Below are positions 1 to 64,000 of a DNA stretch of 64,000 bases, one piece after another; position 1 is the stretch's first letter; every line of letters starts with the position of its first letter. Origin of the DNA: Pseudomonas costantinii (GTDB lineage Bacteria > Pseudomonadota > Gammaproteobacteria > Pseudomonadales > Pseudomonadaceae); NCBI RefSeq assembly GCF_001870435.1, contig NZ_MDDR01000037.1, positions 124,001 to 188,000 of the forward strand, in the 5' to 3' direction. Under the pieces are notes generated by a model. The model was not told where the DNA came from. It saw only the letters and a list, made by a program, of their open reading frames with translations, and did not search any database. A program made the position numbers and the translations under genes.

Positions 1-187
1 CCGTTTCGCAATGCCCGAATGGTTGGAGGATTTCGTCGGTTACCTGTGGCTGATCATCTTCCCTGAGGCTTTTATCAACGGCATGGTCATTAGTGCCCTG
101 GTGGTGTTTTGCCCTGAATGGCTGGAGACCTTCAACCGCACCCGTTACCTATCAGCGCCATGGAAGGATGACGATTCGCGGCGTTGA
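1..187 (+). CDS. C-terminal end of a membrane protein, probably ECF-type ABC transporter permease (CbiM-like); partial
   Basis: Only the last 61 codons are in the window, read from base 2 to the TGA at 185-187. The visible part holds one hydrophobic stretch (about LWLIIFPEAFINGMVISAL) followed by a charged tail ending in DDDSRR. The FINGM-ALVVF-P-WL pattern resembles the end of predicted energy-coupling-factor permeases of the CbiM type in Pseudomonas, which would sit in the inner membrane and take part in metal or vitamin uptake. The family call is recall from a short fragment. It lies upstream of and co-directional with the next small gene, with about 65 bp between them. Confidence 0.5.
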   Translation, partial: RFAMPEWLEDFVGYLWLIIFPEAFINGMVISALVVFCPEWLETFNRTRYLSAPWKDDDSRR

Positions 188-253
188 CCCAGATCAAATA
201 CTGGGCAGCCGCGCAGGCCCATGCTCTGCGAAATTCTTCCAGGAGCTTGGATC

Positions 254-469
254 ATGAGTGTGTATGAGTGGGCACGGCAGGAGTTGCGCAGAAGCCAGGA
301 CGCAGCACAGGAAATCGGTTTTGACCCCGGCTTGACCCTGCGTGCCATGCTCAGTGCGGTGGTGCAGCAGAGCAAGGGCGTGCGCAGTTTTGAAGACTTG
401 GCCGACGAACTGCAATACCTTGCAGAGAACCTCGACGACCAGCAGGAATACGCTTTTATGCGCCCTTAG
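254..469 (+). CDS. small conserved hypothetical protein (71 aa)
   Basis: Starts at ATG 254, preceded by AGGAG at 241-245 with good spacing; an upstream in-frame ATG at 221 lacks a ribosome site. The protein begins [15 protein letters not shown], has no membrane segment or signal peptide, and looks helical and acidic. Its position next to yacG-coaE matches a conserved hypothetical gene (PA4531 position in P. aeruginosa). Its stop overlaps the convergent yacG stop by 4 bp. Function unknown. Confidence 0.75.
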
Positions 470-666
470 TGGCGCGGCGGCAGGTCTTCGGAAAACAGCT
501 CGTCTTCGGCATCCGGGGCCACCGGGATCTTGTGTTCTTCAGCGGCCCAGGCGCCCAGGTCGATGAGTTTGCAACGGTCCGAGCAGAACGGTCGGTTGAG
601 GTTGGTCGCTTTCCATTCCACGGGTGCGCCGCAGGTTGGGCAGTCGACGGTCAAGGGTTGGCTCAT
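466..666 (-). CDS. yacG: DNA gyrase inhibitor YacG, zinc-binding
   Basis: A 66-residue protein with the YacG zinc-finger pattern: CPTC at residues 9-12 and C28-x3-C32 in FCSDRCK, followed by the typical LIDLGAWA segment. In E. coli YacG binds GyrB and inhibits its supercoiling activity. The length is normal for the family. Its ATG overlaps the coaE stop by 4 bp, so the two genes are probably translationally coupled at the end of the pilC-pilD-coaE-yacG run. Confidence 0.95.
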
Positions 667-1286
667 GATCGGCCTCCACGCAAAGTAAGGTAAAAGTGGT
701 GCAGTCGCTCGACCTCGCTGTGCAGCCAGGCGAGGTCCTTGTCATTGACCAGCACGTCATCGGCATGGTTCAGGCGGTCTTCGCGGCTGGACTGGGCCTT
801 CAGAATCGCCTGCACCTGTTGTTCGCTGATGCCATCGCGCTGCAGGGTACGCTGAATCTGTAGCGATTGCGGCACGTCGATCACCAGGACGCGCTGGGTC
901 ATGCTGTGTTGGCCGGATTCGATCAGCAGCGGCGACACAAGGATCGCGTAAGGCGACCGGGCGCGGGCCAGGTGGCTGCGAATCTCATCGCCAATCAATG
1001 GGTGCAGCAAGGCTTCCAGCCAACGGCGCTCTTCAGGTACTTCAAAGATCAGCTTGCGCAGCGCGGCGCGGTCCAGTTGGCCGTCGGGCTGCAGCACGCC
1101 GGCACCGAAATGTTCGGCGATGCGCGCCAGTGCCGGTCGGCCGGGCTCGACCACCCAGCGGGCGGCATGGTCGGCATCGACCAGGTCAATGCCCAAGTCA
1201 ATAAAGTGCTGGGCAGCAGCGCTTTTGCCGCTGCCGATGCCACCGGTGAGGCCAAGAATCCAGGGTGTTGCGACAGAGGTGGTCAT
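663..1286 (-). CDS. coaE: dephospho-CoA kinase
   Basis: A 207-residue kinase that catalyses the last step of coenzyme A synthesis, ATP-dependent phosphorylation of the 3'-hydroxyl of dephospho-CoA. The P-loop GGIGSGKS is at about residues 15-22, followed by the family's DADHAAR motif. The chosen start, ATG at 1284-1286, gives the normal length and overlaps the pilD stop by 4 bp. The frame stays open upstream to 1607, but that extension runs antisense through pilD and is not protein-like. Cytoplasmic; co-transcribed with pilC and pilD, as in other pseudomonads. Confidence 0.97.
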
Positions 1287-2149
1287 CTGAAACCGACAGA
1301 CTGCAAATAGAAGTCGCTTATTTGACCACCCCAGAGCAATGCAATCCAGCCGGCAATCGCCAGACATGGACCAAATGGCATCGGTGTCGATGCCTGGGAC
1401 CCGCGCAAGCGCATCAGGATCAGGCCGGCCAGTACCCCGAGCAGCGACGACATCAGCAGCGTCATCGGCAGAATCTGCCAGCCTCCCCAAGCGCCGAGCA
1501 GTGCCAGAAGCTTGAAGTCGCCATGGCCCATGCCGTCCTTGCCGGTGACCAGTTTGAACAGCCAAAACACTGTCCACAGGCTCATATACCCAATCACCGC
1601 GCCCCACAGGCCGTCGTGCAGGGTCACCAGTAAATCAAAGCCGTTAACGATCAGCCCCAGCCACAACAGTGGCAGTACCAATACGTCCGGCAACAGTTGG
1701 TGATCCACATCGATCAGGCTCATCGCCAGCAAGCCCCAGCTCAATAGCATCACCGCACCTGCTTCCCAGCCAAAGCCGAAGCGCCAGGCAACCAGGGCTG
1801 AGGTCAGCGCGCATGCCAGTTCTGTGAGCGGGTAGCGGGTGCTGATACGCTCATGGCAGCGTGCGCAGCGCCCCCTGAGCATGACGTAGCTGAGCAGGGG
1901 GATATTTTCCCAGGGGCGAATCGGCTGGTTGCAATGCGGGCAGCAGGAGTTGGGGTGGGCAAGGTTGTAAGTGGGGCCTGCGGGATCTGCCGGTAGGCCG
2001 AGGACTTCCTGGGCTTGGGCGCGCCACTCCCGCTCGAGCATTTTCGGCAGGCGCCACACCAGTACATTGAGGAAGCTACCGATGATCAGGCCCAACACCA
2101 GTGCCATCCCGACAAAGAGCCAGGGGTGTTCACCCAGCAGCAGGCTCAA
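1283..2149 (-). CDS. pilD: type IV prepilin peptidase / N-methyltransferase PilD
   Basis: A 288-residue inner-membrane aspartyl protease that cleaves the leader of type IV prepilins and type II secretion pseudopilins and methylates the new N-terminal Phe. It has the cytoplasmic zinc domain with two CxxC pairs (CPHC and CARC), the two catalytic Asp regions ([12 protein letters not shown] and the GxGD motif [10 protein letters not shown]), and about eight membrane segments. The start is TTG at 2147-2149, overlapping the pilC stop (TTGA); it matches the length of P. aeruginosa PilD, while the first ATG would be 14 codons inside. Even without a full pilus, PilD would still be needed for type II secretion. 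Confidence 0.95.
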
Positions 2150-3354
2150 AATGCAGTACCCAGTTGGAAGACCGGCAGGTACATGGCGATGACCAAGGCA
2201 CCGACAATGCCTCCCAGTATCACCATGATCAGTGGCTCCATCAGGCTGGTGAGGTTATCGACCAGATTCTCCACGTCGGCCTCATAGTGATTGGCGACCT
2301 TCTCCAACATGCGGTCCAGGGTGCCGGACTCTTCCCCAATCGCCGTCATCTGGATCGCCATGCCGGGAAACAGACCGCTGCTGGCCATGGATTGATTCAA
2401 CTGCATGCCTGTTGATACATCGTGACGCATATGTTCGATCGCCTGTTTGAACAGTCCATTGCCGGCCGCACCCGCCACGGAGTCCAGAGCCTGCACCAGC
2501 GGAACGCCCGCTGCAAAGGTCGTCGAGAGTGTGCGGGCGTAGCGGGCGACGGCTGATTTTTTCAGCAGTGTGCCTGCCAGGGGGACGTTCAACAAACCTG
2601 CATCCAGCCAGTGGCGAAAACCAGGAGACAGTCGATAGGCCTGGCGCAGCCCGACAATTGCCGCGCCCACGCCTAGCGCGACCATCCACCAGGCGCGCTG
2701 CAGGAATTCGGACAGGGCAATGACAATCAAGGTGAAGCTTGGCAACTTGCCGTCGACCCCGGCAAACAGGGTCTGGAATTGCGGCACCACGTAAATCAGC
2801 AGGACCGTACTGACCAGGCCCGCAACCACGATGACTGCGATGGGGTAGGTCATGGCCTTCTTGATTCGTGCCTTGAGCTGCTGGCTCTTTTCCAGATGAA
2901 TCGCCACTCGCTCCAACAGGGTTTCCAGGGCGCCGGCCTGTTCGCCAGCGGCAATCAGGTTGCAATACAGGTCATCGAAGTAGCGCGGCTGTTTGCGCAA
3001 CGCTGTTGTCAGGTTATTGCCGGCGGCGATCTCCTGTTTCAATCCCTTCACCAGTTCGCGCATCAGGTGGTTGTCGAAGCCTTCACGGATAATGTCGAAG
3101 GCTTGCAACAGTGGTATGCCAGCCCTGAGCAATGTCGCCAACTGGCGGGTGAACAGGGCAATATCGGCGGGCTTTATCGGCGGCGCGAAACTTGGCAGGC
3201 GTGAGGACTTTTTGCGTACCCGGCTGGGGCAGATTCCTTGCTGGCGCAGTTGCGCCTTGATCAACGCAAGGTTATTGCCGGCGGTCTGCCCGGATACCCT
3301 GCGTCCTTTGCGGTTGGTGCCTTCCCAAGCGTAGATCGTTGAGGCGTCATTCAT
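2146..3354 (-). CDS. pilC: type IV pilus inner-membrane platform protein PilC
   Basis: A 402-residue GspF/PilC protein that forms the inner-membrane base of the pilus machine. It has two repeated T2SSF domains (about residues 65-190 and 265-390), each with the family's FTRQLATLLRAGIPL or YARTLSTTFAAGVPL start, and three membrane segments. The start is ATG 3352-3354, preceded on the minus strand by a GGAA site; an in-frame GTG five codons earlier is the alternative. pilA is divergent. In P. aeruginosa pilB lies between this point and pilA, but here the 203-bp gap holds no pilB. Confidence 0.95.
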   Translation of the reverse strand: MNDASTIYAWEGTNRKGRRVSGQTAGNNLALIKAQLRQQGICPSRVRKKSSRLPSFAPPIKPADIALFTRQLATLLRAGIPLLQAFDIIREGFDNHLMRELVKGLKQEIAAGNNLTTALRKQPRYFDDLYCNLIAAGEQAGALETLLERVAIHLEKSQQLKARIKKAMTYPIAVIVVAGLVSTVLLIYVVPQFQTLFAGVDGKLPSFTLIVIALSEFLQRAWWMVALGVGAAIVGLRQAYRLSPGFRHWLDAGLLNVPLAGTLLKKSAVARYARTLSTTFAAGVPLVQALDSVAGAAGNGLFKQAIEHMRHDVSTGMQLNQSMASSGLFPGMAIQMTAIGEESGTLDRMLEKVANHYEADVENLVDNLTSLMEPLIMVILGGIVGALVIAMYLPVFQLGTAF

Positions 3355-3557
3355 GTCACGTTTCCGCACACAGGTAGTGGAAGATTTATAGCTTAGTCAG
3401 GTGACGGATTTGGACAGGCGGGTGGTGAACGATAAAATGTCAGATTGTGCGTCTTGTGCGCATTTGGCCGCTCGCGGATGAGTACACTGGCGCCGCTGCA
3501 AAATGCAGGGCGCAGGACGCGCCTTGTTATGGGTTCTATTTCTGGAGAGTGAATGTG

Positions 3558-3971
3558 ATGCGTCAGAAAGGCTTTACCTTGATCGAGTTATTGATCGTCG
3601 TGGCAATCATCGGCATTTTGGCCACTATCGGTTTGCCCATGTACACCAAGCACCAGGCCAAGGCCAAGTTCACGGCGGGGTTAGCTGAAATCTCCGCGTT
3701 GAAGGCCGGCTATGAAGACACCATCAACCAGGGCACCGTACCAACCCTGGCCTTGATCGGCGGCACCAGTCCCACCGCCAACTGCAAGATCGACGTGGCA
3801 GGAGATATCGCCACCGGTGCGGGCTCTATCAGTTGTGAAATACTCGATGCGCCGGCACCTGTGCTGGGCAAGACCATCACGTTGACGCGCAGTGCCACCA
3901 CGGGCTGGAAGTGTGCTACCACGGCTGACGCGCAATACGTCGCCAAGGGTTGCGGCGCCGACGGCGCATAA
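3558..3971 (+). CDS. pilA: type IV pilin PilA (prepilin)
   Basis: A 137-residue major pilin precursor. The leader is MRQKG, cut before Phe by PilD. The mature N-terminus FTLIELLIVVAIIGILA is the conserved pilin helix, with Glu at +5. Three cysteines follow: one in SPTANCK, one in ISCE, and a C-terminal pair WKC...KGC that would close the disulfide loop. The start is ATG 3558 with GGAG at 3544-3547; GTG 3555 is an in-frame alternative. It is divergent from pilC and followed by tRNA-Thr 64 bp downstream. The globular domain is short, like group I pilins. Confidence 0.95.
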   Translation: MRQKGFTLIELLIVVAIIGILATIGLPMYTKHQAKAKFTAGLAEISALKAGYEDTINQGTVPTLALIGGTSPTANCKIDVAGDIATGAGSISCEILDAPAPVLGKTITLTRSATTGWKCATTADAQYVAKGCGADGA

Positions 3972-4035
3972 CGGCAACTGGGCGGTAGGCGAGTTAGTTG
4001 CCGCATGCCCAATGCGGTGCTAGCTTTAGCCCACC

Positions 4036-4108
4036 GCCCGTGTAGCTCAGCCGGTAGAGCAGCGCACTCGTAACGCGAAGGTCGCAGGTTCGATTCCTGT
4101 CTCGGGCA
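4036..4108 (+). tRNA. tRNA-Thr (anticodon CGT)
   Basis: A cloverleaf can be folded: acceptor GCCCGTG/CTCGGGC, D stem GCTC/GAGC, anticodon loop CTCGTAA with CGT, and T arm GCAGG-TTCGATT-CCTGT. It resembles E. coli thrW. A U6-U67 mismatch and an A31-C39 mismatch are present, and CCA is not encoded after discriminator A4108 (CAA follows). The pilA-tRNA-Thr neighbourhood is known in P. aeruginosa. Confidence 0.93.
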
Positions 4109-4259
4109 CAAAGGCAGCACTGTTTCAAAGGCAACGTTTTCAGATGATCCCAGAATGGTTCTGAAGGCCAGATGAGTCGGCATTCCGTGCCCACTCTTTT
4201 GTATCTGCGCAACCTTGATGACCCAGATGCATCCCCATTCCTCGATCTAAGAGAACAAC

Positions 4260-4565
4260 ATGACCACACAAGAAATGACCCAGGAAGCGCGGCACGAAGC
4301 AGCCCTCAAAAAGTATGTCGCGGAGTCACCGGAACTGCTGGATGAGATCAAGGACCTGAGTGCCGATGATCAAAAGGACCAGATCCAATGGTCATTTGAG
4401 GATGAGGCCGAGGCCCAGGGCCTGCAGCCATGGGAGCTGACCCTCAAGTACACCTCCAGCCCCGAAGAGTTCGAGGCGGCGCGCCTGGCTTTGCACAAGG
4501 AGGCCGCCGAGGTGCTGGGCGTCGATTGGAACGAGTATTGCGGGATGAACAATCTCGCGATCTGA
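4260..4565 (+). CDS. small acidic conserved hypothetical protein (101 aa)
   Basis: ATG at 4260, preceded by AAGAGAA. The product is soluble, strongly acidic and probably all-helical, with no signal peptide or membrane segment. Motifs include PELLDEIKDLSADDQKDQI and a C-terminal VLGVDWNEYCGMNNLAI. I tentatively recall similar Pseudomonas proteins under a DUF6388-type name, but cannot verify it. It stands alone between tRNA-Thr and the convergent nadC, a position where P. aeruginosa strains often carry variable pilin accessory genes. Function unknown. Confidence 0.75.
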   Translation: MTTQEMTQEARHEAALKKYVAESPELLDEIKDLSADDQKDQIQWSFEDEAEAQGLQPWELTLKYTSSPEEFEAARLALHKEAAEVLGVDWNEYCGMNNLAI

Positions 4566-4575
4566 GGCACAACGG

Positions 4576-4599
4576 AAGGAGCGAGTACGCTCGCTCCTT
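4576..4599. terminator. hairpin between convergent genes
   Basis: A perfect inverted repeat AAGGAGCGAG-TACG-CTCGCTCCTT with a UNCG-type tetraloop lies 11 bp after the small acidic gene and 8 bp before the nadC stop. U-rich sequence on the plus strand is weak (CAGCTTTCT). It probably ends transcription from both sides. Confidence 0.7.
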
Positions 4600-4607
4600 C
4601 AGCTTTC

Positions 4608-5456
4608 TCAGATACTAAGCCGCATCGACAAATCCACCGCCTTCACATCCTTGGTCATTGCGCCGATGGAGATGTAGTCCACGCCGGTTTGCGCGATGGG
4701 CAGCAGGGTGCTTTCGTTGATCCCGCCGCTGGCTTCCAGCTTGGCCTTGCCGTCGTTCAGGCGTACGGCTTCACGCATGTCATCCAGGCTCAACTCGTCG
4801 AGCATGATGATATCGGCGCCCGCCGCCAGTGCTTCGCGTAGTTCCGCCAAACTTTCCACTTCGATTTCCACCGGCTTGCCCGGGGCGATCTTGTGGGCGG
4901 CTGTAATCGCCTGGGCAATACCGCCACACGCAGCGATATGGTTTTCCTTGATCAGGAACGCGTCGTACAACCCGATGCGATGGTTGTGGCAACCGCCGCA
5001 GGTCACCGCGTACTTCTGTGCCAGACGCAGGCCCGGCAGGGTTTTTCGGGTGTCCAGCAGCTTGACCTGAGTACTGGCGACAAAGTCCGCCAGGGACTGG
5101 GCGCGGGTTGCTACGCCTGACAGCATTTGCAGAAAGTTCAGCGCGCAACGTTCACCGCTAAGCAGTGAACGTGCCGGACCTTCGAGGTGAAACAGCACCT
5201 GGTTGGGGCTGACGCGCTCACCATCAGACACCTGCCAATGCACCGCGACCCGAGGATCGAGTTGGCGGAACACCGCGTCCACCCAGGCTGTACCGGCGAT
5301 AACGGCTGCATCGCGGGTGATGATCGTGGCCTTGGCCAGCCGTTCGGCCGGGATCAACTGCGCAGTGATGTCGCCGCTGCCGATGTCTTCCAGCAGTGCG
5401 CGGCGCACGTTGGCTTCGATTTCGGCAGTGAGGTCGGCAAGACGGAGATTCGGCAT
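4608..5456 (-). CDS. nadC: nicotinate-nucleotide diphosphorylase (carboxylating), quinolinate phosphoribosyltransferase
   Basis: A 282-residue enzyme converting quinolinate and PRPP to nicotinate mononucleotide, CO2 and pyrophosphate in de novo NAD synthesis. The family segments [12 protein letters not shown], the [13 protein letters not shown] stretch, KENH and the C-terminal [10 protein letters not shown] and LEASGGIN motifs are all present. The start is ATG 5454-5456 with GGAG six bases upstream; an in-frame start six codons earlier lacks that spacing. Cytoplasmic, monocistronic and divergent from the DUF1631 gene. This position next to pilA and ampD is conserved in pseudomonads. Confidence 0.96.
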
Positions 5457-5702
5457 AACAGGCTCCACAAACAAAGTGCCTCGATTATAGGGGCAGTGCG
5501 CCTCTGAACCCAGACTCCCTACTCATTTACCGCGCAATGGCAGAGTTTGCTGGCGCAACTGCACTCACTTGCAAGATAATCTTGCGCCTTGCAATTGGCG
5601 TCATAGCTTTGACGTACTGGTGGTGACCGGATACTTGCAGCGCCCAGTTGGGCCTGTAACCGATCTTTCCCCAACCCAACACCGCCGTTTCAGGAGGCCA
5701 GG

Positions 5703-7859
5703 ATGCACATTGACGGAAAGGTGGTGCCAATCAATAAGGCACAGACCACGCCATCGCCGCTTGCGCGCTTGCCGGTGGTGTTGCTGCAGGTTCGCGACAA
5801 GGCCGCACAACAGTTGCAGCAAGGCTTGCAGGAGTTGTTCGATAACGCCGACGACACCCTGTTCGAGATGGCCGACAAGGCTCGCAGCAACGTCGATCAC
5901 CATATTTTTTTCGAGGCCATGCGCGACTTGCGCCTCAAGCGCAAGAATTTCGAGCGCGTGTTCATGGAGCAACTGTTCGCCGCTTTCGCCAACCTGGGTC
6001 AGGCTCGGCGTAGTGAGCTGCATTTAGTGCCGGTGGTGTCCTACGAGGCGGCGTCCGGCACGTCCAGTGATGATCTGGAAAAAGCGGTAGCGCTGGAGGC
6101 AATGCTGGGGCGGGTGCGACATCGCGATGGCCTGGTGCTGGGGCAGTTGACCGCACGCTTGAGTGCGTTGCTGGGTGAACACTTGGATGATCTCGATAAC
6201 CCCTTGGGGCCTGCATTGCTTTGTGAGTTTTTTCTGCGGGCGGGGCGCAGTCTCGGGGTGGAGATTCGCGTCAAGCTGATCATGCTCAAGCTCTTTGAAA
6301 AATACGTACTCAGTGACGCTGACCAACTGTGCGGCGAAGCCAACCAGTTGCTGATTGCCACTGGGGTCTTGCCTGGGCTCAAAGCGGTGCCTTCGCGTCG
6401 CCCAGGCGGGCGTGCGACCCGTGAGCAGCAGCGTGAGGACAGCCTGCCAAGCGTCGATCAGCCGCTTGATGAGAATGGGCAGGAAGCCTTCGCCTCCCTG
6501 CAGGAACTGCTGACGGTTGTTCGTGGTAGCGTGGCGCCTACCCTGGAGGCCAGCGCCGAGCCGCAACCCATTGCCGCCCGCGACCTGCTGCGTCTGCTCT
6601 CCCATCTGCAGCAATACGTGCCGGAGCCTGAGGCCGAAGATGATTTTGACCTATGTAACCAGCTTGAACAGCTGTTGACCCGGGTCAGCGTCAAGAGTGG
6701 CAAATCCCGAGTAGTAGAAGACGCCGACGAAGATGTGATCAACCTGGTTGCCCTGTTGTTCGAGTTCATCCTCAATGACCATAGCGTGCCTGACGCCTTC
6801 AAGGCCTTGATCGGTCGTTTGCAGATCCCGCTGTTGAAAGTCGCGGTGCTGGACAAGAGTTTTTTTAGTCGCACCGGCCATCCTGCGCGGCGATTGCTCA
6901 ATGAAATCGCGGCCGCCACCATCGGCTGGAACCCGCACGATGACTACCAGATCGATAGCCTGTACTTGCGAATCGAGCAGGTGGTACAGCGTTTGCTCAA
7001 CGATTTCGTTGAGGATCAGACGATTTTTTCCCGGCTTTTGGTGGAGTTCACGGCGTTTACCTCGGATGAACGGCGCCGCAGCGAACTGCTGGAGCAGCAC
7101 ACCTATGATGCCGAAGTAGGGCGCGTGCGCACTGAAGCCGCTCGTCAGCGCGTGGCTGATGTACTCAATCGACGGCTGCTGGGCAAGGTATTGCCGCAGG
7201 CCGTGGTGCAATTTCTCCAGCAGGCCTGGAGCCAGGTGCTCTTGTTGGCCAGCCTCAAGCACGGCGAACAGTCGGTGCAGTGGCAGGCGGGGTTGCGCGC
7301 CATGGACGAGTTGATCTGGAGCGTAGGCCTGCAGAAAGATACCGAGGCAGGCCGGCATCTGTTGGAGCAACTGCCCGGACTGCTCAAAACGTTGCGAGAC
7401 GGCCTGACCAACGCAGCATTTGATCCTTCCAGCACCCGTGAGTTTTTCGTCCGGTTGCAGGCCATGCATGTTCAATCATTTGAAGGCGAGGGTATCGATG
7501 CATTGATCGAGGTGCGTGAGCCCTTTGTTCTCAGTTCCGGACTGCCTGATTCAACTGAAAGCCTGCCAAGCGATGACCCTGACCTGCTCAAGGCCTACCA
7601 GATGCGGATTGGCAGCTGGTTTGAGTTCCAGCACGACGAAGCCACTACCCTGCGATGCAAGCTGGCGGCGGTCATGGCGCCAGCCAATACCTATATTTTT
7701 GTCGGCCGCACAGGGCTCAAGGTGTTGGAAAGAAGTGCTGGCCAATTGGCCGTGGCATTCAGGCGTGGTGCGCTGCGGACCTTGGACGACGGGTTGCTGT
7801 TCGACCGCGCGCTGGCGTGCGTGATTGGCAACTTGCGTCAACTCAATCGCGGCAAGTGA
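5703..7859 (+). CDS. DUF1631 family protein (718 aa), function unknown
   Basis: A large cytoplasmic protein starting at ATG 5703 after a strong CAGGAGGCC site. It lacks a signal peptide or membrane helices and is predicted mostly helical, with acidic central linkers (for example PEPEAEDDFD). The order nadC-DUF1631-ampD matches PA4523, which is how the family was assigned. The last 100 residues (WFEFQHDEATTLRCKLAAVMAPANTYIFVGRTGLKVLE) resemble a PilZ-like beta segment seen in this family, though no clear RxxxR motif was found. No enzymatic motif is visible. Confidence 0.85.
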   Translation: MHIDGKVVPINKAQTTPSPLARLPVVLLQVRDKAAQQLQQGLQELFDNADDTLFEMADKARSNVDHHIFFEAMRDLRLKRKNFERVFMEQLFAAFANLGQARRSELHLVPVVSYEAASGTSSDDLEKAVALEAMLGRVRHRDGLVLGQLTARLSALLGEHLDDLDNPLGPALLCEFFLRAGRSLGVEIRVKLIMLKLFEKYVLSDADQLCGEANQLLIATGVLPGLKAVPSRRPGGRATREQQREDSLPSVDQPLDENGQEAFASLQELLTVVRGSVAPTLEASAEPQPIAARDLLRLLSHLQQYVPEPEAEDDFDLCNQLEQLLTRVSVKSGKSRVVEDADEDVINLVALLFEFILNDHSVPDAFKALIGRLQIPLLKVAVLDKSFFSRTGHPARRLLNEIAAATIGWNPHDDYQIDSLYLRIEQVVQRLLNDFVEDQTIFSRLLVEFTAFTSDERRRSELLEQHTYDAEVGRVRTEAARQRVADVLNRRLLGKVLPQAVVQFLQQAWSQVLLLASLKHGEQSVQWQAGLRAMDELIWSVGLQKDTEAGRHLLEQLPGLLKTLRDGLTNAAFDPSSTREFFVRLQAMHVQSFEGEGIDALIEVREPFVLSSGLPDSTESLPSDDPDLLKAYQMRIGSWFEFQHDEATTLRCKLAAVMAPANTYIFVGRTGLKVLERSAGQLAVAFRRGALRTLDDGLLFDRALACVIGNLRQLNRGK

Positions 7860-7920
7860 TCGCAACCGCAGGGCTGAACACGGCATACTGGTCACACCTC
7901 GTTTCATTCAAGGAACCTGT

Positions 7921-8484
7921 ATGCAGTTGGACCCCACCAGCGGTTGGTGCAGGGGCATCCGTCATTGCCCTTCACCCAACTTCAACGAGCGCCCCACAGG
8001 CGAAATCTCACTGTTGGTGGTGCATAACATCAGCTTGCCACCGGCGCAGTTCGCCACGGGTAAGGTGCAGGAGTTTTTCCAGAATCGCCTGGATGTCACG
8101 GAACACCCCTACTTTGAAGGCATTGCCGACCTACGGGTGTCTGCGCATTTTCTGATTGAGCGCGACGGCACAGTGACGCAATTTGTGTCGTGCCTGGATC
8201 GCGCTTGGCATGCCGGGGTTTCCAGCTTCGAGGGGCGAGAAGTCTGCAATGACTTTTCCCTGGGGATCGAGTTGGAAGGGACGGATGAGCTACCGTTTAC
8301 CGATGCTCAATATACGTCGCTGATCGAGCTGACACGCCAATTGCTGGCGGCCTACCCGGGCATTACCCGTCAGCGTATTTGTGGTCACAGTGATATCGCT
8401 CCGGGGCGCAAGACTGACCCGGGCCCGGCTTTTGATTGGACGCGCTTTCGCAGCGCCCTGCAGGATGGAGGACACGCACGATGA
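7921..8484 (+). CDS. ampD: 1,6-anhydro-N-acetylmuramyl-L-alanine amidase AmpD
   Basis: A 187-residue zinc amidase that removes the stem peptide from anhydromuropeptides during cell-wall recycling; loss causes AmpC beta-lactamase derepression in pseudomonads. Zinc ligands are seen as His35 (VVHN), His in ICGHSDIAPGRKTDPGP, and the Asp after the catalytic Lys in the same motif. Cytoplasmic, no signal peptide. The start ATG 7921 is preceded by AAGGAAC. The stop overlaps the ampE start (ATGA), so the two are coupled. Confidence 0.97.
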   Translation: MQLDPTSGWCRGIRHCPSPNFNERPTGEISLLVVHNISLPPAQFATGKVQEFFQNRLDVTEHPYFEGIADLRVSAHFLIERDGTVTQFVSCLDRAWHAGVSSFEGREVCNDFSLGIELEGTDELPFTDAQYTSLIELTRQLLAAYPGITRQRICGHSDIAPGRKTDPGPAFDWTRFRSALQDGGHAR

Positions 8485-9317
8485 GTTTTCTGGTGTTGGT
8501 GTTGGCGGTCTGGATCGAGAAATTCTCGGCCCTGCGCCTGCGGTTGCAGCGCGACGGAGGATGGTTGCGTGAGCTGGCCAAGTTGGAATCGAGCCCGCGG
8601 ATGGGCAAGCAGCCCTGGCTGATTCTTGTGCTGCTGGTGCTGTTGCCGGTGGCCTTGCTGGCGCTGTTGCTTCTGGTGCTGGAGCCCGTGGCTTATGGTC
8701 TCTTGGCGCTGCCGGTGCACTTGCTGGTGGTAATTTACAGCCTGGGCCGTGGCGATTTGTTAGCGGGACTTGGGCCGTTTCGCGATGCGTGGCGGCGCGG
8801 TGACCTGCAGGCTGCCGAACATGTGGCCGAACGCGACCTGAAGATTGCGGCCGACAGTGGCGAGCAATTGCTGGAGCGCGTCCAAGGCCATCTCCTGTGG
8901 CAGGCCTACCAAAGCTTTTTCGCCGTGATTTTCTGGTACTTCCTGTTGGGGCCTGTGGCGGCCCTGGCCTATCGCCTGTTGGCGTTGGCCAGCGAGCACA
9001 GCCAGAATCCCCTGGTGGCCGAGCGCGCCGGGCAATTGCGCCACGCGTTTGACTGGCTGCCGGTGCGTCTGCTGGCGGCGAGTTTTGCCCTGGTGGGTAA
9101 CTTTGTCGCGGTCAGCCGTGTGATGCTCCATGAACTGTTGAGTTGGGACATCAGTGCGGCACAACTGGTGGAAAAAGTCGGCTTGGTGGCTGCTGAAATT
9201 CCACCGCCGGTGGTGGGTGTCGACGGTATCAACAGCCTGGATCGTCTGTGGGAACTGCTGCTGCGCGCAGCAGTGCTGTGGTATGCCGGGTTTGCTATCT
9301 GGACCGTGCTGCCCTGA
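8481..9317 (+). CDS. ampE: AmpE family inner-membrane protein, regulatory signalling modulator
   Basis: A 278-residue membrane protein with about four membrane segments (N-terminal, two around residues 53-95, one near residues 150-175 and a C-terminal helix) and the AmpE/CobD-like WxxExxxGPVAALAYRLL region. It begins at ATG 8481, overlapping ampD. In enterobacteria and pseudomonads it is the constant partner of ampD; its exact role in beta-lactamase control is unresolved. Length and context fit the family. Confidence 0.92.
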   Translation: MSFLVLVLAVWIEKFSALRLRLQRDGGWLRELAKLESSPRMGKQPWLILVLLVLLPVALLALLLLVLEPVAYGLLALPVHLLVVIYSLGRGDLLAGLGPFRDAWRRGDLQAAEHVAERDLKIAADSGEQLLERVQGHLLWQAYQSFFAVIFWYFLLGPVAALAYRLLALASEHSQNPLVAERAGQLRHAFDWLPVRLLAASFALVGNFVAVSRVMLHELLSWDISAAQLVEKVGLVAAEIPPPVVGVDGINSLDRLWELLLRAAVLWYAGFAIWTVLP

Positions 9318-9469
9318 AACATTTCGGCAGGGGTGCATCAGTCGCCTCTGCCGTTAACCTTACGTTACAAAACTCCCTTTCGAATTGAGCTATACAGGCA
9401 GAGCACAAAATAGTGGCTATCTGCCGTCGCCCTGCGCCTCAATAAAAATAATAGAAAGGGAGTTCGTCT

Positions 9470-11500
9470 GTGAAGAGCTTGCTCTATCCCGCCGTCGCGC
9501 TGATGAATCGCCTGAGTTTCGGCATGAAATTCAGCCTGATCAGCGTGCTGTTCCTACTGCCGATGTTGGTGACCAACTATTTCCTGGTGCGCGATTCCTG
9601 GCGTGAATTCCAGGGCACTCGCATTGAGCTGCAAAGCCTCGACCTGCTCGGCAGCAGCCTGGCCCTGCGCCGCGATCTGGAAACCCTCAACAACCAGGTA
9701 CAGATTAACGCGACCCTCGGCCAATCCGGCAAGGCCGGTGACCTCGAAGGCAAAATCAGTGCCTTGGAGCAGAGCGTGCTGAGCCGCCTGCAAGGCCTCA
9801 ACGCCATGGCCACCGATCCTGAGCAAATCACCGCCTTTGACAGCAAGCGCGACGAGTTGATTACCGCGTTCAAGGCCCAGCAACAGGAAACCTCGCTGCT
9901 GAGCAAAAGTGCGCTGATCGGCAAATTGCTCAACAAGGCCCAGATGCTCAGTCAGATCATCGCCAGCCAATCCGGCTTGAGCCGTGACTCCCAAAGCGAT
10001 TTACGCCAACTCAGCGAGCTGGTCACCAGCGTTACGCCACAAGTGACCCAAACCCTGGGGGAGGGGCGGGCAATGGGCGCGTACTCCCTGGGTCAAGGCT
10101 TTCTCAATTCGTCCTCCAGTACGCGCTTTGAAGAGCTGCAGCAGCAGTTGGAGAAACTCCAGGCTGAATACGGCTTGAAGTTGCAGGATGCGCTAGGCGC
10201 CAGCAAAGCCGCGCACGCCGCGCTCGATGGCCTGGCAAAGGCCAGCGGTGCCAGCCTCAAGCAAAGCAGTGAGTTGTTTGAAGAACGGGTGGTTATGGCA
10301 GAAACCCTCGACGCGCCGTGGCAGGCTTTCTACGACGACGTCAGCCAGTTAATGGCCCAGACGTACCAACTCGATGAAGCCACCCTGACATTTCTCGGGC
10401 AGCAGTTGGAACAACGTCTGACACAAAACCGCACGCACATGCTGGTGCTGGTCTTTGCCCTGACAGCGGTGTTTTTGCTGATCTTCTATTTGTACGCCGG
10501 TTTCTACGCCTCGACCCGCACCACCTTGCGACGTCTGGGGGCGATGATGGACAAAGTGGCGGCCGGCGACATGACGGTCACCTTTGTTGCTCACAGCCGC
10601 GATGAGCTGGGGGATTTGGGTCAGGTGTTCAATGGCACCGTGGCGAAAATCCACGACCTGATCGAACGTGTCGGGCACACCGTCAGCCAGGTCGAGCTGC
10701 AAGCCGGCCAGGTGGAAGCTGTCTCGGCTCAAAGCAATCAGGCGGTTTCCGGTCAGCGCAGCCAGATTGAACAGGTAGCGACGGCCATGAACCAGATGTC
10801 TTCCACGGCCCTGGAAGTGGCGCGCAGTGCAGCGGCGGCGGTCAGCAGCGCCCATAGCGTCAACGATGAAACCGTCAGCGGTCGCGGCCTGGTGCAATCC
10901 CAGCAAGGCAGCATCGCGCGCCTGGCGTCGGAGATTGATGAGTCGGTGCGGGTCATCAACCAATTGGCTACCGACAGCCAGTCCATCAGCAGCGTATTGG
11001 AGGTCATCAAGAGCATCGCCGAGCAAACCAACCTGCTGGCGCTCAACGCCGCCATTGAGGCCGCGCGTGCCGGTGAGCAGGGGCGTGGGTTCGCGGTGGT
11101 GGCGGATGAGGTGCGCACCCTGGCCCGGCGTACCCAGCGCTCCACCGAAGAAATCGAACAGATGATCAGCCGATTGCACAGTGGTGTTGGCGCGGCGGTG
11201 AAGGCCATGGGCACCAGCCATGCAATGGCCAGTGGCACCGTGGGGCAGTCGGAAAAAGTCCAGCAGGCCCTGGAAAACATCCTCGGTGCCGTCGGTATGA
11301 TCGTCGATCAGAACCAGCAGATTGCCGCTGCCGTGGAGCAGCAAACCGCAGTCGCCCACGATATCGACCAGAATATCGTCGAAATCAACCGTGCGGGTGA
11401 GCATGCGGCTCAGGGGGCTTATCAGACCGAGGCTGCCAGCCGGCAACTATCGATACAGGTCATTGAGTTGAAGCAACTGATCGGGGCGTTTCGGGTGTAG
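9470..11500 (+). CDS. methyl-accepting chemotaxis protein (PA4520-like)
   Basis: A 676-residue chemoreceptor with GTG start at 9470 and GGGAG just upstream. Order: cytoplasmic tip, first membrane helix at about residues 22-43, a large periplasmic helical sensor of about 275 residues, second helix at about 323-345, a HAMP domain, and a long signalling coiled coil. The hairpin tip has the family consensus [32 protein letters not shown] (quoted in part: [19 protein letters not shown]). The ligand is unknown; there is no C-terminal CheR-binding pentapeptide. It is monocistronic and convergent with tatD, 11 bp away. Confidence 0.95.
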
Positions 11501-11511
11501 GGCGGGCGCGT

Positions 11512-12288
11512 CTACCACTTGAACAACTCGCACGCATTGCGTGTGCTCGTCTCGGCCAGCAATGAGGGGCTGATGCCCATGTGTTCGGCCAACGCGGTGC
11601 AGATGTCCGGCAGGTGTTGCGGGCTGTTGCGCTGGCCGGGGTACATGGCGGGTGCCATATCCGGCGAATCGGTTTCCAGCACCACGGCCTCAAGCGGCAG
11701 TTGAGCGAGCACCTTGTGCATGCGCAGCGCCTGGGGCCAGGTGGCTGCACCACCCAGGCCCAGTTTGAAACCGAGCTTGATGTACTCGCGGGCCTCCTCT
11801 GAGCTGCCGGCGAACGCATGGATGATGCCGCCCCGTGGCAAGCGAATGCGCTTGAGGGTGGCGATCACCGCCGCGTGGCTGCGGCGCACGTGCAGCAGGG
11901 CCGGCAGCTGGAAGTCCACAGCGAGTTTCAGTTGGGCTTCAAACAGGCTTTGCTGACGTTCGCGATCCAGGTGTTCGAGGAAGTAGTCCAGGCCGATCTC
12001 GCCGACTGCGCACAGCTGCCGGTGACCGTTCAGGCGGGCCAACCAATCGCCGAGCTCTGTCAGGTCGGCGGGGCGATGCTCATCGAGATACACCGGATGC
12101 AGACCGAAGGCGGCGAACAAGCCTTCATCCTCCTGCACCAGATCCCACAGCCGTTGCCAATTTTGCTGATACACCCCCAACACCACCATGCGCTGCACCC
12201 CGAGTTGGCGGCTGTGCGCGAGGACTTCCCGGCGATCAGTATCGAAATCCGGGAAGTCCAGGTGCGTATGGGTGTCGATCAGCTCCAC
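11512..12288 (-). CDS. TatD family metal-dependent hydrolase
   Basis: A 258-residue TIM-barrel hydrolase. Metal motifs: HTHLD near residue 6, E in GEIGLDYF, H in LLHVRRSH, H in IIHAFAGS and D in ETDSPDM. TatD proteins act as 3'-5' exonucleases or D-aminoacyl-tRNA deacylases; which applies here is not shown by sequence. The start is GTG 12286-12288 with GAGG seven bases upstream. It lies two bases downstream of fruR and is probably co-transcribed with it. Confidence 0.9.
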   Translation of the reverse strand: MELIDTHTHLDFPDFDTDRREVLAHSRQLGVQRMVVLGVYQQNWQRLWDLVQEDEGLFAAFGLHPVYLDEHRPADLTELGDWLARLNGHRQLCAVGEIGLDYFLEHLDRERQQSLFEAQLKLAVDFQLPALLHVRRSHAAVIATLKRIRLPRGGIIHAFAGSSEEAREYIKLGFKLGLGGAATWPQALRMHKVLAQLPLEAVVLETDSPDMAPAMYPGQRNSPQHLPDICTALAEHMGISPSLLAETSTRNACELFKW

Positions 12289-12290
12289 GC

Positions 12291-13286
12291 TCAGGCCTCG
12301 TGAATGCGCTGCTTGAACGTGCGGCCGATGGCGTGCACGCCGGGCTGATACTGCTCTTCTTCAATTGCGGCAAGGGCCAGGCGCAGGGCGGTGTCGGCGA
12401 TCAGTTGATGTTGTTGGGCCATGGCGTTGACCGGCAGCGGCAGGAAATCCAGCAACTGGGTGTCACCGAAGGTGCCCAGGCGCAGCGGCCGTGACTTGAG
12501 CGGGAAGTCGTGCAGCGCGTCAAACACGCCTTGCAGCAGCACGTAGGAAGTGGTCACCAACGCGTCAGGCAAATGCCCCAGGCGGTGCAGGAGCTGTTCC
12601 ATCAACTGGCGGCCACAGTCACGGCTGAAGGCCTCGCCTTGTTCGATCAGCACTTCGCCCTTGAAGTCCCGCAACGCTTCACGAAAACCGGCGGTGCGTT
12701 CCTGGCTGATGCTCAGTTCGGGCCGCGCACCGATCAATACGATTTGCTTGGGCAACGGTTGCAGCAGGCTGCTGGTCAGTTGCTGGCAGGCTTGACGGTC
12801 GTCGCTGACCACCGAGCAGAACTGCCCCGGCTCCATCACCCTGTCGATGGCAATCACCGGCAGGCCCTTGGCTTGCAGCTCGCGGTAGCTGTCATCGCTG
12901 GCCGGCAGGCAACTGGCGACGAACAACGCGTCGCAGCGCCGGGCGCGAAACAATTGCAGCAGTTGGCGTTCGCTGCCTGCCTCATCGTCGGAACTCGCGA
13001 TCAGCAACTGATAGCCGCGTGCCCGTGCGCCTTGCTCCAACAGCTTGGCGATACGTGCGTAACTGGGGTTTTCCAGGTCCGGCAGGATGAAACCCAAGGT
13101 GCGCGTATGCCGACTGCGCAGCCCGGCCGCCTGGGGGTTGGGGGTAAAGCCATGGGCCTCGACCACTGCACGCACCCGCTCGACGGTTGCGTTGCTGATG
13201 CGTTGCTGTTCGGCCTTGCCATTGATGACATAGCTGGCGGTGGTCACGGACACACCGGCCAGACGTGCGATATCACTGAGTTTCAA
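12291..13286 (-). CDS. fruR: catabolite repressor/activator, LacI-type fructose regulator FruR (Cra)
   Basis: A 331-residue LacI-family regulator. The N-terminal helix-turn-helix LSDIARLAGVSVTTASYVI is at residues 3-21, followed by the hinge and a periplasmic-binding-like effector domain that in P. putida Cra binds fructose 1-phosphate. The start chosen is TTG 13284-13286 (MKLSDIA), because AAGGAA lies eight bases upstream and the family begins exactly there; the open frame upstream to 13367 also starts only with a TTG. It is divergent from fruB and represses that operon in related species. Confidence 0.93.
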   Translation of the reverse strand: MKLSDIARLAGVSVTTASYVINGKAEQQRISNATVERVRAVVEAHGFTPNPQAAGLRSRHTRTLGFILPDLENPSYARIAKLLEQGARARGYQLLIASSDDEAGSERQLLQLFRARRCDALFVASCLPASDDSYRELQAKGLPVIAIDRVMEPGQFCSVVSDDRQACQQLTSSLLQPLPKQIVLIGARPELSISQERTAGFREALRDFKGEVLIEQGEAFSRDCGRQLMEQLLHRLGHLPDALVTTSYVLLQGVFDALHDFPLKSRPLRLGTFGDTQLLDFLPLPVNAMAQQHQLIADTALRLALAAIEEEQYQPGVHAIGRTFKQRIHEA

Positions 13287-13431
13287 ACCGGGATTTCCTT
13301 GTTTTTTAGAGCTTGCCCCGACACTTTGTCCAATCGTAACCGATTCCAGCACACGACTAATGGCCAAGCTCGAGTGCCGAGTGGTCCTTCAAGCTTGCAA
13401 AATTAACGCGTAATCTGCCATAAATTCTAGA

Positions 13432-13443
13432 TTAAACGTTTCA
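13432..13443 (+). promoter_or_regulatory. Cra/FruR operator in the fruR-fruB intergenic region
   Basis: The sequence TTAAACGTTTCA is identical to the operator I recall for P. putida Cra upstream of fruB. It lies 137 bp before the fruB start and 146 bp before the fruR start. The A/T-rich surroundings suit a promoter. Fructose 1-phosphate would release Cra and induce fruBKA. Confidence 0.85.
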
Positions 13444-13580
13444 GCCAGCGTATTTTTACGAAGTTAGCGACGTAGTGGCTACTGCCAATTGACCACTCAG
13501 TCAGTTATTTTTGAACACCGCTACGCTGATTTATTCAAAACAATACCTAGTGCGCCCATCGCACTAACTAGGAGAACGGC

Positions 13581-16439
13581 ATGCTTGAGCTCACTGTAGA
13601 GCAGATTTCCATGGGCCAGGTGGCTGTGGATAAATCTGCTGCCTTGCACGTGCTCGCTGACAAACTGGTGGCCGATGGCCTGGTCGCCGAGGGCTACCTC
13701 AGTGGCTTGCAGGCCCGTGAAGCCCAAGGCTCGACCTTTCTCGGCCAAGGCATCGCGATACCCCACGGCACTCCCGAAACCCGCGATCAGGTATTTTCCA
13801 CCGGCGTGCGCCTGCTGCAGTTCCCCGAAGGGGTGGATTGGGGCGACGGCCAGATCGTCTACCTGGCCATCGGCATTGCCGCCAAATCTGATGAACACCT
13901 GCGTTTGTTGCAACTGCTGACCCGTGCCCTCGGTGAAACCGATCTGGGCCAGGCGCTGCGCCGTGCCGGTTCCGCCGAAGCTTTGCTGAAGCTGTTGCAA
14001 GGCGCGCCGCAGGAACTGGCGCTGGATGCCCAGATGATCAGCCTGGGTGTGTCTGCTGATGATTTTGAAGAGCTGGTCTGGCGAGGTGCACGCCTGTTGC
14101 GTCAGGCTGACTGCGTGAGCAATGGTTTCGCCGCCGTGCTGCAGCAAGTTGACGCGTTGCCCCTGGGCGATGGCCTGTGGTGGTTGCACAGCGAGCAGAC
14201 CGTAAAACGTCCGGGCCTGGCGTTCGTGACCCCGGACAAGCCCATGCGCTACCTCGGCCAACCCCTTAACGGTCTGTTCTGCCTGGCCAGCCTTGGTGAA
14301 GCTCACCAAAGCTTGCTCGAACGCCTGTGTGCTTTGCTGATTGAAGGTCGCGGCCAGGAATTGGGCCGCGCTACCAGCAGTCGTGCCGTGCTGGAAGTCC
14401 TCGGCGGCGAACTGCCCCCGGACTGGCCGAGCGCACGCATTGCCCTGGCGAACGCCCACGGTCTGCATGCGCGCCCGGCGAAGATCCTCGCGCAATTGGC
14501 GAAAAGCTTTGAAGGCGACATCCGCGTACGTATCGTCGATGGCCCGGTGGGCGCCGTGTCGGTAAAAAGCCTGAGCAAGTTGCTGAGCCTCGGCGCCCGG
14601 CGCGGCCAGGTGTTGGAGTTTGTCGCTGAGCCGACGATTGCCGGCGATGCATTGCCCGCATTGCTCGCGGCCGTAGAAGACGGTCTCGGTGAAGAGGTCG
14701 AGCCGCTGCCGACCATAAGCGCTCAACCCGTTGCCCTCGAACTCGAGCCGGTGCTCAGCGCGCCCCCAACAGGCAGCCAGATCCAGGCCATCGCTGCCGC
14801 GCCGGGTATCGCGGTCGGCCCTGCGCATATCCAGATTCAGCAAGTGTTCGATTACCCACTGCGCGGCGAGTCCTCGGCCATTGAGCGCCAGCGCCTGCAG
14901 GACGCCCTGGCCGACGTGCGTCGTGATATTCAGGGGCTGATCGAACGCAGCCAGTCCAAAGCCATCCGCGAGATTTTTATCACTCACCAGGAAATGCTCG
15001 ACGACCCGGAACTGACCGATGAAGTCGACACGCGCCTCAAGCAAGGCGAGAGCGCCGAAGCCGCGTGGATGAGCGTGATCGAAGCCGCCGCCAAGCAGCA
15101 GGAGTCGTTGCAGGATGCCTTGCTCGCCGAGCGCGCCGCCGACCTGCGGGATATCGGTCGCCGTGTGCTGGCGCAACTGTGTGGCATCGAAACCGCCCAG
15201 GAGCCGAGCGAACCCTACATTCTGGTGATGGATGAAGTGGGCCCATCCGATGTTGCGCGCCTCGACCCGACTCGTGTCGCCGGCATCCTCACCGCCCGTG
15301 GCGGTGCCACAGCCCACAGCGCCATCGTCGCCCGAGCCCTCGGCATTCCGGCGCTGGTGGGCGCAGGTCCTGCGGTACTGCTGCTGGCCTCCGGCACGCC
15401 GCTGTTGCTCGACGGCCAGCGCGGTCGCCTGCATGTCGCTCCCGACGCCGCCACCCTGCAACGCGCCACCGTCGAACGCGACACGCGCGAGCAACGTCTG
15501 CAAGCCGCCTCGGCCCAGCGTCACCAGCCGGCACTGACCCGCGACGGCCATGCGGTGGAAGTGTTCGCCAATATCGGCGAAAGCGCCGGCGTTGCCAGTG
15601 CGGTAGAGCAGGGCGCCGAAGGTATCGGCCTGTTGCGCACCGAACTGATTTTCATGGCCCACCCGCAAGCGCCGGATGAAGCCACCCAGGAAGCCGAATA
15701 TCGCCGTGTACTCGATGGTCTCGGCGGTCGCCCGCTGGTGGTGCGCACCCTCGATGTGGGCGGCGACAAACCGCTGCCGTATTGGCCGATTGCCCAGGAA
15801 GAAAACCCCTTCCTCGGCGTGCGCGGTATTCGCCTCACGTTGCAACGTCCGCAGATCATGGAGGCGCAATTACGCGCACTGTTGCGCTCGGCGGATAACC
15901 GGCCGCTGCGCATCATGTTTCCTATGGTCGGCAGCGTTGATGAATGGCGCGCGGCCCGCGATATGACCGAGCGCCTGCGCCTGGAAATCCCGGTGGCGGA
16001 CTTGCAACTGGGGATCATGATCGAAGTGCCTTCCGCTGCATTGCTCGCGCCGGTACTTGCCAAGGAAGTCGACTTTTTCAGCGTCGGCACCAACGACCTG
16101 ACCCAGTACACCCTGGCCATCGACCGTGGCCACCCGACGCTGTCGGCCCAGGCCGATGGGCTGCACCCAGCGGTGTTGCAACTGATCGACATCACCGTGC
16201 GCGCCGCCCATGCCCATGGCAAATGGGTCGGGGTGTGCGGCGAATTGGCGGCGGACCCGCTGGCGGTGCCGGTGTTGATCGGCCTGGGTGTGGATGAGTT
16301 GAGCGTGTCGGCCCGCAGCATTCCTGAAGTGAAGGCGCGGGTACGTGAATTCAGTCTGAGCGAGGCCCAGGGCCTGGCGCAAAAAGCACTGGCGGTGGGT
16401 TCGCCCGCCGAAGTGCGTGCCCTTGTGGAGACCGTGTAA
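13581..16439 (+). CDS. fruB: fructose PTS multiphosphoryl transfer protein EIIA-HPr-EI
   Basis: A 952-residue fusion carrying the whole soluble phosphate relay for fructose: EIIA-Fru (residues about 1-145, phospho-His62 in GIAIPHGTP), HPr (about 283-370, phospho-His296 in GLHARPAK), and Enzyme I (about 400-952, phospho-His579 in GGATAHSAIVAR, PEP-binding VDFFSVGTNDLTQYTLA and CGE near the C-terminus). Phosphate passes PEP to EI to HPr to EIIA to FruA. The start is ATG 13581 after AGGAG. It is the first gene of fruBKA, behind the Cra operator, with fruK starting directly after its stop. Confidence 0.97.
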   Translation: MLELTVEQISMGQVAVDKSAALHVLADKLVADGLVAEGYLSGLQAREAQGSTFLGQGIAIPHGTPETRDQVFSTGVRLLQFPEGVDWGDGQIVYLAIGIAAKSDEHLRLLQLLTRALGETDLGQALRRAGSAEALLKLLQGAPQELALDAQMISLGVSADDFEELVWRGARLLRQADCVSNGFAAVLQQVDALPLGDGLWWLHSEQTVKRPGLAFVTPDKPMRYLGQPLNGLFCLASLGEAHQSLLERLCALLIEGRGQELGRATSSRAVLEVLGGELPPDWPSARIALANAHGLHARPAKILAQLAKSFEGDIRVRIVDGPVGAVSVKSLSKLLSLGARRGQVLEFVAEPTIAGDALPALLAAVEDGLGEEVEPLPTISAQPVALELEPVLSAPPTGSQIQAIAAAPGIAVGPAHIQIQQVFDYPLRGESSAIERQRLQDALADVRRDIQGLIERSQSKAIREIFITHQEMLDDPELTDEVDTRLKQGESAEAAWMSVIEAAAKQQESLQDALLAERAADLRDIGRRVLAQLCGIETAQEPSEPYILVMDEVGPSDVARLDPTRVAGILTARGGATAHSAIVARALGIPALVGAGPAVLLLASGTPLLLDGQRGRLHVAPDAATLQRATVERDTREQRLQAASAQRHQPALTRDGHAVEVFANIGESAGVASAVEQGAEGIGLLRTELIFMAHPQAPDEATQEAEYRRVLDGLGGRPLVVRTLDVGGDKPLPYWPIAQEENPFLGVRGIRLTLQRPQIMEAQLRALLRSADNRPLRIMFPMVGSVDEWRAARDMTERLRLEIPVADLQLGIMIEVPSAALLAPVLAKEVDFFSVGTNDLTQYTLAIDRGHPTLSAQADGLHPAVLQLIDITVRAAHAHGKWVGVCGELAADPLAVPVLIGLGVDELSVSARSIPEVKARVREFSLSEAQGLAQKALAVGSPAEVRALVETV

Positions 16440-17378
16440 ATGGCAAGGATTTTGACCCTGACGCTGAACCCGGCGTTGGACCTTACGGTACGCCTGGTGC
16501 GCCTGGAACCGGGTGAAGTCAACCGCAGCGAAGCGATGCTCACCCATGCCGCCGGCAAGGGCGTGAACGTTGCCCAGGTGTTGGCGGATCTCGGCCATCA
16601 CGTGACCGTGGGGGGCTTTCTCGGTGAGGACAACCCGCAAGCGTTTGAGGCGCTGATTGCGCGGCGTGGGTTTGTCGATGCGTTCATTCGCGTGCCCGGC
16701 GAAACCCGCAGCAATATCAAGATCGCCGAGCAGGACGGCCGGGTCACCGACGTCAATGCACCAGGGCCGTTGGTCAGTGAGCACGCGCAGCAGGCGTTGC
16801 TCGATCAACTGACCCGGATTGCTCCTGGTCATGATGCTGTCGTGGTCGCCGGCAGCTTGCCGCGTGGCGTCAGCGCGCAGTGGTTCCAGGGGGTGTTGGC
16901 GCTGCTCAAGAGCCTCGGTTTGAAAGTCGCCCTGGACACCAGCGGCGAAGCATTGCGCGCAGGCTTGAAGGCCGGTCCGTGGCTGGTCAAACCCAACACC
17001 GAAGAACTCGCTGAAGCCCTCGATTGCCCAACCGATTCCATCGCGCAACAGGTCCAGGCCGCAGAGCGTTTGCACGCTCAAGGCGTCGAGCATGTGGTGG
17101 TCTCACACGGTGCTGACGGCGTGAACTGGTTCAGCCCAGGCACGGCGCTGCATGCCACGCCGCCCAAGGTCAGCGTCGCCAGCACGGTGGGCGCGGGTGA
17201 CTCGCTGCTGGCCGGGATGCTCCACGGTTTGCTCAGTTTCGATGTGCCGGACACCACCCTGCGCCGCGCCACGGCCATTGCCGCCATGGCGGTGACGCAA
17301 ATCGGTTTCGGCATCAGCGATGACGCGCAGTTGGCGCGTCTCGAAAGCGGCGTTCATGTGCGCGCGCTGACAGAATAA
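16440..17378 (+). CDS. fruK: 1-phosphofructokinase
   Basis: A 312-residue PfkB-family kinase turning fructose 1-phosphate into fructose 1,6-bisphosphate with ATP. Motifs: the N-terminal TLTLNPALDLTV, the GKGVNVAQVL glycine region, and the C-terminal STVGAGDSLLAGML with catalytic Asp. Its ATG follows the fruB TAA without a gap. Its substrate is also the effector of Cra, so FruK sets the induction level. Cytoplasmic. Confidence 0.97.
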   Translation: MARILTLTLNPALDLTVRLVRLEPGEVNRSEAMLTHAAGKGVNVAQVLADLGHHVTVGGFLGEDNPQAFEALIARRGFVDAFIRVPGETRSNIKIAEQDGRVTDVNAPGPLVSEHAQQALLDQLTRIAPGHDAVVVAGSLPRGVSAQWFQGVLALLKSLGLKVALDTSGEALRAGLKAGPWLVKPNTEELAEALDCPTDSIAQQVQAAERLHAQGVEHVVVSHGADGVNWFSPGTALHATPPKVSVASTVGAGDSLLAGMLHGLLSFDVPDTTLRRATAIAAMAVTQIGFGISDDAQLARLESGVHVRALTE

Positions 17379-17392
17379 TAAGAGGGTTTGTG

Positions 17393-19111
17393 ATGAAGTT
17401 AGCCATTGTTACCGCCTGCCCGAACGGCATGGTCACCAGTGTGCTGTGCGCCCGCTTGCTGGACGCTGCCGCGCAACGCCAAGGCTGGAGCACCAGTGTT
17501 GAAGTGGTGGATGTGCAACACCCGGAACGCCAGTTGTCCCAGGCCACACTCGATGATGCCGAATGGGTGTTGCTGGTCAGCAGCACGCCGGTGGATATGC
17601 AGCGGTTTGTCGGCAAGCGCGTATTCCAGAGTACGCCTGCCCAGGCGCTGGCGGATGTCGAAGCCGTCTTGCGTCGGGGTGTCGAAGAAGCTCAGGTACA
17701 CGTCGCCGGCGCAGCGGTTGAAACGCCAAAAAATGCGCCGCGTATTGTCGCGATTACCGCGTGCCCAACCGGGGTTGCGCACACCTTTATGGCCGCTGAA
17801 GCCTTGCAGCAGACCGCCAAGCGCCTGGGCTATGACTTGCAGGTCGAGACCCAAGGCTCGGTGGGCGCACGCACGCCGCTAAGCCCGCAAGCCATCGCGA
17901 ATGCCGACGTGGTCTTGCTGGCGGCCGATATCGAAGTCGCCACCGAGCGCTTCGCCGGCAAGAAGATTTACCGTTGCGGCACCGGTATCGCCCTCAAGCA
18001 ATCCGAGGCGACCCTCAACAAGGCTCTGGCTGAGGGCGCGGTGGAAAGCGCCGCCAGCGGTGCGGTGGCCAAGAAGGAAAAAACCGGCGTCTACAAACAC
18101 TTGCTCACCGGTGTGTCGTTCATGCTGCCGATGGTGGTGGCGGGCGGGTTGCTGATCGCCTTGTCATTCGTGTTCGGTATTCATGCCTTTGAAGAAAAAG
18201 GCACATTGGCGGCGGCACTCAAAACCGTCGGCGACCAGGCCTTTATGCTGATGGTGCCGCTGCTGGCGGGCTACATCGCGTACTCGATTGCCGACCGTCC
18301 CGGTATTGCTCCCGGCATGATCGGCGGGTTGTTGGCGGGTACCTTGGGGGCGGGGTTTATCGGCGGCATCCTCGCCGGTTTTCTCGCGGGTTACTGCGTC
18401 AAACTGATCACCCGCGCGGTGCAGTTGCCGCAAAGCCTGGAGGCGCTTAAGCCCATTCTGATCATCCCGTTGCTGGCGAGCCTGATCACGGGGCTGGTGA
18501 TGATCTACCTGGTGGGCCCACCGGTCGCGCGGCTGCTCACCGGCCTGACTGACTTCCTCAGCACCATGGGCACCACCAACGCGGTGCTGCTGGGTATCTT
18601 GCTGGGCGGCATGATGTGCGTTGATTTGGGCGGGCCGATCAATAAGGCGGCGTATGCGTTTTCGGTCGGCTTGCTGGCGGCGTCCAGCGGTGCGCCGATG
18701 GCCGCGACAATGGCCGCCGGTATGGTGCCGCCGATTGGCATGGGCATCGCCACCTTCCTGGCGCGACGCAAGTTCGCCCAGACTGAGCGCGAGGCGGGCA
18801 AGGCCGCGATGATTCTCGGCATGTGCTTTATCTCCGAAGGCGCGATTCCGTTTGCCGCCAAGGACCCGCTGCGAGTGATCCCGGCCAGCATCGCCGGCGG
18901 TGCGCTGGCGGGTGCGCTGTCGATGTACTTCGGTTGCAAACTGGCGGCGCCCCACGGTGGCTTGTTTGTGTTGGTGATCCCGAATGCAATGAACCATGCG
19001 CTGCTGTACTTGCTGGCGATCGCCGCCGGTAGCCTGCTGACCGGTGTGGTGTATGCGCTGATCAAGCGCCCGGACGCGGTTGAGCTGGCGGTCACCTCTG
19101 CCAAAGCCTGA
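17393..19111 (+). CDS. fruA: fructose PTS transporter EIIB'BC
   Basis: A 572-residue membrane permease that takes up fructose and phosphorylates it to fructose 1-phosphate. Two EIIB modules are present: a B' domain with Cys9 (ACPNGM) and the active B domain with phospho-Cys124 (ITACPTGVAHTFMAAEAL). EIIC follows from about residue 225, with eight to ten membrane segments and the GGPINKAAYAF motif. ATG 17393 is preferred over GTG 17390 because AGAGGG sits six bases before it. It is the last gene of fruBKA. Confidence 0.96.
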   Translation: MKLAIVTACPNGMVTSVLCARLLDAAAQRQGWSTSVEVVDVQHPERQLSQATLDDAEWVLLVSSTPVDMQRFVGKRVFQSTPAQALADVEAVLRRGVEEAQVHVAGAAVETPKNAPRIVAITACPTGVAHTFMAAEALQQTAKRLGYDLQVETQGSVGARTPLSPQAIANADVVLLAADIEVATERFAGKKIYRCGTGIALKQSEATLNKALAEGAVESAASGAVAKKEKTGVYKHLLTGVSFMLPMVVAGGLLIALSFVFGIHAFEEKGTLAAALKTVGDQAFMLMVPLLAGYIAYSIADRPGIAPGMIGGLLAGTLGAGFIGGILAGFLAGYCVKLITRAVQLPQSLEALKPILIIPLLASLITGLVMIYLVGPPVARLLTGLTDFLSTMGTTNAVLLGILLGGMMCVDLGGPINKAAYAFSVGLLAASSGAPMAATMAAGMVPPIGMGIATFLARRKFAQTEREAGKAAMILGMCFISEGAIPFAAKDPLRVIPASIAGGALAGALSMYFGCKLAAPHGGLFVLVIPNAMNHALLYLLAIAAGSLLTGVVYALIKRPDAVELAVTSAKA

Positions 19112-19113
19112 TG

Positions 19114-19132
19114 AGCTCCCACATTTGATCTC
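19114..19132. repeat. fragment of a dispersed Pseudomonas repeat
   Basis: GCTCCCACATTTGATCTCC resembles the end of the larger repeat at 38908-38924 (GCTCTCACATTTTGATCTC). It lies 3 bp after the fruA stop. It probably is a remnant of the same intergenic repeat family. Confidence 0.45.
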
Positions 19133-19213
19133 CATTGGGTTGTAGATCGGTGTCACATGGGCTTCATCCGTCCGTGTTTAAGTTTCCCTTTTGATGCTCA
19201 AGAGGGAACCTGC

Positions 19214-20755
19214 ATGAGCCACTTCGATCTCGGCCGTCGCCGCGTGATGCAAGTCGTCGGCGCCGGCCTGTTGCTGCCGGGCCTGGCCCCGGCGGTGATC
19301 GCTTCGGTGAAAGACCGACCGCAACTCACCGATGGCGTGCAGTCCGGCGACTTGCTTGGCGACCGTGCGATGATCTGGAGCCGCAGCGACCGCGCGGCGC
19401 GGATGGTGGTGGAATGGGACACCCGCAGCGTGTTCAGCAACCCGCGCAAATTCATCTCGCCCCTGGCCGACAACCGCAGCGACTTTACTGCCCGTGTCGA
19501 ACTCACCGGGTTGCCCGCCGACCAGGCGATTTTCTACCGCGTGCATTTTGAAGATGCCCAGACCGGTGTCGCCAGCGAGCCGTGGTTCGGCCACCTGCGC
19601 AGCGTGCCGCAGCAGCGGCGTGATATTCGTTTTGTGTGGAGTGGCGACACCGTCGGCCAAGGTTTTGGCATCAACCCCGACATCGGCGGTATGCGCATCT
19701 ACGAAGCCATGCGTCTGCGCCTGCCGGACTTCTTTATCCACAGCGGCGACACCATCTACGCCGACGGCCCGGTGCCCGCGCAGCTTGCGACTGAAGGTGG
19801 GCGCATCTGGCGCAATATCACCACCGAAGCCAAGAGCAAAGTCGCCGAAACCCTTGATGAGTATCGCGGCAATTACCGCTACAACCTGCTCGACGAAAAT
19901 GTGCGCCGCTTCAATGCCGAAGTACCGCAGATCTGGCAGTGGGACGATCACGAGGTGGTCAACAACTGGTCCCCGAGCAAGCAATTGGATGAGCGTTACC
20001 AGACTAAGGACATCAACACGCTGGTCGGCCGCGCACGCCAGGCCTGGCTGGAATATTCACCGATGCGCAGGCAAAGCGCCGACGGCGGCGGGCGGATTTA
20101 TCGCAAGCTCAGTTACGGCCCATTGCTGGATGTATTCGTGTTGGATATGCGCAGCTATCGCGGCGCCAACGATGACAATCTGGGTGGCGAAAAAGCCTTT
20201 ATGGGTCGTGAGCAACTGGACTGGCTCAAGCGCGAACTCAAGGCCTCTCAGGCTCAATGGAAAGTGATCGCCGCCGACATGCCCATCGGCCTCGGCGTGC
20301 CCGACGGTGAGGTCAGCCCCGGCGTGCCGCGTTGGGAGGCCATCGCCAACGGCGACCCTGGCCCGGCGCAAGGCCGCGAGTTGGAGATCGCCGAGTTGCT
20401 GGGGTTTCTGCGGGCTCAGAAGGTACGTAATCACGTGTGGTTGACGGCAGATGTGCACTACTGCGCGGCGCATCACTACCACCCGGATCGTGCGGCGTTC
20501 CAGGATTTCGAACCGTTCTGGGAGTTTGTCGCCGGTCCCCTGAATGCGGGGAGTTTCGGGCCTAATCAATTGGATAAGACGTTCGGCCCCGAGGTGGTTT
20601 TCCAGAAGGCGCCCGCGGTGCAGAACAGCTCGCCGTTTGCCGGGTTTCAGTTTTTCGGCGAGGTGCAGATTGACGGGCAGACGACGGAGTTGACGGTGGT
20701 CCTGCGCGATCTCGACGGCGTGTCGGTGTTTGAGCAGAAGCTGCAACCAGTCTGA
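19214..20755 (+). CDS. PhoD-type alkaline phosphatase/phosphodiesterase, Tat-exported
   Basis: A 513-residue metallophosphatase. The N-terminus carries a twin-arginine signal (LGRRRVMQVVGAGLLLPG), so the folded enzyme is exported to the periplasm or cell surface. A PhoD N-terminal beta domain (about residues 35-135) precedes the catalytic domain, with metal motifs WSGDTVG, FIHSGDTIYADGP, WDDHEVVNN and LTADVHYCAAHHYHP. PhoD enzymes use Fe and Ca to release phosphate from mono- and diesters. The start ATG 19214 has GAGGGAAC upstream. It stands alone between fruA and the sigma factor gene; no clear PHO box was found. Confidence 0.92.
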   Translation: MSHFDLGRRRVMQVVGAGLLLPGLAPAVIASVKDRPQLTDGVQSGDLLGDRAMIWSRSDRAARMVVEWDTRSVFSNPRKFISPLADNRSDFTARVELTGLPADQAIFYRVHFEDAQTGVASEPWFGHLRSVPQQRRDIRFVWSGDTVGQGFGINPDIGGMRIYEAMRLRLPDFFIHSGDTIYADGPVPAQLATEGGRIWRNITTEAKSKVAETLDEYRGNYRYNLLDENVRRFNAEVPQIWQWDDHEVVNNWSPSKQLDERYQTKDINTLVGRARQAWLEYSPMRRQSADGGGRIYRKLSYGPLLDVFVLDMRSYRGANDDNLGGEKAFMGREQLDWLKRELKASQAQWKVIAADMPIGLGVPDGEVSPGVPRWEAIANGDPGPAQGRELEIAELLGFLRAQKVRNHVWLTADVHYCAAHHYHPDRAAFQDFEPFWEFVAGPLNAGSFGPNQLDKTFGPEVVFQKAPAVQNSSPFAGFQFFGEVQIDGQTTELTVVLRDLDGVSVFEQKLQPV

Positions 20756-20779
20756 AAAGGGGTGGGGGAAGCAGATCTA

Positions 20780-20808
20780 AAGCCGTACATCGCAAGTCAG
20801 TACGGCTT
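20780..20808 (+). terminator. hairpin after the PhoD gene
   Basis: Inverted repeat AAGCCGTAC/GTACGGCTT with an 11-nt loop lies 25 bp after the stop. There is no run of T after it, so intrinsic termination is only possible. Confidence 0.45.
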
Positions 20809-20825
20809 AGTGACACTTGTTACCA

Positions 20826-20844
20826 AATGAAATATATTCGCATT
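20826..20844. promoter_or_regulatory. candidate Fur box upstream of the ECF sigma gene
   Basis: AATGAAATATATTCGCATT matches the classical 19-bp Fur consensus at 13 of 19 positions by eye. It lies 66 bp before the sigma-factor start, where a Fur-repressed promoter is expected for an iron-starvation sigma factor. Confidence 0.5.
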
Positions 20845-20909
20845 CATGTAGGTTCACCCCCTTCAGGATGCCCCCATGCCAGCCCACCTTCTGCGGTCCC
20901 ATCCCTGAG

Positions 20910-21428
20910 ATGCCGTTGCTCGAATCCCCGCGCAACCGCCTGCTCGGTTTGCTCTACAGCGACCACCATGGCTGGCTGCACAATTGGCTGCGTAAAAAAC
21001 TCGGTTGTTCCCAGCGCGCGGCGGATTTGGCCCAAGACACGTTCATCCGTCTACTGACCCTGGCCGAGCCCGAGCGCCTGCAAGAACCCCGTGCGTTTCT
21101 CACCACCACGGCGATCCGCCTGCTGATCGATGGCGAACGTCGACGCAAGTTGGAGCGCGCTTACCTCGCAGTGCTGGCCCACGAAAGTGCCGATGCAGCC
21201 GCTATCAGCCCTGAGGCACTGCACCAGATCCTTGAACTGTTGGAGTCGGTCGCTCGCCTGCTGGAAGGGCTGGCGGAAAAGCCTCGGCGCGCCTTTCTGC
21301 TCAATCGCCTGGACGGCTGGACCCACGACGAAATCGCCGAGCATTTGGGCGTCTCGAAAAGCATGATCAAGCAGTACATCGCCCAGGTCATGGTGCATTG
21401 CTACACCTTGTTGTATGTGAACCCATGA
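20910..21428 (+). CDS. ECF sigma factor, FecI-like iron-starvation type
   Basis: A 172-residue group IV sigma factor. Region 2 (about residues 8-72) holds HHGWLHNWLRKKLGCSQRAADLAQDTFIRLL and region 4 (about 110-165) holds AFLLNRLDGWTHDEIAEHLGVSKSMIKQYI. The start ATG 20910 gives the usual FecI length; an open frame upstream to 20817 crosses the Fur-box region and lacks a ribosome site. Its stop overlaps the start of the FecR-like gene, and a TonB receptor follows. This is the standard cell-surface signalling layout in which the sigma factor drives the receptor gene. Confidence 0.94.
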   Translation: MPLLESPRNRLLGLLYSDHHGWLHNWLRKKLGCSQRAADLAQDTFIRLLTLAEPERLQEPRAFLTTTAIRLLIDGERRRKLERAYLAVLAHESADAAAISPEALHQILELLESVARLLEGLAEKPRRAFLLNRLDGWTHDEIAEHLGVSKSMIKQYIAQVMVHCYTLLYVNP

Positions 21429-22378
21429 ACCCCAGCGAACCCACCCCCGAAAACGTTGCCGCCGCCGCACAGTGGCTGTCACTGCTGCATTCCGGTGAGG
21501 CCAACGAGAGTCAGCGCCAAGCGTGCGAGGCCTGGCGCGGGGCTGACCCGGGGCACGCGCTGGCGATGTCGCGGCTGGAAATTCTCTGGGGGCGGTTTGA
21601 CGGCTTGCCGGCTTCCCGTTCGCGCAAGACGCTGGAGCGGGTGTTGGCGCCGAAGCGTTCTGCTCGATTGGGCGCGGCGCTGGTGGTCTTGATCGCGGCG
21701 ACCGTGGCCTGGCAGGGCATGCGTCAGGCGCCGGTTTGGCTGGCCGACCAGCGCACTGACGTGGGCGAGCGGCGTACATTGATTTTGGAAGACCGCAGCC
21801 GGTTGCAGCTCAACAGTGACTCAGCCGTCGACATCGAGTTTGACGGCCAACGCCGCCTGATCGACCTGCGACGCGGCGAGCTGTGGGTGGAAGTGGCCAA
21901 GGACCCGCAGCGGCCGTTTGTGGTTCGCACCGAGCAGGGCACGGTCACCGCCTTGGGTACGCGTTTCCTGGTTCGCCGTGAAGACGGCCAGACCCGTGTC
22001 ACCGTGCTCGAATCCGCCATCGCTGCGCAACCAGCGAAGTCATCAAGCACCCCGGCACGGGTGGCGGCCGGGCAACAGGCGACGCTGTACGGCGACCATG
22101 TCGACGGCCCGCAAACCATCGGCAACGCCGACCCGGCGAGCTGGACGCGCGGCGTGCTGAAGGTCGATGACCGGCCGCTGCTGGAAGTGCTTGATGAGTT
22201 AGCCCGCTATCGCCGTGGTGTCCTGCATTACGATCGCCAGGCGCTGGCGGGGCTGCGGGTGTCGGGTTCGTTCCCGCTGGGCAACAGCGACGCCGCCCTT
22301 GCCGCGTTGCAGACCAACCTGCCGATCCGCGTGCAACGCTTTACCGGCTGGCTGGTGCTGGTCAAGGCGGAAAAATAA
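21425..22378 (+). CDS. FecR family anti-sigma / sigma regulator
   Basis: A 317-residue inner-membrane regulator: an N-terminal cytoplasmic DUF4880 segment (AAAAQWLSLLHSGEAN), one membrane helix near residues 80-97 (LGAALVVLIAATVAW), and a periplasmic FecR domain with GERRTLILEDRSRLQLNSDS and ending in an STN-like segment. It would bind the sigma factor inside the cell and sense the signal from the receptor's N-terminal domain. ATG 21425 overlaps the sigma stop as ATGA. Confidence 0.94.
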   Translation: MNPSEPTPENVAAAAQWLSLLHSGEANESQRQACEAWRGADPGHALAMSRLEILWGRFDGLPASRSRKTLERVLAPKRSARLGAALVVLIAATVAWQGMRQAPVWLADQRTDVGERRTLILEDRSRLQLNSDSAVDIEFDGQRRLIDLRRGELWVEVAKDPQRPFVVRTEQGTVTALGTRFLVRREDGQTRVTVLESAIAAQPAKSSSTPARVAAGQQATLYGDHVDGPQTIGNADPASWTRGVLKVDDRPLLEVLDELARYRRGVLHYDRQALAGLRVSGSFPLGNSDAALAALQTNLPIRVQRFTGWLVLVKAEK

Positions 22379-22456
22379 ATTCGGCGGTCACTGTCCCTTC
22401 TGCGTTCTCACCCGTCATGGCCTGGGAAAACCAAACAACTTCCAGGAATCATCTCC

Positions 22457-24871
22457 ATGACCCGCCCTGTTGTCCGGCTGCATCCGCTTGCGGCCGCACT
22501 GTTTCCGATCTTCCTCGCCGGTAGCGTGTTGCCGGCCGCAGCCGATCAATCGTCGGCCGCGCAGAGCCGCGTGCAAGCCTTCCGCATTCCGGCCGGTGAG
22601 CTGGGTGTGGCCCTCAGTACTCTGGCTGAGCAAGCCGGTGTGGCCCAGGCATTCGACCCGGCGCTGACCGTTGGCAAGCAAACCCAGGGCCTCAACGGCA
22701 GTTACAGCCTGGACATCGCGCTGGTGCGCCTATTGGCCGGCAGCGGGCTGGAAGCTGTGCAGGTCGGTGCGACGTATCGCTTGCAGGTGATCCCGCAGGG
22801 CGACGGCAAACTGCAACTCGATAGCCTGTCGATCACCGCGCCCGAAGCCGATCAAACGCCTTTTGGTGAAGTGGACGGTTACGTCGCCCAGCGCAGTATC
22901 AGTGCCACCAAGACTGGCACGCCGATCCACGAAACCCCGCAGTCGATTTCGGTGATTACCCGCGAACGCATGGAAGCCCAGGGTGTGCAGTCGGTGAACG
23001 AAGCGTTGCGCTACACGCCGGGGGTGTCCAGCTACGGTGCCAACAACCGTTCTGATTGGTACACCGTGATTCGCGGGTTCACGCCGACCACTTACCTGGA
23101 CAGCCTGCAACTGCCGACCACCACCAACCTCGCCAGCTGGATGGTCGACCCCTACATGCTCGAGCGCGTCGAAGTGCTGCGCGGGCCGGCCGGTGTGCTG
23201 TACGGCCAGGGCGACCCCGGTGGTGTGGTCAACCAGGTTTCCAAGCGCCCTAGCACGATTGCCACCAATGAAGTGCAGGTGCAATACGGCACCGATGCGC
23301 GCAAGCAAATCAGCTTTGACAGCACCGGTCCGTTGGACGAACAGGGTGTGTGGTCGTACCGCATGGTGGGCGTGCTGCGCGACCAGAACATCAAGGACAC
23401 GCCGTGGCAGGACAAGCGCCAGTCCCTGGCGCCGTCGCTGACGTTCCAGCCGGACGACGACACGCGCCTCACTCTGCTGGCGTCGTGGCTGTATGACGAC
23501 AGCAACGCCGGCGACGGTTTTTACCCGGCCGCCGGCACCATCAATTTCAACCCCAACGGCCATATCCGCCGCGATGTGTTCCCCGCCGACAAGGCGTTCC
23601 AGAAGTACGAGAAGAAACAGTTTTCCCTGGGCTATGAGTTCTCCAAGCGGCTGAACGATACCTGGCAAGTGCGGCAGAACCTGCGCTACTCGCGGCTGGA
23701 TCTGGACGACAACATGATCTACGGCACCGGTTTTGAGCCGGGCTCGCTGACGACCATTTCTCGCGCGGCAGAGATCGACGATTTCACCTACAAACGCTGG
23801 ACCGTCGACAACCAGGCCCAGGCTGATTTCACCGTTGCCGGTATCGACCAGACGCTGTTGATCGGCCTGGATTATCAGCACCAGAACAGCAGTGAGCGCG
23901 ACGTGTCCGCCGCGGCTTCGTCATTAAATCTCTACAACCCGGTGTTTGTGGCATTCGACCCTTCCGTGTTCAACGACCCGCAAAAAAGCTCGCGCTACCG
24001 GCCGAATTCGACACTGAACCAGACTGGCCTGTACCTGCAGGACCAACTCAAATTGGATGATCACTGGCGGCTGACCCTGAGTGGTCGCTACGACTGGGCC
24101 AGTTCAGAAACCAACGAGCATGTGTCCGGCACTCACGTTGAGCAAAAGGACGAGGCCCTCAGCGGTCGGGTTGGCGTGGTGTACCTGGCGGATAACGGCC
24201 TGGCACCTTACGCCAGCTACTCCACGGGCTTCACGCCGAACTCGGGGATCGATGCCAATGGCAAGCCTTTCGACGCCACCGAAGCCGAGCAGTACGAAGC
24301 CGGGATCAAGTTCAGCCCCAAGGGCAGCAATGCTTCGGTCACCGCCGCGGTGTTCCAGATCACCCAAAGCAACGTGACCACGCCCAGCCTGTTGAACCCC
24401 AACTTCAATGTGCAGACTGGCGAGATCCGTTCCCGTGGTTTCGAACTGGAAGGCACCGCAAGCCTGAGCCGTGAGCTGGACCTGATCGCCAGTTACACCT
24501 ATCAGGATGTGAAAATCACCAAGGCCAATGACGTCAGCGAAGGCAAGACGCCGACCTTCATTCCGATTCCGCGCAACATGGCGTCGTTGTGGGCGGACTA
24601 CACCTTGCGTGATGGCGTGTTGAAGAACTTTGGTGTGGGAGCGGGTGTGCGCTATGTCGGGGCTAACCCCGGTGGGGCAGATAATTCGTTGGAAGTACCG
24701 TCGTACACCGTGTTCGATGCATCGGCCCACTACCAGACCGGGCCTTGGAAGTTGGCGCTGAACGTCACCAACCTGACCAACGACCAATACATCTCCGGCT
24801 GCTATGACGCCACCCGTTGCCTGTTCGGTAACCCGCGTACCGCGGTGGCCTCTGCTACCTATCGCTGGTAG
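22457..24871 (+). CDS. TonB-dependent siderophore receptor with signalling (STN) domain
   Basis: An 804-residue outer-membrane transducer. Parts: signal peptide (residues about 1-29), STN/secretin-like domain (about 42-100, FRIPAGELGVALSTLAEQAG), a plug (about 140-260 with TPQSISVITRERMEAQG and VLRGPAGVLYGQGDPGG), and a 22-strand barrel ending in Trp (ASATYRW). The STN domain and the sigma/FecR pair upstream mark it as a signal-transducing receptor of the FpvA/FoxA class. It most resembles ferrioxamine or pyoverdine receptors, but the ligand cannot be read from sequence. The start is ATG 22457, about 80 bp after the fecR stop. Confidence 0.93.
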   Translation: MTRPVVRLHPLAAALFPIFLAGSVLPAAADQSSAAQSRVQAFRIPAGELGVALSTLAEQAGVAQAFDPALTVGKQTQGLNGSYSLDIALVRLLAGSGLEAVQVGATYRLQVIPQGDGKLQLDSLSITAPEADQTPFGEVDGYVAQRSISATKTGTPIHETPQSISVITRERMEAQGVQSVNEALRYTPGVSSYGANNRSDWYTVIRGFTPTTYLDSLQLPTTTNLASWMVDPYMLERVEVLRGPAGVLYGQGDPGGVVNQVSKRPSTIATNEVQVQYGTDARKQISFDSTGPLDEQGVWSYRMVGVLRDQNIKDTPWQDKRQSLAPSLTFQPDDDTRLTLLASWLYDDSNAGDGFYPAAGTINFNPNGHIRRDVFPADKAFQKYEKKQFSLGYEFSKRLNDTWQVRQNLRYSRLDLDDNMIYGTGFEPGSLTTISRAAEIDDFTYKRWTVDNQAQADFTVAGIDQTLLIGLDYQHQNSSERDVSAAASSLNLYNPVFVAFDPSVFNDPQKSSRYRPNSTLNQTGLYLQDQLKLDDHWRLTLSGRYDWASSETNEHVSGTHVEQKDEALSGRVGVVYLADNGLAPYASYSTGFTPNSGIDANGKPFDATEAEQYEAGIKFSPKGSNASVTAAVFQITQSNVTTPSLLNPNFNVQTGEIRSRGFELEGTASLSRELDLIASYTYQDVKITKANDVSEGKTPTFIPIPRNMASLWADYTLRDGVLKNFGVGAGVRYVGANPGGADNSLEVPSYTVFDASAHYQTGPWKLALNVTNLTNDQYISGCYDATRCLFGNPRTAVASATYRW

Positions 24872-24886
24872 GACGAGTAGGCTTTT

Positions 24887-24914
24887 GTGCTGAGGGAGCA
24901 TGCTCCCTCAGCAC
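24887..24914. terminator. 28-bp perfect palindrome between convergent genes
   Basis: GTGCTGAGGGAGCA is followed directly by its reverse complement. It lies 16 bp after the receptor stop and 12 bp before the stop of the convergent flavoreductase. No downstream T run on either strand, but the position suits a bidirectional terminator. Confidence 0.6.
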
Positions 24915-24925
24915 GAGGGCTGCTA

Positions 24926-27448
24926 TCAGTAGACGTCCCGGCGATAGCGACCTTGTTCGATCAAGCGCTCGACCGCTTCTCTACCCAGCACATCGTGCAG
25001 CACCTGATCCACACCCGCCGCCATGCCCTGCAAACTGCCGCACACATAAATCGCGGCGCCCTCCGCCAGCCATTTACGCAGCACATCGGCCGATTCGCGC
25101 AGGCGGTCCTGCACGTAGATCTTCTCCTCCTGGTCCCGGGAAAATGCCAGGTCCAGCAGGGCCAGATCACCACTGGCCAGCCAGCCTTGCAGTTCGTCCC
25201 GGCACAGGAAGTCATGGGCAATATTGCGTTCGCCGAACAGCAGCCAGTTACGTTGCTGGCCGTCGGCAATGCGGGCCTTGAGCAAGCTGCGCAGGCCAGC
25301 CAGACCGGTGCCATTGCCCAGTAGAATCAGCGGCACCGGCTCCTGCGGCAGGTGGAAGCCACTGTTGCGGCGCAGGCGCAGGCTGATGCTCGAACCCATG
25401 GCTGCGTGTTCAGTCAGCCAGCCGGAGCCCAGGCCCAGGCTGCCGTCGGGGTGGCGTTCCTGGCGCACGATCAATTCCAGCACACCGTCGCTGGCAATCG
25501 AGGCGATGGAATATTCGCGCATGCCCAGCGGCACCAGTGCGCTCACCAGTGCCTGGGCATGCAGGCCGACCAGATGCGCACGGTTGTCCGGCAGTTGGCG
25601 AGTGGCCAGGGCCTGGTTGAGGGTTTGCGCAAGGCTATCGATCAGCACGCCATCGCTACCGGCCAGGCCCATGCCCGCGAGGAAGTGCTCGATGGCCCAT
25701 GGGCAATTGCGCGGCAGTACTTCCACCAGGTCACCCGCCAACCAGCTTTGCGGCGAGGGCGGTGTGAGGCCCAGCAGGTAGACGTCCGCGCCGACGCTGC
25801 CAGGGTTGAGCAGGGTGCGCCGGCTCAGGGTCCAGTTATCGAACTGGGCAGCCTGCCATGTTGCGGGCGCGTGGCCGGTGATTTGGCCCAGTTGCTGCTG
25901 CCAGGTCTGCAAGGCCTCGGCGTCGCCGCTGTCGACTTCCACCGGGGCAAACAACGGGTTACCGCCTTGGTGGGTCAGCCAGAAGTGCAGGCGTCGGGCA
26001 AAGCCGCAGAAGTGTTCATATTGACGATCACCCAAGGCCAATACCGAGTAGTTCAGGCCCTTGAGGGGCAGGTCCTGGCCGAGCACGCTGCGCTCAAAAC
26101 CACGGGCACTGTCGGGGGCTTCGCCGTCGCCGAAGGTGCTGACTACGAACAGCGCATTTTCCGACTGGCGCAGGTCGTCCTGGCTGACGCTGCCCAGGGG
26201 CTGCACCTTCACCGGCAATCCGGCGGCCTGCAATTGCCCAGCCGTCTGCCACGCAAGCTGCTCGGCAAAACCGCTTTGGCTGGCAAAACCGATCAGCCAG
26301 GCGGGGGCGTCGCCGTGGTTGGCGCCGAGCCCCTTGCGGGCATCGCGCACTTGGCGTTTCTTGCGGCGACGGTCGAGGTACAGCAGCCAGCCGGTAATAA
26401 AGAACAGCGGCATTAACAGCGAGCTGACGGTGAGGATGATCCGCCCGGTCAGGCCAAAGTAGCTGCCGGTGTGCAGCGCATAGATGCTGGTGAGCAACTG
26501 GGACTTGAGCGTCTTGCTGGCGTACCGGTCATGAAATTTGACCTCGCCGGTGGCCGGGTCCAGGTTGATCTGGTTGGTTGCCCGGTCATGGGGCGATGAT
26601 TTGAGCAGGTAGTACACGGTGGCCGGCTGCCCGGCGACCGCTGGCATGCGGATGTTGTAAGCAATCAAGCCGGGACCGGCGTTGCTGTAGATGCTGCTCC
26701 AGATGGCGTCGTAGTTGGCCACGGGTGCGGGGCCACTGGGCGGCGGGCCGCGCTTGCGCATCCGCTCATTTTGCGGGGCGTCGGACAGCAGTTTGGTCAG
26801 GCCTTGGTTGTACCAGTCGTAGGACCAATACAGGCCGGTCAGCGCCGAGAATAGATAAAACAACAGGCACCAGGTGCCGAACACCGAGTGCAGGTCCCAG
26901 TTGAAACTGCGGCCCTTTTTGCGCCAGTCCAGCGTCAACCAGGCGCGCCAGCTTGCGACTTGGCGCGGCCAGCGCAGGTACAGGCCGGAAAGGCAGAAAA
27001 ACACCAGCATCAGCGTGCAGGCACCGGTGATGTTGCGCCCGGTTTCGCCGATGGCGAGGAAGCGGTGCAACTGCAATACAAAGCTGAGCACATCCTGGCC
27101 GACGGCGTCGCCCATGTAGTCACCGGTATAGGGGTCGAAGTAGCGCATCTGGCCACGCCGCTCGCCCGGTGGCGCGGTGAAGAACACGCGCGCGGCGTTG
27201 CCGCTGTCGCTTTCCACCCACAGCATCGACACGGTCTTGCCTTCGGTGGCCTCCAGTTTGCGCACCAGTTCGGCGGGCGGCAGCACACCGGCTTCGCGTT
27301 TTTCGACGCTCAATACCGTGGGGTTGAGTGCGCGCAGGATTTCATCCTGAAACGAGACCGCGGCCCCGGTAATCCCCATCAACGCCAACACCAGACCGGC
27401 AGTAATGCCGAAAAACCAGTGCAACTGGAATAGGGTTTTCTTCAACAC
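24926..27448 (-). CDS. PepSY-membrane / flavodoxin / ferredoxin-NADP reductase fusion (PA4513-like flavoreductase)
   Basis: An 840-residue fusion. The N-terminal half is a PepSY-associated membrane domain (residues about 1-380; helices near 10-35, 135-160, 185-210 and 340-360) with periplasmic loops. After a basic linker comes a CysJ-type flavodoxin (about 393-530, starting [20 protein letters not shown]) and an FAD/NADPH module (about 545-840) with [23 protein letters not shown] and [17 protein letters not shown]. It could move electrons from cytoplasmic NADPH to the periplasm, for example for ferric-siderophore reduction; this is inference from domains and its position between two siderophore receptors. 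Start GTG 27448, GAGG upstream. Commonly annotated as sulfite reductase alpha subunit, which is probably wrong here. Confidence 0.88.
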
Positions 27449-27531
27449 GTCGGACCGCCTCGCTCATCTGGATGTATTTGTCACGGCGCGCATTATGCCG
27501 TGGGTTATCGAGAAATATTCTGTTTTGCACG

Positions 27532-27566
27532 CAAAAGCCCCACGCATCCGATACGTGGGGCTTTTG
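27532..27566 (-). terminator. rho-independent terminator of piuA
   Basis: CAAAAGCCCCACG and CGTGGGGCTTTTG form a perfect 13-bp stem with a nine-base loop, 18 bp past the piuA stop. The CTTTTG tail reads correctly on both strands. It separates piuA from the flavoreductase gene, which therefore probably has its own promoter. Confidence 0.85.
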
Positions 27567-27584
27567 GCTGTGCGTTGACCGCGT

Positions 27585-29876
27585 TTAGAAGTGGAAGCTG
27601 GTGGTCAACAGCGCCGTACGACCGGCCGCCTGGTTAGCGAAGTGCGCCGCGTAGGCTTTGTCGTAGTAGGTTTTGTCGGTCAGGTTCTGCACGTTCAGTT
27701 GCAGGTCGATGTTCTTGGTCAGCTTGTAGCTGGCCATGGCGTCGTAGCGGGTGTAGGACGGTACGTACACGGTGTTGGCCGGGTCGCCGTAAACCTGATC
27801 GACGTAGAACGCACCGCCGCCGATGGTCAGCTTTGGCGTGATGTCATACGTCGTCCACAGGCTGAAGGTGTTTTCCGGTGTGTTGGGCATTTGGTTGCCT
27901 TTGTTGGAACCGGTCGCCACTACGTTTTGACGGTTACCGATTTTGCCCGGGTCAACCAGCTCGCTTTTCAGGTAGCTGTAGCCGGCGAACACTTGCCATT
28001 GATCGGTGAGCTTACCGCTGGCCGACAGTTCCAGGCCGTCGACCCGGGATTCGCCCGCGTTTTGGAAGGTGTTGGAGTCCACCAGGATACGAGTGTTTTT
28101 CTTCTCGGTGCGGAACACCGCAGCGGTCAGGGACAGGCGGTTGTGGAACAGGTCCCACTTGGTGCCCAGCTCGTAGTTGACGGTCTCTTCGGGTTTCAGG
28201 TCGCTGGTGTTGACACCGGTGACGAAGCTGTTGGTTTCTTGACCTTCACCCACCAAGCCGCCGACCGGCGAGGCCGAGGTGGCGTAGGAGGTATAGATGC
28301 TGCCGTTTTCCAGCGGCTTCCAGACCAGGCCCGCCTGCCAGTTGAAGAACTGGCTGTCGTCCTTGAGTTTAGTGCGGCCGGTCGCGGCGTTGGTGTTGGC
28401 TTGGGTGTCGAAGGTGTCGTAGCGCAGGCCGACGTTCAGCAGCCATTTCGGGTCGAGTTCAATGGTGTCGAACATGTAGGCGGCGCGGCTGGTGGCCTTG
28501 GTGTTGGTGCCTAAATAGTTACGCGCGACGCTGCCGGTCCAGGCGTCGTCCGGGGTTGGGTTGCTCAGCGAGGTGCACTGGCCGCCCAGGCTGCCTTTGG
28601 CCACGGTGCAGGTCGGGTTGGCGTTCGGGCTGACGGTGTAGCCGCTGACGCGGGTTTCTTCACCGGTGAATTCCAGGCCGGTGGAGTAAGAGTGCTTCAT
28701 GCCCGCCAGTTGGAAGTTGCCAAACAGGTCGGTCTGGTTGGTGGTGGTGTCGGTGGTGGACACACGGGTGTTCGCGCGGCGCCACACGGTGCCGAAACGG
28801 TTGACGTTGTGCTGGCTGTCGTCAGGCTGGGTCAAGACGTAGTCCTGGCCGGTGCTGCCATGGCGCAGGGTGTTTTTCAGCGTCATGTTGTCGTTCAGGT
28901 CGTGCTCGATCGAAACCGTGCTGATGTCGGCGCGGGTCTTGCGGAAGTCGCGATCTTTCAGGCCATAGAAGTTGCTGCTGTCGCCGCCGTCGGTGGGTTT
29001 GTCATGGACGTGTACGGCGGTTGCGCTGTTGTTGCTATAGCCATATGGAATGCCGGAGTCCGGCAGGTCATTGCTTTCCATGTGGTAGTAGCTGAAGTTG
29101 ACGCGGGTCGGTGTGCCCAGGCCGAAGGTCAGCGACGGCGCTACACCCCAACGGTCGTAGTTGATGACATCGCGACCGGCCACGTTCTGTTCGTGGCTCA
29201 TCAGGTTCAGGCGGAACGCGGCACTGTCGTCGAGGAACTGGCGGTTCACGTCGATGACGTAGCGGCGAGTCTGGTCGGAGCCGTAAGTGAAACCACCGTT
29301 GGTGAAGTCGCGCGCTTGTGGCGTCTTGCTCACCAGGTTGATGCTGCCGCCGGCCGAACCGCGACCGCCGAAGGAGGAGTTGGGGCCTTTGCTGACTTCG
29401 ATCGATTCGATGTCGAAGATCTCGCGGCTCTGGCCGCCGGTGTCACGTACGCCGTCCAGGTAAGTGTCGCCCTGGGCGTCAAAACCACGGATGAACGGGC
29501 GGTCGCCCTGGGGGTTGCCGCCTTCACCGGCGCCAAAGGTAATGCCCGGTACGGTGCGCAAGGCATCCTGCAACGAGGTGGCGGCGGTGTCCTTGAGGAC
29601 TTGCTGCGGCACCACGGTCACCGAGCGCGGAGTGTCGACCAGCGGCGCGGTGTACTTCTGCGAAGAGGCTTTTTCGACCTGGTAGGACGTTGTGTCCTGT
29701 TCCTGGCCGGTAATGCTGGTGGCGCCGAGGGAGATGCTGTTGCGCTCGCCTTTTTGTTCAGTGTCTTCGGCCGCTTGCGCCAGTTGGGCGGCAGAGCTGG
29801 CACTGAGGGCAACGCCGATGGCGGAGGCCAGCATGCGTGGTGAACTGGCAGGTATTTTTAGAGTAGTGCGCGACAT
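27585..29876 (-). CDS. piuA: TonB-dependent catecholate siderophore receptor PiuA/Fiu type
   Basis: A 763-residue outer-membrane receptor: long signal peptide (about 1-34), TonB box region, plug (about 60-180 with [20 protein letters not shown] and [16 protein letters not shown]), and a barrel ending in Phe (TTSFHF). No STN domain, unlike the receptor 3 kb away. PiuA/Fiu receptors import iron-catechol complexes and are the entry route for siderophore-cephalosporin conjugates in pseudomonads. Start ATG 29874-29876 with AAAGGA upstream; an in-frame extension to 29939 is not signal-like. Divergent from piuC, as at PA4514-PA4515. Confidence 0.93.
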
Positions 29877-30034
29877 GACGTGTCCTTTCCCCAAGGATGT
29901 GAAGCCGCGGAATATAGGGTGAACAGGTATTTCTATCAATTGCGATACATTGCTATTTGTGAGGAATTTACATTCTTTACACTTTCGGCTTACGGTTTTT
30001 ACGATCTCGTTCGTCCCTTGCGTTTTACAGGGAG

Positions 30035-30053
30035 GATAAGAATCAATACCATT
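30035..30053. promoter_or_regulatory. candidate Fur box in the piuA-piuC intergenic region
   Basis: GATAAGAATCAATACCATT agrees with AATGATAATCATTATCATT at 14 of 19 positions by eye. It lies 31 bp before the piuC start and about 160 bp from piuA. Iron repression of both is expected from known PiuA/PiuC biology. Confidence 0.55.
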
Positions 30054-30083
30054 GGCATCTCTCTGATTTCAGGTATTGCCCCC

Positions 30084-30764
30084 ATGTTGCTGCACATTCC
30101 CGGCCTGTTCTCTCGTGAGGAGGTGCTGCGCATTCGCCAAGCCCTGGAAAATACGGAGTGGGCCGACGGAAAAATCACCGCTGGGCATCAATCCGCCAAA
30201 GCCAAACACAACCTGCAATTGCCCGAAGGCCACCCGCTGGCCAAAGAAATCGGCGCGGCGATGCTGGAGCGTTTGTGGAAAAATCCGCTGTTTATGTCAG
30301 CGGCGTTACCTCACAAAGTCTTCCCACCATTGCTCAACTGCTACACCGCCGGTGGCAGTTTTGACTTCCATATCGATAACGCTGTGCGCCAGGCCCGTGG
30401 CAGTCACGAGCGGGTGCGCACCGATCTGTCGTCCACGCTGTTTTTCAGCGACCCGGATGAATACGACGGCGGCGAACTGGAGATCCAGGACACCTTTGGC
30501 CTGCAGCGGGTAAAACTGCCGGCTGGCGATATGGTGCTGTACCCCGGCTCCAGCCTGCACAAAGTCAACGCTGTGACCCGTGGCGCGCGCTATGCCTCGT
30601 TCTTTTGGACCCAAAGCCTGGTGCGCGAAGACAGCCAGCGTACCTTGCTGTTTGAGATGGACGGCGCCATCCAGCAACTGACCACGGACGTACCGGACCA
30701 CCCAGCGCTGATCCAGCTCACCGGCACTTACCACAACCTGCTGCGCCGCTGGGTCGAGGTCTGA
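30084..30764 (+). CDS. piuC: Fe(II)/2-oxoglutarate-dependent oxygenase PiuC (PKHD-type)
   Basis: A 226-residue enzyme of the PiuC/YbiX family. The iron-binding HxD...H triad is visible as FDFHIDNAV and [20 protein letters not shown], where the Arg would bind 2-oxoglutarate. ATG 30084 is the first start with family-like sequence ([14 protein letters not shown]); AGGT lies nine bases upstream. The substrate is not established; loss of piuC affects susceptibility to siderophore antibiotics in P. aeruginosa. The Sel1 gene follows after two bases, so the two form an operon. Confidence 0.94.
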
Positions 30765-30766
30765 GC

Positions 30767-31516
30767 ATGGGCTTTTTACTGCGCCGTGAAGAAGTGCTCA
30801 ACGTTGAGCAATTGCAATCCATGCTCGACGACTCGCCCGTCCGCGCGGCCCAGGCGATTTTGATGGCCGCGAAGGAGGGAGTGGTCGACGCCCAGGCCCT
30901 GCTCGGGCAAATCCTGCTGGAAGGGCGCGGCATTGCGCGCGATGAAGCACTGGCACTGCGCTGGTTCCGGATCGCGGCCCAGGGTGGTCATTTGATGGCG
31001 CGCAATATGGCTGGTCGTTGCCTGGAACAGGGTTGGGGTTGTGCCGTCGACGAGGTAGCGGCTGCACGGGAATATCGCTTGGCGGCAGAGGCCGGGTTGG
31101 ATTGGGGGCAGTACAACTACGCCAACTTGTTGGCTACGGGCCGAGGCGTCGCTGAAGATCAGCAACAAGCGCTGGCCTGCTACCGCCAAGCGGCAGAGCA
31201 GGGGCACGCCAAGTCAATGAACCTGCTGGGACGTTATCTGGAGGACGGCCGGTTCTGCCCAAGGGACTTGGACGCCGCCGTGGCGTGGTATCGCCGCTCG
31301 GCCGAAGGCGGGGATTTTCGTGGGCAGTTCAGTTATGCGGCGGTACTGGCGGACAGCGGCCAGATCGAGACGGCGCTGGAATGGTTGCGCAAGGCGTTGG
31401 CCGGCGGGAATCTGAAATTTTTGCGAACGGCCCACAAGGCGCTGACAGCGGCCAATGACCCGCAGATCCGGGCAATGGCCGACGCTTACCAACAGCGCGC
31501 CGCGAGCCTTTCCTGA
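30767..31516 (+). CDS. Sel1-repeat (SEL1-like TPR) protein
   Basis: A 249-residue protein made of about five Sel1 repeats from residue 40 (AQALLGQILLEGRGIARDEA, ARNMAGRCLEQGWG, GQYNYANLLATGRGVAED, AKSMNLLGRYLEDGRF and a degenerate fifth). No signal peptide, so probably cytoplasmic. Such repeats form helical scaffolds for protein binding. It starts two bases after piuC, equivalent to PA4516, and is presumably made under iron limitation. The partner is unknown. Confidence 0.9.
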   Translation: MGFLLRREEVLNVEQLQSMLDDSPVRAAQAILMAAKEGVVDAQALLGQILLEGRGIARDEALALRWFRIAAQGGHLMARNMAGRCLEQGWGCAVDEVAAAREYRLAAEAGLDWGQYNYANLLATGRGVAEDQQQALACYRQAAEQGHAKSMNLLGRYLEDGRFCPRDLDAAVAWYRRSAEGGDFRGQFSYAAVLADSGQIETALEWLRKALAGGNLKFLRTAHKALTAANDPQIRAMADAYQQRAASLS

Positions 31517-31522
31517 CCCATA

Positions 31523-31552
31523 AAAAAACCCATGACGCGTCATGGGTTTTTT
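31523..31552. terminator. bidirectional rho-independent terminator
   Basis: CCCATGACG/CGTCATGGG stem flanked by A6 and T6 forms a perfect symmetric terminator between the Sel1 gene and the convergent speC gene. Confidence 0.95.
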
Positions 31553-31565
31553 GTGTGCGGCGATC

Positions 31566-32729
31566 TTACACGTAGTAAGACTTCAGTGGCGGAAAGCCAT
31601 TGAACTCAACCGCGCTGTAGCTGGTGGTGTAGGCACCGGTCGACAACCAGTACAAACGATCACCGATCGCCAGGTTCAGTGGCAGGCCGTACTTGTAGTT
31701 TTCGTACATGATATCGGCGCTGTCGCAGGTCGGACCGGCGATAACCACTTCTTCCATCTCGCCTTTTTTCTCGGTCCAGATCGGGAACTTGATGGCTTCG
31801 TCCATGGTTTCGATCAGGCCGGAGAACTTGCCCACATCCGTGTACACCCAGCGCTCGACGGCGGTACGCGACTTACGCGCCACCAGTACGACTTCGCTGA
31901 CCAGGATACCGGCGTTGGCGATCAACGAACGGCCCGGTTCCAGGATGATTTCCGGCAGGTCGTCGCCGAAATCTTCCTTGAGGAAGCGGATGATTTCTTC
32001 GGCGTAGGTTTCCAGGCTGTTGGTACGGGTGATGTAGTTGGCCGGGAAGCCGCCGCCCATGTTGATCAGCTTGAGGTGGATACCGTCTTCTTCTTTGAGG
32101 CGCTCGAAGATCACTTTGACCTTGGCGATTGCCGCGTCCCACACGCTGATGTCGCGCTGCTGGGAGCCGACGTGGAACGAGATGCCATAAGGCACCAGGC
32201 CCAGGTCACGGGCGAGGATCAGCAGGTCCATGGCCATGTCGGTCTGGCAGCCGAATTTGCGCGACAAAGGCCAGTCAGCCGTGGTCGAGCCTTCGGTGAG
32301 GATGCGCACATAGACTTTCGAACCCGGTGCGGCCTTGGCGATGTTGCGCAGGTCGGCTTCGGAGTCGGTGGAGAACAGGCGCACGCCTTTCTCGTAGAAG
32401 TAGCGGATGTCCTTGGATTTCTTGATGGTGTTGCCGTAGCTGATACGGTCGGCGCTGACGCCGCGGTCCATCACTTTATCCAGCTCGTAGATCGAGGCGA
32501 TGTCGAAGCTCGAGCCCTTGTCTTTCAACAGGTCGATGATCTCGACGGCCGGGTTGGCCTTGACCGCGTAATAGACTTTGGCGAATTCGAAACCGGCGCG
32601 CAGGTCATCGTAGGCCTGGCTGATCATCGCGGTGTCGATCACCACGAACGGGGTTTCTTGCTTGTCGGCGAACGCCTTCATTTTGTCAAAAGTGGCGCGC
32701 GCGAAATAATCTTCGACGTTGATCGACAT
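31566..32729 (-). CDS. speC: ornithine decarboxylase (PLP fold III, SpeC)
   Basis: A 387-residue eukaryotic-type ornithine/lysine decarboxylase making putrescine. PLP-binding Lys is in VYYAVKANP near residue 55; other motifs are FHVGSQ, NMGGGFP, EPGRSLIANAG and the catalytic-Cys stretch GPTCDSADIMYEN. The start ATG 32727-32729 has AGGAG eight bases upstream. The frame stays open upstream to an ATG at 32822 that lacks a ribosome site and would add 31 residues not expected in the family. Matches PA4519. The leader contains a candidate upstream ORF and terminator listed separately. Confidence 0.95.
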   Translation of the reverse strand: MSINVEDYFARATFDKMKAFADKQETPFVVIDTAMISQAYDDLRAGFEFAKVYYAVKANPAVEIIDLLKDKGSSFDIASIYELDKVMDRGVSADRISYGNTIKKSKDIRYFYEKGVRLFSTDSEADLRNIAKAAPGSKVYVRILTEGSTTADWPLSRKFGCQTDMAMDLLILARDLGLVPYGISFHVGSQQRDISVWDAAIAKVKVIFERLKEEDGIHLKLINMGGGFPANYITRTNSLETYAEEIIRFLKEDFGDDLPEIILEPGRSLIANAGILVSEVVLVARKSRTAVERWVYTDVGKFSGLIETMDEAIKFPIWTEKKGEMEEVVIAGPTCDSADIMYENYKYGLPLNLAIGDRLYWLSTGAYTTSYSAVEFNGFPPLKSYYV

Positions 32730-32740
32730 GCTGGGGACTC

Positions 32741-32773
32741 CTAAGGGCAAACTGTAATAATCAATGGGTGCAA
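32741..32773 (-). CDS. candidate 10-codon leader ORF upstream of speC
   Basis: On the minus strand GGAGGA (32781-32786) lies seven bases before TTG (32771-32773), which opens a frame reading M-H-P-L-I-I-T-V-C-P and stops at TAG 32741-32743. The TAG is part of the speC ribosome-binding site TAGGAG. The strong ribosome site has no ATG in range, which is why this TTG is considered. The C-terminal Pro-stop resembles the arrest context of TnaC. It may be chance; conservation is untested. Confidence 0.35.
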   Translation of the reverse strand: MHPLIITVCP

Positions 32774-32834
32774 ATGAACGTCCTCCGTATCCCCACTTTG
32801 GTTCGCCTACTTCCCAAGGCATGTCGCCGAAAGC

Positions 32835-32870
32835 AAAAAGGCCATGGGAATAACCGCTTCCCTTGGCCTT
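32835..32870 (-). terminator. intrinsic-terminator-like hairpin in the speC leader
   Basis: On the minus strand AAGGCCAAGGGAA pairs with TTCCCATGGCCTT (one mismatch, seven-base loop) and is followed by TTTTTGC. It ends about 106 bp before the speC start. It could be an attenuator, or the end of a separate short transcript. Confidence 0.6.
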
Positions 32871-32873
32871 GCT

Positions 32874-33064
32874 GTCTCGTCGTCAGTACTTGAGCCGGAT
32901 GGATCGTTTCCAGCATGGACGTTCGGCGCGAACTTTAGGGCGTGAGGGGCTTGAGATCAACTAAAAATGTCGCGTTTTTGCACGCGTTCGTCGCGGGACC
33001 TGGTGCAGCTACTTATGTAACCGACCTGTGTGACGGATTGATGTTCCCCGAATGGGGCAAGAAG
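32874..33064. other. non-coding region between speC leader and repeat
   Basis: The gap from the speC start (32729) to the OpuC ATPase stop (33179) is about 450 bp. Besides the leader ORF, the hairpin and the repeat listed separately, this part shows no credible gene. The speC promoter presumably lies here, on the minus strand. Confidence 0.6.
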
Positions 33065-33170
33065 GATCGTTCCCACGCTCTGCGTGGGAATGCATCCGAT
33101 GACGCTCTGCGTCACGAAAGGCAGGACGCAGAGCGTCCCAGGTGGCATTCCCACGCGGAGCGTAGGAACG
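33065..33170. repeat. REPIN-like pair of inverted palindromic repeats
   Basis: Left unit GATCGTTCCCACGCTCTGCG with its GTGGGAATGC partner and right unit GGCATTCCCACGCGGAGCGT plus AGGAACG face each other, with two inner hairpins (GACGCTCTGCGTC and GGACGCAGAGCGTCC) between. Same family as 62833-62944. It sits just past the OpuC ATPase stop. Confidence 0.8.
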
Positions 33171-33178
33171 CTCAGTGG

Positions 33179-34336
33179 TCAGGCCAAGGCAGTCTCAGCA
33201 GGCGACACAATGCTGGTCTTACCCCCACGCGACTTACCGGAACTCAGGTACTCGGCAATCGACTCCTGGGTCACTTCCCCCAGGAACACCCGCTCCGCAT
33301 CCATCACCGGCAACCAAGAGCGGTTGAACTCGTACATACGTGACAGCAGGATGCGCAAATGCTCGTCATACGCCGCCGTGGCGTTGAATTCCCGCAGGTA
33401 TTGCCCGCAAGTACCGGTCTGACGGTGCAGGTCACGACGTCGTACATAGCCCAGCGCCTTGTTCTCAGCACAGGTGACCACCACATAGCGACGGTCATGC
33501 TCGTCCATCAACTCCAGGGCATCGGCCACCGGAGTTTCCGGGCTGACCGACGGCGCGTTGTCCGCCGCGTCTTCAGCCTTCACCAGCAGCAGGCGCTTGA
33601 GGGTGCTGTCCTGGCCCACAAAGTTGCTGACAAAATCGTCGGCCGGGTGGGCCAGAAGAGTGTCCGGGTGGTCGATCTGCAGCAGCTTGCCGGCGCGGAA
33701 GATCGCGATTTTGTCGCCGAGCTTGATGGCCTCGTCAATGTCGTGGCTGACCATAATCACGGTCTTGTTCAGCGCGCGCTGCATCTCGAAGAACTCGTTC
33801 TGGATCATCTCGCGGTTGATCGGGTCGACCGCGCCGAATGGCTCATCCATCAGCAGCAACGGCGCATCAGCCGCCAGCGCACGAATCACGCCGATACGCT
33901 GTTGCTGGCCGCCCGACAATTCACGCGGGTAGCGGTGCAAATACTGCTTGGGTTCCAGCTTGATCATGCTCATCAACTCGCGGGCGCGGTCGTGGCATTT
34001 CTGTTTGTCCCAGCCGAGTAGCTTGGGCACGACCACGATGTTTTCTTCAATGGTCATGTTGGGGAACAGGCCGATTTGCTGGATCACGTAGCCGATGTTG
34101 CGGCGCAGGGTCACTTCGTCGAGATCGGTGGTGTCTTCGCCGTTGATCAAAATCTTGCCTGAGGTGGGCTTGATCAGGCGGTTGATCATTTTCAGCGTGG
34201 TGCTCTTGCCGCAGCCCGAGGGGCCGAGGAATACGCAAATCTCGCCTTCGTTGACGGTCAGGCTTACGTCGTTCACGGCGGACACTGTTTTGCCGTTGCT
34301 TTGAAAAGTCTTGGTCAGGTTTTGAAGTTCGATCAT
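33179..34336 (-). CDS. osmoprotectant (betaine/carnitine/choline) ABC transporter ATP-binding protein, OpuCA type
   Basis: A 385-residue ABC ATPase with Walker A GPSGCGKST near residues 36-44, signature LSGGQQQRIG, Walker B LLLMDEP, and a C-terminal pair of CBS domains (about 255-365), the ionic-strength sensors of OpuA/OpuC transporters. Start ATG 34334-34336 overlaps the upstream permease stop; a start 13 codons earlier would lie inside that permease gene. Last gene of a four-gene operon laid out like P. aeruginosa PA3888-PA3891 and P. syringae opuC. Cytoplasmic face of the inner membrane. Confidence 0.92.
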   Translation of the reverse strand: MIELQNLTKTFQSNGKTVSAVNDVSLTVNEGEICVFLGPSGCGKSTTLKMINRLIKPTSGKILINGEDTTDLDEVTLRRNIGYVIQQIGLFPNMTIEENIVVVPKLLGWDKQKCHDRARELMSMIKLEPKQYLHRYPRELSGGQQQRIGVIRALAADAPLLLMDEPFGAVDPINREMIQNEFFEMQRALNKTVIMVSHDIDEAIKLGDKIAIFRAGKLLQIDHPDTLLAHPADDFVSNFVGQDSTLKRLLLVKAEDAADNAPSVSPETPVADALELMDEHDRRYVVVTCAENKALGYVRRRDLHRQTGTCGQYLREFNATAAYDEHLRILLSRMYEFNRSWLPVMDAERVFLGEVTQESIAEYLSSGKSRGGKTSIVSPAETALA

Positions 34337-34986
34337 TTGAGCAGTCCTTTTGGAGTCAGCGAGCGTTGCAGCCATTGCAGAAGCAGGTCGGCGAAGATGG
34401 CCAGGAGACTGACCAGCACGGCGCCAACGATCAGCATCGACATGTCGCTGCGGCTGATGGCAGCCAGAATAAGTACACCCAAACCACCGGCGCCGATGGT
34501 GGCGGCGATGGTCATCACACCGATGTTCATCACTACGGCGGTGCGTACACCGGCGAGGATTACCGGCACGGCGATGGGTAGCTCGACCATGCGCAGGCGC
34601 TGGCCGAAGGTCATGCCGATGCCTTTGGCGGCTTCGCGAATACCTGGTTCAACGCCCGTGAGGGCCAGGTAGGTGTTACGCATGATCGGCAGCAGGGAGT
34701 AGAGGAACACGGCGGTAATCGCCGGCATGGGCCCCAGACCCTGGCCAAACTTGGAGTAGAACGGCAGCAGCAGGCCGAACAGGGCGATGGACGGCACGGT
34801 CAGTAGCACCGTGGCGCTGGCTTGCAGCGGGCCGGCGAGCGTCGGGAAGCGGGTCATCAGCACGCCCAGAGGCACGCCGACGACAATCGCCAGGATGACG
34901 GCGATGCCCACCAAGGTGATGTGCTGCCAGGTCAGATGGAGAACCTGTGCCCAATCAAGATGGGAAAAGGCGTTCAGAAATTCCAT
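34333..34986 (-). CDS. osmoprotectant ABC transporter permease, OpuCB type
   Basis: A 217-residue permease with about six membrane helices and the binding-protein-dependent EAA-like loop (GIREAAKGIGMTFGQRLRMVELPIAVPVILAG). Single ABC_tran permease domain without a substrate-binding fusion. Its stop overlaps the ATPase start, and it lies 11 bp after the binding-protein gene. Works with the second permease (35912-36628) as a probable heterodimer. Confidence 0.92.
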   Translation of the reverse strand: MEFLNAFSHLDWAQVLHLTWQHITLVGIAVILAIVVGVPLGVLMTRFPTLAGPLQASATVLLTVPSIALFGLLLPFYSKFGQGLGPMPAITAVFLYSLLPIMRNTYLALTGVEPGIREAAKGIGMTFGQRLRMVELPIAVPVILAGVRTAVVMNIGVMTIAATIGAGGLGVLILAAISRSDMSMLIVGAVLVSLLAIFADLLLQWLQRSLTPKGLLK

Positions 34987-34997
34987 GTCTTCTCCTC

Positions 34998-35891
34998 TTA
35001 GTTGAGTGGGTGTTGGCGCAGGAAATCTGCGGCGACGGCGGACGGGCTTTCATGGTCGACGTCGACCCGAGCATTCAGTTGGCGCATGGTTGCGTCGTCG
35101 AACAGCGCCGCCAGCGGCTTGAGGTCGGCGGCCAGCTGCGGATGGGCGTCCAGGTAAACCTGGCGCACCACGGGCGCGGCGGTGTAGTCCGGGAAGTAAT
35201 GCTTGTCGTCTTCCAGCAGCTTCAATTTGAAGGCATTCAGGCGACCGTCGGTGGTGTAGACCAACCCGGCGAACACCTGGCCATTACGTAGCGCGGTGTA
35301 GACCAGGCCTGCGTCCATCTGCCGGGTGTTTTTGCGGGTCAGGTTCATGTCATACAGCTTGACCATGCCGCCCATGCCGTCGGAACGGTTGGCGAACTCG
35401 GTGTCCAGGGCCACCAAACGCATGCTTTTGGTGTTATCGGCCAAGGCTTGGGTCAGGTCGCTGATGCTGTTGATCTGTGGGAATTCCTGGGCCACGTTTT
35501 CGGGTAAGGCCAAGGCATAGGTGTTGCTGAACTTCGACGGCGACAGCCAGACCAGGCCTTTTTTCGCATCGAGTTCTTTGACCCGAACGTAGGACTGTTC
35601 GCTGTCGAGCTTCTCGTCGACATGGTTGTAGGCCACCAGCGACACGCCGGTGTACTCCCAGATCAAGTCCAGTTGTCCGCTTTCCTGGGCACTGCGCGCC
35701 AGGTTGCTGCCCAGGCCACCGGTCACACGAGCGTCATAGCCCTTGGTGCGCAGGTACTGGGACGTGATTTCAGCCAGCAAGGTCTGTTCGGTGAACACCC
35801 GGGCGCCGATGCGAATCACGGGCTTTTCAGCGGCTTGCGCAAAACCTGCAAGCAGCAGGACGCAGCTCAATATCAATGTCAGCTTTTTCAT
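34998..35891 (-). CDS. osmoprotectant ABC transporter substrate-binding protein, OpuCC/OsmF type
   Basis: A 297-residue periplasmic protein with a signal peptide (residues 1-20, cut after GFAQA). The OpuAC-type domain starts KPVIRIGARVFTEQTLLAEI and contains LDLIWEYTGVSLVAY, matching betaine/carnitine/choline binders, in which aromatic residues cage the quaternary amine. Start ATG 35889-35891 with GGAAC upstream; the frame extends to 35999 without a better site. Between the two permease genes. Confidence 0.92.
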   Translation of the reverse strand: MKKLTLILSCVLLLAGFAQAAEKPVIRIGARVFTEQTLLAEITSQYLRTKGYDARVTGGLGSNLARSAQESGQLDLIWEYTGVSLVAYNHVDEKLDSEQSYVRVKELDAKKGLVWLSPSKFSNTYALALPENVAQEFPQINSISDLTQALADNTKSMRLVALDTEFANRSDGMGGMVKLYDMNLTRKNTRQMDAGLVYTALRNGQVFAGLVYTTDGRLNAFKLKLLEDDKHYFPDYTAAPVVRQVYLDAHPQLAADLKPLAALFDDATMRQLNARVDVDHESPSAVAADFLRQHPLN

Positions 35892-35911
35892 GTGAGTTCC
35901 TTTGCCAAGCC

Positions 35912-36628
35912 TTAAGACGGACGCAACCCGCGTTCCAGCCAGAGGCGGCTGGCCATGGTCACCAGGCCGTCGAGCAGCAAGGCCAGCAGCGCGGTGCACG
36001 CGGCGCCGAGCAGCAGTTGCGGCTGATTGTTCAGGGCGATGCCGGGGAAGATCAGGCTGCCCAGGCTGTTGGCGCCAATCAGGAACGCCAGCGGCGCGGT
36101 ACCGACGTTGATCGCCAGCGCGACGCGCACACCACCGATGATGATCGGCACGGCGTTGGGCAACTCCACGCGAAACAGTACCTGGCGCGGGGTCATGCCG
36201 ATGCCGGTGGCGGCTTCTTTCAGGGAACCTTGAACGTTTTTCAGGCCTTCGTAGGTGTTGCGCACGATGGGCAGGAGGGAGGCTAAGAACAGCGCGAAGA
36301 TGGCCGGGCCGCTGCCGATGCCGAGGACGCCGAGGGCGATGGCCAGTACGGCCAGGGGAGGGACGGTGTTGCCGATGTTGAAGATCTGCATGAAGCGTTC
36401 TGCGCGCCCAACCATGTTCGGTCGGCTAAGCAGGATACCGGCGGGGATGCCCACAATCAGGGCGGCCAGCATGGAGACAAGAACGAGGATCAGGTGAGCT
36501 TGCAGGTAAAACAACAAATCGTCGCGGTACAGTTCGATCGTGTTGATGCCAATCCAGTGGACCAGCAGGGCCAGGAGAGCGACGACAACCGCTCCTCCTA
36601 TCAGCCCTTTGCCATAGCGAATAGCCAC
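35912..36628 (-). CDS. osmoprotectant ABC transporter permease, OpuCD type
   Basis: A 238-residue inner-membrane permease, first gene of the opuC-type operon. About six helices and the loop SLKEAATGIGMTPRQVLFRVELPNAVPIIIGG. Start GTG 36626-36628 with AAGGAG upstream. Paralogous to the second permease in the operon. Probably induced by high osmolarity, as in related transporters; the sequence does not show the regulator. Confidence 0.92.
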   Translation of the reverse strand: MAIRYGKGLIGGAVVVALLALLVHWIGINTIELYRDDLLFYLQAHLILVLVSMLAALIVGIPAGILLSRPNMVGRAERFMQIFNIGNTVPPLAVLAIALGVLGIGSGPAIFALFLASLLPIVRNTYEGLKNVQGSLKEAATGIGMTPRQVLFRVELPNAVPIIIGGVRVALAINVGTAPLAFLIGANSLGSLIFPGIALNNQPQLLLGAACTALLALLLDGLVTMASRLWLERGLRPS

Positions 36629-36957
36629 AGGCGGACTCCTTTATTTCAGTCGGCGAGCACATTCCCGTGTGGCAAAGCCATTCCTGGCTGCCGGTGAATG
36701 CGGTCGCGAAAAGCAGCTTGCCAATGCCGGTAAGACGGCATGAGGTCAAGCCATGAGCGCAGCCTCGTCAGGCTAACTTGCTGATTTTTCAGCCCCTGTT
36801 CCGAGTGCGGTAGCAGGGGAGTGGACGTCTCGACCTTTTAAAAGGTTCCACACTTGGGAGCATTTAGCCACCCCTAACCGGGTGAACGGTGGTCCGGTGC
36901 CCCGGGTTTACGCTATACTCGCCGCCCTTTTTTGACTCACCTGCCAGGCGATTTCCC
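36629..36957. other. divergent intergenic region between opuC-type operon and prfC
   Basis: No gene is seen in this 329-bp stretch. It holds short inverted repeats: CCCCTG/CAGGGG (near 36793-36818), CCTTTTAAAAGG (36835-36846) and TGCCG/CGGCA (near 36724-36739), which would lie in the leader of the opuC-type operon. Promoters for both directions must be here; TTTACGCTATACT around 36907-36919 may be part of the prfC promoter. Confidence 0.5.
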
Positions 36958-38541
<1,584 letters not shown>

Positions 38542-38560
38542 GGTCTGAGCGGTAGATGAA

Positions 38561-38592
38561 AGGGCGAAGCTGTCATGGCTTCGCCCTTTTTT
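38561..38592 (+). terminator. rho-independent terminator of prfC
   Basis: AGGGCGAAGC, seven-base loop, GCTTCGCCCT, then TTTTT. It lies 20 bp after the prfC stop. Confidence 0.93.
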
Positions 38593-38640
38593 GTGGGTGC
38601 AGCGATGATCAACTGTGGGAGCTGGTTTGCCTGCGATAGC

Positions 38641-38845
38641 CATAGGTATCTACACAACTTTTAGTCCTGCGCCAGGCCTGTGGCGAGGAAGCTTGCTCGC
38701 GTGGGGGGGCCTCGGGTTGGGCGTTTTCTTTTGGTGGGTTTTTGAGTACATATCCGTTGTTTGGGTACCCAAACAACGGATATGTACTCAGCGCCCCCGC
38801 GACAACCACAGAGTCCAGCCACAAAAAGATGTGTAGATACCTATG
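38641..38845. mobile_element. MITE-like 205-bp non-coding insertion
   Basis: Terminal inverted repeats CATAGGTATCTACACA (38641-38656) and TGTGTAGATACCTATG (38830-38845) are perfect over 16 bp and continue imperfectly to about 22 bp. The element is flanked by a 10-bp direct repeat CTGCGATAGC (38631-38640 and 38846-38855), as a target-site duplication would be. No transposase or other convincing ORF lies inside. The left half contains a REP-like hairpin (GAGGAAGCTTGCTCGC) and the right half the 48-bp palindrome. Confidence 0.75.
38743..38790. repeat. 48-bp perfect palindrome
   Basis: From TGAGTACATATCCGTTGTTT through the centre GGTACC (38764-38769) to the mirror ending TGTACTCA, every base pairs over 24 bp with no spacer. 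It could extrude as a cruciform or form a long RNA hairpin. It lies inside the MITE-like element. Confidence 0.95.
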
Positions 38846-39034
38846 CTGCGATAGCGGTGGATCAGCCGCCAACAGGTTGGCTGGCAGACTGCCATCTCAG
38901 GCAAGGCGGCTCTCACATTTTGATCTCGCCCAGGGCGAAGCCTGGCGCAATCCCGGCATTGGGACTAGCTTCTACCCTGGCGACGGTAAAAGACTGTCGT
39001 GCGGTTTCACCTACTGACTGGACGGAAATCGACC

Positions 39035-39292
39035 ATGAGTATTTTTCAACGAGTAGTGCTGCTGTTAAAGGTGCTGGTGCTGTTGTCGTTGGGGATGTCG
39101 ACAGCCTGGGCACATAACCCGGCGCAGGGCAGCCAGGCGGGCTTTTCGACGGTGCAGACGACACAAGGCAAGGGCCTGCAACTGGCCAAGTCGGAATCCG
39201 AAGCCGGTGATGAGGACCAGGGCGGTTCCAAGGATGACGACGACCAGCAAGCTCCACCTGATGATGACAGCGACAGTGACAGCGATACGTAA
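39035..39292 (+). CDS. small exported acidic protein, unknown function (85 aa)
   Basis: Begins at ATG 39035 with a weak GGA eight bases upstream. The first 26 residues form a clear signal peptide (MSIFQRVVLLLKVLVLLSLG, then STAWA with AxA-type cleavage). The mature 59 residues start HNPAQ and end in an extremely acidic tail with DDDD and repeated DSDSDSDT. No cysteines, membrane anchor or known domain. A predicted disordered periplasmic or secreted protein; the Asp/Ser tail could bind calcium or other cations, which is inference. Stands alone after the repeat insertion and before the dpp terminator. Confidence 0.65.
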   Translation: MSIFQRVVLLLKVLVLLSLGMSTAWAHNPAQGSQAGFSTVQTTQGKGLQLAKSESEAGDEDQGGSKDDDDQQAPPDDDSDSDSDT

Positions 39293-39300
39293 GTCGCCAT

Positions 39301-39347
39301 AAAAAAGCCCCGCCTGCCGGATTGATGCGCAATCCGACGGGTGGGGC
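39301..39347 (-). terminator. terminator of the dpp operon
   Basis: GCCCCGCC...CGGATTG and CAATCCG...GGTGGGGC form a long, slightly interrupted stem; on the minus strand it is followed by T6. It ends the dppF transcript. A second hairpin at 39362-39390 (ATGCCCTG/CAGGGCAT) lies nearer to dppF. Confidence 0.8.
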
Positions 39348-39401
39348 GGTAGAACTCAAGCGATGCCCTGGGACTAATCACTCAGGGCATTTCTTTGCGG
39401 G

Positions 39402-40373
39402 TCAGGCCACGAACTGCTCCGCGTAGTGGCAAGCCACTTGGCGGTTATCCAGGGCGCGCAATTGCGGCTCCTCGCTGCTGCACCGCGCGGTCGCGTACGG
39501 GCAGCGCTTGTGGAAGGCGCAGCCTGGTGGCGGGTTCAGCGGGTTGGGCAGTTCGCCGACGATCTTGATTTTCGGCTTGTTCGGGTCCGGGTGGATGGTC
39601 GGGGTGGCCGACAGCAACGCCTGCGTGTACGGGTGCAGCGGGCGGGCGTAGATGTCGTCCTTGGGGCCCACTTCCACCGGGCGGCCGAGGTACATCACCA
39701 TCACGTCATCGGCGACGTGTTGTACCACCGCCAGGTTGTGGGAGATGAACACGTAGGCGGTGTTGAATTCCTGCTGCAAATCCATGAACAGGTTCAGTAC
39801 CTGGGCCTGGATCGATACGTCCAACGCCGAGGTCGGTTCATCCGCCACCAACACTTTAGGTTGCAGCATCATCGCGCGGGCCAAGGCGATCCGTTGGCGC
39901 TGACCACCGGAGAACATGTGTGGGTAGCGCTGATAATGCTCAGGGCGCAGGCCCACTTGCTTCATCATCGCCTGCACTTTCTCGCGGCGCTCAGCAGCGG
40001 ACAGGTTGGTGTTGATCAGCAGCGGCTCGCCGAGTTGATCTCCGACTTTCTGGCGTGGGTTCAACGAGGCATACGGGCTCTGGAACACCATCTGCACGTC
40101 TTTTCGCAGTTGCTTGCGCTGGGCTTTGTCGGCACCGGTTACTTCCTGACCGGCGATTTTCAGCGAGCCCGAAGACGGCTCTTCAATCAACGTCAGCGCG
40201 CGGGCCAGGGTGGATTTGCCGCAGCCCGACTCGCCTACCACGGCGAGGGTTTTGCCGGCTTCCAGCTCGAAGGACACGCCATTCAGTGCGCGTACCAGGG
40301 CGTGACCCTTGAACAGGCCACGGGACACTTCGTAGTGACGGGTGAGGTCGCGGGCGGTAAGAACGACGGCCAT
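39402..40373 (-). CDS. dppF: dipeptide ABC transporter ATP-binding protein DppF
   Basis: A 323-residue OppF/DppF ATPase: Walker A VGESGCGKST (about 47-56), signature FSGGQRQRIALAR, Walker B VLVADEPTSALD, and the C-terminal oligopeptide-transporter zinc-like region with PPGCAFHKRCPYATARC. ATG at 40371-40373 shares one base with the dppD stop. Last gene of dppBCDF, pairing with DppD to power uptake of di- and tripeptides. Confidence 0.95.
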   Translation of the reverse strand: MAVVLTARDLTRHYEVSRGLFKGHALVRALNGVSFELEAGKTLAVVGESGCGKSTLARALTLIEEPSSGSLKIAGQEVTGADKAQRKQLRKDVQMVFQSPYASLNPRQKVGDQLGEPLLINTNLSAAERREKVQAMMKQVGLRPEHYQRYPHMFSGGQRQRIALARAMMLQPKVLVADEPTSALDVSIQAQVLNLFMDLQQEFNTAYVFISHNLAVVQHVADDVMVMYLGRPVEVGPKDDIYARPLHPYTQALLSATPTIHPDPNKPKIKIVGELPNPLNPPPGCAFHKRCPYATARCSSEEPQLRALDNRQVACHYAEQFVA

Positions 40374-41341
40374 TACGCCACCTCCTGGTTCAAGGGGTAG
40401 AAGCAGCGCGCAAGGCTGTTGCTTTTCGGATCAAGGCCGGGGCGCTGGGCACGGCAGGATTCCTGCACATACGGGCAACGCGGCGACAGCAGGCAACCCT
40501 GCGGGCGGTCGTAGCGACCGGGAACGATACCCGGCAGCGTGGCCAGGCGCGAGGCGCCGAGGCTGTGCTCGGGGATCGCCTTGAGCAACGCTTCGCTGTA
40601 CGGGTGTGCCGGAATGTCGAACAACTGCGGCACTTGGCCGACTTCCACGGCTTGGCCGGCGTACATCACACACACGCGCTGGGCAGTTTCGGCCACGACG
40701 GCGAGGTCGTGGGTGATCAGCACCAGGCCCATGTTCTGCTCTTTCTGCAGGGCCAGCAGCAGTTCCATGATCTGTGCCTGGATGGTCACGTCCAACGCAG
40801 TGGTCGGTTCGTCGGCGATTAGCAGCTTCGGCTCGCCGGCAATCGCCATGGCGATGGCCACACGCTGGCTCATACCGCCGGACAGTTGGTGCGGGTAGGC
40901 ATCCATACGGCTGGCAGCGCCCGGGATTTCTACTTTTTCCAACAGCTCGATAGCACGCTTGCGCGCTTGCTTGCCGGACATTTTCAGGTGCAGGCGCAGC
41001 ACTTCTTCAATCTGGAAACCCACGGTGTAGCTGGGGTTCAGCGCGGTCATCGGGTCCTGGAACACCATCGCCAGGTCTTTACCGACGATCTGCCGACGCT
41101 GGCGGTTGCTCAGCTTGAGCATGTCCTTGCCATCGAAGTTCAGGGCGTCGGCGGTGACGATGCCGGGATGCTCGATCAGGCCCATCAGCGCCATCATGGT
41201 CACGGATTTACCCGAGCCCGACTCGCCAACGATTGCCAGTACTTCGCCCTTATCGACGGAGATGTCTAGGCCATCGACCACCGGTACGGCGGTCTTGTCG
41301 CCGAAGCGCACATTGAGATTCTTGATTTCTAACAGTGACAT
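40373..41341 (-). CDS. dppD: dipeptide ABC transporter ATP-binding protein DppD
   Basis: A 322-residue ATPase: Walker [11 protein letters not shown], signature [14 protein letters not shown], Walker [13 protein letters not shown], and the C-terminal family motif [18 protein letters not shown] 41339-41341 follows the dppC stop by about 10 bp with AGGAG in between. Partner of DppF. Confidence 0.95.
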
Positions 41342-41351
41342 GGGAATCTCC

Positions 41352-42269
41352 TCAGGCGGCGTTCTTGAGTTTCGGGTCCAGCGCATCGCGCAGGCCGTCG
41401 CCCATCAAGTTGATTGCCAGCACGCTGAGCAAAATGGTCAAACCAGGCAGACTTACCACCCACCAGGCGCGTTCGATGTAGTCACGGGCCGAAGCCAGCA
41501 TGGTGCCCCACTCAGGGGTTGGCGGTTGTACGCCAAGGCCAAGGAAGCCCAGGGCTGCGGCATCGAGAATCGCCGAAGAGAAACTCAAGGTGGCCTGTAC
41601 GATCAGCGGCGCCATGCAGTTAGGCAGCACGGTGATGAACATCAGGCGTGGCAGGCCGGCACCCGCGAGGCGGGCGGCAGTCACGTAGTCGCGGTTCAGT
41701 TCGCCCATCACCGCAGCACGGGTCAAGCGGACATAGGACGGCAGGGACACGATGGCGATGGCGATCACGGTGTTGATCAGGCCAGGGCCGAGGATTGCGA
41801 CAATGGCAACGGCCAGCAGCAGCGACGGCAGGGCCAGCATGATGTCCATCAAACGCATGATGGTTGGGCCAAGCAGGCGCGGGAAGAACCCGGCGAACAG
41901 ACCCAGCAGGATGCCCGGGATCAGCGACATCACCACCGACGACAAGCCGATCAGCAAGGACAGGCGTGAGCCCTGGATCAGGCGCGACAGCAAGTCACGG
42001 CCCAGTTCGTCGGTGCCGAGCAGGAACTGCATCTGCCCACCTTCCAGCCAGGCTGGCGGGGTCAGCAGGAAGTCGCGGTATTGCTCGCTCGGGTTATGCG
42101 GTGCCACCCAGGGGGCGAACAGCGCGCAAAACACCACTAGCAGCATGAACAACAGGCCGGCAACCGCGCCTTTGTTCTTGGAAAAGGCTTGCCAGAATTC
42201 TTTGTACGGGGACGGGTACAGCAGGCTTTGATCGACTGCTACCGCTTGAGTAGGTGTGGTCATGGTCAT
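41352..42269 (-). CDS. dppC: dipeptide ABC transporter permease DppC
   Basis: A 305-residue inner-membrane permease with the N-terminal OppC segment ([19 protein letters not shown]) and five to six helices. The loop [31 protein letters not shown] is the EAA region and [17 protein letters not shown] is typical of DppC. Start ATG 42269 (or ATG two codons later). Four bp after dppB. Confidence 0.95.
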
Positions 42270-42273
42270 GATC

Positions 42274-43284
42274 TCAGCGCTGGTGACGGATGCGTGGGTT
42301 GGCGAAGCCGTAGAGGATATCCACCACGAAGTTCACCAGGATCACCAAGCAGGCGATCAGCAGGATGCCGTTTTGCACCACCGGGTAGTCCCGCGCGCCA
42401 ATGGCTTCGATCAGCCATTTGCCGATGCCGGGCCACGAGAAGATGGTTTCGGTCAGGACCGCACCGGCCAGTAGGGTGCCGACTTGCAGGCCGACCACGG
42501 TGAGTACCGGGATCAGCGCGTTACGCAGGCCGTGCACGAATACCACGCGCGCCGGCGACAGGCCTTTGGCCTTGGCGGTGCGTATGTAGTCTTCGCGCAG
42601 TACTTCGAGCATCGACGAACGGGTCATCCGCGCGATCACCGCCAAAGGGATAGTGCCAAGCACGATGGCCGGCAGGATCAGGTGGTGCAGGGCGTCGAAG
42701 AACGCGTCCGGCTCGTCAGCCAGCAGGGTGTCGATCAACATGAAGCCGGTGCGCGGCTCGATGTCATAGAGCAGGTCGATACGCCCGGAAACCGGGGTCC
42801 AACCCAGGCTTACCGAGAAGAACATGATCAGAATCAGGCCCCACCAGAAGATCGGCATCGAATATCCCGCGAGGGAGATGCCCATCACCCCATGGTCGAA
42901 CAGGGATCCTCGTTTCAAGGCCGCGATCACCCCGGCCAACAGGCCCAGGACACCGGCGAACAGCAGGGCGGCCATGGACAGTTCCAGGGTCGCGGGGAAG
43001 AGGGCGGTGAATTCGGTCCACACGCTGGTGCGGGTACGCAGGGATTCACCCAGGTCGCCGTGGGCGAGTTTGCCTACGTAATCAAAGTATTGCGCATACA
43101 GCGGCTTGTTAAGGCCAAGGCGTTCCATTGCCTGTGCGTGCATCTCGGGGTCGACTCGTCGTTCGCCCATCATGACTTCGACGGGGTCGCCGGGGATCAT
43201 GCGAATCAACGCAAACGTCAGCAACGTGATGCCGAAAAACGTGGGGATCAATAATCCCAATCGGCGGGCAATAAAACTAAACAT
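42274..43284 (-). CDS. dppB: dipeptide ABC transporter permease DppB
   Basis: A 336-residue permease: N-terminal FIARRLGLLIPTFFGITLLTF helix with the RMIPGDPV motif, and the EAA loop LREDYIRTAKAKGLSPARVVFVHGLRNALIPV. Start ATG 43282-43284 chosen over an extension to 43326. Separated from the upstream binding-protein gene by a hairpin at 43321-43346. Confidence 0.95.
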   Translation of the reverse strand: MFSFIARRLGLLIPTFFGITLLTFALIRMIPGDPVEVMMGERRVDPEMHAQAMERLGLNKPLYAQYFDYVGKLAHGDLGESLRTRTSVWTEFTALFPATLELSMAALLFAGVLGLLAGVIAALKRGSLFDHGVMGISLAGYSMPIFWWGLILIMFFSVSLGWTPVSGRIDLLYDIEPRTGFMLIDTLLADEPDAFFDALHHLILPAIVLGTIPLAVIARMTRSSMLEVLREDYIRTAKAKGLSPARVVFVHGLRNALIPVLTVVGLQVGTLLAGAVLTETIFSWPGIGKWLIEAIGARDYPVVQNGILLIACLVILVNFVVDILYGFANPRIRHQR

Positions 43285-43320
43285 CTTGTTGTGTACCTCA
43301 ATCAGCCGGTTAGGCAGGTT

Positions 43321-43346
43321 CGGCACCGTCAGTGTCGACGGTGCCG
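43321..43346 (-). terminator. intercistronic hairpin between dppA-type gene and dppB
   Basis: CGGCACCGTC-AGTGTC-GACGGTGCCG, perfect 10-bp stem, no T run on the minus strand. Likely protects the upstream message or lowers read-through rather than fully terminating. Confidence 0.6.
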
Positions 43347-43357
43347 AGCGTCTCTTA

Positions 43358-44956
43358 TTACTTCACCTGGGTGGTGGCGAAGTTATTTGTCGTCAGAGGA
43401 CTTTGGGTATAACCCTCGACGTTTTTGCGCATGGCGGTGAACATTTTCGGGTAAGCCATGGGAATCCATGGTTGGTCCTTGCCGAAAACGTCGAGTGCTT
43501 GTTCATAGAGTGCAGCGCGTTGGGTGGGTTCAGCGATTGCGCGTGCCTTGTCGATCAAGTCTTGAAACTCTTTGTTACACCAGCGGGCGTAGTTTTCGCC
43601 GTTTTTCGCTGCATCGCAACTCAGGTTAGGGGTGAGGAAGTTGTCCGGGTCCCCGTTATCCCCCGCCCAGCCGGCAGAAACCATGTCGTGCTCGCCTGCT
43701 TTGGCACGTTTGAGCATTTCGCCCCATTCCATGACCTTGATATTGACCTTCAAGCCAATCTGGGCCAAATCCGCCTGCATACGCTGGGCGCCGAGCATCG
43801 GGTTAGGGTTGGTCGGGCCACCGCCGTTACGGGTGAACAGGGTGAATTCGGTACCTTCCGGTACGCCGGCTTCCTTGAGCAGGGCGCGAGCCTTGTCCAG
43901 GTCACGCGGTGGGTTCTTCAGCTTGTCGTTGAAGCCCAGCAGGGTCGGCGGATACGGGCCGGTGCCCACCACCGCGTTGCCTTTGCCGTACAAGGCGTCG
44001 GTGTAACCGGCCTTGTCGAACGCGATGTTGATCGCGTGACGTACCCGCGCGTCGCTCATGTATTTGTGGGTGGTGTTCAGGGCGGTGTAGCTGGTGGTCA
44101 TTGCCGCCAGTTCATCGACCTTCAGGTTCGGGTCAGCCTTGACGCTCGGCACGTCATCCGGCTTGGGGTACAGCGCGATCTGGCACTCGTTGGCCTTGAG
44201 CTTCTGCAAGCGCACGTTGTTGTCGGTGGTGATCGCCAGGATCAGCGGGTCAGCCGGCGGCTTGCCACGGAAGTACTCCGGGTTGGCCTTGAAACGCACT
44301 TGGGCGTCTTTGGCGTAGCGGGTGAAGATGAACGGTCCGGTGCCGATCGGCTTGGCGTTCAGGTCATCGGTCTTGCCGGACTTGAGCAACTGGTCGGCGT
44401 ATTCGGCGGAGTGAATCGAGGAGAACGCCATGGCCAGGTCGGCCAGGAAGGGTGCTTCAGGACGGGTCAGGGTGAAGACAACGGTGTGATCGTCGGTCTT
44501 CGTTACGCTCTTGAGCAGTTCCTTGAAGCCCATGCTCTCAAAGTACGGGTAGCCCACGTTGGACTTGTTATGCCACGGGTGATTCGGGTCCAGCTGGCGC
44601 TGGAAGCTCCAAAGCACGTCGTCGGCGTTCATGTTGCGCGTGGGTTTGAAGTAGTCGGTGGTGTGGAACTTGATGTCGTCACGCAGGTGAAAGGTGTAGG
44701 TCAGGCCATCGGCGCTGATGTCCGGCAGGGCTTTGGCCAGTGCAGGAATCACTTCGGTGGTACCGGGCTTGAAGTCCACCAGGCGGTTGAACATGGTTTC
44801 CGCGGCGGCGTCAGCGGTGACGGCCGTGGTGTACAGGACCGGGTCGAAACCTTCCGGGCTGGCTTCGGTGCAGACCACCAGCGGTTTGGCCGAAATGCCG
44901 ATCGCAACGCTCAACAGCGCAGCAGCAATGGCAGCTTGTAGCGGGAGCATTTTCAT
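43358..44956 (-). CDS. dppA: dipeptide-binding periplasmic protein, DppA type
   Basis: A 532-residue SBP_bac_5 protein with signal peptide (about 1-24, cut near ISA-KP). Family motifs: LVVCTEASPEGFDP, TYTFHLRDDIKFH, KPIGTGPF and AGDNGDPDNFL, where Asp contacts the peptide amino group in E. coli DppA. It lies closest to dppB and differs most from the three other binding proteins of the cluster (for example TTSYTALNTTHKY in place of LGYIAYNV). Start ATG 44954-44956 with GAGGG upstream. Confidence 0.92.
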   Translation of the reverse strand: MKMLPLQAAIAAALLSVAIGISAKPLVVCTEASPEGFDPVLYTTAVTADAAAETMFNRLVDFKPGTTEVIPALAKALPDISADGLTYTFHLRDDIKFHTTDYFKPTRNMNADDVLWSFQRQLDPNHPWHNKSNVGYPYFESMGFKELLKSVTKTDDHTVVFTLTRPEAPFLADLAMAFSSIHSAEYADQLLKSGKTDDLNAKPIGTGPFIFTRYAKDAQVRFKANPEYFRGKPPADPLILAITTDNNVRLQKLKANECQIALYPKPDDVPSVKADPNLKVDELAAMTTSYTALNTTHKYMSDARVRHAINIAFDKAGYTDALYGKGNAVVGTGPYPPTLLGFNDKLKNPPRDLDKARALLKEAGVPEGTEFTLFTRNGGGPTNPNPMLGAQRMQADLAQIGLKVNIKVMEWGEMLKRAKAGEHDMVSAGWAGDNGDPDNFLTPNLSCDAAKNGENYARWCNKEFQDLIDKARAIAEPTQRAALYEQALDVFGKDQPWIPMAYPKMFTAMRKNVEGYTQSPLTTNNFATTQVK

Positions 44957-44991
44957 TAAGAGCCCTCTGCAATCGATTGAACCAGACAAGC

Positions 44992-45026
44992 GTAGACGGC
45001 GGGCTCGTCCTGAGCCCGCCGTCTAC
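44992..45026 (-). terminator. strong intercistronic hairpin after the OprD-type porin gene
   Basis: GTAGACGGCGGGCTC and its exact complement form a 15-bp stem with a five-base loop, 10 bp after the porin stop. No T run on the minus strand. Confidence 0.6.
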
Positions 45027-45036
45027 CTGGCGCTAA

Positions 45037-46434
45037 TTAAAGAATGTTGAACGGGATGGTGGTTACCAGACGGAACTCACGGATGTTGCCGTCAGCCTGG
45101 TTAGCACTGGCGCGGTGGGTCACATAGGTACCACGAATAGTGGTGGCCTTGAGTGCGCCGCTCTGGATCGCGTAAGAGGTGCCGATGCCGTATTCCTGGT
45201 GGGTTTCGCCGTTCATCAGACGCAGGTCGCTACGTGCTTCACCGGCTGTGCCGTAGGCGGTGCCGGTGTAGTGAGTGCCGTCGATGCCCCAGCCGCGTGC
45301 CGAGTAGACGTTGAACTTCAGGCCTGGCACGCCGTATTCAGCCATGTTGAGGCCGTAGGCAATTTGGAAGGACTTCTCGTTCGGTCCGTTAAAGTCGGAC
45401 GTCAGGGAGTTGGCCAGGTAGATGCCGTTGGTTTCGTGCAGGTAGTCGAAGTACTCGTCACCGTTGATGGCCTGGTAGGAGAAGGTCAGGCTGTGGGCTT
45501 GGTGAGTCAGGCCCAGCGACAACGAGTACGTGTCGTTGTCGATCTTGCCCATCTTCTTGCTGCCGGTATCGGTCGTTTTGTAGTAGTTCAGGCCGGTGGT
45601 CAGGCCCAGGACGTTGCTGTCACCCAGTTCATGGGTAGCGCCGACGTAGTACTGGTTCCAGAAGTCTTCAACATTGGCGGCGAAGACGCTGGTTTTCAGG
45701 CTTTTGAACGGCTGGTAGTTGAAGCCCAGGGTTTTGACTTTGTCGGTGGTCTGGCCATTACCGTACTCGGAACGGAACTTCGACAGGCTTTGCTCGGTAC
45801 GTGGCGAAACGCGATCGAAGATACCGCCCTGGAACGACAGGTTGCTGAATTCTTCGCTGTTGAAGCTCACACCTTCAAAGCTCGAAGGCAGGGCACGGTT
45901 ACCGATGGTGTCGACGATACCGCTGCTGAAGTTCTGGCGACCGGCGGTCAAGGTGGTGTTCGAAACACGGAACTTCACGTTGGCCAGGCCCAGTTTGCTC
46001 CACTGGTCGACAGCATCACCATTGTGATCAGCCAGGGTCCGGTTGGAGCCGCCCTTGATGTCGCGCGCGCTACGGTCCAGAACCAGGGCGTTGTAGACCG
46101 CCAATTCGGTACTCACGCCAACGGTGCCTTGGGTAAAGCCCGAAGTGCCGTTGAGGATGGTGCCTTGTACCCAGTTGGTACGATAGGCGTCGGTACGGGC
46201 TTCACCGTGCTTTTGGTAGGTGAATTTGCCACCGCGGAATTTTTGTTCGTTGGAGAACCAGTTACGGGTGGTACCGCCCAGGCTTGCTCCATCGATAAAG
46301 CCCTTGGCCTCGCTTTGGGCACTGGTGCCGGCCAATGTGGTGGGGACGAAGTCCTGGCTTTGGGTGTCAGCGTAGGCGGTCGCCGTGATGCTGCTGATGG
46401 CCAGGGCCAGAAGCGCTTTGCTACTCAGTTTCAT
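45037..46434 (-). CDS. OprD family outer-membrane porin, OpdP/OpdD-like
   Basis: A 465-residue OprD-type porin with signal peptide (1-22, TATAYA-DT), the family's FIDGASLGGTTRNWF start and an 18-strand barrel ending in a hydrophobic strand (LVTTIPFNIL). Its position inside the dpp cluster is that of PA4501, a glycine-glutamate/dipeptide channel in P. aeruginosa, so peptide entry is the likely role. Start ATG 46432-46434 with AAAGGAG. Residues of the constriction cannot be assigned here. Confidence 0.92.
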   Translation of the reverse strand: MKLSSKALLALAISSITATAYADTQSQDFVPTTLAGTSAQSEAKGFIDGASLGGTTRNWFSNEQKFRGGKFTYQKHGEARTDAYRTNWVQGTILNGTSGFTQGTVGVSTELAVYNALVLDRSARDIKGGSNRTLADHNGDAVDQWSKLGLANVKFRVSNTTLTAGRQNFSSGIVDTIGNRALPSSFEGVSFNSEEFSNLSFQGGIFDRVSPRTEQSLSKFRSEYGNGQTTDKVKTLGFNYQPFKSLKTSVFAANVEDFWNQYYVGATHELGDSNVLGLTTGLNYYKTTDTGSKKMGKIDNDTYSLSLGLTHQAHSLTFSYQAINGDEYFDYLHETNGIYLANSLTSDFNGPNEKSFQIAYGLNMAEYGVPGLKFNVYSARGWGIDGTHYTGTAYGTAGEARSDLRLMNGETHQEYGIGTSYAIQSGALKATTIRGTYVTHRASANQADGNIREFRLVTTIPFNIL

Positions 46435-46565
46435 GGATGAAGCTCCTTTGGTTCTCTTTTTAATGCCGGTCTTTTTAGGTGAACCGGCTATTGGGTGTGT
46501 AACTCGTTCAAGCCTTTGCAAACGTTTGCCGTAGGAAAATTCCCAACAAAAGGCTGCACGTTTGC

Positions 46566-46588
46566 CGGAGAGCCAACTTCGCTCTCCG
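46566..46588 (-). terminator. hairpin between a binding-protein gene and the porin gene
   Basis: CGGAGAGC, seven-base loop, GCTCTCCG, about 17 bp after the binding-protein stop. Short, with no T run. Confidence 0.45.
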
Positions 46589-46604
46589 CAATCCGGTTAT
46601 TTTC

Positions 46605-48209
46605 TTATGGGTTTATACTGACGCCCGAGAACACGTTGCGGCCGAAGGGGCTCACTTTGAATCCTTCGACTTTGGCGCTTAACGGCTGGTTGACCGTCGA
46701 GTGGGCGACTGGCGTGATCGGCACCTGCTGCTTGAGCAGTTGCTGCGCCTGTTTGTACAGAACAGTCCTTTGTTCGCGGTCGGTGACGACCTTGGCTTGC
46801 TTGACCAGCTTGTCGTACGCCGTGTCACACCACATGGAGTAGTTGTTTCCGCCGATGGCGTCGCAGCTGTAGAGGGTGCCTAGCCAGTTGTCCGGGTCAC
46901 CGTTGTCGCCGGTCCAGCCGATCAGGCTGATGTCGTGCTCACCGTTCTTGGTGCGCTTGATGTATTCGCCCCACTCGTAGCTGACGATCTTGACCTTGAG
47001 GCCGATCTTGGCCCAGTCGCTTTGCAGCATTTCAGCCATCAGCTTGGCGTTGGGGTTGTACGGTCGTTGCACCGGCATCGCCCAGAGGGTGATCTCGGTG
47101 CCTTCCTTCACGCCGGCGGCCTTGAGCAGTTCCTTGGCTTTTTCCGGGTTGTAGGCGGCATCCTTGATGGTGTCGTCGTAGGACCATTGGGTCGGCGGCA
47201 TGGCGTTGACCGCCAACTGCCCGGCGCCCTGGTACACGGCATTCAGGATGCTCTGTTTGTTCACCGCCATGTCCAGCGCCTGGCGCACTTCGAGCTGGTC
47301 GAAGGGCTTGTGGCGCACGTTGTAGGCGATATAGCCCAGGTTGAAACCGGGTTTGGTCAGCAGTTGCAGTTTCGGGTCGGCCTTGAGGGCGTCGACGTCG
47401 GCTGGGCGAGGATGCAGAGTGATCTGGCACTCGCCGGCCTTGAGTTTCTGCACCCGCACCGAGGCGTCGGTGTTGATGGCGAAGATCAGTTGATCCAGCT
47501 TGACCCGGCTCGGGTCCCAGTACTGTTTGTTGCCCACATAACGAATCTGCGAGTCTTTCTGGTAGCGCTGGAACACAAATGGGCCAGTGCCGATCGGCTT
47601 CTGGTTGATATCGCTGGGCTTGCCTTCTTTGAGCAACTGCTCGGCGTACTCGGCCGACAGGATCGAGGCAAAGCTCATGGCGATGTTCTGTACAAACGCG
47701 GCGTCGACCGTGTTCAGGGTCATCACCACGGTGTGCGGGTCGGTTTTCTCGACCTTGGCAATGTTCTTGTTCAGGCTCATCCCGTTGAAGTACGGAAACT
47801 CAGTGGGGTAGGCCTTGCGAAACGGGTGGTCGGGGTCAAGCATGCGGTTGAAGGTGAACAGCACGTCGTCGGCGTTGAAGTCGCGGGTCGGCTTGAACTC
47901 CTTATTGCTGTGGAATTTCACCCCTTCACGCAGGTGGAAGGTATAGGTCAGGCCATCTGGCGAAATATCCCACTTGGTTGCCAGCCCAGGCACCACGTTA
48001 GTCGCCCCCTTTTCAAACTCAACCAGGCGGTTGTACAGCGGCTCGGCCGCATCGTTGTCGGTGGCGGTGGTGTACTGCGCAGTGTCAAAACCTGCCGGGC
48101 TGCCCTCAGAGCAGAACACCAGGCTCTTTTTCTCGGCGGCTTGGCCCATCGTGGCCACAGCCAGCAGGCTGGTGGCAAACATTGCGGATAGAACGGTGGT
48201 ATGGCGCAT
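46605..48209 (-). CDS. dipeptide/peptide-binding periplasmic protein (DppA paralogue)
   Basis: A 534-residue SBP_bac_5 protein, signal peptide 1-24 (MGQAA-EK). Motifs LVFCSEGSPAGFD, TYTFHLREGVKFH, KPIGTGPFVF, LGYIAYNV, RPYNPNAKLM and GDNGDPDNWL. Closest by eye to the next gene at 48513-50141. Start ATG 48207-48209; the leader includes an A/C-rich stretch ACAACTACAAACAAGG overlapping the ribosome site, a possible Hfq/Crc target. Likely supplies a distinct peptide specificity to DppBCDF. Confidence 0.9.
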   Translation of the reverse strand: MRHTTVLSAMFATSLLAVATMGQAAEKKSLVFCSEGSPAGFDTAQYTTATDNDAAEPLYNRLVEFEKGATNVVPGLATKWDISPDGLTYTFHLREGVKFHSNKEFKPTRDFNADDVLFTFNRMLDPDHPFRKAYPTEFPYFNGMSLNKNIAKVEKTDPHTVVMTLNTVDAAFVQNIAMSFASILSAEYAEQLLKEGKPSDINQKPIGTGPFVFQRYQKDSQIRYVGNKQYWDPSRVKLDQLIFAINTDASVRVQKLKAGECQITLHPRPADVDALKADPKLQLLTKPGFNLGYIAYNVRHKPFDQLEVRQALDMAVNKQSILNAVYQGAGQLAVNAMPPTQWSYDDTIKDAAYNPEKAKELLKAAGVKEGTEITLWAMPVQRPYNPNAKLMAEMLQSDWAKIGLKVKIVSYEWGEYIKRTKNGEHDISLIGWTGDNGDPDNWLGTLYSCDAIGGNNYSMWCDTAYDKLVKQAKVVTDREQRTVLYKQAQQLLKQQVPITPVAHSTVNQPLSAKVEGFKVSPFGRNVFSGVSINP

Positions 48210-48512
48210 GACGATCCCGATCCTTGTTTGTAGTTGTCATCAGCGAGCAATCACCCAGGCATGGAGCCCGGGAGACATCACTGATCCCACATACAGCAAG
48301 TGCCCATCAGATTGATGCTGCTGCTGTCCTACGACGTTATGGGTCGTAGACCTCGCAGTAAATGCGCCGAATCTGACTGACCTTGTAGGTAACGGAGGCA
48401 CGAATCGCAGCTCGTTGCCGTAGGACGGCAACGGTTGCGGGTGTGGTCTGTTTCCTATGGTCCAGGCGGATGCAATAACGGCGACGTTATGAAACGTCGC
48501 CGTTATTGATCC
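48210..48512 (-). other. intergenic region with leader and hairpin between two binding-protein genes
   Basis: No gene is seen. A perfect 15-bp hairpin AATAACGGCGACGTT-ATGA-AACGTCGCCGTTATT (48474-48507) follows the upstream gene, and a smaller TTGCCGT/ACGGCAA hairpin lies near 48415-48431. The size of the gap suggests an independent promoter for the gene at 46605-48209. Confidence 0.6.
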
Positions 48513-50141
48513 TTACTTGCCGCTTACGCTCACGCCGTAGAAGGAGTTCAAGCCAAACGGGCTGATCTTGAAGTCCTGTACGTTGTTGCGCATGGGTTGA
48601 TACACCGTCGAGTGCGCGATAGGTGTCATCGGGACTGCGTCTTTGAGGATATGTTGCGCCTGCTTGTACAGCTCGGTGCGTTTGGCGACATCCGACGTTG
48701 CCTTGGCTTCTTTTACGACGCCGTCGAATTTCTTGTCACACCATTTGGAGAAGTTGTTACCGGCCAGCGAGTCGCAGCCGAACAGCACGTTCAGCCAGTT
48801 GTCCGGGTCACCATTGTCGCCGCTCCAGCCAATGATCATGGCCTGGTTCTCGCCGCCTTTGGAACGCTTGATGTACTCGCCCCATTCGTAGCTGACGATG
48901 TTGACCTTCAGGCCGATCTGTTTCCAGTCGTTCTGCAGCATCTCAGCCATCAGCTTGGCGTTCGGGTTGTACGGACGTTGAACCGGCATGGCCCACAGGG
49001 TGATTTCGGTACCCTCTTTAACGCCGGCCTGCTTGAGCAGGTCCTTGGCCTTGGCCACGTCGTACGGCGCATCTTTGATGGTGGTGTCGTAGGACCATTG
49101 GGTCGGCGGCATGGCGTTGACGGCCAACTGACCGGCGCCCTGGTACACGGAATCGATGATCTGCTGCTTGTTCACCGACATGTCCAGAGCTTCACGTACG
49201 CGCAGGTCGGACAGTGGGTTAGGCGCGGTCTGGCCTTTCAAAACAGGCATGACGTTGTAAGCGATATAACCCAGGTTGAAACCGGCCTGGTGCGGCAGTT
49301 TCAGGTCCTTGTCGTCGCCCAGCGCCTTAAGGTCGGCCGGACGTGGGAACAGGGTGATCTGGCATTCGTTTTTCTTGAGTTTCTGGATACGTACCGACGG
49401 GTCGGTGGTGATGGCGAAGATCAGGTTGTCGATCTTCACGTCATCCGGTTTCCAGTAGTCCTTGTTGCCGGTGTAACGAATGTTCGAGTCTTTCTGGTAG
49501 CTCTTGAACACGAACGGGCCAGTGCCGATCGGCTTCTGGTTGATGTCCTGTGGCGTACCGTTTTTCAACAGCTGGGCTGCGTATTCAGCGGACTGGATCG
49601 AAGCGAAGCTCATTGCCAGGTTCTGGATGAAAGCGGCGTCCACGGTGCCAAGGGTGAACTTGACGGTGTGGTCATCGACTTTCTCGATGTTCTTGATGTT
49701 GGTGTCCATCCCCATGTCCGTGAAGTACGGGAACTCGGTGGGGTAGGCTTTGCGGAACGGGTCGTCCTTGTTGATCATGCGGTTGAACGTGAACAGCACG
49801 TCATCGGCATTGAAGGTACGAGTCGGTTTGAAGTACGAGGTGGTGTGGAACTTCACGCCGTCGCGCAGGTGGAAGGTGTACGTCAGGCCATCCGGGGAAA
49901 CGTCCCAGCTGGTGGCCAGGCCAGGAACAACGGCGGTGCCGCCACGTTCGAACTGGCTAAGACGGTTGAACATGGTTTCGGCCGAAGCATCGAAGTCTGT
50001 TCCGGTGGTGTACTGGCCTGGATCAAAACCGGCCGGGCTCCCTTCGGAGCAGAACACCAGGTTAGTCGCCGCGTGGGCGAAAGGAGCTGCGGCCATAAGG
50101 CCAGCACTCACTAAAAGCGGAAGGACTGCGTGTTTAAGCAT
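48513..50141 (-). CDS. dipeptide/peptide-binding periplasmic protein (DppA paralogue)
   Basis: A 542-residue SBP_bac_5 protein, signal peptide about 1-24 (FAHA-AT). Contains LVFCSEGSPAGFDPGQY, TYTFHLRDGVKFH, KPIGTGPFVF, LGYIAYNV, RPYNPNAKLM and SGDNGDPDNWL. It carries an insertion relative to its paralogues after YNV (VLKGQTAPNPLSD). Start ATG 50139-50141, chosen because GAGG lies six bases upstream; a start eight codons earlier is possible. Confidence 0.9.
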   Translation of the reverse strand: MLKHAVLPLLVSAGLMAAAPFAHAATNLVFCSEGSPAGFDPGQYTTGTDFDASAETMFNRLSQFERGGTAVVPGLATSWDVSPDGLTYTFHLRDGVKFHTTSYFKPTRTFNADDVLFTFNRMINKDDPFRKAYPTEFPYFTDMGMDTNIKNIEKVDDHTVKFTLGTVDAAFIQNLAMSFASIQSAEYAAQLLKNGTPQDINQKPIGTGPFVFKSYQKDSNIRYTGNKDYWKPDDVKIDNLIFAITTDPSVRIQKLKKNECQITLFPRPADLKALGDDKDLKLPHQAGFNLGYIAYNVMPVLKGQTAPNPLSDLRVREALDMSVNKQQIIDSVYQGAGQLAVNAMPPTQWSYDTTIKDAPYDVAKAKDLLKQAGVKEGTEITLWAMPVQRPYNPNAKLMAEMLQNDWKQIGLKVNIVSYEWGEYIKRSKGGENQAMIIGWSGDNGDPDNWLNVLFGCDSLAGNNFSKWCDKKFDGVVKEAKATSDVAKRTELYKQAQHILKDAVPMTPIAHSTVYQPMRNNVQDFKISPFGLNSFYGVSVSGK

Positions 50142-50360
50142 GTTGGCCTCATGATTTGTTGTCATTTTTGGTGGTGAGGGCGACCTCGTGAGTCGGCCTG
50201 CGGATACTTATGCAGGGGCCATACCCATTGCAAGATGCTGAACCGTTGCAAGAGTGAAACTGTGGTACGAACGTACAGGAATGTCGCATTTATGAAAGTT
50301 CCTACACAAATGCGTATATATGGGCGTTTTTTTCGGTGCGCGAGGTGCACCAAAAGGGCT

Positions 50361-50388
50361 CAACCGAGGCGTTTTGCGCACTCGGTTG
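50361..50388 (-). terminator. hairpin after the first binding-protein gene
   Basis: CAACCGAG and CTCGGTTG enclose a 12-base loop, 11 bp after the stop of the gene at 50400-52001. The remaining part of the 258-bp gap to 50142 shows no gene and probably contains a promoter. Confidence 0.5.
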
Positions 50389-50399
50389 GGGCGACTCTG

Positions 50400-52001
50400 T
50401 TACTTATCTAGACTGACACCGTAGAACGGCGTGAGCCCAAAAGGGCTGATCTTGAAGTCATGCACTTCCTTGCGAAGTGGCTGGAAAACCGTCGAGTTCG
50501 CAATAGGCGTTATAGGTACTTGTTCCTTAAGGATTTTTTGTGCCTGTTGATACCACTTGATGCGCTGCTCGCGGTCGTTGCTGACCTTGGCCTGCTGCAC
50601 GAGTTTGTCGTAGGCGGGGTTACACCATTTAGCGTAGTTGCTGCCCTTGACCGCAGCACAACTGTAGAGCACGCCGAGCCAGTTATCCGGGTCGCCATTG
50701 TCTCCGGTCCAGCCATAAATCATCGCGTCGTGCTCGCCATTTTTGGCGCGCTTGATGTATTCGCCCCACTCATAGCTGATTATGTTGGCTTTGATACCGA
50801 CTTTATCCCAATCCTGCTGGATCATTTGTGCGGACATTCGCGCATTGGGATTTGAGGCGCGCTGAACGGTCATCGCCCAGAGATTGATGGTGGTACCTGG
50901 TGCAACCCCTGCTTCTTTTAGTAGCGCCCGCGCCTTGGTCGGGTCGTAAGGCGCGTCCTTGATATTCGGGTCATAAGACCACTGCGCTGGTGGCAGTGCG
51001 TTCTGCGCCAATTGCCCGGCGCTCTGGTACACAGCCTTGATGATTGCCGGTTTGTCGATGGCCATGTCCAGGGCCTGACGCACCTTGAGCTGGTCCAGCG
51101 GTGGGTGGGTCACGTTGTAGGCCAGAAAGCCCAGGTTGAAACCGGCTTGTTGCAGCACGCGCAGGTTCGGATCCTGTTTCATCACTTCAATGTCGGAGGG
51201 GCGTGGGTAGCCGCTGACCTGGCATTCGCCGGCCTTGAGTTTCTGCAAGCGTGCGGCGGCGTCCGGGGTGATCGCGAACACCAAGTTATCCAGCTTCACA
51301 TCCTCAGGCTTCCAATACTGTTTATTGGCGACGTAGCGAATCTGCGAGTCTTTCTGGTAACGCTTGAACACGAACGGCCCGGTGCCGACCGGTTTCTGAT
51401 TGATCTCCTCGGCTTTGCCTTCCTTCAATAGCTGGGCGGCGTATTCGGCGGATTGCACCGAGGCAAAACTCATGGCCAGGTTCTGCACGAACGAAGCATC
51501 GACATTGTTCAGGTTGAAACGCACGGTGTGGTCGTCGAGTTTGTCGACGCTTTTGATCGTTGTGTTCAAGCCCATGTCGGTGAAATACGGCGACTCGGAT
51601 GGGTAGGCCTTACGGAATGGACTGTCGGCATCCAGCAGGCGATTGAAGGTGAACAACACATCATCCGCGTTGAAATCGCGGGTAGGGGTGAAGAAATCCG
51701 TGGTGTGGAACTTGACGCCATCACGCAGGTGGAAGGTGTAGGTCAGGCCGTCTTTGGATACATCCCAGCTCGTCGCCAGGCCGGGTTCGATTTCGGTGCC
51801 GCCACGCTTGAACTGGGTCAGGCGGTTGAACACGGTTTCGGCGGAGGCATCAAAATCGGTGCCGCTGGTGTACTGGCTGGGGTCGAAACCGGCAGGGCTG
51901 GCTTCGGAGCAGTAGACCAAGGTGCTGGCCGCGTGGGCCATTGGCATAAAGGCCAGGAGGCCTGCGGCGAGGAGGAGCGGTTTGATGGCGATTCTTTCCA
52001 T
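50400..52001 (-). CDS. dipeptide/peptide-binding periplasmic protein (DppA paralogue)
   Basis: A 533-residue SBP_bac_5 protein, signal peptide about 1-24 (MAHA-AS). Motifs LVYCSEASPAGFDPSQY, TYTFHLRDGVKFH, KPVGTGPFVF, LGFLAYNV and TGDNGDPDNWL; the usual RPYNPN segment is RASNPNARM. It is the most upstream of four binding-protein genes in the cluster. Start ATG 51999-52001 with AGGGG upstream; a start 18 codons earlier falls in a hairpin. Confidence 0.9.
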   Translation of the reverse strand: MERIAIKPLLLAAGLLAFMPMAHAASTLVYCSEASPAGFDPSQYTSGTDFDASAETVFNRLTQFKRGGTEIEPGLATSWDVSKDGLTYTFHLRDGVKFHTTDFFTPTRDFNADDVLFTFNRLLDADSPFRKAYPSESPYFTDMGLNTTIKSVDKLDDHTVRFNLNNVDASFVQNLAMSFASVQSAEYAAQLLKEGKAEEINQKPVGTGPFVFKRYQKDSQIRYVANKQYWKPEDVKLDNLVFAITPDAAARLQKLKAGECQVSGYPRPSDIEVMKQDPNLRVLQQAGFNLGFLAYNVTHPPLDQLKVRQALDMAIDKPAIIKAVYQSAGQLAQNALPPAQWSYDPNIKDAPYDPTKARALLKEAGVAPGTTINLWAMTVQRASNPNARMSAQMIQQDWDKVGIKANIISYEWGEYIKRAKNGEHDAMIYGWTGDNGDPDNWLGVLYSCAAVKGSNYAKWCNPAYDKLVQQAKVSNDREQRIKWYQQAQKILKEQVPITPIANSTVFQPLRKEVHDFKISPFGLTPFYGVSLDK

Positions 52002-52041
52002 GGAGACCCCTGAAGTGGCAGGCATATAAGCCGCCCAAACG

Positions 52042-52071
52042 AAAACGGCGGTCACCGAGGTTACCGCCGTT
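52042..52071 (-). terminator. terminator of the SIMPL-domain gene
   Basis: AACGGCGGT...ACCGCCGTT stem with a ten-base loop; on the minus strand TTTTCG follows. It lies 20 bp after the stop of the gene at 52091-52807 and separates it from the dpp cluster. Confidence 0.75.
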
Positions 52072-52090
52072 CAGGTTTGTCAGGTAGAGG

Positions 52091-52807
52091 TCACTGCATC
52101 TGCACTTCAATCACGCCGTCGGCGCTCATATTGACTTGGCTGGTGCCGGCTTCCACTTCAGGCGTCGGCGCTGAATCCGCCATAGCCGCTTTCATCATCA
52201 TCCCGCCATTTCGGGCGTACGGTTGTGGGTAACCATTGGTGTTGAAGTTCAGGTTGACGATCTTGTAACCCTTGCCGCCCAGCGCGTCGGTGGCCAGTTG
52301 CGCACGAGCCTTGAACGCGGCAACGGCGTCTTTGAGCAGCGCATCTTCGCTGGACTTACGCGTGCTGTCGGCGATGGCGAAGTCCATGTTTTCCATTTTC
52401 AGGGTGTTCAGCAGGTCACCGGTGAGCTTGGACAGTGCCGGGAAGTCCGCGCTTTCCAGGCGCAGTTCAGCGCGCTCACGCCAGCCGGTGATCTTCTGGT
52501 TCTTGTTGTCGTAGATCGGGTAGCTGTTACGGCTGCCCTGGCGCAGGGTCACGCCTTTGACTTCGCGTGCCTCGCCCAACGCCTTGTTCATGGTGGTGGT
52601 GATTTCGGCGGCGAGCTTGGCCGGGTCGCTGTTCTGGGACTCGGTGTAAAGGGTGACGATCATCTTGTCGCGGGCAACCTCCTGGCTGACCTCGGCGCGC
52701 AGGGAAATCTGGTTGTAATTCAGCGCATCGGCGGCGATTGCCGGGAGGCTGGCAAGGGCGCCAACGCTGAGGGTGATAACAGCTGCACTGCGAGTGAAAC
52801 GAGACAT
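52091..52807 (-). CDS. SIMPL-domain (DUF541) periplasmic protein
   Basis: A 238-residue exported protein with signal peptide (1-25, LPAIA-AD) and a SIMPL domain over most of the rest (VSQEVARDKMIVTLYTESQN, GWRERAELRLES). SIMPL proteins of the Omp26/YggE type are periplasmic or outer-membrane linked and have been tied to oxidative stress; the activity is unknown. Corresponds to PA4495, between dpp and roxSR. Start ATG 52805-52807 after AAGGAG. Confidence 0.88.
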   Translation of the reverse strand: MSRFTRSAAVITLSVGALASLPAIAADALNYNQISLRAEVSQEVARDKMIVTLYTESQNSDPAKLAAEITTTMNKALGEAREVKGVTLRQGSRNSYPIYDNKNQKITGWRERAELRLESADFPALSKLTGDLLNTLKMENMDFAIADSTRKSSEDALLKDAVAAFKARAQLATDALGGKGYKIVNLNFNTNGYPQPYARNGGMMMKAAMADSAPTPEVEAGTSQVNMSADGVIEVQMQ

Positions 52808-53013
52808 GGAAGCTCCTTAAGGGTGTTCGTGTTCGGTATGACTGTAGACGGTGGCATCGGGTTCTTCGGGTTTACACATTACCTACAAGTTGTCGGGGTG
52901 CCGACGAACGGTCATTTGCCAAGCCTGCGTCAAAGAGCCACACATGCCGTGCCAGCAGGTCTGCTTCGTTTATACTCCTGCCGATCCGCCTGCAGCGCTC
53001 ATCGGGAGAGCTC

Positions 53014-54276
53014 ATGCTCGCCGCCGTAAAACTGACTTCCGCCACACGCCAGAACCTTTGGCGCCTGACGTTCATTCGCACCTTGGTACTGGCCGCACAG
53101 GCCGGCTCCGTCGGGCTCGCGTATTGGTTCGACCTGTTGCCGTTGCCCTGGCTGCAACTGGGCGTGACCCTCGGTTTCTCCATCGTGCTGTGTGTGTTCA
53201 CCGCCATTCGGCTGCGCACCACGTGGCCGGTGACCGAGTTGGAGTATGCCCTGCAACTGGCCTGCGACTTGTTTATCCACAGTGTGTTGCTTTATTTCTC
53301 CGGCGGTTCCACCAACCCGTTTGTTTCTTATTACCTGGTGCCACTGACCATCGCTGCCGTGACTTTGCCATGGCGCTACTCGGTGGTGTTGTCAGGTATA
53401 GCGCTGACTCTGTACACCTTGCTGCTGGCGCGGTTCTATCCCTTGCAAACCTTCCCCATCGCCCGGGAAAACCTGCAGATCTACGGGATGTGGCTGAGTT
53501 TTGCGCTGTCCGCCGCAGTCATTACTTTCTTCGCTGCACGCATGGCCGAAGAGCTGCGCCGCCAAGAGGAGTTGCGCGCCATTCGCCGCGAAGAGGGCCT
53601 GCGTGACCAGCAACTGCTGGCCGTCGCCACCCAGGCCGCCGGCGCCGCCCATGAACTGGGCACGCCGCTGGCCACCATGAGCGTGCTGCTCAACGAAATG
53701 GCTCAGGATCACCATGACCCGGCGTTGCAAGAGGATCTCGGCGTGCTGCGCGAGCAGGTCAAGCAGTGCAAGCACACCTTGCAGCAACTGGTGCGCGCCG
53801 CTGAAGCCAATCGCCGCCTGGCGGTGGAGATGCAGGACGTTACCCAGTGGCTCGACGAGGCCCTGAACCGCTGGCATTTGATGCGCCCTGAAGCCAGCTA
53901 CCGCTTCCATTTGCTGGGTCAGGGCAGTGTGCCGCGCATGGCGCCGCCGCCGGACTTGACCCAAGCCTTGCTCAACCTGCTGAACAACGCCGCCGACGCT
54001 TGCCCCGAGGGTTTGGGCGTGCAACTGGACTGGGACGCGGAAAACGTGACCATCAGTATTCGTGACCACGGTGCAGGCGTGCCGCTGGCGATTGCCGAGC
54101 AGATCGGCAAACCCTTCTTTACCACCAAGGGCAAAGGCTTCGGCCTGGGCCTGTTTTTGAGCAAGGCCAGCGTGACTCGCGCGGGCGGCTCAGTGAAGCT
54201 CTATAGTCATGAGGAAGGTGGCACGCTCACCGAGCTGCGCCTGCCCCGTGTCGCACGAGGAGATATCGATGAGTGA
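53014..54276 (+). CDS. roxS: redox sensor histidine kinase RoxS (RegB/PrrB type)
   Basis: A 420-residue inner-membrane kinase. Six membrane helices occupy residues about 15-185 and include the RegB quinone-site heptad GGSTNPF at residues 97-103. The phospho-His is His213 in GAAHELGTPLATM; Cys252 in QVKQCKHT is placed like the redox-active Cys265 of RegB (inference). The C-terminal ATPase domain has LLNLLNNAADACPEG and KGFGLGLFLSKA. RoxSR controls cyanide-insensitive oxidase and respiratory genes in Pseudomonas. Start ATG 53014 with GGGAG; overlaps roxR by 8 bp. A TATACT box is at 52971-52976. Confidence 0.93.
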   Translation: MLAAVKLTSATRQNLWRLTFIRTLVLAAQAGSVGLAYWFDLLPLPWLQLGVTLGFSIVLCVFTAIRLRTTWPVTELEYALQLACDLFIHSVLLYFSGGSTNPFVSYYLVPLTIAAVTLPWRYSVVLSGIALTLYTLLLARFYPLQTFPIARENLQIYGMWLSFALSAAVITFFAARMAEELRRQEELRAIRREEGLRDQQLLAVATQAAGAAHELGTPLATMSVLLNEMAQDHHDPALQEDLGVLREQVKQCKHTLQQLVRAAEANRRLAVEMQDVTQWLDEALNRWHLMRPEASYRFHLLGQGSVPRMAPPPDLTQALLNLLNNAADACPEGLGVQLDWDAENVTISIRDHGAGVPLAIAEQIGKPFFTTKGKGFGLGLFLSKASVTRAGGSVKLYSHEEGGTLTELRLPRVARGDIDE

Positions 54277-54829
54277 CGAGATCCAAGTCGAAGGCGAAGA
54301 ACTGCCGCACCTGTTGCTGGTAGATGACGACGCCACCTTTACCCGCGTCATGGCGCGTGCCATGAGCCGTCGTGGTTTTCGCGTGAGCACCGCAGGCTCG
54401 GCCGAAGAGGGCCTGACCATTGCACAGGCCGACTTACCGGACTACGCCGCGCTTGACCTGAAAATGGACGGCGACTCCGGCCTGGTGCTGCTGCCCAAAC
54501 TGCTGGAACTCGACCCGGAAATGCGCGTGGTGATCCTCACCGGTTATTCCAGCATTGCCACCGCCGTCGAGGCCATCAAGCGTGGCGCCTGCAACTACCT
54601 GTGCAAACCGGCCGATGCCGACGACGTGCTGGCCGCCTTGCTGTCCGAGCACGCTGACCTCGACACCCTGGTGCCGGAAAATCCGATGTCGGTGGACCGT
54701 CTGCAGTGGGAGCATATTCAGCGCGTGCTGACCGAACACGAAGGCAATATATCCGCCACTGCCCGCGCCCTGGGCATGCACCGCCGCACCCTGCAACGCA
54801 AGCTGCAGAAGCGTCCGGTACGGCGCTGA
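54269..54829 (+). CDS. roxR: redox response regulator RoxR (RegA/PrrA type)
   Basis: A 186-residue regulator. Receiver domain (about 14-130) with acidic pocket DDD at 19-21 and phospho-acceptor Asp63 in ALDLKMDG; a short linker; and a Fis-type helix-turn-helix at the C-terminus (EGNISATARALGMHRRTLQRKL). The start ATG 54269 has GAGGAG upstream and lies inside the end of roxS, so translation is coupled. Partner of RoxS. Confidence 0.94.
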   Translation: MSDEIQVEGEELPHLLLVDDDATFTRVMARAMSRRGFRVSTAGSAEEGLTIAQADLPDYAALDLKMDGDSGLVLLPKLLELDPEMRVVILTGYSSIATAVEAIKRGACNYLCKPADADDVLAALLSEHADLDTLVPENPMSVDRLQWEHIQRVLTEHEGNISATARALGMHRRTLQRKLQKRPVRR

Positions 54830-54868
54830 ACGAAGTCTGAACAATCTGCTTCAGGCTGCACGGAGCCC

Positions 54869-54894
54869 TGAACCGATCGTCTATGATCGGTTCA
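54869..54894 (+). terminator. hairpin after roxR
   Basis: TGAACCGATC-GTCTAT-GATCGGTTCA, perfect 10-bp stem, 40 bp after the roxR stop; T6 follows only 12 bases later. Confidence 0.55.
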
Positions 54895-54929
54895 AACGCC
54901 TGTCATTTTTTCCCTACCGAGCCTGAACG

Positions 54930-56651
54930 ATGAATCAGAACGCTGAGTATTGCGCGGTCAACGACGCGGTGCGTGGGCAATTTTTCCGCCGAACCTGGGC
55001 GATGATCACGCCCTATTGGCGCAGTGAAGAGAAGGGCAAGGCCTGGTTGTTGCTGGCCGCAGTGATCGGCCTGTCGCTGTTCAGTGTGGCGATCTCCGTG
55101 TGGATCAACCACTGGTACAAGGATTTCTACAACGCTCTGGAGAAAAAGGACACGGCTGCCTTCTGGCAACTGATTGGCTATTTCGGCGGGATCGCTGCCG
55201 TGGCCATTCTCGGCGCGGTGTACCGCCTCTACCTGACCCAGATGCTGACCATCCGCTGGCGTGCCTGGCTCACCGAAAAACACTTCGCGCGCTGGCTAGC
55301 GGACAAAAACTACTACCAGCTGGAGCAGGGCGGCTATACCGATAACCCGGACCAGCGGATTTCCGAAGACCTTAACAACTTCACTTCCAGCACTTTGAGC
55401 CTTGGGCTAGGGTTGCTGCGCAACGTGGTCAGCTTGGTGTCGTTCTCGATCATCCTGTGGGGCGTGTCGGGCAGTATCGAAGTTTTTGGCATCACCATCC
55501 CCGGTTATATGTTCTGGTGTGCGCTGCTGTACGCCGCCGTAGGCAGTTGGCTGACGCACCTGATAGGTCGTCGCTTGATCGGCTTGAGCAACCAACAACA
55601 ACGTTTCGAGGCGGACCTGCGTTTTTCCATGGTTCGGGTGCGTGAGAACGCCGAAAGCATCGCTCTGTACAATGGCGAGCCGAATGAAAAGCAGCGCTTG
55701 AGCACGCGCTTCGGTCAGGTGTGGCACAACTTCTGGGACATCATGAAAGTGTCCAAACGCCTGACTTTCTTCACCGCCGGCTACAGCCAGATCGCAATCA
55801 TCTTCCCGTTTATCGTCGCCGCGCCGCGCTACTTTACCGGCAAGATCGAGCTGGGCGAGCTGATGCAAATCAACTCGGCGTTCGGCAACGTGCAGGAAAA
55901 CTTCAGCTGGTTTATCAGCGCGTATTCGGAATTGGCTTCGTGGCGCGCTACCAGCGATCGTCTATTGAGCTTCCATCAGGCCATGAGTGACAACGAGCAA
56001 CGTGCCCCGGCAATCGATGTACGCCCCGAGGGCGAGCGGCTGGTGGTGCAGGATCTGGGCATGGATCTGGCCGACGGCCGCCACTTGCTCACCGATGCCG
56101 ACATGACCGTGGAACCGGGTCAGCGAGTCATGCTCAGCGGCCGTTCCGGCAGCGGTAAAAGTACCTTGCTGCGGGCGATGGGTCACCTTTGGCCGGCAGG
56201 TCACGGCAGCATTCGCCTGCCGGCTGCGCGTTATTTGTTCCTGCCGCAGAAGCCTTACTTGCCGATTGGCACCTTGAAGGCTGCCTTGAGTTATCCACAG
56301 GACGACAGCATCTACCCGACAGAACGTTATGCACAGGTCCTGGAGACTTGCCGTTTGCCGCATCTGGTCGCGCGTTTGGATGAAGCTAACCATTGGCAGC
56401 GCATGCTCTCGCCGGGCGAGCAGCAGCGTTTGGCTTTTGCACGAGCGTTGTTGTTTGCACCGCAGTGGCTGTACATGGACGAGGCGACTTCGGCGATGGA
56501 TGAAGAGGATGAGGCGACGCTGTATCAAGCGTTGATCGATGAGTTGCCGGGGCTGAGCATCGTCAGTGTCGGCCATCGCAGCAGCCTCAAACGCTTCCAT
56601 GGGCGGCATGTTCGGATTGAGAGTGGGTTGTTGCAGGAGCAGCCGGTCTGA
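54930..56651 (+). CDS. ABC transporter with fused membrane and ATPase domains, SbmA/YddA-like
   Basis: A 573-residue half-transporter: an ABC_membrane_2 domain (residues about 30-330; helices near 38-58, 85-105, 155-180, 190-215 and 290-310) as in SbmA/BacA, fused to an ATPase with Walker A SGRSGSGKST (about 407-416), a degenerate signature SPGEQQRLAFARAL and Walker B WLYMDEATSAMD. The homologous group is linked to peptide or vitamin B12 transport. Substrate unknown. Start ATG 54930; no obvious operon partner. Confidence 0.9.
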   Translation: MNQNAEYCAVNDAVRGQFFRRTWAMITPYWRSEEKGKAWLLLAAVIGLSLFSVAISVWINHWYKDFYNALEKKDTAAFWQLIGYFGGIAAVAILGAVYRLYLTQMLTIRWRAWLTEKHFARWLADKNYYQLEQGGYTDNPDQRISEDLNNFTSSTLSLGLGLLRNVVSLVSFSIILWGVSGSIEVFGITIPGYMFWCALLYAAVGSWLTHLIGRRLIGLSNQQQRFEADLRFSMVRVRENAESIALYNGEPNEKQRLSTRFGQVWHNFWDIMKVSKRLTFFTAGYSQIAIIFPFIVAAPRYFTGKIELGELMQINSAFGNVQENFSWFISAYSELASWRATSDRLLSFHQAMSDNEQRAPAIDVRPEGERLVVQDLGMDLADGRHLLTDADMTVEPGQRVMLSGRSGSGKSTLLRAMGHLWPAGHGSIRLPAARYLFLPQKPYLPIGTLKAALSYPQDDSIYPTERYAQVLETCRLPHLVARLDEANHWQRMLSPGEQQRLAFARALLFAPQWLYMDEATSAMDEEDEATLYQALIDELPGLSIVSVGHRSSLKRFHGRHVRIESGLLQEQPV

Positions 56652-56667
56652 TGGAGTGAACACCCAC

Positions 56668-56706
56668 AAAAAAGCCCGGCTGATCATCGATCAGTCGGGC
56701 TTTTTT
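56668..56706. terminator. bidirectional rho-independent terminator
   Basis: AAAAAAGCCCGGCTGAT, short loop, and GATCAGTCGGGCTTTTTT between the ABC transporter and the convergent yhcB gene. Confidence 0.95.
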
Positions 56707-56722
56707 AGTGCTTGAAAATGAC

Positions 56723-57160
56723 TTACTTCTTCAAGCCGTAATGCTCATCCAGCATGCCTGGGGCGTTCGGCGTTTTTGGCGCGTAGTCCCGTGGTGGCTC
56801 CTGATTTTCCCGGGGTGGGGTCAGGCGTTCCCGTGGCGCTTGCGGTGTATCGGAATGCAGCGCGGCCAGCAGGCGCTGACGCGTGATGTCGTCGAGGGCC
56901 AGGCGGTTGGCGCCATCGGCGAGGTGGTCCTGTACTTCCTGGTAGCTCTGGGTGAGTTTCTTGACCAGGGTCGCGGTGCTGTTGAAGTGGGTAACAACCT
57001 CGTTCTGATAACTGTCAAAACGTTCCTGAATGTCATCCAGCTGACGCTGCGTGCGGTTAGGCGCGGCATTCGGCAGCAGGCGAGCAACCAGGAATCCAAT
57101 GGCGACACCGGCAACCAGGGCGAGAGTCGGCAACAACCAAACTAAGAGCGAGTGTTCCAC
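56723..57160 (-). CDS. zapG: YhcB/ZapG (DUF1043) inner-membrane cell-division/envelope protein
   Basis: A 145-residue protein with one N-terminal membrane helix (LVWLLPTLALVAGVAIGFLVA), a coiled coil (about 35-100, RTQRQLDDIQERFDSYQNEV), and a Pro-rich disordered tail ending MLDEHYGLKK. DUF1043 proteins act in cell division and envelope synthesis in E. coli. Start GTG 57158-57160 with AAGGA close upstream; a GTG start and slightly tight spacing are the only oddities. Same position as PA4441. Confidence 0.9.
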   Translation of the reverse strand: MEHSLLVWLLPTLALVAGVAIGFLVARLLPNAAPNRTQRQLDDIQERFDSYQNEVVTHFNSTATLVKKLTQSYQEVQDHLADGANRLALDDITRQRLLAALHSDTPQAPRERLTPPRENQEPPRDYAPKTPNAPGMLDEHYGLKK

Positions 57161-57307
57161 GAGTCCTTCCTCTATAAACGGCTTTGCTTTACGTTAACGG
57201 CTCGGACCTGCGCTGTATACCGCGATTAAGCTCGCAATGATGCCATGCACAGACTTTTAGCTAGACGAGTCGACCCTTTGAGAGGTCACGGAGTTCATTC
57301 CTTGCTC

Positions 57308-57937
57308 ATGCGTGAAACCCCCGTTTTGATCGATGGCCCGGTAGGCCAATTGGAAGCCCTGTACCTGGATCACCCCGAACCACGTGGCCTGGCGCTGATT
57401 TGCCACCCTAACCCGGTGCAGGGTGGGACCATGCTCAATAAAGTCGTATCGACCCTGCAGCGCACTGCTCGTGATGCGGGTTTGATTACGTTACGTTTCA
57501 ACTACCGTGGCGTTGGCGCGAGTGCCGGCACCCACGATATGAGCACCGGTGAAGTGGACGATGCCGAAGCGGCTGCCACCTGGCTGCGGGAAAAGCACCC
57601 CGACCTGCCGATCACCTTGCTCGGTTTTTCATTCGGCGGCTATGTGGCTGCCAGCCTCGGCGGGCGTCTTGAAGCCAAGGGCGAAAAGCTCGCGCACCTG
57701 TTCATGGTCGCCGCCGCAGTGATGCGCCTGCGCGACACCGACGTGTTGCCTCAAGGCTGCCCATTGACCTTGATCCAGCCGGAAACCGACGAAGTGGTTG
57801 ATCCGCAGACCGTCTACGACTGGTCCGCCGCCCTGAAACGCCCCCATACGCTTCTGAAAGTGGCAGAATGCGGACACTTTTTTCATGGCAAGCTCACCGA
57901 TCTCAAGGATCTGGTGCTGCCGCGCCTCTCGAATTGA
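57308..57937 (+). CDS. alpha/beta hydrolase family protein
   Basis: A 209-residue hydrolase with catalytic Ser in GFSFGG near residue 103, Asp in PETDEVVD and His in ECGHFFHG, the standard triad. Oxyanion region ICHPNPVQGGTM. Substrate unknown; the family includes small esterases and dienelactone-hydrolase-like enzymes. ATG 57308 gives the conserved start MRETPVLIDGPVG; TTG 57302, two codons earlier, has a better-spaced GGAG and may be the true start. Precedes trpS by 24 bp, so probably an operon with it (PA4440-PA4439 order). Confidence 0.88.
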   Translation: MRETPVLIDGPVGQLEALYLDHPEPRGLALICHPNPVQGGTMLNKVVSTLQRTARDAGLITLRFNYRGVGASAGTHDMSTGEVDDAEAAATWLREKHPDLPITLLGFSFGGYVAASLGGRLEAKGEKLAHLFMVAAAVMRLRDTDVLPQGCPLTLIQPETDEVVDPQTVYDWSAALKRPHTLLKVAECGHFFHGKLTDLKDLVLPRLSN

Positions 57938-57961
57938 TAGCAGTCTGATAAGCGATTACCC

Positions 57962-59317
57962 ATGACGACTCGTACCCGTATCCTCACCGGCATCACCACC
58001 ACCGGCACGCCGCACCTGGGCAACTACGCCGGTGCGATCCGCCCGGCGATCCTCGCCAGCCAGGACGCCAATGCCGATTCCTTCTACTTCCTGGCCGACT
58101 ACCACGCCCTGATCAAATGCGATGACCCGCAGCGCATCCAGCGCTCGCGTATGGAAATCGCCGCGACCTGGCTGGCCGGTGGCCTGGATGTGAACCGGGT
58201 GACCTTCTATCGACAGTCCGACATCCCGGAAATCCCCGAGCTGACCTGGCTGCTGACCTGCGTCGCCGCCAAAGGCCTGCTCAACCGCGCCCACGCTTAT
58301 AAGGCGTCGGTGGACAAGAACGTGGAAAACGGCGAAGACCCGGATGCGGGCATCAGCATGGGTTTGTACAGCTACCCGGTGCTGATGGCGGCGGACATCC
58401 TGATGTTCAACGCGCACAAGGTGCCGGTTGGCCGCGACCAGATCCAACACGTGGAAATGGCCCGCGATATCGGCCAGCGCTTCAACCACCTGTTCGGCAA
58501 CGGTAAAGAATTCTTCACCATGCCTGAGGCGTTGATCGAAGAAAGCGTCGCCACCTTGCCGGGCTTGGATGGTCGCAAGATGTCGAAGAGCTATGACAAC
58601 ACCATCCCGTTGTTCACCAGCGCCAAGGACATGAAAGACGCCATCTCGCGGATCGTCACCGACTCCCGCGCGCCCGGCGAGGCCAAGGACCCGGACAACT
58701 CGCACCTGTTCACCTTGTTCCAGGCATTTGCCAGCAAGGCACAGGAAGCAGAGTTCCGCGCTGAGCTGTTGCAGGGCCTGGGTTGGGGTGAGGCGAAGAA
58801 CCGTCTGTTCCAACTGCTGGACGAGCAACTGGGCGAGGCCCGTGAGCGCTACCACCAACTGATGTCGCGCCCTTCGGACATGGAAGACCTGTTGCTGATC
58901 GGTGCCAAGAAAGCCCGTGCCGTGGCGGCACCGTTCCTGGCCGAGCTGCGTGAAGCGGTGGGCCTGCGTTCGTTCGTCGAGCAGGCTGCGGCGCCGGTCG
59001 CGACCAAGAAGAAAGCCGCTAAAGCTGCGCGTTTTGTGAGCTTCCGCGAAGACGACGGCAGCTTCCGCTTCCGCCTGTTGGCGGCCGATGGAGAACAACT
59101 GCTGTTGTCGCGCAATTTTGCCGACGGCAAAGCGGCTGGCGCGGTGACCAAGCAGTTGCAAAGCGGCGACGCGTTGGACGTGCGCACTGAAGCCCTGAGC
59201 TTCAGCGTATGGCTGGACGGTGATGTCGTGGCCGACAGTGCCGAGTTCGCCGACGGTGCATCGCGCGATGCCGCCATCGCTGCCTTGCGCGTTGCGTTGA
59301 CCCCAATCGAGGATTAA
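57962..59317 (+). CDS. trpS: tryptophanyl-tRNA synthetase (long form)
   Basis: A 451-residue class I synthetase. HIGH-equivalent TGTPHLGNYAGAI near residues 13-25 and KMSKS motif GRKMSKSYDN. The catalytic core ends near residue 335; a C-terminal extension of about 110 residues (from FVEQAAAPVATKKKAAKAARF) is typical of Pseudomonas TrpS and makes it longer than the 334-residue E. coli enzyme. Start ATG 57962. Charges tRNA-Trp in the cytoplasm. Confidence 0.95.
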   Translation: MTTRTRILTGITTTGTPHLGNYAGAIRPAILASQDANADSFYFLADYHALIKCDDPQRIQRSRMEIAATWLAGGLDVNRVTFYRQSDIPEIPELTWLLTCVAAKGLLNRAHAYKASVDKNVENGEDPDAGISMGLYSYPVLMAADILMFNAHKVPVGRDQIQHVEMARDIGQRFNHLFGNGKEFFTMPEALIEESVATLPGLDGRKMSKSYDNTIPLFTSAKDMKDAISRIVTDSRAPGEAKDPDNSHLFTLFQAFASKAQEAEFRAELLQGLGWGEAKNRLFQLLDEQLGEARERYHQLMSRPSDMEDLLLIGAKKARAVAAPFLAELREAVGLRSFVEQAAAPVATKKKAAKAARFVSFREDDGSFRFRLLAADGEQLLLSRNFADGKAAGAVTKQLQSGDALDVRTEALSFSVWLDGDVVADSAEFADGASRDAAIAALRVALTPIED

Positions 59318-59346
59318 CCCGACCAAGGGTTGATTGCCATTATCCA

Positions 59347-59377
59347 GGGCCGTCGTTACAGTGGCGGCCCGTTTTTG
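59347..59377 (+). terminator. probable terminator of trpS
   Basis: GGGCCG...CGGCCC stem with a 12-base loop followed by GTTTTTG, 30 bp after the trpS stop and about 19 bp before the zapE start. Confidence 0.75.
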
Positions 59378-59395
59378 TTGCCTTGCTAACGAATT

Positions 59396-60490
59396 ATGAC
59401 GCCCCTAGAACGATATCAAGCTGATCTGAAACGCCCTGAATTCTTCCATGACGCAGCCCAGGAAAATGCGGTGCGTCATTTACAGCGCCTGTACGACGAC
59501 CTGGTCGCGGCCTCGCAAAGCAAACCAGGGATGTTCAGCAAGCTGTTTGGCAAGAAAGACCACACGCCGGTTAAAGGCCTGTATTTCTGGGGTGGCGTTG
59601 GCCGGGGCAAGACCTACCTGGTAGACACTTTCTTCGAAGCGCTGCCGTTCAGGGAAAAGGTCCGCACGCACTTCCACCGCTTCATGAAGCGTGTGCACGA
59701 AGAGATGAAGACCCTGCCGGGAGAGAAAAACCCGCTGACCATCATCGCCAAGCGCTTCTCCGACGAAGCACGGGTGATTTGCTTCGATGAATTCTTTGTC
59801 TCCGACATCACCGACGCCATGATCCTCGGCACGCTGATGGAAGAGCTGTTCAAAAACGGTGTGACCCTGGTCGCCACCTCGAACATCGTGCCTGACGGCT
59901 TGTACAAGGATGGCCTGCAACGTGCACGCTTCCTGCCGGCCATCGCGCTGATCAAGCAGAACACCGAGATCGTCAACGTCGACAGCGGTGTCGACTACCG
60001 CTTGCGTCACCTTGAGCAGGCGGAGCTGTTCCACTTTCCGCTGAACGAAGCGGCGCACGAGAGCCTGCGCAAAAGCTTCCGCGCCCTGACGCCGGAATGC
60101 ACTCAGGCGGTGGAAAACGACAAGTTGATGATCGAGAACCGCGAAATCATCGCATTGCGCACTTGCGATGACGTGGCCTGGTTCGACTTCCGTGCATTGT
60201 GCGACGGCCCGCGCAGCCAGAACGACTACATCGAACTGGGCAAGATCTTCCACGCGGTGATCTTGAGCGGCGTTGAACAGATGAGCGTTACCACTGATGA
60301 CATTGCGCGCCGTTTTATCAACATGGTCGACGAGTTCTACGACCGTAACGTCAAGTTGATCATCTCGGCGGAAGTCGAGCTCAAGGACCTCTACACCGGC
60401 GGTCGCTTGAACTTCGAATTCCAACGCACGCTGAGCCGCCTGCTGGAAATGCAATCCCACGAGTTCCTGTCGCGCGGGCACAAGCCTTAA
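59396..60490 (+). CDS. zapE: cell division protein ZapE (AFG1-like ATPase)
   Basis: A 364-residue AAA+ type ATPase with Walker A WGGVGRGKTYL (about 65-75) and Walker B RVICFDEFFVSDITDA, and the conserved VATSNIVPDGLYKDGLQRARFLPAI sensor region. ZapE associates with the Z-ring under stress in E. coli. ATG 59396, family length. Its TAA (60488-60490) lies within the inverted repeat at 60488-60540. Same place as PA4438. Confidence 0.93.
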   Translation: MTPLERYQADLKRPEFFHDAAQENAVRHLQRLYDDLVAASQSKPGMFSKLFGKKDHTPVKGLYFWGGVGRGKTYLVDTFFEALPFREKVRTHFHRFMKRVHEEMKTLPGEKNPLTIIAKRFSDEARVICFDEFFVSDITDAMILGTLMEELFKNGVTLVATSNIVPDGLYKDGLQRARFLPAIALIKQNTEIVNVDSGVDYRLRHLEQAELFHFPLNEAAHESLRKSFRALTPECTQAVENDKLMIENREIIALRTCDDVAWFDFRALCDGPRSQNDYIELGKIFHAVILSGVEQMSVTTDDIARRFINMVDEFYDRNVKLIISAEVELKDLYTGGRLNFEFQRTLSRLLEMQSHEFLSRGHKP

Positions 60491-60540
60491 GCACATGCAC
60501 GGGCGTTCCCACGCGGAGCGTGGGAACGATCATGTGCTTA
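60488..60540. repeat. solitary REP hairpin nested in a longer inverted repeat, between convergent genes
   Basis: Inner CGTTCCCACGC-GGA-GCGTGGGAACG (60504-60528, perfect) is the same unit as the repeats at 33065 and 62833. Outer TAAGCACATG (60488-60497) and CATGTGCTTA (60531-60540) also pair, so the whole forms one stem with a small internal asymmetry. The outer arms contain both stop codons. May act as bidirectional terminator. Confidence 0.8.
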
Positions 60541-61533
60541 CGCGGCCTGTTGGAACTGCTGGCGGTACTGGTTAGGCGACAGCTCGGTGTGCTGCCTGAA
60601 CAACCGCGCAAAGAAGCTCGCATCGTCGTAACCCACCTCGTAACTGATGGTCTTGATGCTTTTGCGGCTGGCCGAGAGCAAGCCCTTGGCGGTCTCTATA
60701 CGTAAGCGCTGCAAGTAGTGCAGGGGCTTGTCACCGGTGGCTGTCTGGAAGCGGCGCATGAAGTTGCGAATGCTCATGCCGTGTTCCCGGGCGACGTCTT
60801 CGAAGCGGAACTTGTCGGCGAAATGCTCTTCGAGCCAATGCTGGATCTGCAGGATAATCACGTCCTGATGCAGCTTCTGGCCACCAAAACCAATGCGTCC
60901 CGGCGAGTAGCTGCGTTGCACTTCATAGAGAATGTCGCGGGCCACGGCCTGGGCGATGTTGGCGCCGCAGAAGCGTTCGATCAGATAAATATAGAGGTCG
61001 CAGGCGGAGGTGGTGCCGCCAGCGCAATACAGGTTGTCGGCGTCGGTAAGGTGCTTGTCCTGGTTGAGCTGCACCTTGGGGAAGCGTTCGCTGAAGGCGT
61101 TGAAAAAACGCCAGTAGGTGGTCGCTTCCTTGCCATCGAGTAACCCTGCTTCGGCGAGCCAGAACACCCCGGTGGCCTCACCGCACAGTACCGCGCCGCG
61201 TGCGTGTTGTTCGCGCAGCCACGGCAGCACTTGCGGATATCGGGTGCACAGGGCGTCGAAATCATCCCAGAAGGCCGGCAACACAATGATGTCGGCGTTT
61301 TCCAGGCCGCCGTCCACCGGCATGATCACATCACTGAAGCTGCGCACCGATTGCCCGTCCGGGCTGACCAGGCGCGTTTCAAACGCCGGGGTCAGGCCCA
61401 GGCCTTGTTGCTTGCCATACCGCAGGCTGGCGAGATGGAAGAAATCCTTGGCTTGCATGAGGGTGGAAGCGAATACCCGATCAATGGCCAAAATGCTGAC
61501 GCGCCGCAAGGGCGTGGAGATTTGGTTAGACAT
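60538..61533 (-). CDS. GlxA-type transcriptional regulator (DJ-1/PfpI plus AraC domains)
   Basis: A 331-residue regulator. The N-terminal DJ-1/PfpI-like domain (about 10-185) includes the nucleophile-elbow-like VLCGEATGVFWLAEAGLL; the C-terminal AraC domain (about 225-328) has two helix-turn-helix segments, FEDVAREHGMSIRNFMRRF and IKTISYEVGYDDASFFARLF. Relatives (GbdR, ArgR, CdhR) control catabolism of amines and amino acids; the effector here is unknown. It starts at ATG 61531-61533, divergent from the acyl-CoA dehydrogenase, which may be a target. Confidence 0.9.
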   Translation of the reverse strand: MSNQISTPLRRVSILAIDRVFASTLMQAKDFFHLASLRYGKQQGLGLTPAFETRLVSPDGQSVRSFSDVIMPVDGGLENADIIVLPAFWDDFDALCTRYPQVLPWLREQHARGAVLCGEATGVFWLAEAGLLDGKEATTYWRFFNAFSERFPKVQLNQDKHLTDADNLYCAGGTTSACDLYIYLIERFCGANIAQAVARDILYEVQRSYSPGRIGFGGQKLHQDVIILQIQHWLEEHFADKFRFEDVAREHGMSIRNFMRRFQTATGDKPLHYLQRLRIETAKGLLSASRKSIKTISYEVGYDDASFFARLFRQHTELSPNQYRQQFQQAA

Positions 61534-61678
61534 AATTTCATTTATTCTTATAGGGGAAAGTGGTCACCAGACGGCTGGATCGTCTTATTTTTTGTCGCAT
61601 GTGTCCAGTGTCCCGTGACGCCTTCGCGGCATAGTCTCTGTGGACTCGTCCTTGTCCGACAATCCACGCAGGTGACCC

Positions 61679-62815
61679 ATGATCCCCAGAACCTTGTTCA
61701 GCTCGGAGCACGAACTCTTCCGCGAGAGCGTGCGAACCTTCCTCGAAAAGCACGCTGCACCGTTCCATGGGCAGTGGGAAAAACAGGGTTATATCGACCG
61801 TGATCTATGGAACAAGGCGGGGGAGGCGGGCATGTTGTGTTCCCATCTGCCGGAGGAATACGGCGGCCTGGGCGCGGACTTTTTGTACAGTGCGGTGGTG
61901 ATCGAAGAGATCAGCCGATTGGGTTTGACCGGCATTGGTTTTTCCCTGCATTCGGACATTGTTGCGCCGTACATCCTGCATTACGGCAGCGAAGCGCTGA
62001 AGCACAAATACCTGCCCAAATTGATCTCCGGCGAGAAGGTTACGGCCATCGCAATGACCGAGCCGGGTGCCGGTTCCGACCTGCAAGGGGTCAAGACCAC
62101 TGCGGTTCTGGACGGTGATGAGTATGTGATCAATGGTTCGAAGACTTTTATTACCAACGGCTATCTTGCTGACCTGGTGATTGTCGTGGCCAAGACCGAT
62201 CCCAAGGCCGGTGCCAAGGGTACCAGCCTGTTTCTGGTGGAAGCCGACACGCCGGGATTCGACAAGGGCAAGCGCCTGGAAAAGGTCGGCATGAAGGCTC
62301 AGGACACTTCGGAGCTGTTCTTCCAGGACGTGCGGGTGCCCAAGGAGAACCTGCTGGGGCAGGCGGGCGCAGGCTTCGCGTATTTGATGCAGGAGTTGCC
62401 GCAGGAGCGTTTGACTGTGGCGATTGGTGCGTTGTCGTCCGCTGAGGCTGGGCTGCAGTGGACGCTGGACTACACCCGCGAGCGCAAGGCGTTCGGCAAG
62501 GCGATTGCCGATTTCCAGAACACCCGGTTCAAGCTGGCGGAGATGGCCACCGAGATTCAGATTGGTCGCGTATTTGTGGACAAATGCATGGCGCTGCATT
62601 TGGAGGGCAAGCTCGACGTGCCCACGGCTGCGATGGCCAAGTACTGGGCGACGGACCTGCAATGCAAAGTGCTCGACGAGTGCGTGCAACTGCACGGCGG
62701 CTACGGCTTCATGTGGGAATACCCGATCGCGCGGGCCTGGGCGGATGCGCGGGTGCAGCGGATTTATGCGGGGACTAACGAGATCATGAAGGAGATTATT
62801 GCGCGGGCGCTTTGA
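61679..62815 (+). CDS. acyl-CoA dehydrogenase, long-chain (LCAD) type
   Basis: A 378-residue flavoenzyme for the first step of fatty acyl-CoA oxidation. Normal three-domain ACAD fold; AMTEPGAGSDLQGVKTTA and the C-terminal QLHGGYGFMWEYPIARAWADARVQRIYAGTNEIMKEI match human LCAD strongly. As in LCAD and IVD, the usual YEGT Glu is replaced (YAGT) and the catalytic base is likely Glu243 in QELPQERL. Start ATG 61679. Divergent from the GlxA-type regulator, about 145 bp away. Confidence 0.92.
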   Translation: MIPRTLFSSEHELFRESVRTFLEKHAAPFHGQWEKQGYIDRDLWNKAGEAGMLCSHLPEEYGGLGADFLYSAVVIEEISRLGLTGIGFSLHSDIVAPYILHYGSEALKHKYLPKLISGEKVTAIAMTEPGAGSDLQGVKTTAVLDGDEYVINGSKTFITNGYLADLVIVVAKTDPKAGAKGTSLFLVEADTPGFDKGKRLEKVGMKAQDTSELFFQDVRVPKENLLGQAGAGFAYLMQELPQERLTVAIGALSSAEAGLQWTLDYTRERKAFGKAIADFQNTRFKLAEMATEIQIGRVFVDKCMALHLEGKLDVPTAAMAKYWATDLQCKVLDECVQLHGGYGFMWEYPIARAWADARVQRIYAGTNEIMKEIIARAL

Positions 62816-62832
62816 AGGTTTTGTGGTGTGCC

Positions 62833-62944
62833 GATCGTTCCCACGCTCCGCGTGGGAATGCCGCACTGGACGCTCCGCGTCCGCTTTAAGGTCGTGACGC
62901 AGAGCGTCACAGGATGCATTCCCACGCGGAGCGTGGGAACGATC
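62833..62944. repeat. REPIN-like pair of inverted palindromic repeats
   Basis: Outer arms GATCGTTCCCACGCTCCGCG...and the exact mirror ending GTGGGAACGATC are perfect over 29 bp each; each arm is itself a hairpin. Between them are GGACGCTCCGCGTCC and GTGACGCAGAGCGTCAC hairpins. It fills the gap between the convergent acyl-CoA dehydrogenase and aldo/keto reductase genes. Confidence 0.88.
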
Positions 62945-62956
62945 ATTGCGGGCTAA

Positions 62957-63997
62957 TCAAGGTGCTGGATTCGGGTGATCCTTTTGAATCGCCTCAATCC
63001 CCGCCAACACTTCAGCTGACAACTTCAAATCAGCACTGGCGATGTTGCTATCCAGCTGCTCCAGGCTCGTGGCGCCGATGATGTTGCTGGTCACAAACGG
63101 TTGCTGCGTCACAAACGCCAACGCCATCTGTGCCGGGTCCAGGCCGTGTTCCCGAGCCAGTGCCACGTAACGGCTGCACGCCGCCTCCGACTGCGGGTTG
63201 AAGTAGCGGCTGAAGCGGCTGTATTCCGTCAGGCGGGCTTTTGCCGGGCGTGCACCGCCTTCGTACTTGCCGCTGAGCATGCCGAACGCCAGGGGCGAGT
63301 AGGCTAGCAGGCCGCATTGTTCACGAATTGCGATTTCCGCCAGGCCCACTTCAAAGCTGCGGTTGAGCAGGTTGTAGGGGTTCTGGATTGATACGGCACG
63401 GGTCCAGCCACGGGCTTCGGCCAGGGCCAGGAATTTCATGGTGCCCCACGGCGTTTCGTTGGACAGGCCGATGTGGCGGATCTTGCCGGCCTTGACCTGC
63501 TCATCCAGCACTTCGAGGGTTTCTTCCAGTGGTGTGAGGTTGTCTTCGTCCTTGTGCTTGTAGCTCAGTTGGCCGAAGAAGTTGGTGCTGCGCTCCGGCC
63601 AGTGCAGTTGGTAGAGGTCGATCCAGTCGGTTTGCAGGCGTTTGAGGCTGGCGTCCAGGGCTTCGACGATGTGCTTGCGGTTGTGGCGCAAGTGACCGTC
63701 GCGGATGTAGTCGATAGTGTTGCCGGGGCCGGCGATCTTGCTGGCGAGAATCCAGTCGGCACGGTCGCCGCGGCTTTTGAAGTAATTACCGATGTAGCGC
63801 TCGGTGGTGGCATAGGTGTCGGCCTTGGGCGGTACCGGGTACATTTCCGCTGTATCGAGGAAGTTGATCCCTGCGGCCTTGGCCCGTTCGATCTGCGCGA
63901 AGGCCTCTGTCTCGCTGTTTTGCTCGCCCCAGGTCATGGTGCCCAAGGCTATCGCGCTCACGTTCAGATCCGTACGGCCCAGCTGTCGATAATCCAT
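62957..63997 (-). CDS. aldo/keto reductase, Tas-like
   Basis: A 346-residue NADPH-dependent oxidoreductase with TIM-barrel fold. Catalytic tetrad: Asp48 and Tyr53 (FLDTAEMYP), Lys in LASKIAG and His in LYQLHWPE. The long insert after KADTYATTERYIGNY and overall similarity suggest the Tas/YajO group. Substrate unknown. ATG 63995-63997 is at the window edge, so its ribosome site and promoter are outside. Confidence 0.9.
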   Translation of the reverse strand: MDYRQLGRTDLNVSAIALGTMTWGEQNSETEAFAQIERAKAAGINFLDTAEMYPVPPKADTYATTERYIGNYFKSRGDRADWILASKIAGPGNTIDYIRDGHLRHNRKHIVEALDASLKRLQTDWIDLYQLHWPERSTNFFGQLSYKHKDEDNLTPLEETLEVLDEQVKAGKIRHIGLSNETPWGTMKFLALAEARGWTRAVSIQNPYNLLNRSFEVGLAEIAIREQCGLLAYSPLAFGMLSGKYEGGARPAKARLTEYSRFSRYFNPQSEAACSRYVALAREHGLDPAQMALAFVTQQPFVTSNIIGATSLEQLDSNIASADLKLSAEVLAGIEAIQKDHPNPAP

Positions 63998-64000
63998 CGG

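Follow-up and report, generated by a model that had tools for sequence, protein, structure and literature searches.

MITEs, insertion sequences (IS) that target REPs, and IS4-type ends are already known separately in the sections of earlier work cited here (PMC1525189, PMC2718517, PMC3116915, PMC2266710, PMC10969869). Target duplications of about 10 bp are given as usual for the IS4 family (PMC2266710). Within that family, the IS50 subgroup is listed at 1350-1550 bp, with the end pattern CW------Y---CA-A--W- in Table 1, and the text of the same paper gives 5'-NT for the ends of IS10 and IS50 (De Palmenaer 2008, PMC2266710). The REP-targeting IS named in the passages cited are ISPsy8, ISPa11, ISPpu9, ISPpu10, ISRm22 and ISRm19 (Tobes & Pareja 2006, PMC1525189).

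Here we analyse a 205-bp element in the window, by which we mean the whole 64-kb stretch of Pseudomonas costantinii DNA under study. A literature search by topic, with ISfinder outside its coverage, returned no account of a MITE family with the ends of this element, and three substrings of the ends were absent from the searched paper texts.

A 205-bp MITE inserted in a REPIN-like repeat

The element is non-coding, has perfect 16-bp inverted ends and lies between two copies of a 10-bp direct duplication (Table 1), as an earlier note on this DNA had read it. With up to three mismatches allowed, the 16-mer end occurs in the window at just its two known sites; shuffled sequences contain a mean of 0.10 occurrences, and none of 100 shuffles contains two or more. 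At 205 bp the element is too short to encode a transposase, and together with its inverted ends, target duplication, multiple copies and empty-site counterpart this identifies it as a MITE.

Table 1. Positions, in the window, of the element and of the repeat that it interrupts.
Feature	Position	Strand	Basis
Left part of REPIN-like host repeat, ending in the left duplication copy	38614..38640	.	Uninterrupted counterparts in relatives
Left copy of 10-bp target duplication, CTGCGATAGC	38631..38640	.	10/10 matching
205-bp MITE, internal-deletion form	38641..38845	.	Ends and matches to longer elements of the same genome
Left terminal inverted repeat, CATAGGTATCTACACA	38641..38656	+	Sequence inspection, window scan
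REP-like stretch within the 205-bp element	38679..38700	+	REP-like pattern scoring
Perfect 48-bp central palindrome (24+24 bp)	38743..38790	.	Junction of two element ends of different origin
Right terminal inverted repeat, exact reverse complement of CATAGGTATCTACACA	38830..38845	-	Sequence inspection, window scan
Right copy of 10-bp target duplication, CTGCGATAGC	38846..38855	.	Direct reading of the letters
Rest of REPIN-like host repeat	38856..38917	.	Uninterrupted counterparts in relatives

Removal of the element with one copy of the duplicate leaves a repeat with inverted, REP-like ends of its own (TGTGGGAGC / GCTCTCACA), as had been proposed, although this repeat measures 89 bp and not the roughly 100 bp first claimed. 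Parts of it have many matches in the P. costantinii genome, and at this locus it begins about 70 bp past the prfC stop codon; plasmid-collection records name this gene peptide chain release factor 3. Two inverted REPs form the ends of a REPIN; the ends of the 205-bp element are instead the inverted copies of CATAGGTATCTACACA.

The 205-bp copy is an internal-deletion form of a longer element. Its bases 1-127 match one end of a 530-bp element of the same genome at 94%, its bases 126-205 match one end of a 272-bp element at 95%, and the two halves join at the perfect 48-bp palindrome. The 205-bp strand folds at -60.1 kcal/mol under DNA parameters (shuffle mean -27.0; z -8.9), a stability that none of 200 shuffles equals. 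No promoter- or terminator-like site was found, and the Rfam matches on the palindrome are microRNA families that score below their cut-offs. We further note that the inner inverted repeat TGAGTACATATCCGTT (window 38743-38790) recurs in many elements, including ones on C16, C20, C41 and C57 of the same genome, and seems to form one arm of another hairpin module within the MITE family, which is larger and reaches about 800 bp.

The joined flanks were used as a query against 398 genomes of the genus, 47 of which match at E <= 1e-20. The host repeat is uninterrupted at the same place in all seven relatives fetched (for example CTGCGATGGC in L254), and the last 100 prfC residues of these relatives are 96-98% identical. 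As the seven were picked for a match across the junction, they prove that the uninterrupted state exists and do not give its frequency. They supply the empty-site counterpart that the earlier note had proposed to look for in related strains, and bear out its reading of a clean insertion scar left by a non-autonomous element nested in a dispersed repeat. One locus (L260) has a different short insert 5' of the insertion site. In a wider look, prfC is present in the stretch in 22 of 23 genomes, and the junction is also spanned, by a shorter match, in four loci besides the seven (L237, L244, L246 and L247). The 16-mer (up to two mismatches) is in none of the 26 loci of this place fetched from these 23 genomes, and the insertion here is thus known from the P. 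costantinii genome alone. Downstream, at window 39035-39292, lies a small frame whose short protein product has a signal-like beginning and a highly acidic tail; in relatives the frame is conserved at the DNA level.

A family of MITEs that targets REPs across Pseudomonas

Further copies, which the earlier note had proposed to seek genome-wide, do exist. The 16-mer (up to one mismatch) occurs 23 times in the P. costantinii genome and never in the reversed-letter control, and eight elements of 176, 205, 251, 272, 530, 854, 903 and 904 bp could be delimited. Seven of the eight have a 10-bp duplication with at least 9/10 matching, and the 251-bp element has 6/10. Within the genus, the exact 16-mer (A or G at position 4) is found in 55 of 398 genomes, that of P. 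costantinii included, the most end-rich of which (G351) has up to 83 ends. The reversed-letter control gives one match in all 398 genomes, so that the 16-mer, almost without background in the genus, is a handy marker for broken REPINs and rearrangements. Elsewhere, the exact 16-mer is found in 5 of 368 other genomes from a class draw.

From the loci of the genus (L001-L092 and L234-L273) we delimited 51 distinct elements, defined by end pairs with at most three mismatches per end and four in all, 60-1100 bp apart. One-ended copies were excluded, and G351, G332 and P. costantinii weigh most in the set; as the ends were chosen by sequence, their conservation among the 51 proves nothing. A 10-bp duplication (at least 9/10 matching) flanks 41 of the 51 elements and a 9-bp duplication flanks two. 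The remaining eight are unscorable: four are decayed (6-8 of 10), three have inverted flanks and one shows no resemblance between its flanks. Flanks that are reverse complements rather than direct repeats (for example CTCATCGCTG ... CAGCGATGAG) are seen at L051, L086, L270, L293, L296, L302 and the right-hand element of L297. Recombination between inverted copies would give such flanks, and the MITEs may thus have driven chromosomal inversions.

A strict REP motif spans the junction in 40 of the 51 elements. Several of the other 11 are REP-like by eye, while L043, L050, L054 and L064 are not. Both this target and the make-up of the interiors go beyond the earlier note. REP-like stretches are also found within 34 of the 51 elements. 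Thirty of the 51 were of a length that could be folded (RNA parameters, ends removed), and 28 of these 30 have z below -3, with a median of -12, the exceptions being L005 (z -2.2) and L043 (z +0.6). Outside the genus, z falls below -3 in 7 of 14 elements; the seven 178-bp copies are not among these, which indicates that a hairpin interior is not a general requirement. On sequence clustering, the interiors of the family are mosaics of common modules, with 42 of the 51 elements joined by common stretches of at least 40 bp and the others falling into groups of 6, 2 and 1. The view that interiors are unrelated between species was rejected on this connection of 42 of the 51. Copies in G351 are 84-98% identical to their nearest full-length partner (21 of 23 have one), and those in G332 85-99% (7 of 7, two at 99%). 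These identities point to mostly past amplification, with perhaps a few younger copies.

Nearly the same ends flank IS4-family transposase genes in other bacteria

At L124 (1344 bp) and L107 (1372 bp) a decayed transposase gene lies between the ends, neither locus having a clear duplication. An alignment of pieces of these two transposases, used as search query, found 127 relatives in named genomes, 80 of which were kept (44 from one Sodalis genome). Both ends (up to two mismatches) are present in 16 of 37 representative transposase loci, one of the 37 standing for Sodalis. In these 16 the ends lie about 1.36-1.46 kb apart (1.36 or 1.73 kb in L167) and enclose a stop-to-stop frame of 429-456 codons; the other loci are broken, are truncated where the contig stops, or match less well at one end. 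Full-length examples come from Thiomicrorhabdus (L161), Methylovulum (L142), Methylobacter (L146), Deefgea (L143), Legionellales (L166), Rhodopirellula (L177) and Sodalis (L176), and the hosts of these IS of about 1.36 kb include methanotrophs, Deefgea, Thiomicrorhabdus, Sodalis and some plasmids. Over 24 bases, the left end of the window element agrees with the left end of the Methylobacter copy at 22/24, and its right end, also at 22/24, with the left end of L228, an IS on a plasmid of Citrobacter.

The DDE and YREK residues occupy invariant columns in 13 IS transposases and were found by motif search in 6. NCBIfam IS4-family models match the transposases with scores below their cut-offs; the top NCBIfam row is a flagellar FlhF model that stays far under its own cut-off, and was set aside as an oddity. 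Pfam DDE_Tnp_1 is above cut-off in two of three. Against solved structures, the transposase profile finds Tn5 transposase as its sole plausible relative (E 4e-9); no other solved IS4-type relative turned up, so this match does not separate IS4 subgroups. By these motif and profile matches, the full-length relatives are classed as IS4-family, Tn5-like insertion sequences, in agreement with the IS4-family guess made from the duplication length. The end pattern of the IS50 subgroup fits them by eye, and their CA start is at odds with 5'-NT.

The transposase also matches in 15 plasmid records, two of them cyanobacterial at merely 24% identity and none from Pseudomonas. The other 13 belong to Arsenophonus (4), Acinetobacter (3), Citrobacter (2), Aeromonas (2), Serratia (1) and Methylotuvimicrobium (1), and are annotated as 'transposase' in 9 records and as 'hypothetical protein' in the four from Arsenophonus. 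Both ends and a 9-bp duplication are found at the plasmid loci of Citrobacter (L228), Aeromonas (L232) and one Acinetobacter (L231), both ends without a duplication in Arsenophonus (L233), one end in the other Acinetobacter (L230), and a poor left end without duplication in Serratia (L229). By annotation, the intact-looking frame of this Serratia copy is flanked by genes for beta-lactamase and for sulfonamide resistance on the IncC plasmid p11663. The decayed IS of L107 has flanks identical to those of the Arsenophonus plasmid copy. The 205-bp element and a 195-bp relative had no match in the plasmid search, and the inner part of a 903-bp relative matched in P. antarctica, its exact ends being absent. 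A phage search with the transposase gave no match. Among viral contigs, 27 stretches contain the 16-mer, mostly in a context of phage genes; L107 with its decayed IS is one of these stretches, and L098 and L101 look like element ends.

Unlike the 10-bp duplications of the Pseudomonas MITEs, those of the IS copies are mostly 9 bp, a difference that was not part of the earlier note. Over 20 rows (19 loci), IS duplications are 9 bp in 11, 10 bp in one and 8 bp in one, with 7 unscorable; the 13 rows of 8-10 bp accord with the roughly 10 bp of the IS4 family. Short elements outside the genus (17 rows) have 9 bp in 10, 10 bp in 4 and 3 unscorable. The 8-9 bp expected of the IS50 subgroup is not what the Pseudomonas MITEs show. 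Target sites outside the genus are often palindromic (CC..GG, by eye), and the IS copies do not lie in REPs. In G659, a genome that also has an (interrupted) transposase gene, these ends bound another family of MITEs, AT-rich and 178 bp long (L122, L127, L130, L133, L135, L139 and L141), mostly with 9-bp duplications outside REPs.

Search for the enzyme in end-bearing Pseudomonas genomes

The earlier note had a transposase elsewhere in the genome mobilise the element. This is not supported: a profile built from 13 transposases finds none at E <= 1e-5 in the P. costantinii genome or in the other 54 end-bearing genomes of the genus. The same profile matches in two of five end-bearing outsiders (G484 and G659, best E below 1e-150), the other three (G694, G713 and G748) having the ends without the enzyme. 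Gaps do not explain the missing enzyme, since 12 of the 55 from the genus are assembled as one contig each. The NF033590 model has no match in 30 genomes of the genus (17 of them end-bearing), its controls being matched in 3 of 14 with none over cut-off. A 91-aa transposase piece finds nothing in 398 genomes of the genus at E <= 1e-8, in a search run without positive control, and a search of fetched Pseudomonas loci for transposase fragments, with positive controls included, reaches no similarity below E 0.06. Distant IS4 transposases occur in 7 of 198 genomes of a family draw (E 4e-9 to 2e-5); they were rejected as parents, as these ends do not occur as a pair at any of the 12 loci fetched.

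Neither ends nor profile reveal an autonomous relative with the same ends in the P. costantinii genome, where the delimited elements (at most 904 bp) contain no gene and copies at contig ends were left unclosed. In four fully listed genomes of the genus, four end pairs lie 1.0-3.6 kb apart (L293-L296). Inside L295 and L296 the frames do not exceed 120 codons. L294, with IS3/IS481-type (rve) transposase genes, and L293, with an IS110-family gene, were rejected as autonomous copies; MITE arms continue on either side in both, which we read as other IS inserted into a MITE. These two loci, both of G309, show several nesting layers of mobile elements. Wider end pairs (L297 and L298) enclose long, ordinary-looking frames. 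The full-length IS with these ends that the earlier note had proposed to look for is seen in other bacteria, with nearly the same ends, and was not found in the P. costantinii genome; no full-length IS of the Tn5-like group was seen in the four fully listed genomes either, and the link between the MITEs and this IS group is thus made through their ends.

Origin of the Pseudomonas elements

The Pseudomonas elements look like orphan MITEs adapted to REP targets. Probably, their ends are those of an unnamed IS4-family, Tn5-like IS group, whose transposase, or one closely related to it, inserted them into REPs with cuts staggered by 10 bp and is no longer found. This transposase would have recognised the MITE ends and put the elements at a fixed REP point, and would since have been lost from the end-bearing Pseudomonas genomes. 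The MITEs would then descend from an IS of the group, and their mobiliser may have come and gone, for example on a plasmid, as a variant adapted to REPs and the 10-bp stagger. In Tn5, two transposase subunits pair the ends, hairpin intermediates free the element, and it is joined to staggered cuts. By analogy, cut-and-paste of the MITEs would follow the same route of paired ends, hairpin intermediates and staggered target cuts; the hairpin interiors might aid end pairing, or merely survive.

Against a lost enzyme of this group stand the IS copies themselves, mostly with 9 bp and outside REPs, and two G332 copies at 99% that may be recent and would fit poorly with a long-lost enzyme. The difference in stagger and target suggests either a variant enzyme or another enzyme that took over the ends. 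A transposase of another or very divergent kind, resident in Pseudomonas and perhaps active to this day, could act in trans without itself having the same ends, reading REPs and cutting 10 bp apart. The 10-bp duplication and REP target unlike the IS group, the 55 genomes without an enzyme of that group and the copies at 98-99% identity would suit such an enzyme. We nevertheless consider it unlikely, because the MITE ends match the IS group at 22/24 bases on each side and the broader NF033590 model finds nothing in 30 genomes of the genus (17 end-bearing), the genome-wide search having used IS4-type models. It is rather improbable, too, that an undescribed REP-reading, trans-acting Pseudomonas transposase not flanked by its own ends took over IS4-type MITEs and inserts mosaic hairpin cassettes at a fixed REP point with a 10-bp stagger.

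The autonomous IS might instead persist in Pseudomonas strains or plasmids that a sample of one genome per species misses, and re-seed the family from there. The group does reside on plasmids of Citrobacter, Aeromonas, Serratia, Acinetobacter, Arsenophonus and Methylotuvimicrobium, but with no Pseudomonas among the 15 plasmid records, none of 55 genomes matched by the profile and none of 398 by the 91-aa piece (no positive control), we regard this as improbable. Movement together with REPINs through a RAYT (HUH) enzyme, the ends being a binding site or a part of the repeat and not transposon ends, would account for the REP targets seen in 40 of the 51 elements and for the REP-like stretches within 34. 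It is made very improbable by the 10-bp direct duplications, by REPINs that are uninterrupted at the same locus in relatives, and by nearly the same ends surrounding DDE transposase frames in other bacteria. Many near-identical repeats and an assembly of 66 contigs with 9.18% estimated contamination could in principle produce such a pattern by chance or as an assembly artefact; given the shuffle and reversed-letter controls and the 12 of 55 end-bearing genomes in single contigs, we attach next to no weight to this. The reading that we prefer, orphan MITEs moved by an enzyme of the Tn5-like group or its close variant, ties scattered intergenic repeats of Pseudomonas to one set of transposon ends, makes REPs the landing site for a second kind of miniature element, and presents MITEs spread over many species for which no transposase is detected. 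It thereby becomes testable whether the enzyme or the ends set the choice of target and the length of the stagger.

Comparison with known systems

Compared with the IS50 (Tn5) subgroup as characterised in the sections cited, the full-length relatives are alike in their DDE and YREK transposase, their length of about 1.36 kb, ends that by eye fit CW------Y---CA-A--W- and mostly 9-bp duplications; the studied ends differ in starting with CA, and the Pseudomonas elements in their 10-bp duplications and lack of a gene (PMC2266710). Like the bacterial MITEs of the account cited, the Pseudomonas elements are short and non-coding, with inverted ends and a target duplication; unlike them, they form a REP-specific family across many species whose matching transposase was not found in the carriers (PMC10969869). 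They share insertion at one REP point with the REP-targeting IS, which, in the passages cited, carry their own transposase and have direct repeats of 3, none, 2 or 6 bp and not 10, the IS4-family ISRm22 having 6 bp as against 10 bp in the Pseudomonas MITEs (PMC1525189).

The host repeat resembles the REPINs of P. fluorescens as described in the parts cited (Bertels & Rainey 2011, PMC3116915; Silby 2009, PMC2718517). On printed size, which is the whole of the comparison, R0 of P. fluorescens equals the 89 bp of the host repeat, and R178 (101 bp) and R200 (320 bp), likewise known by size alone, may overlap inner parts of the elements (PMC2718517, PMC3116915). Unlike REPINs and the R0/R2-type MITE-like repeats in these accounts, the 205-bp element is a guest in such a repeat, with its own ends and its own duplication (PMC3116915, PMC2718517).
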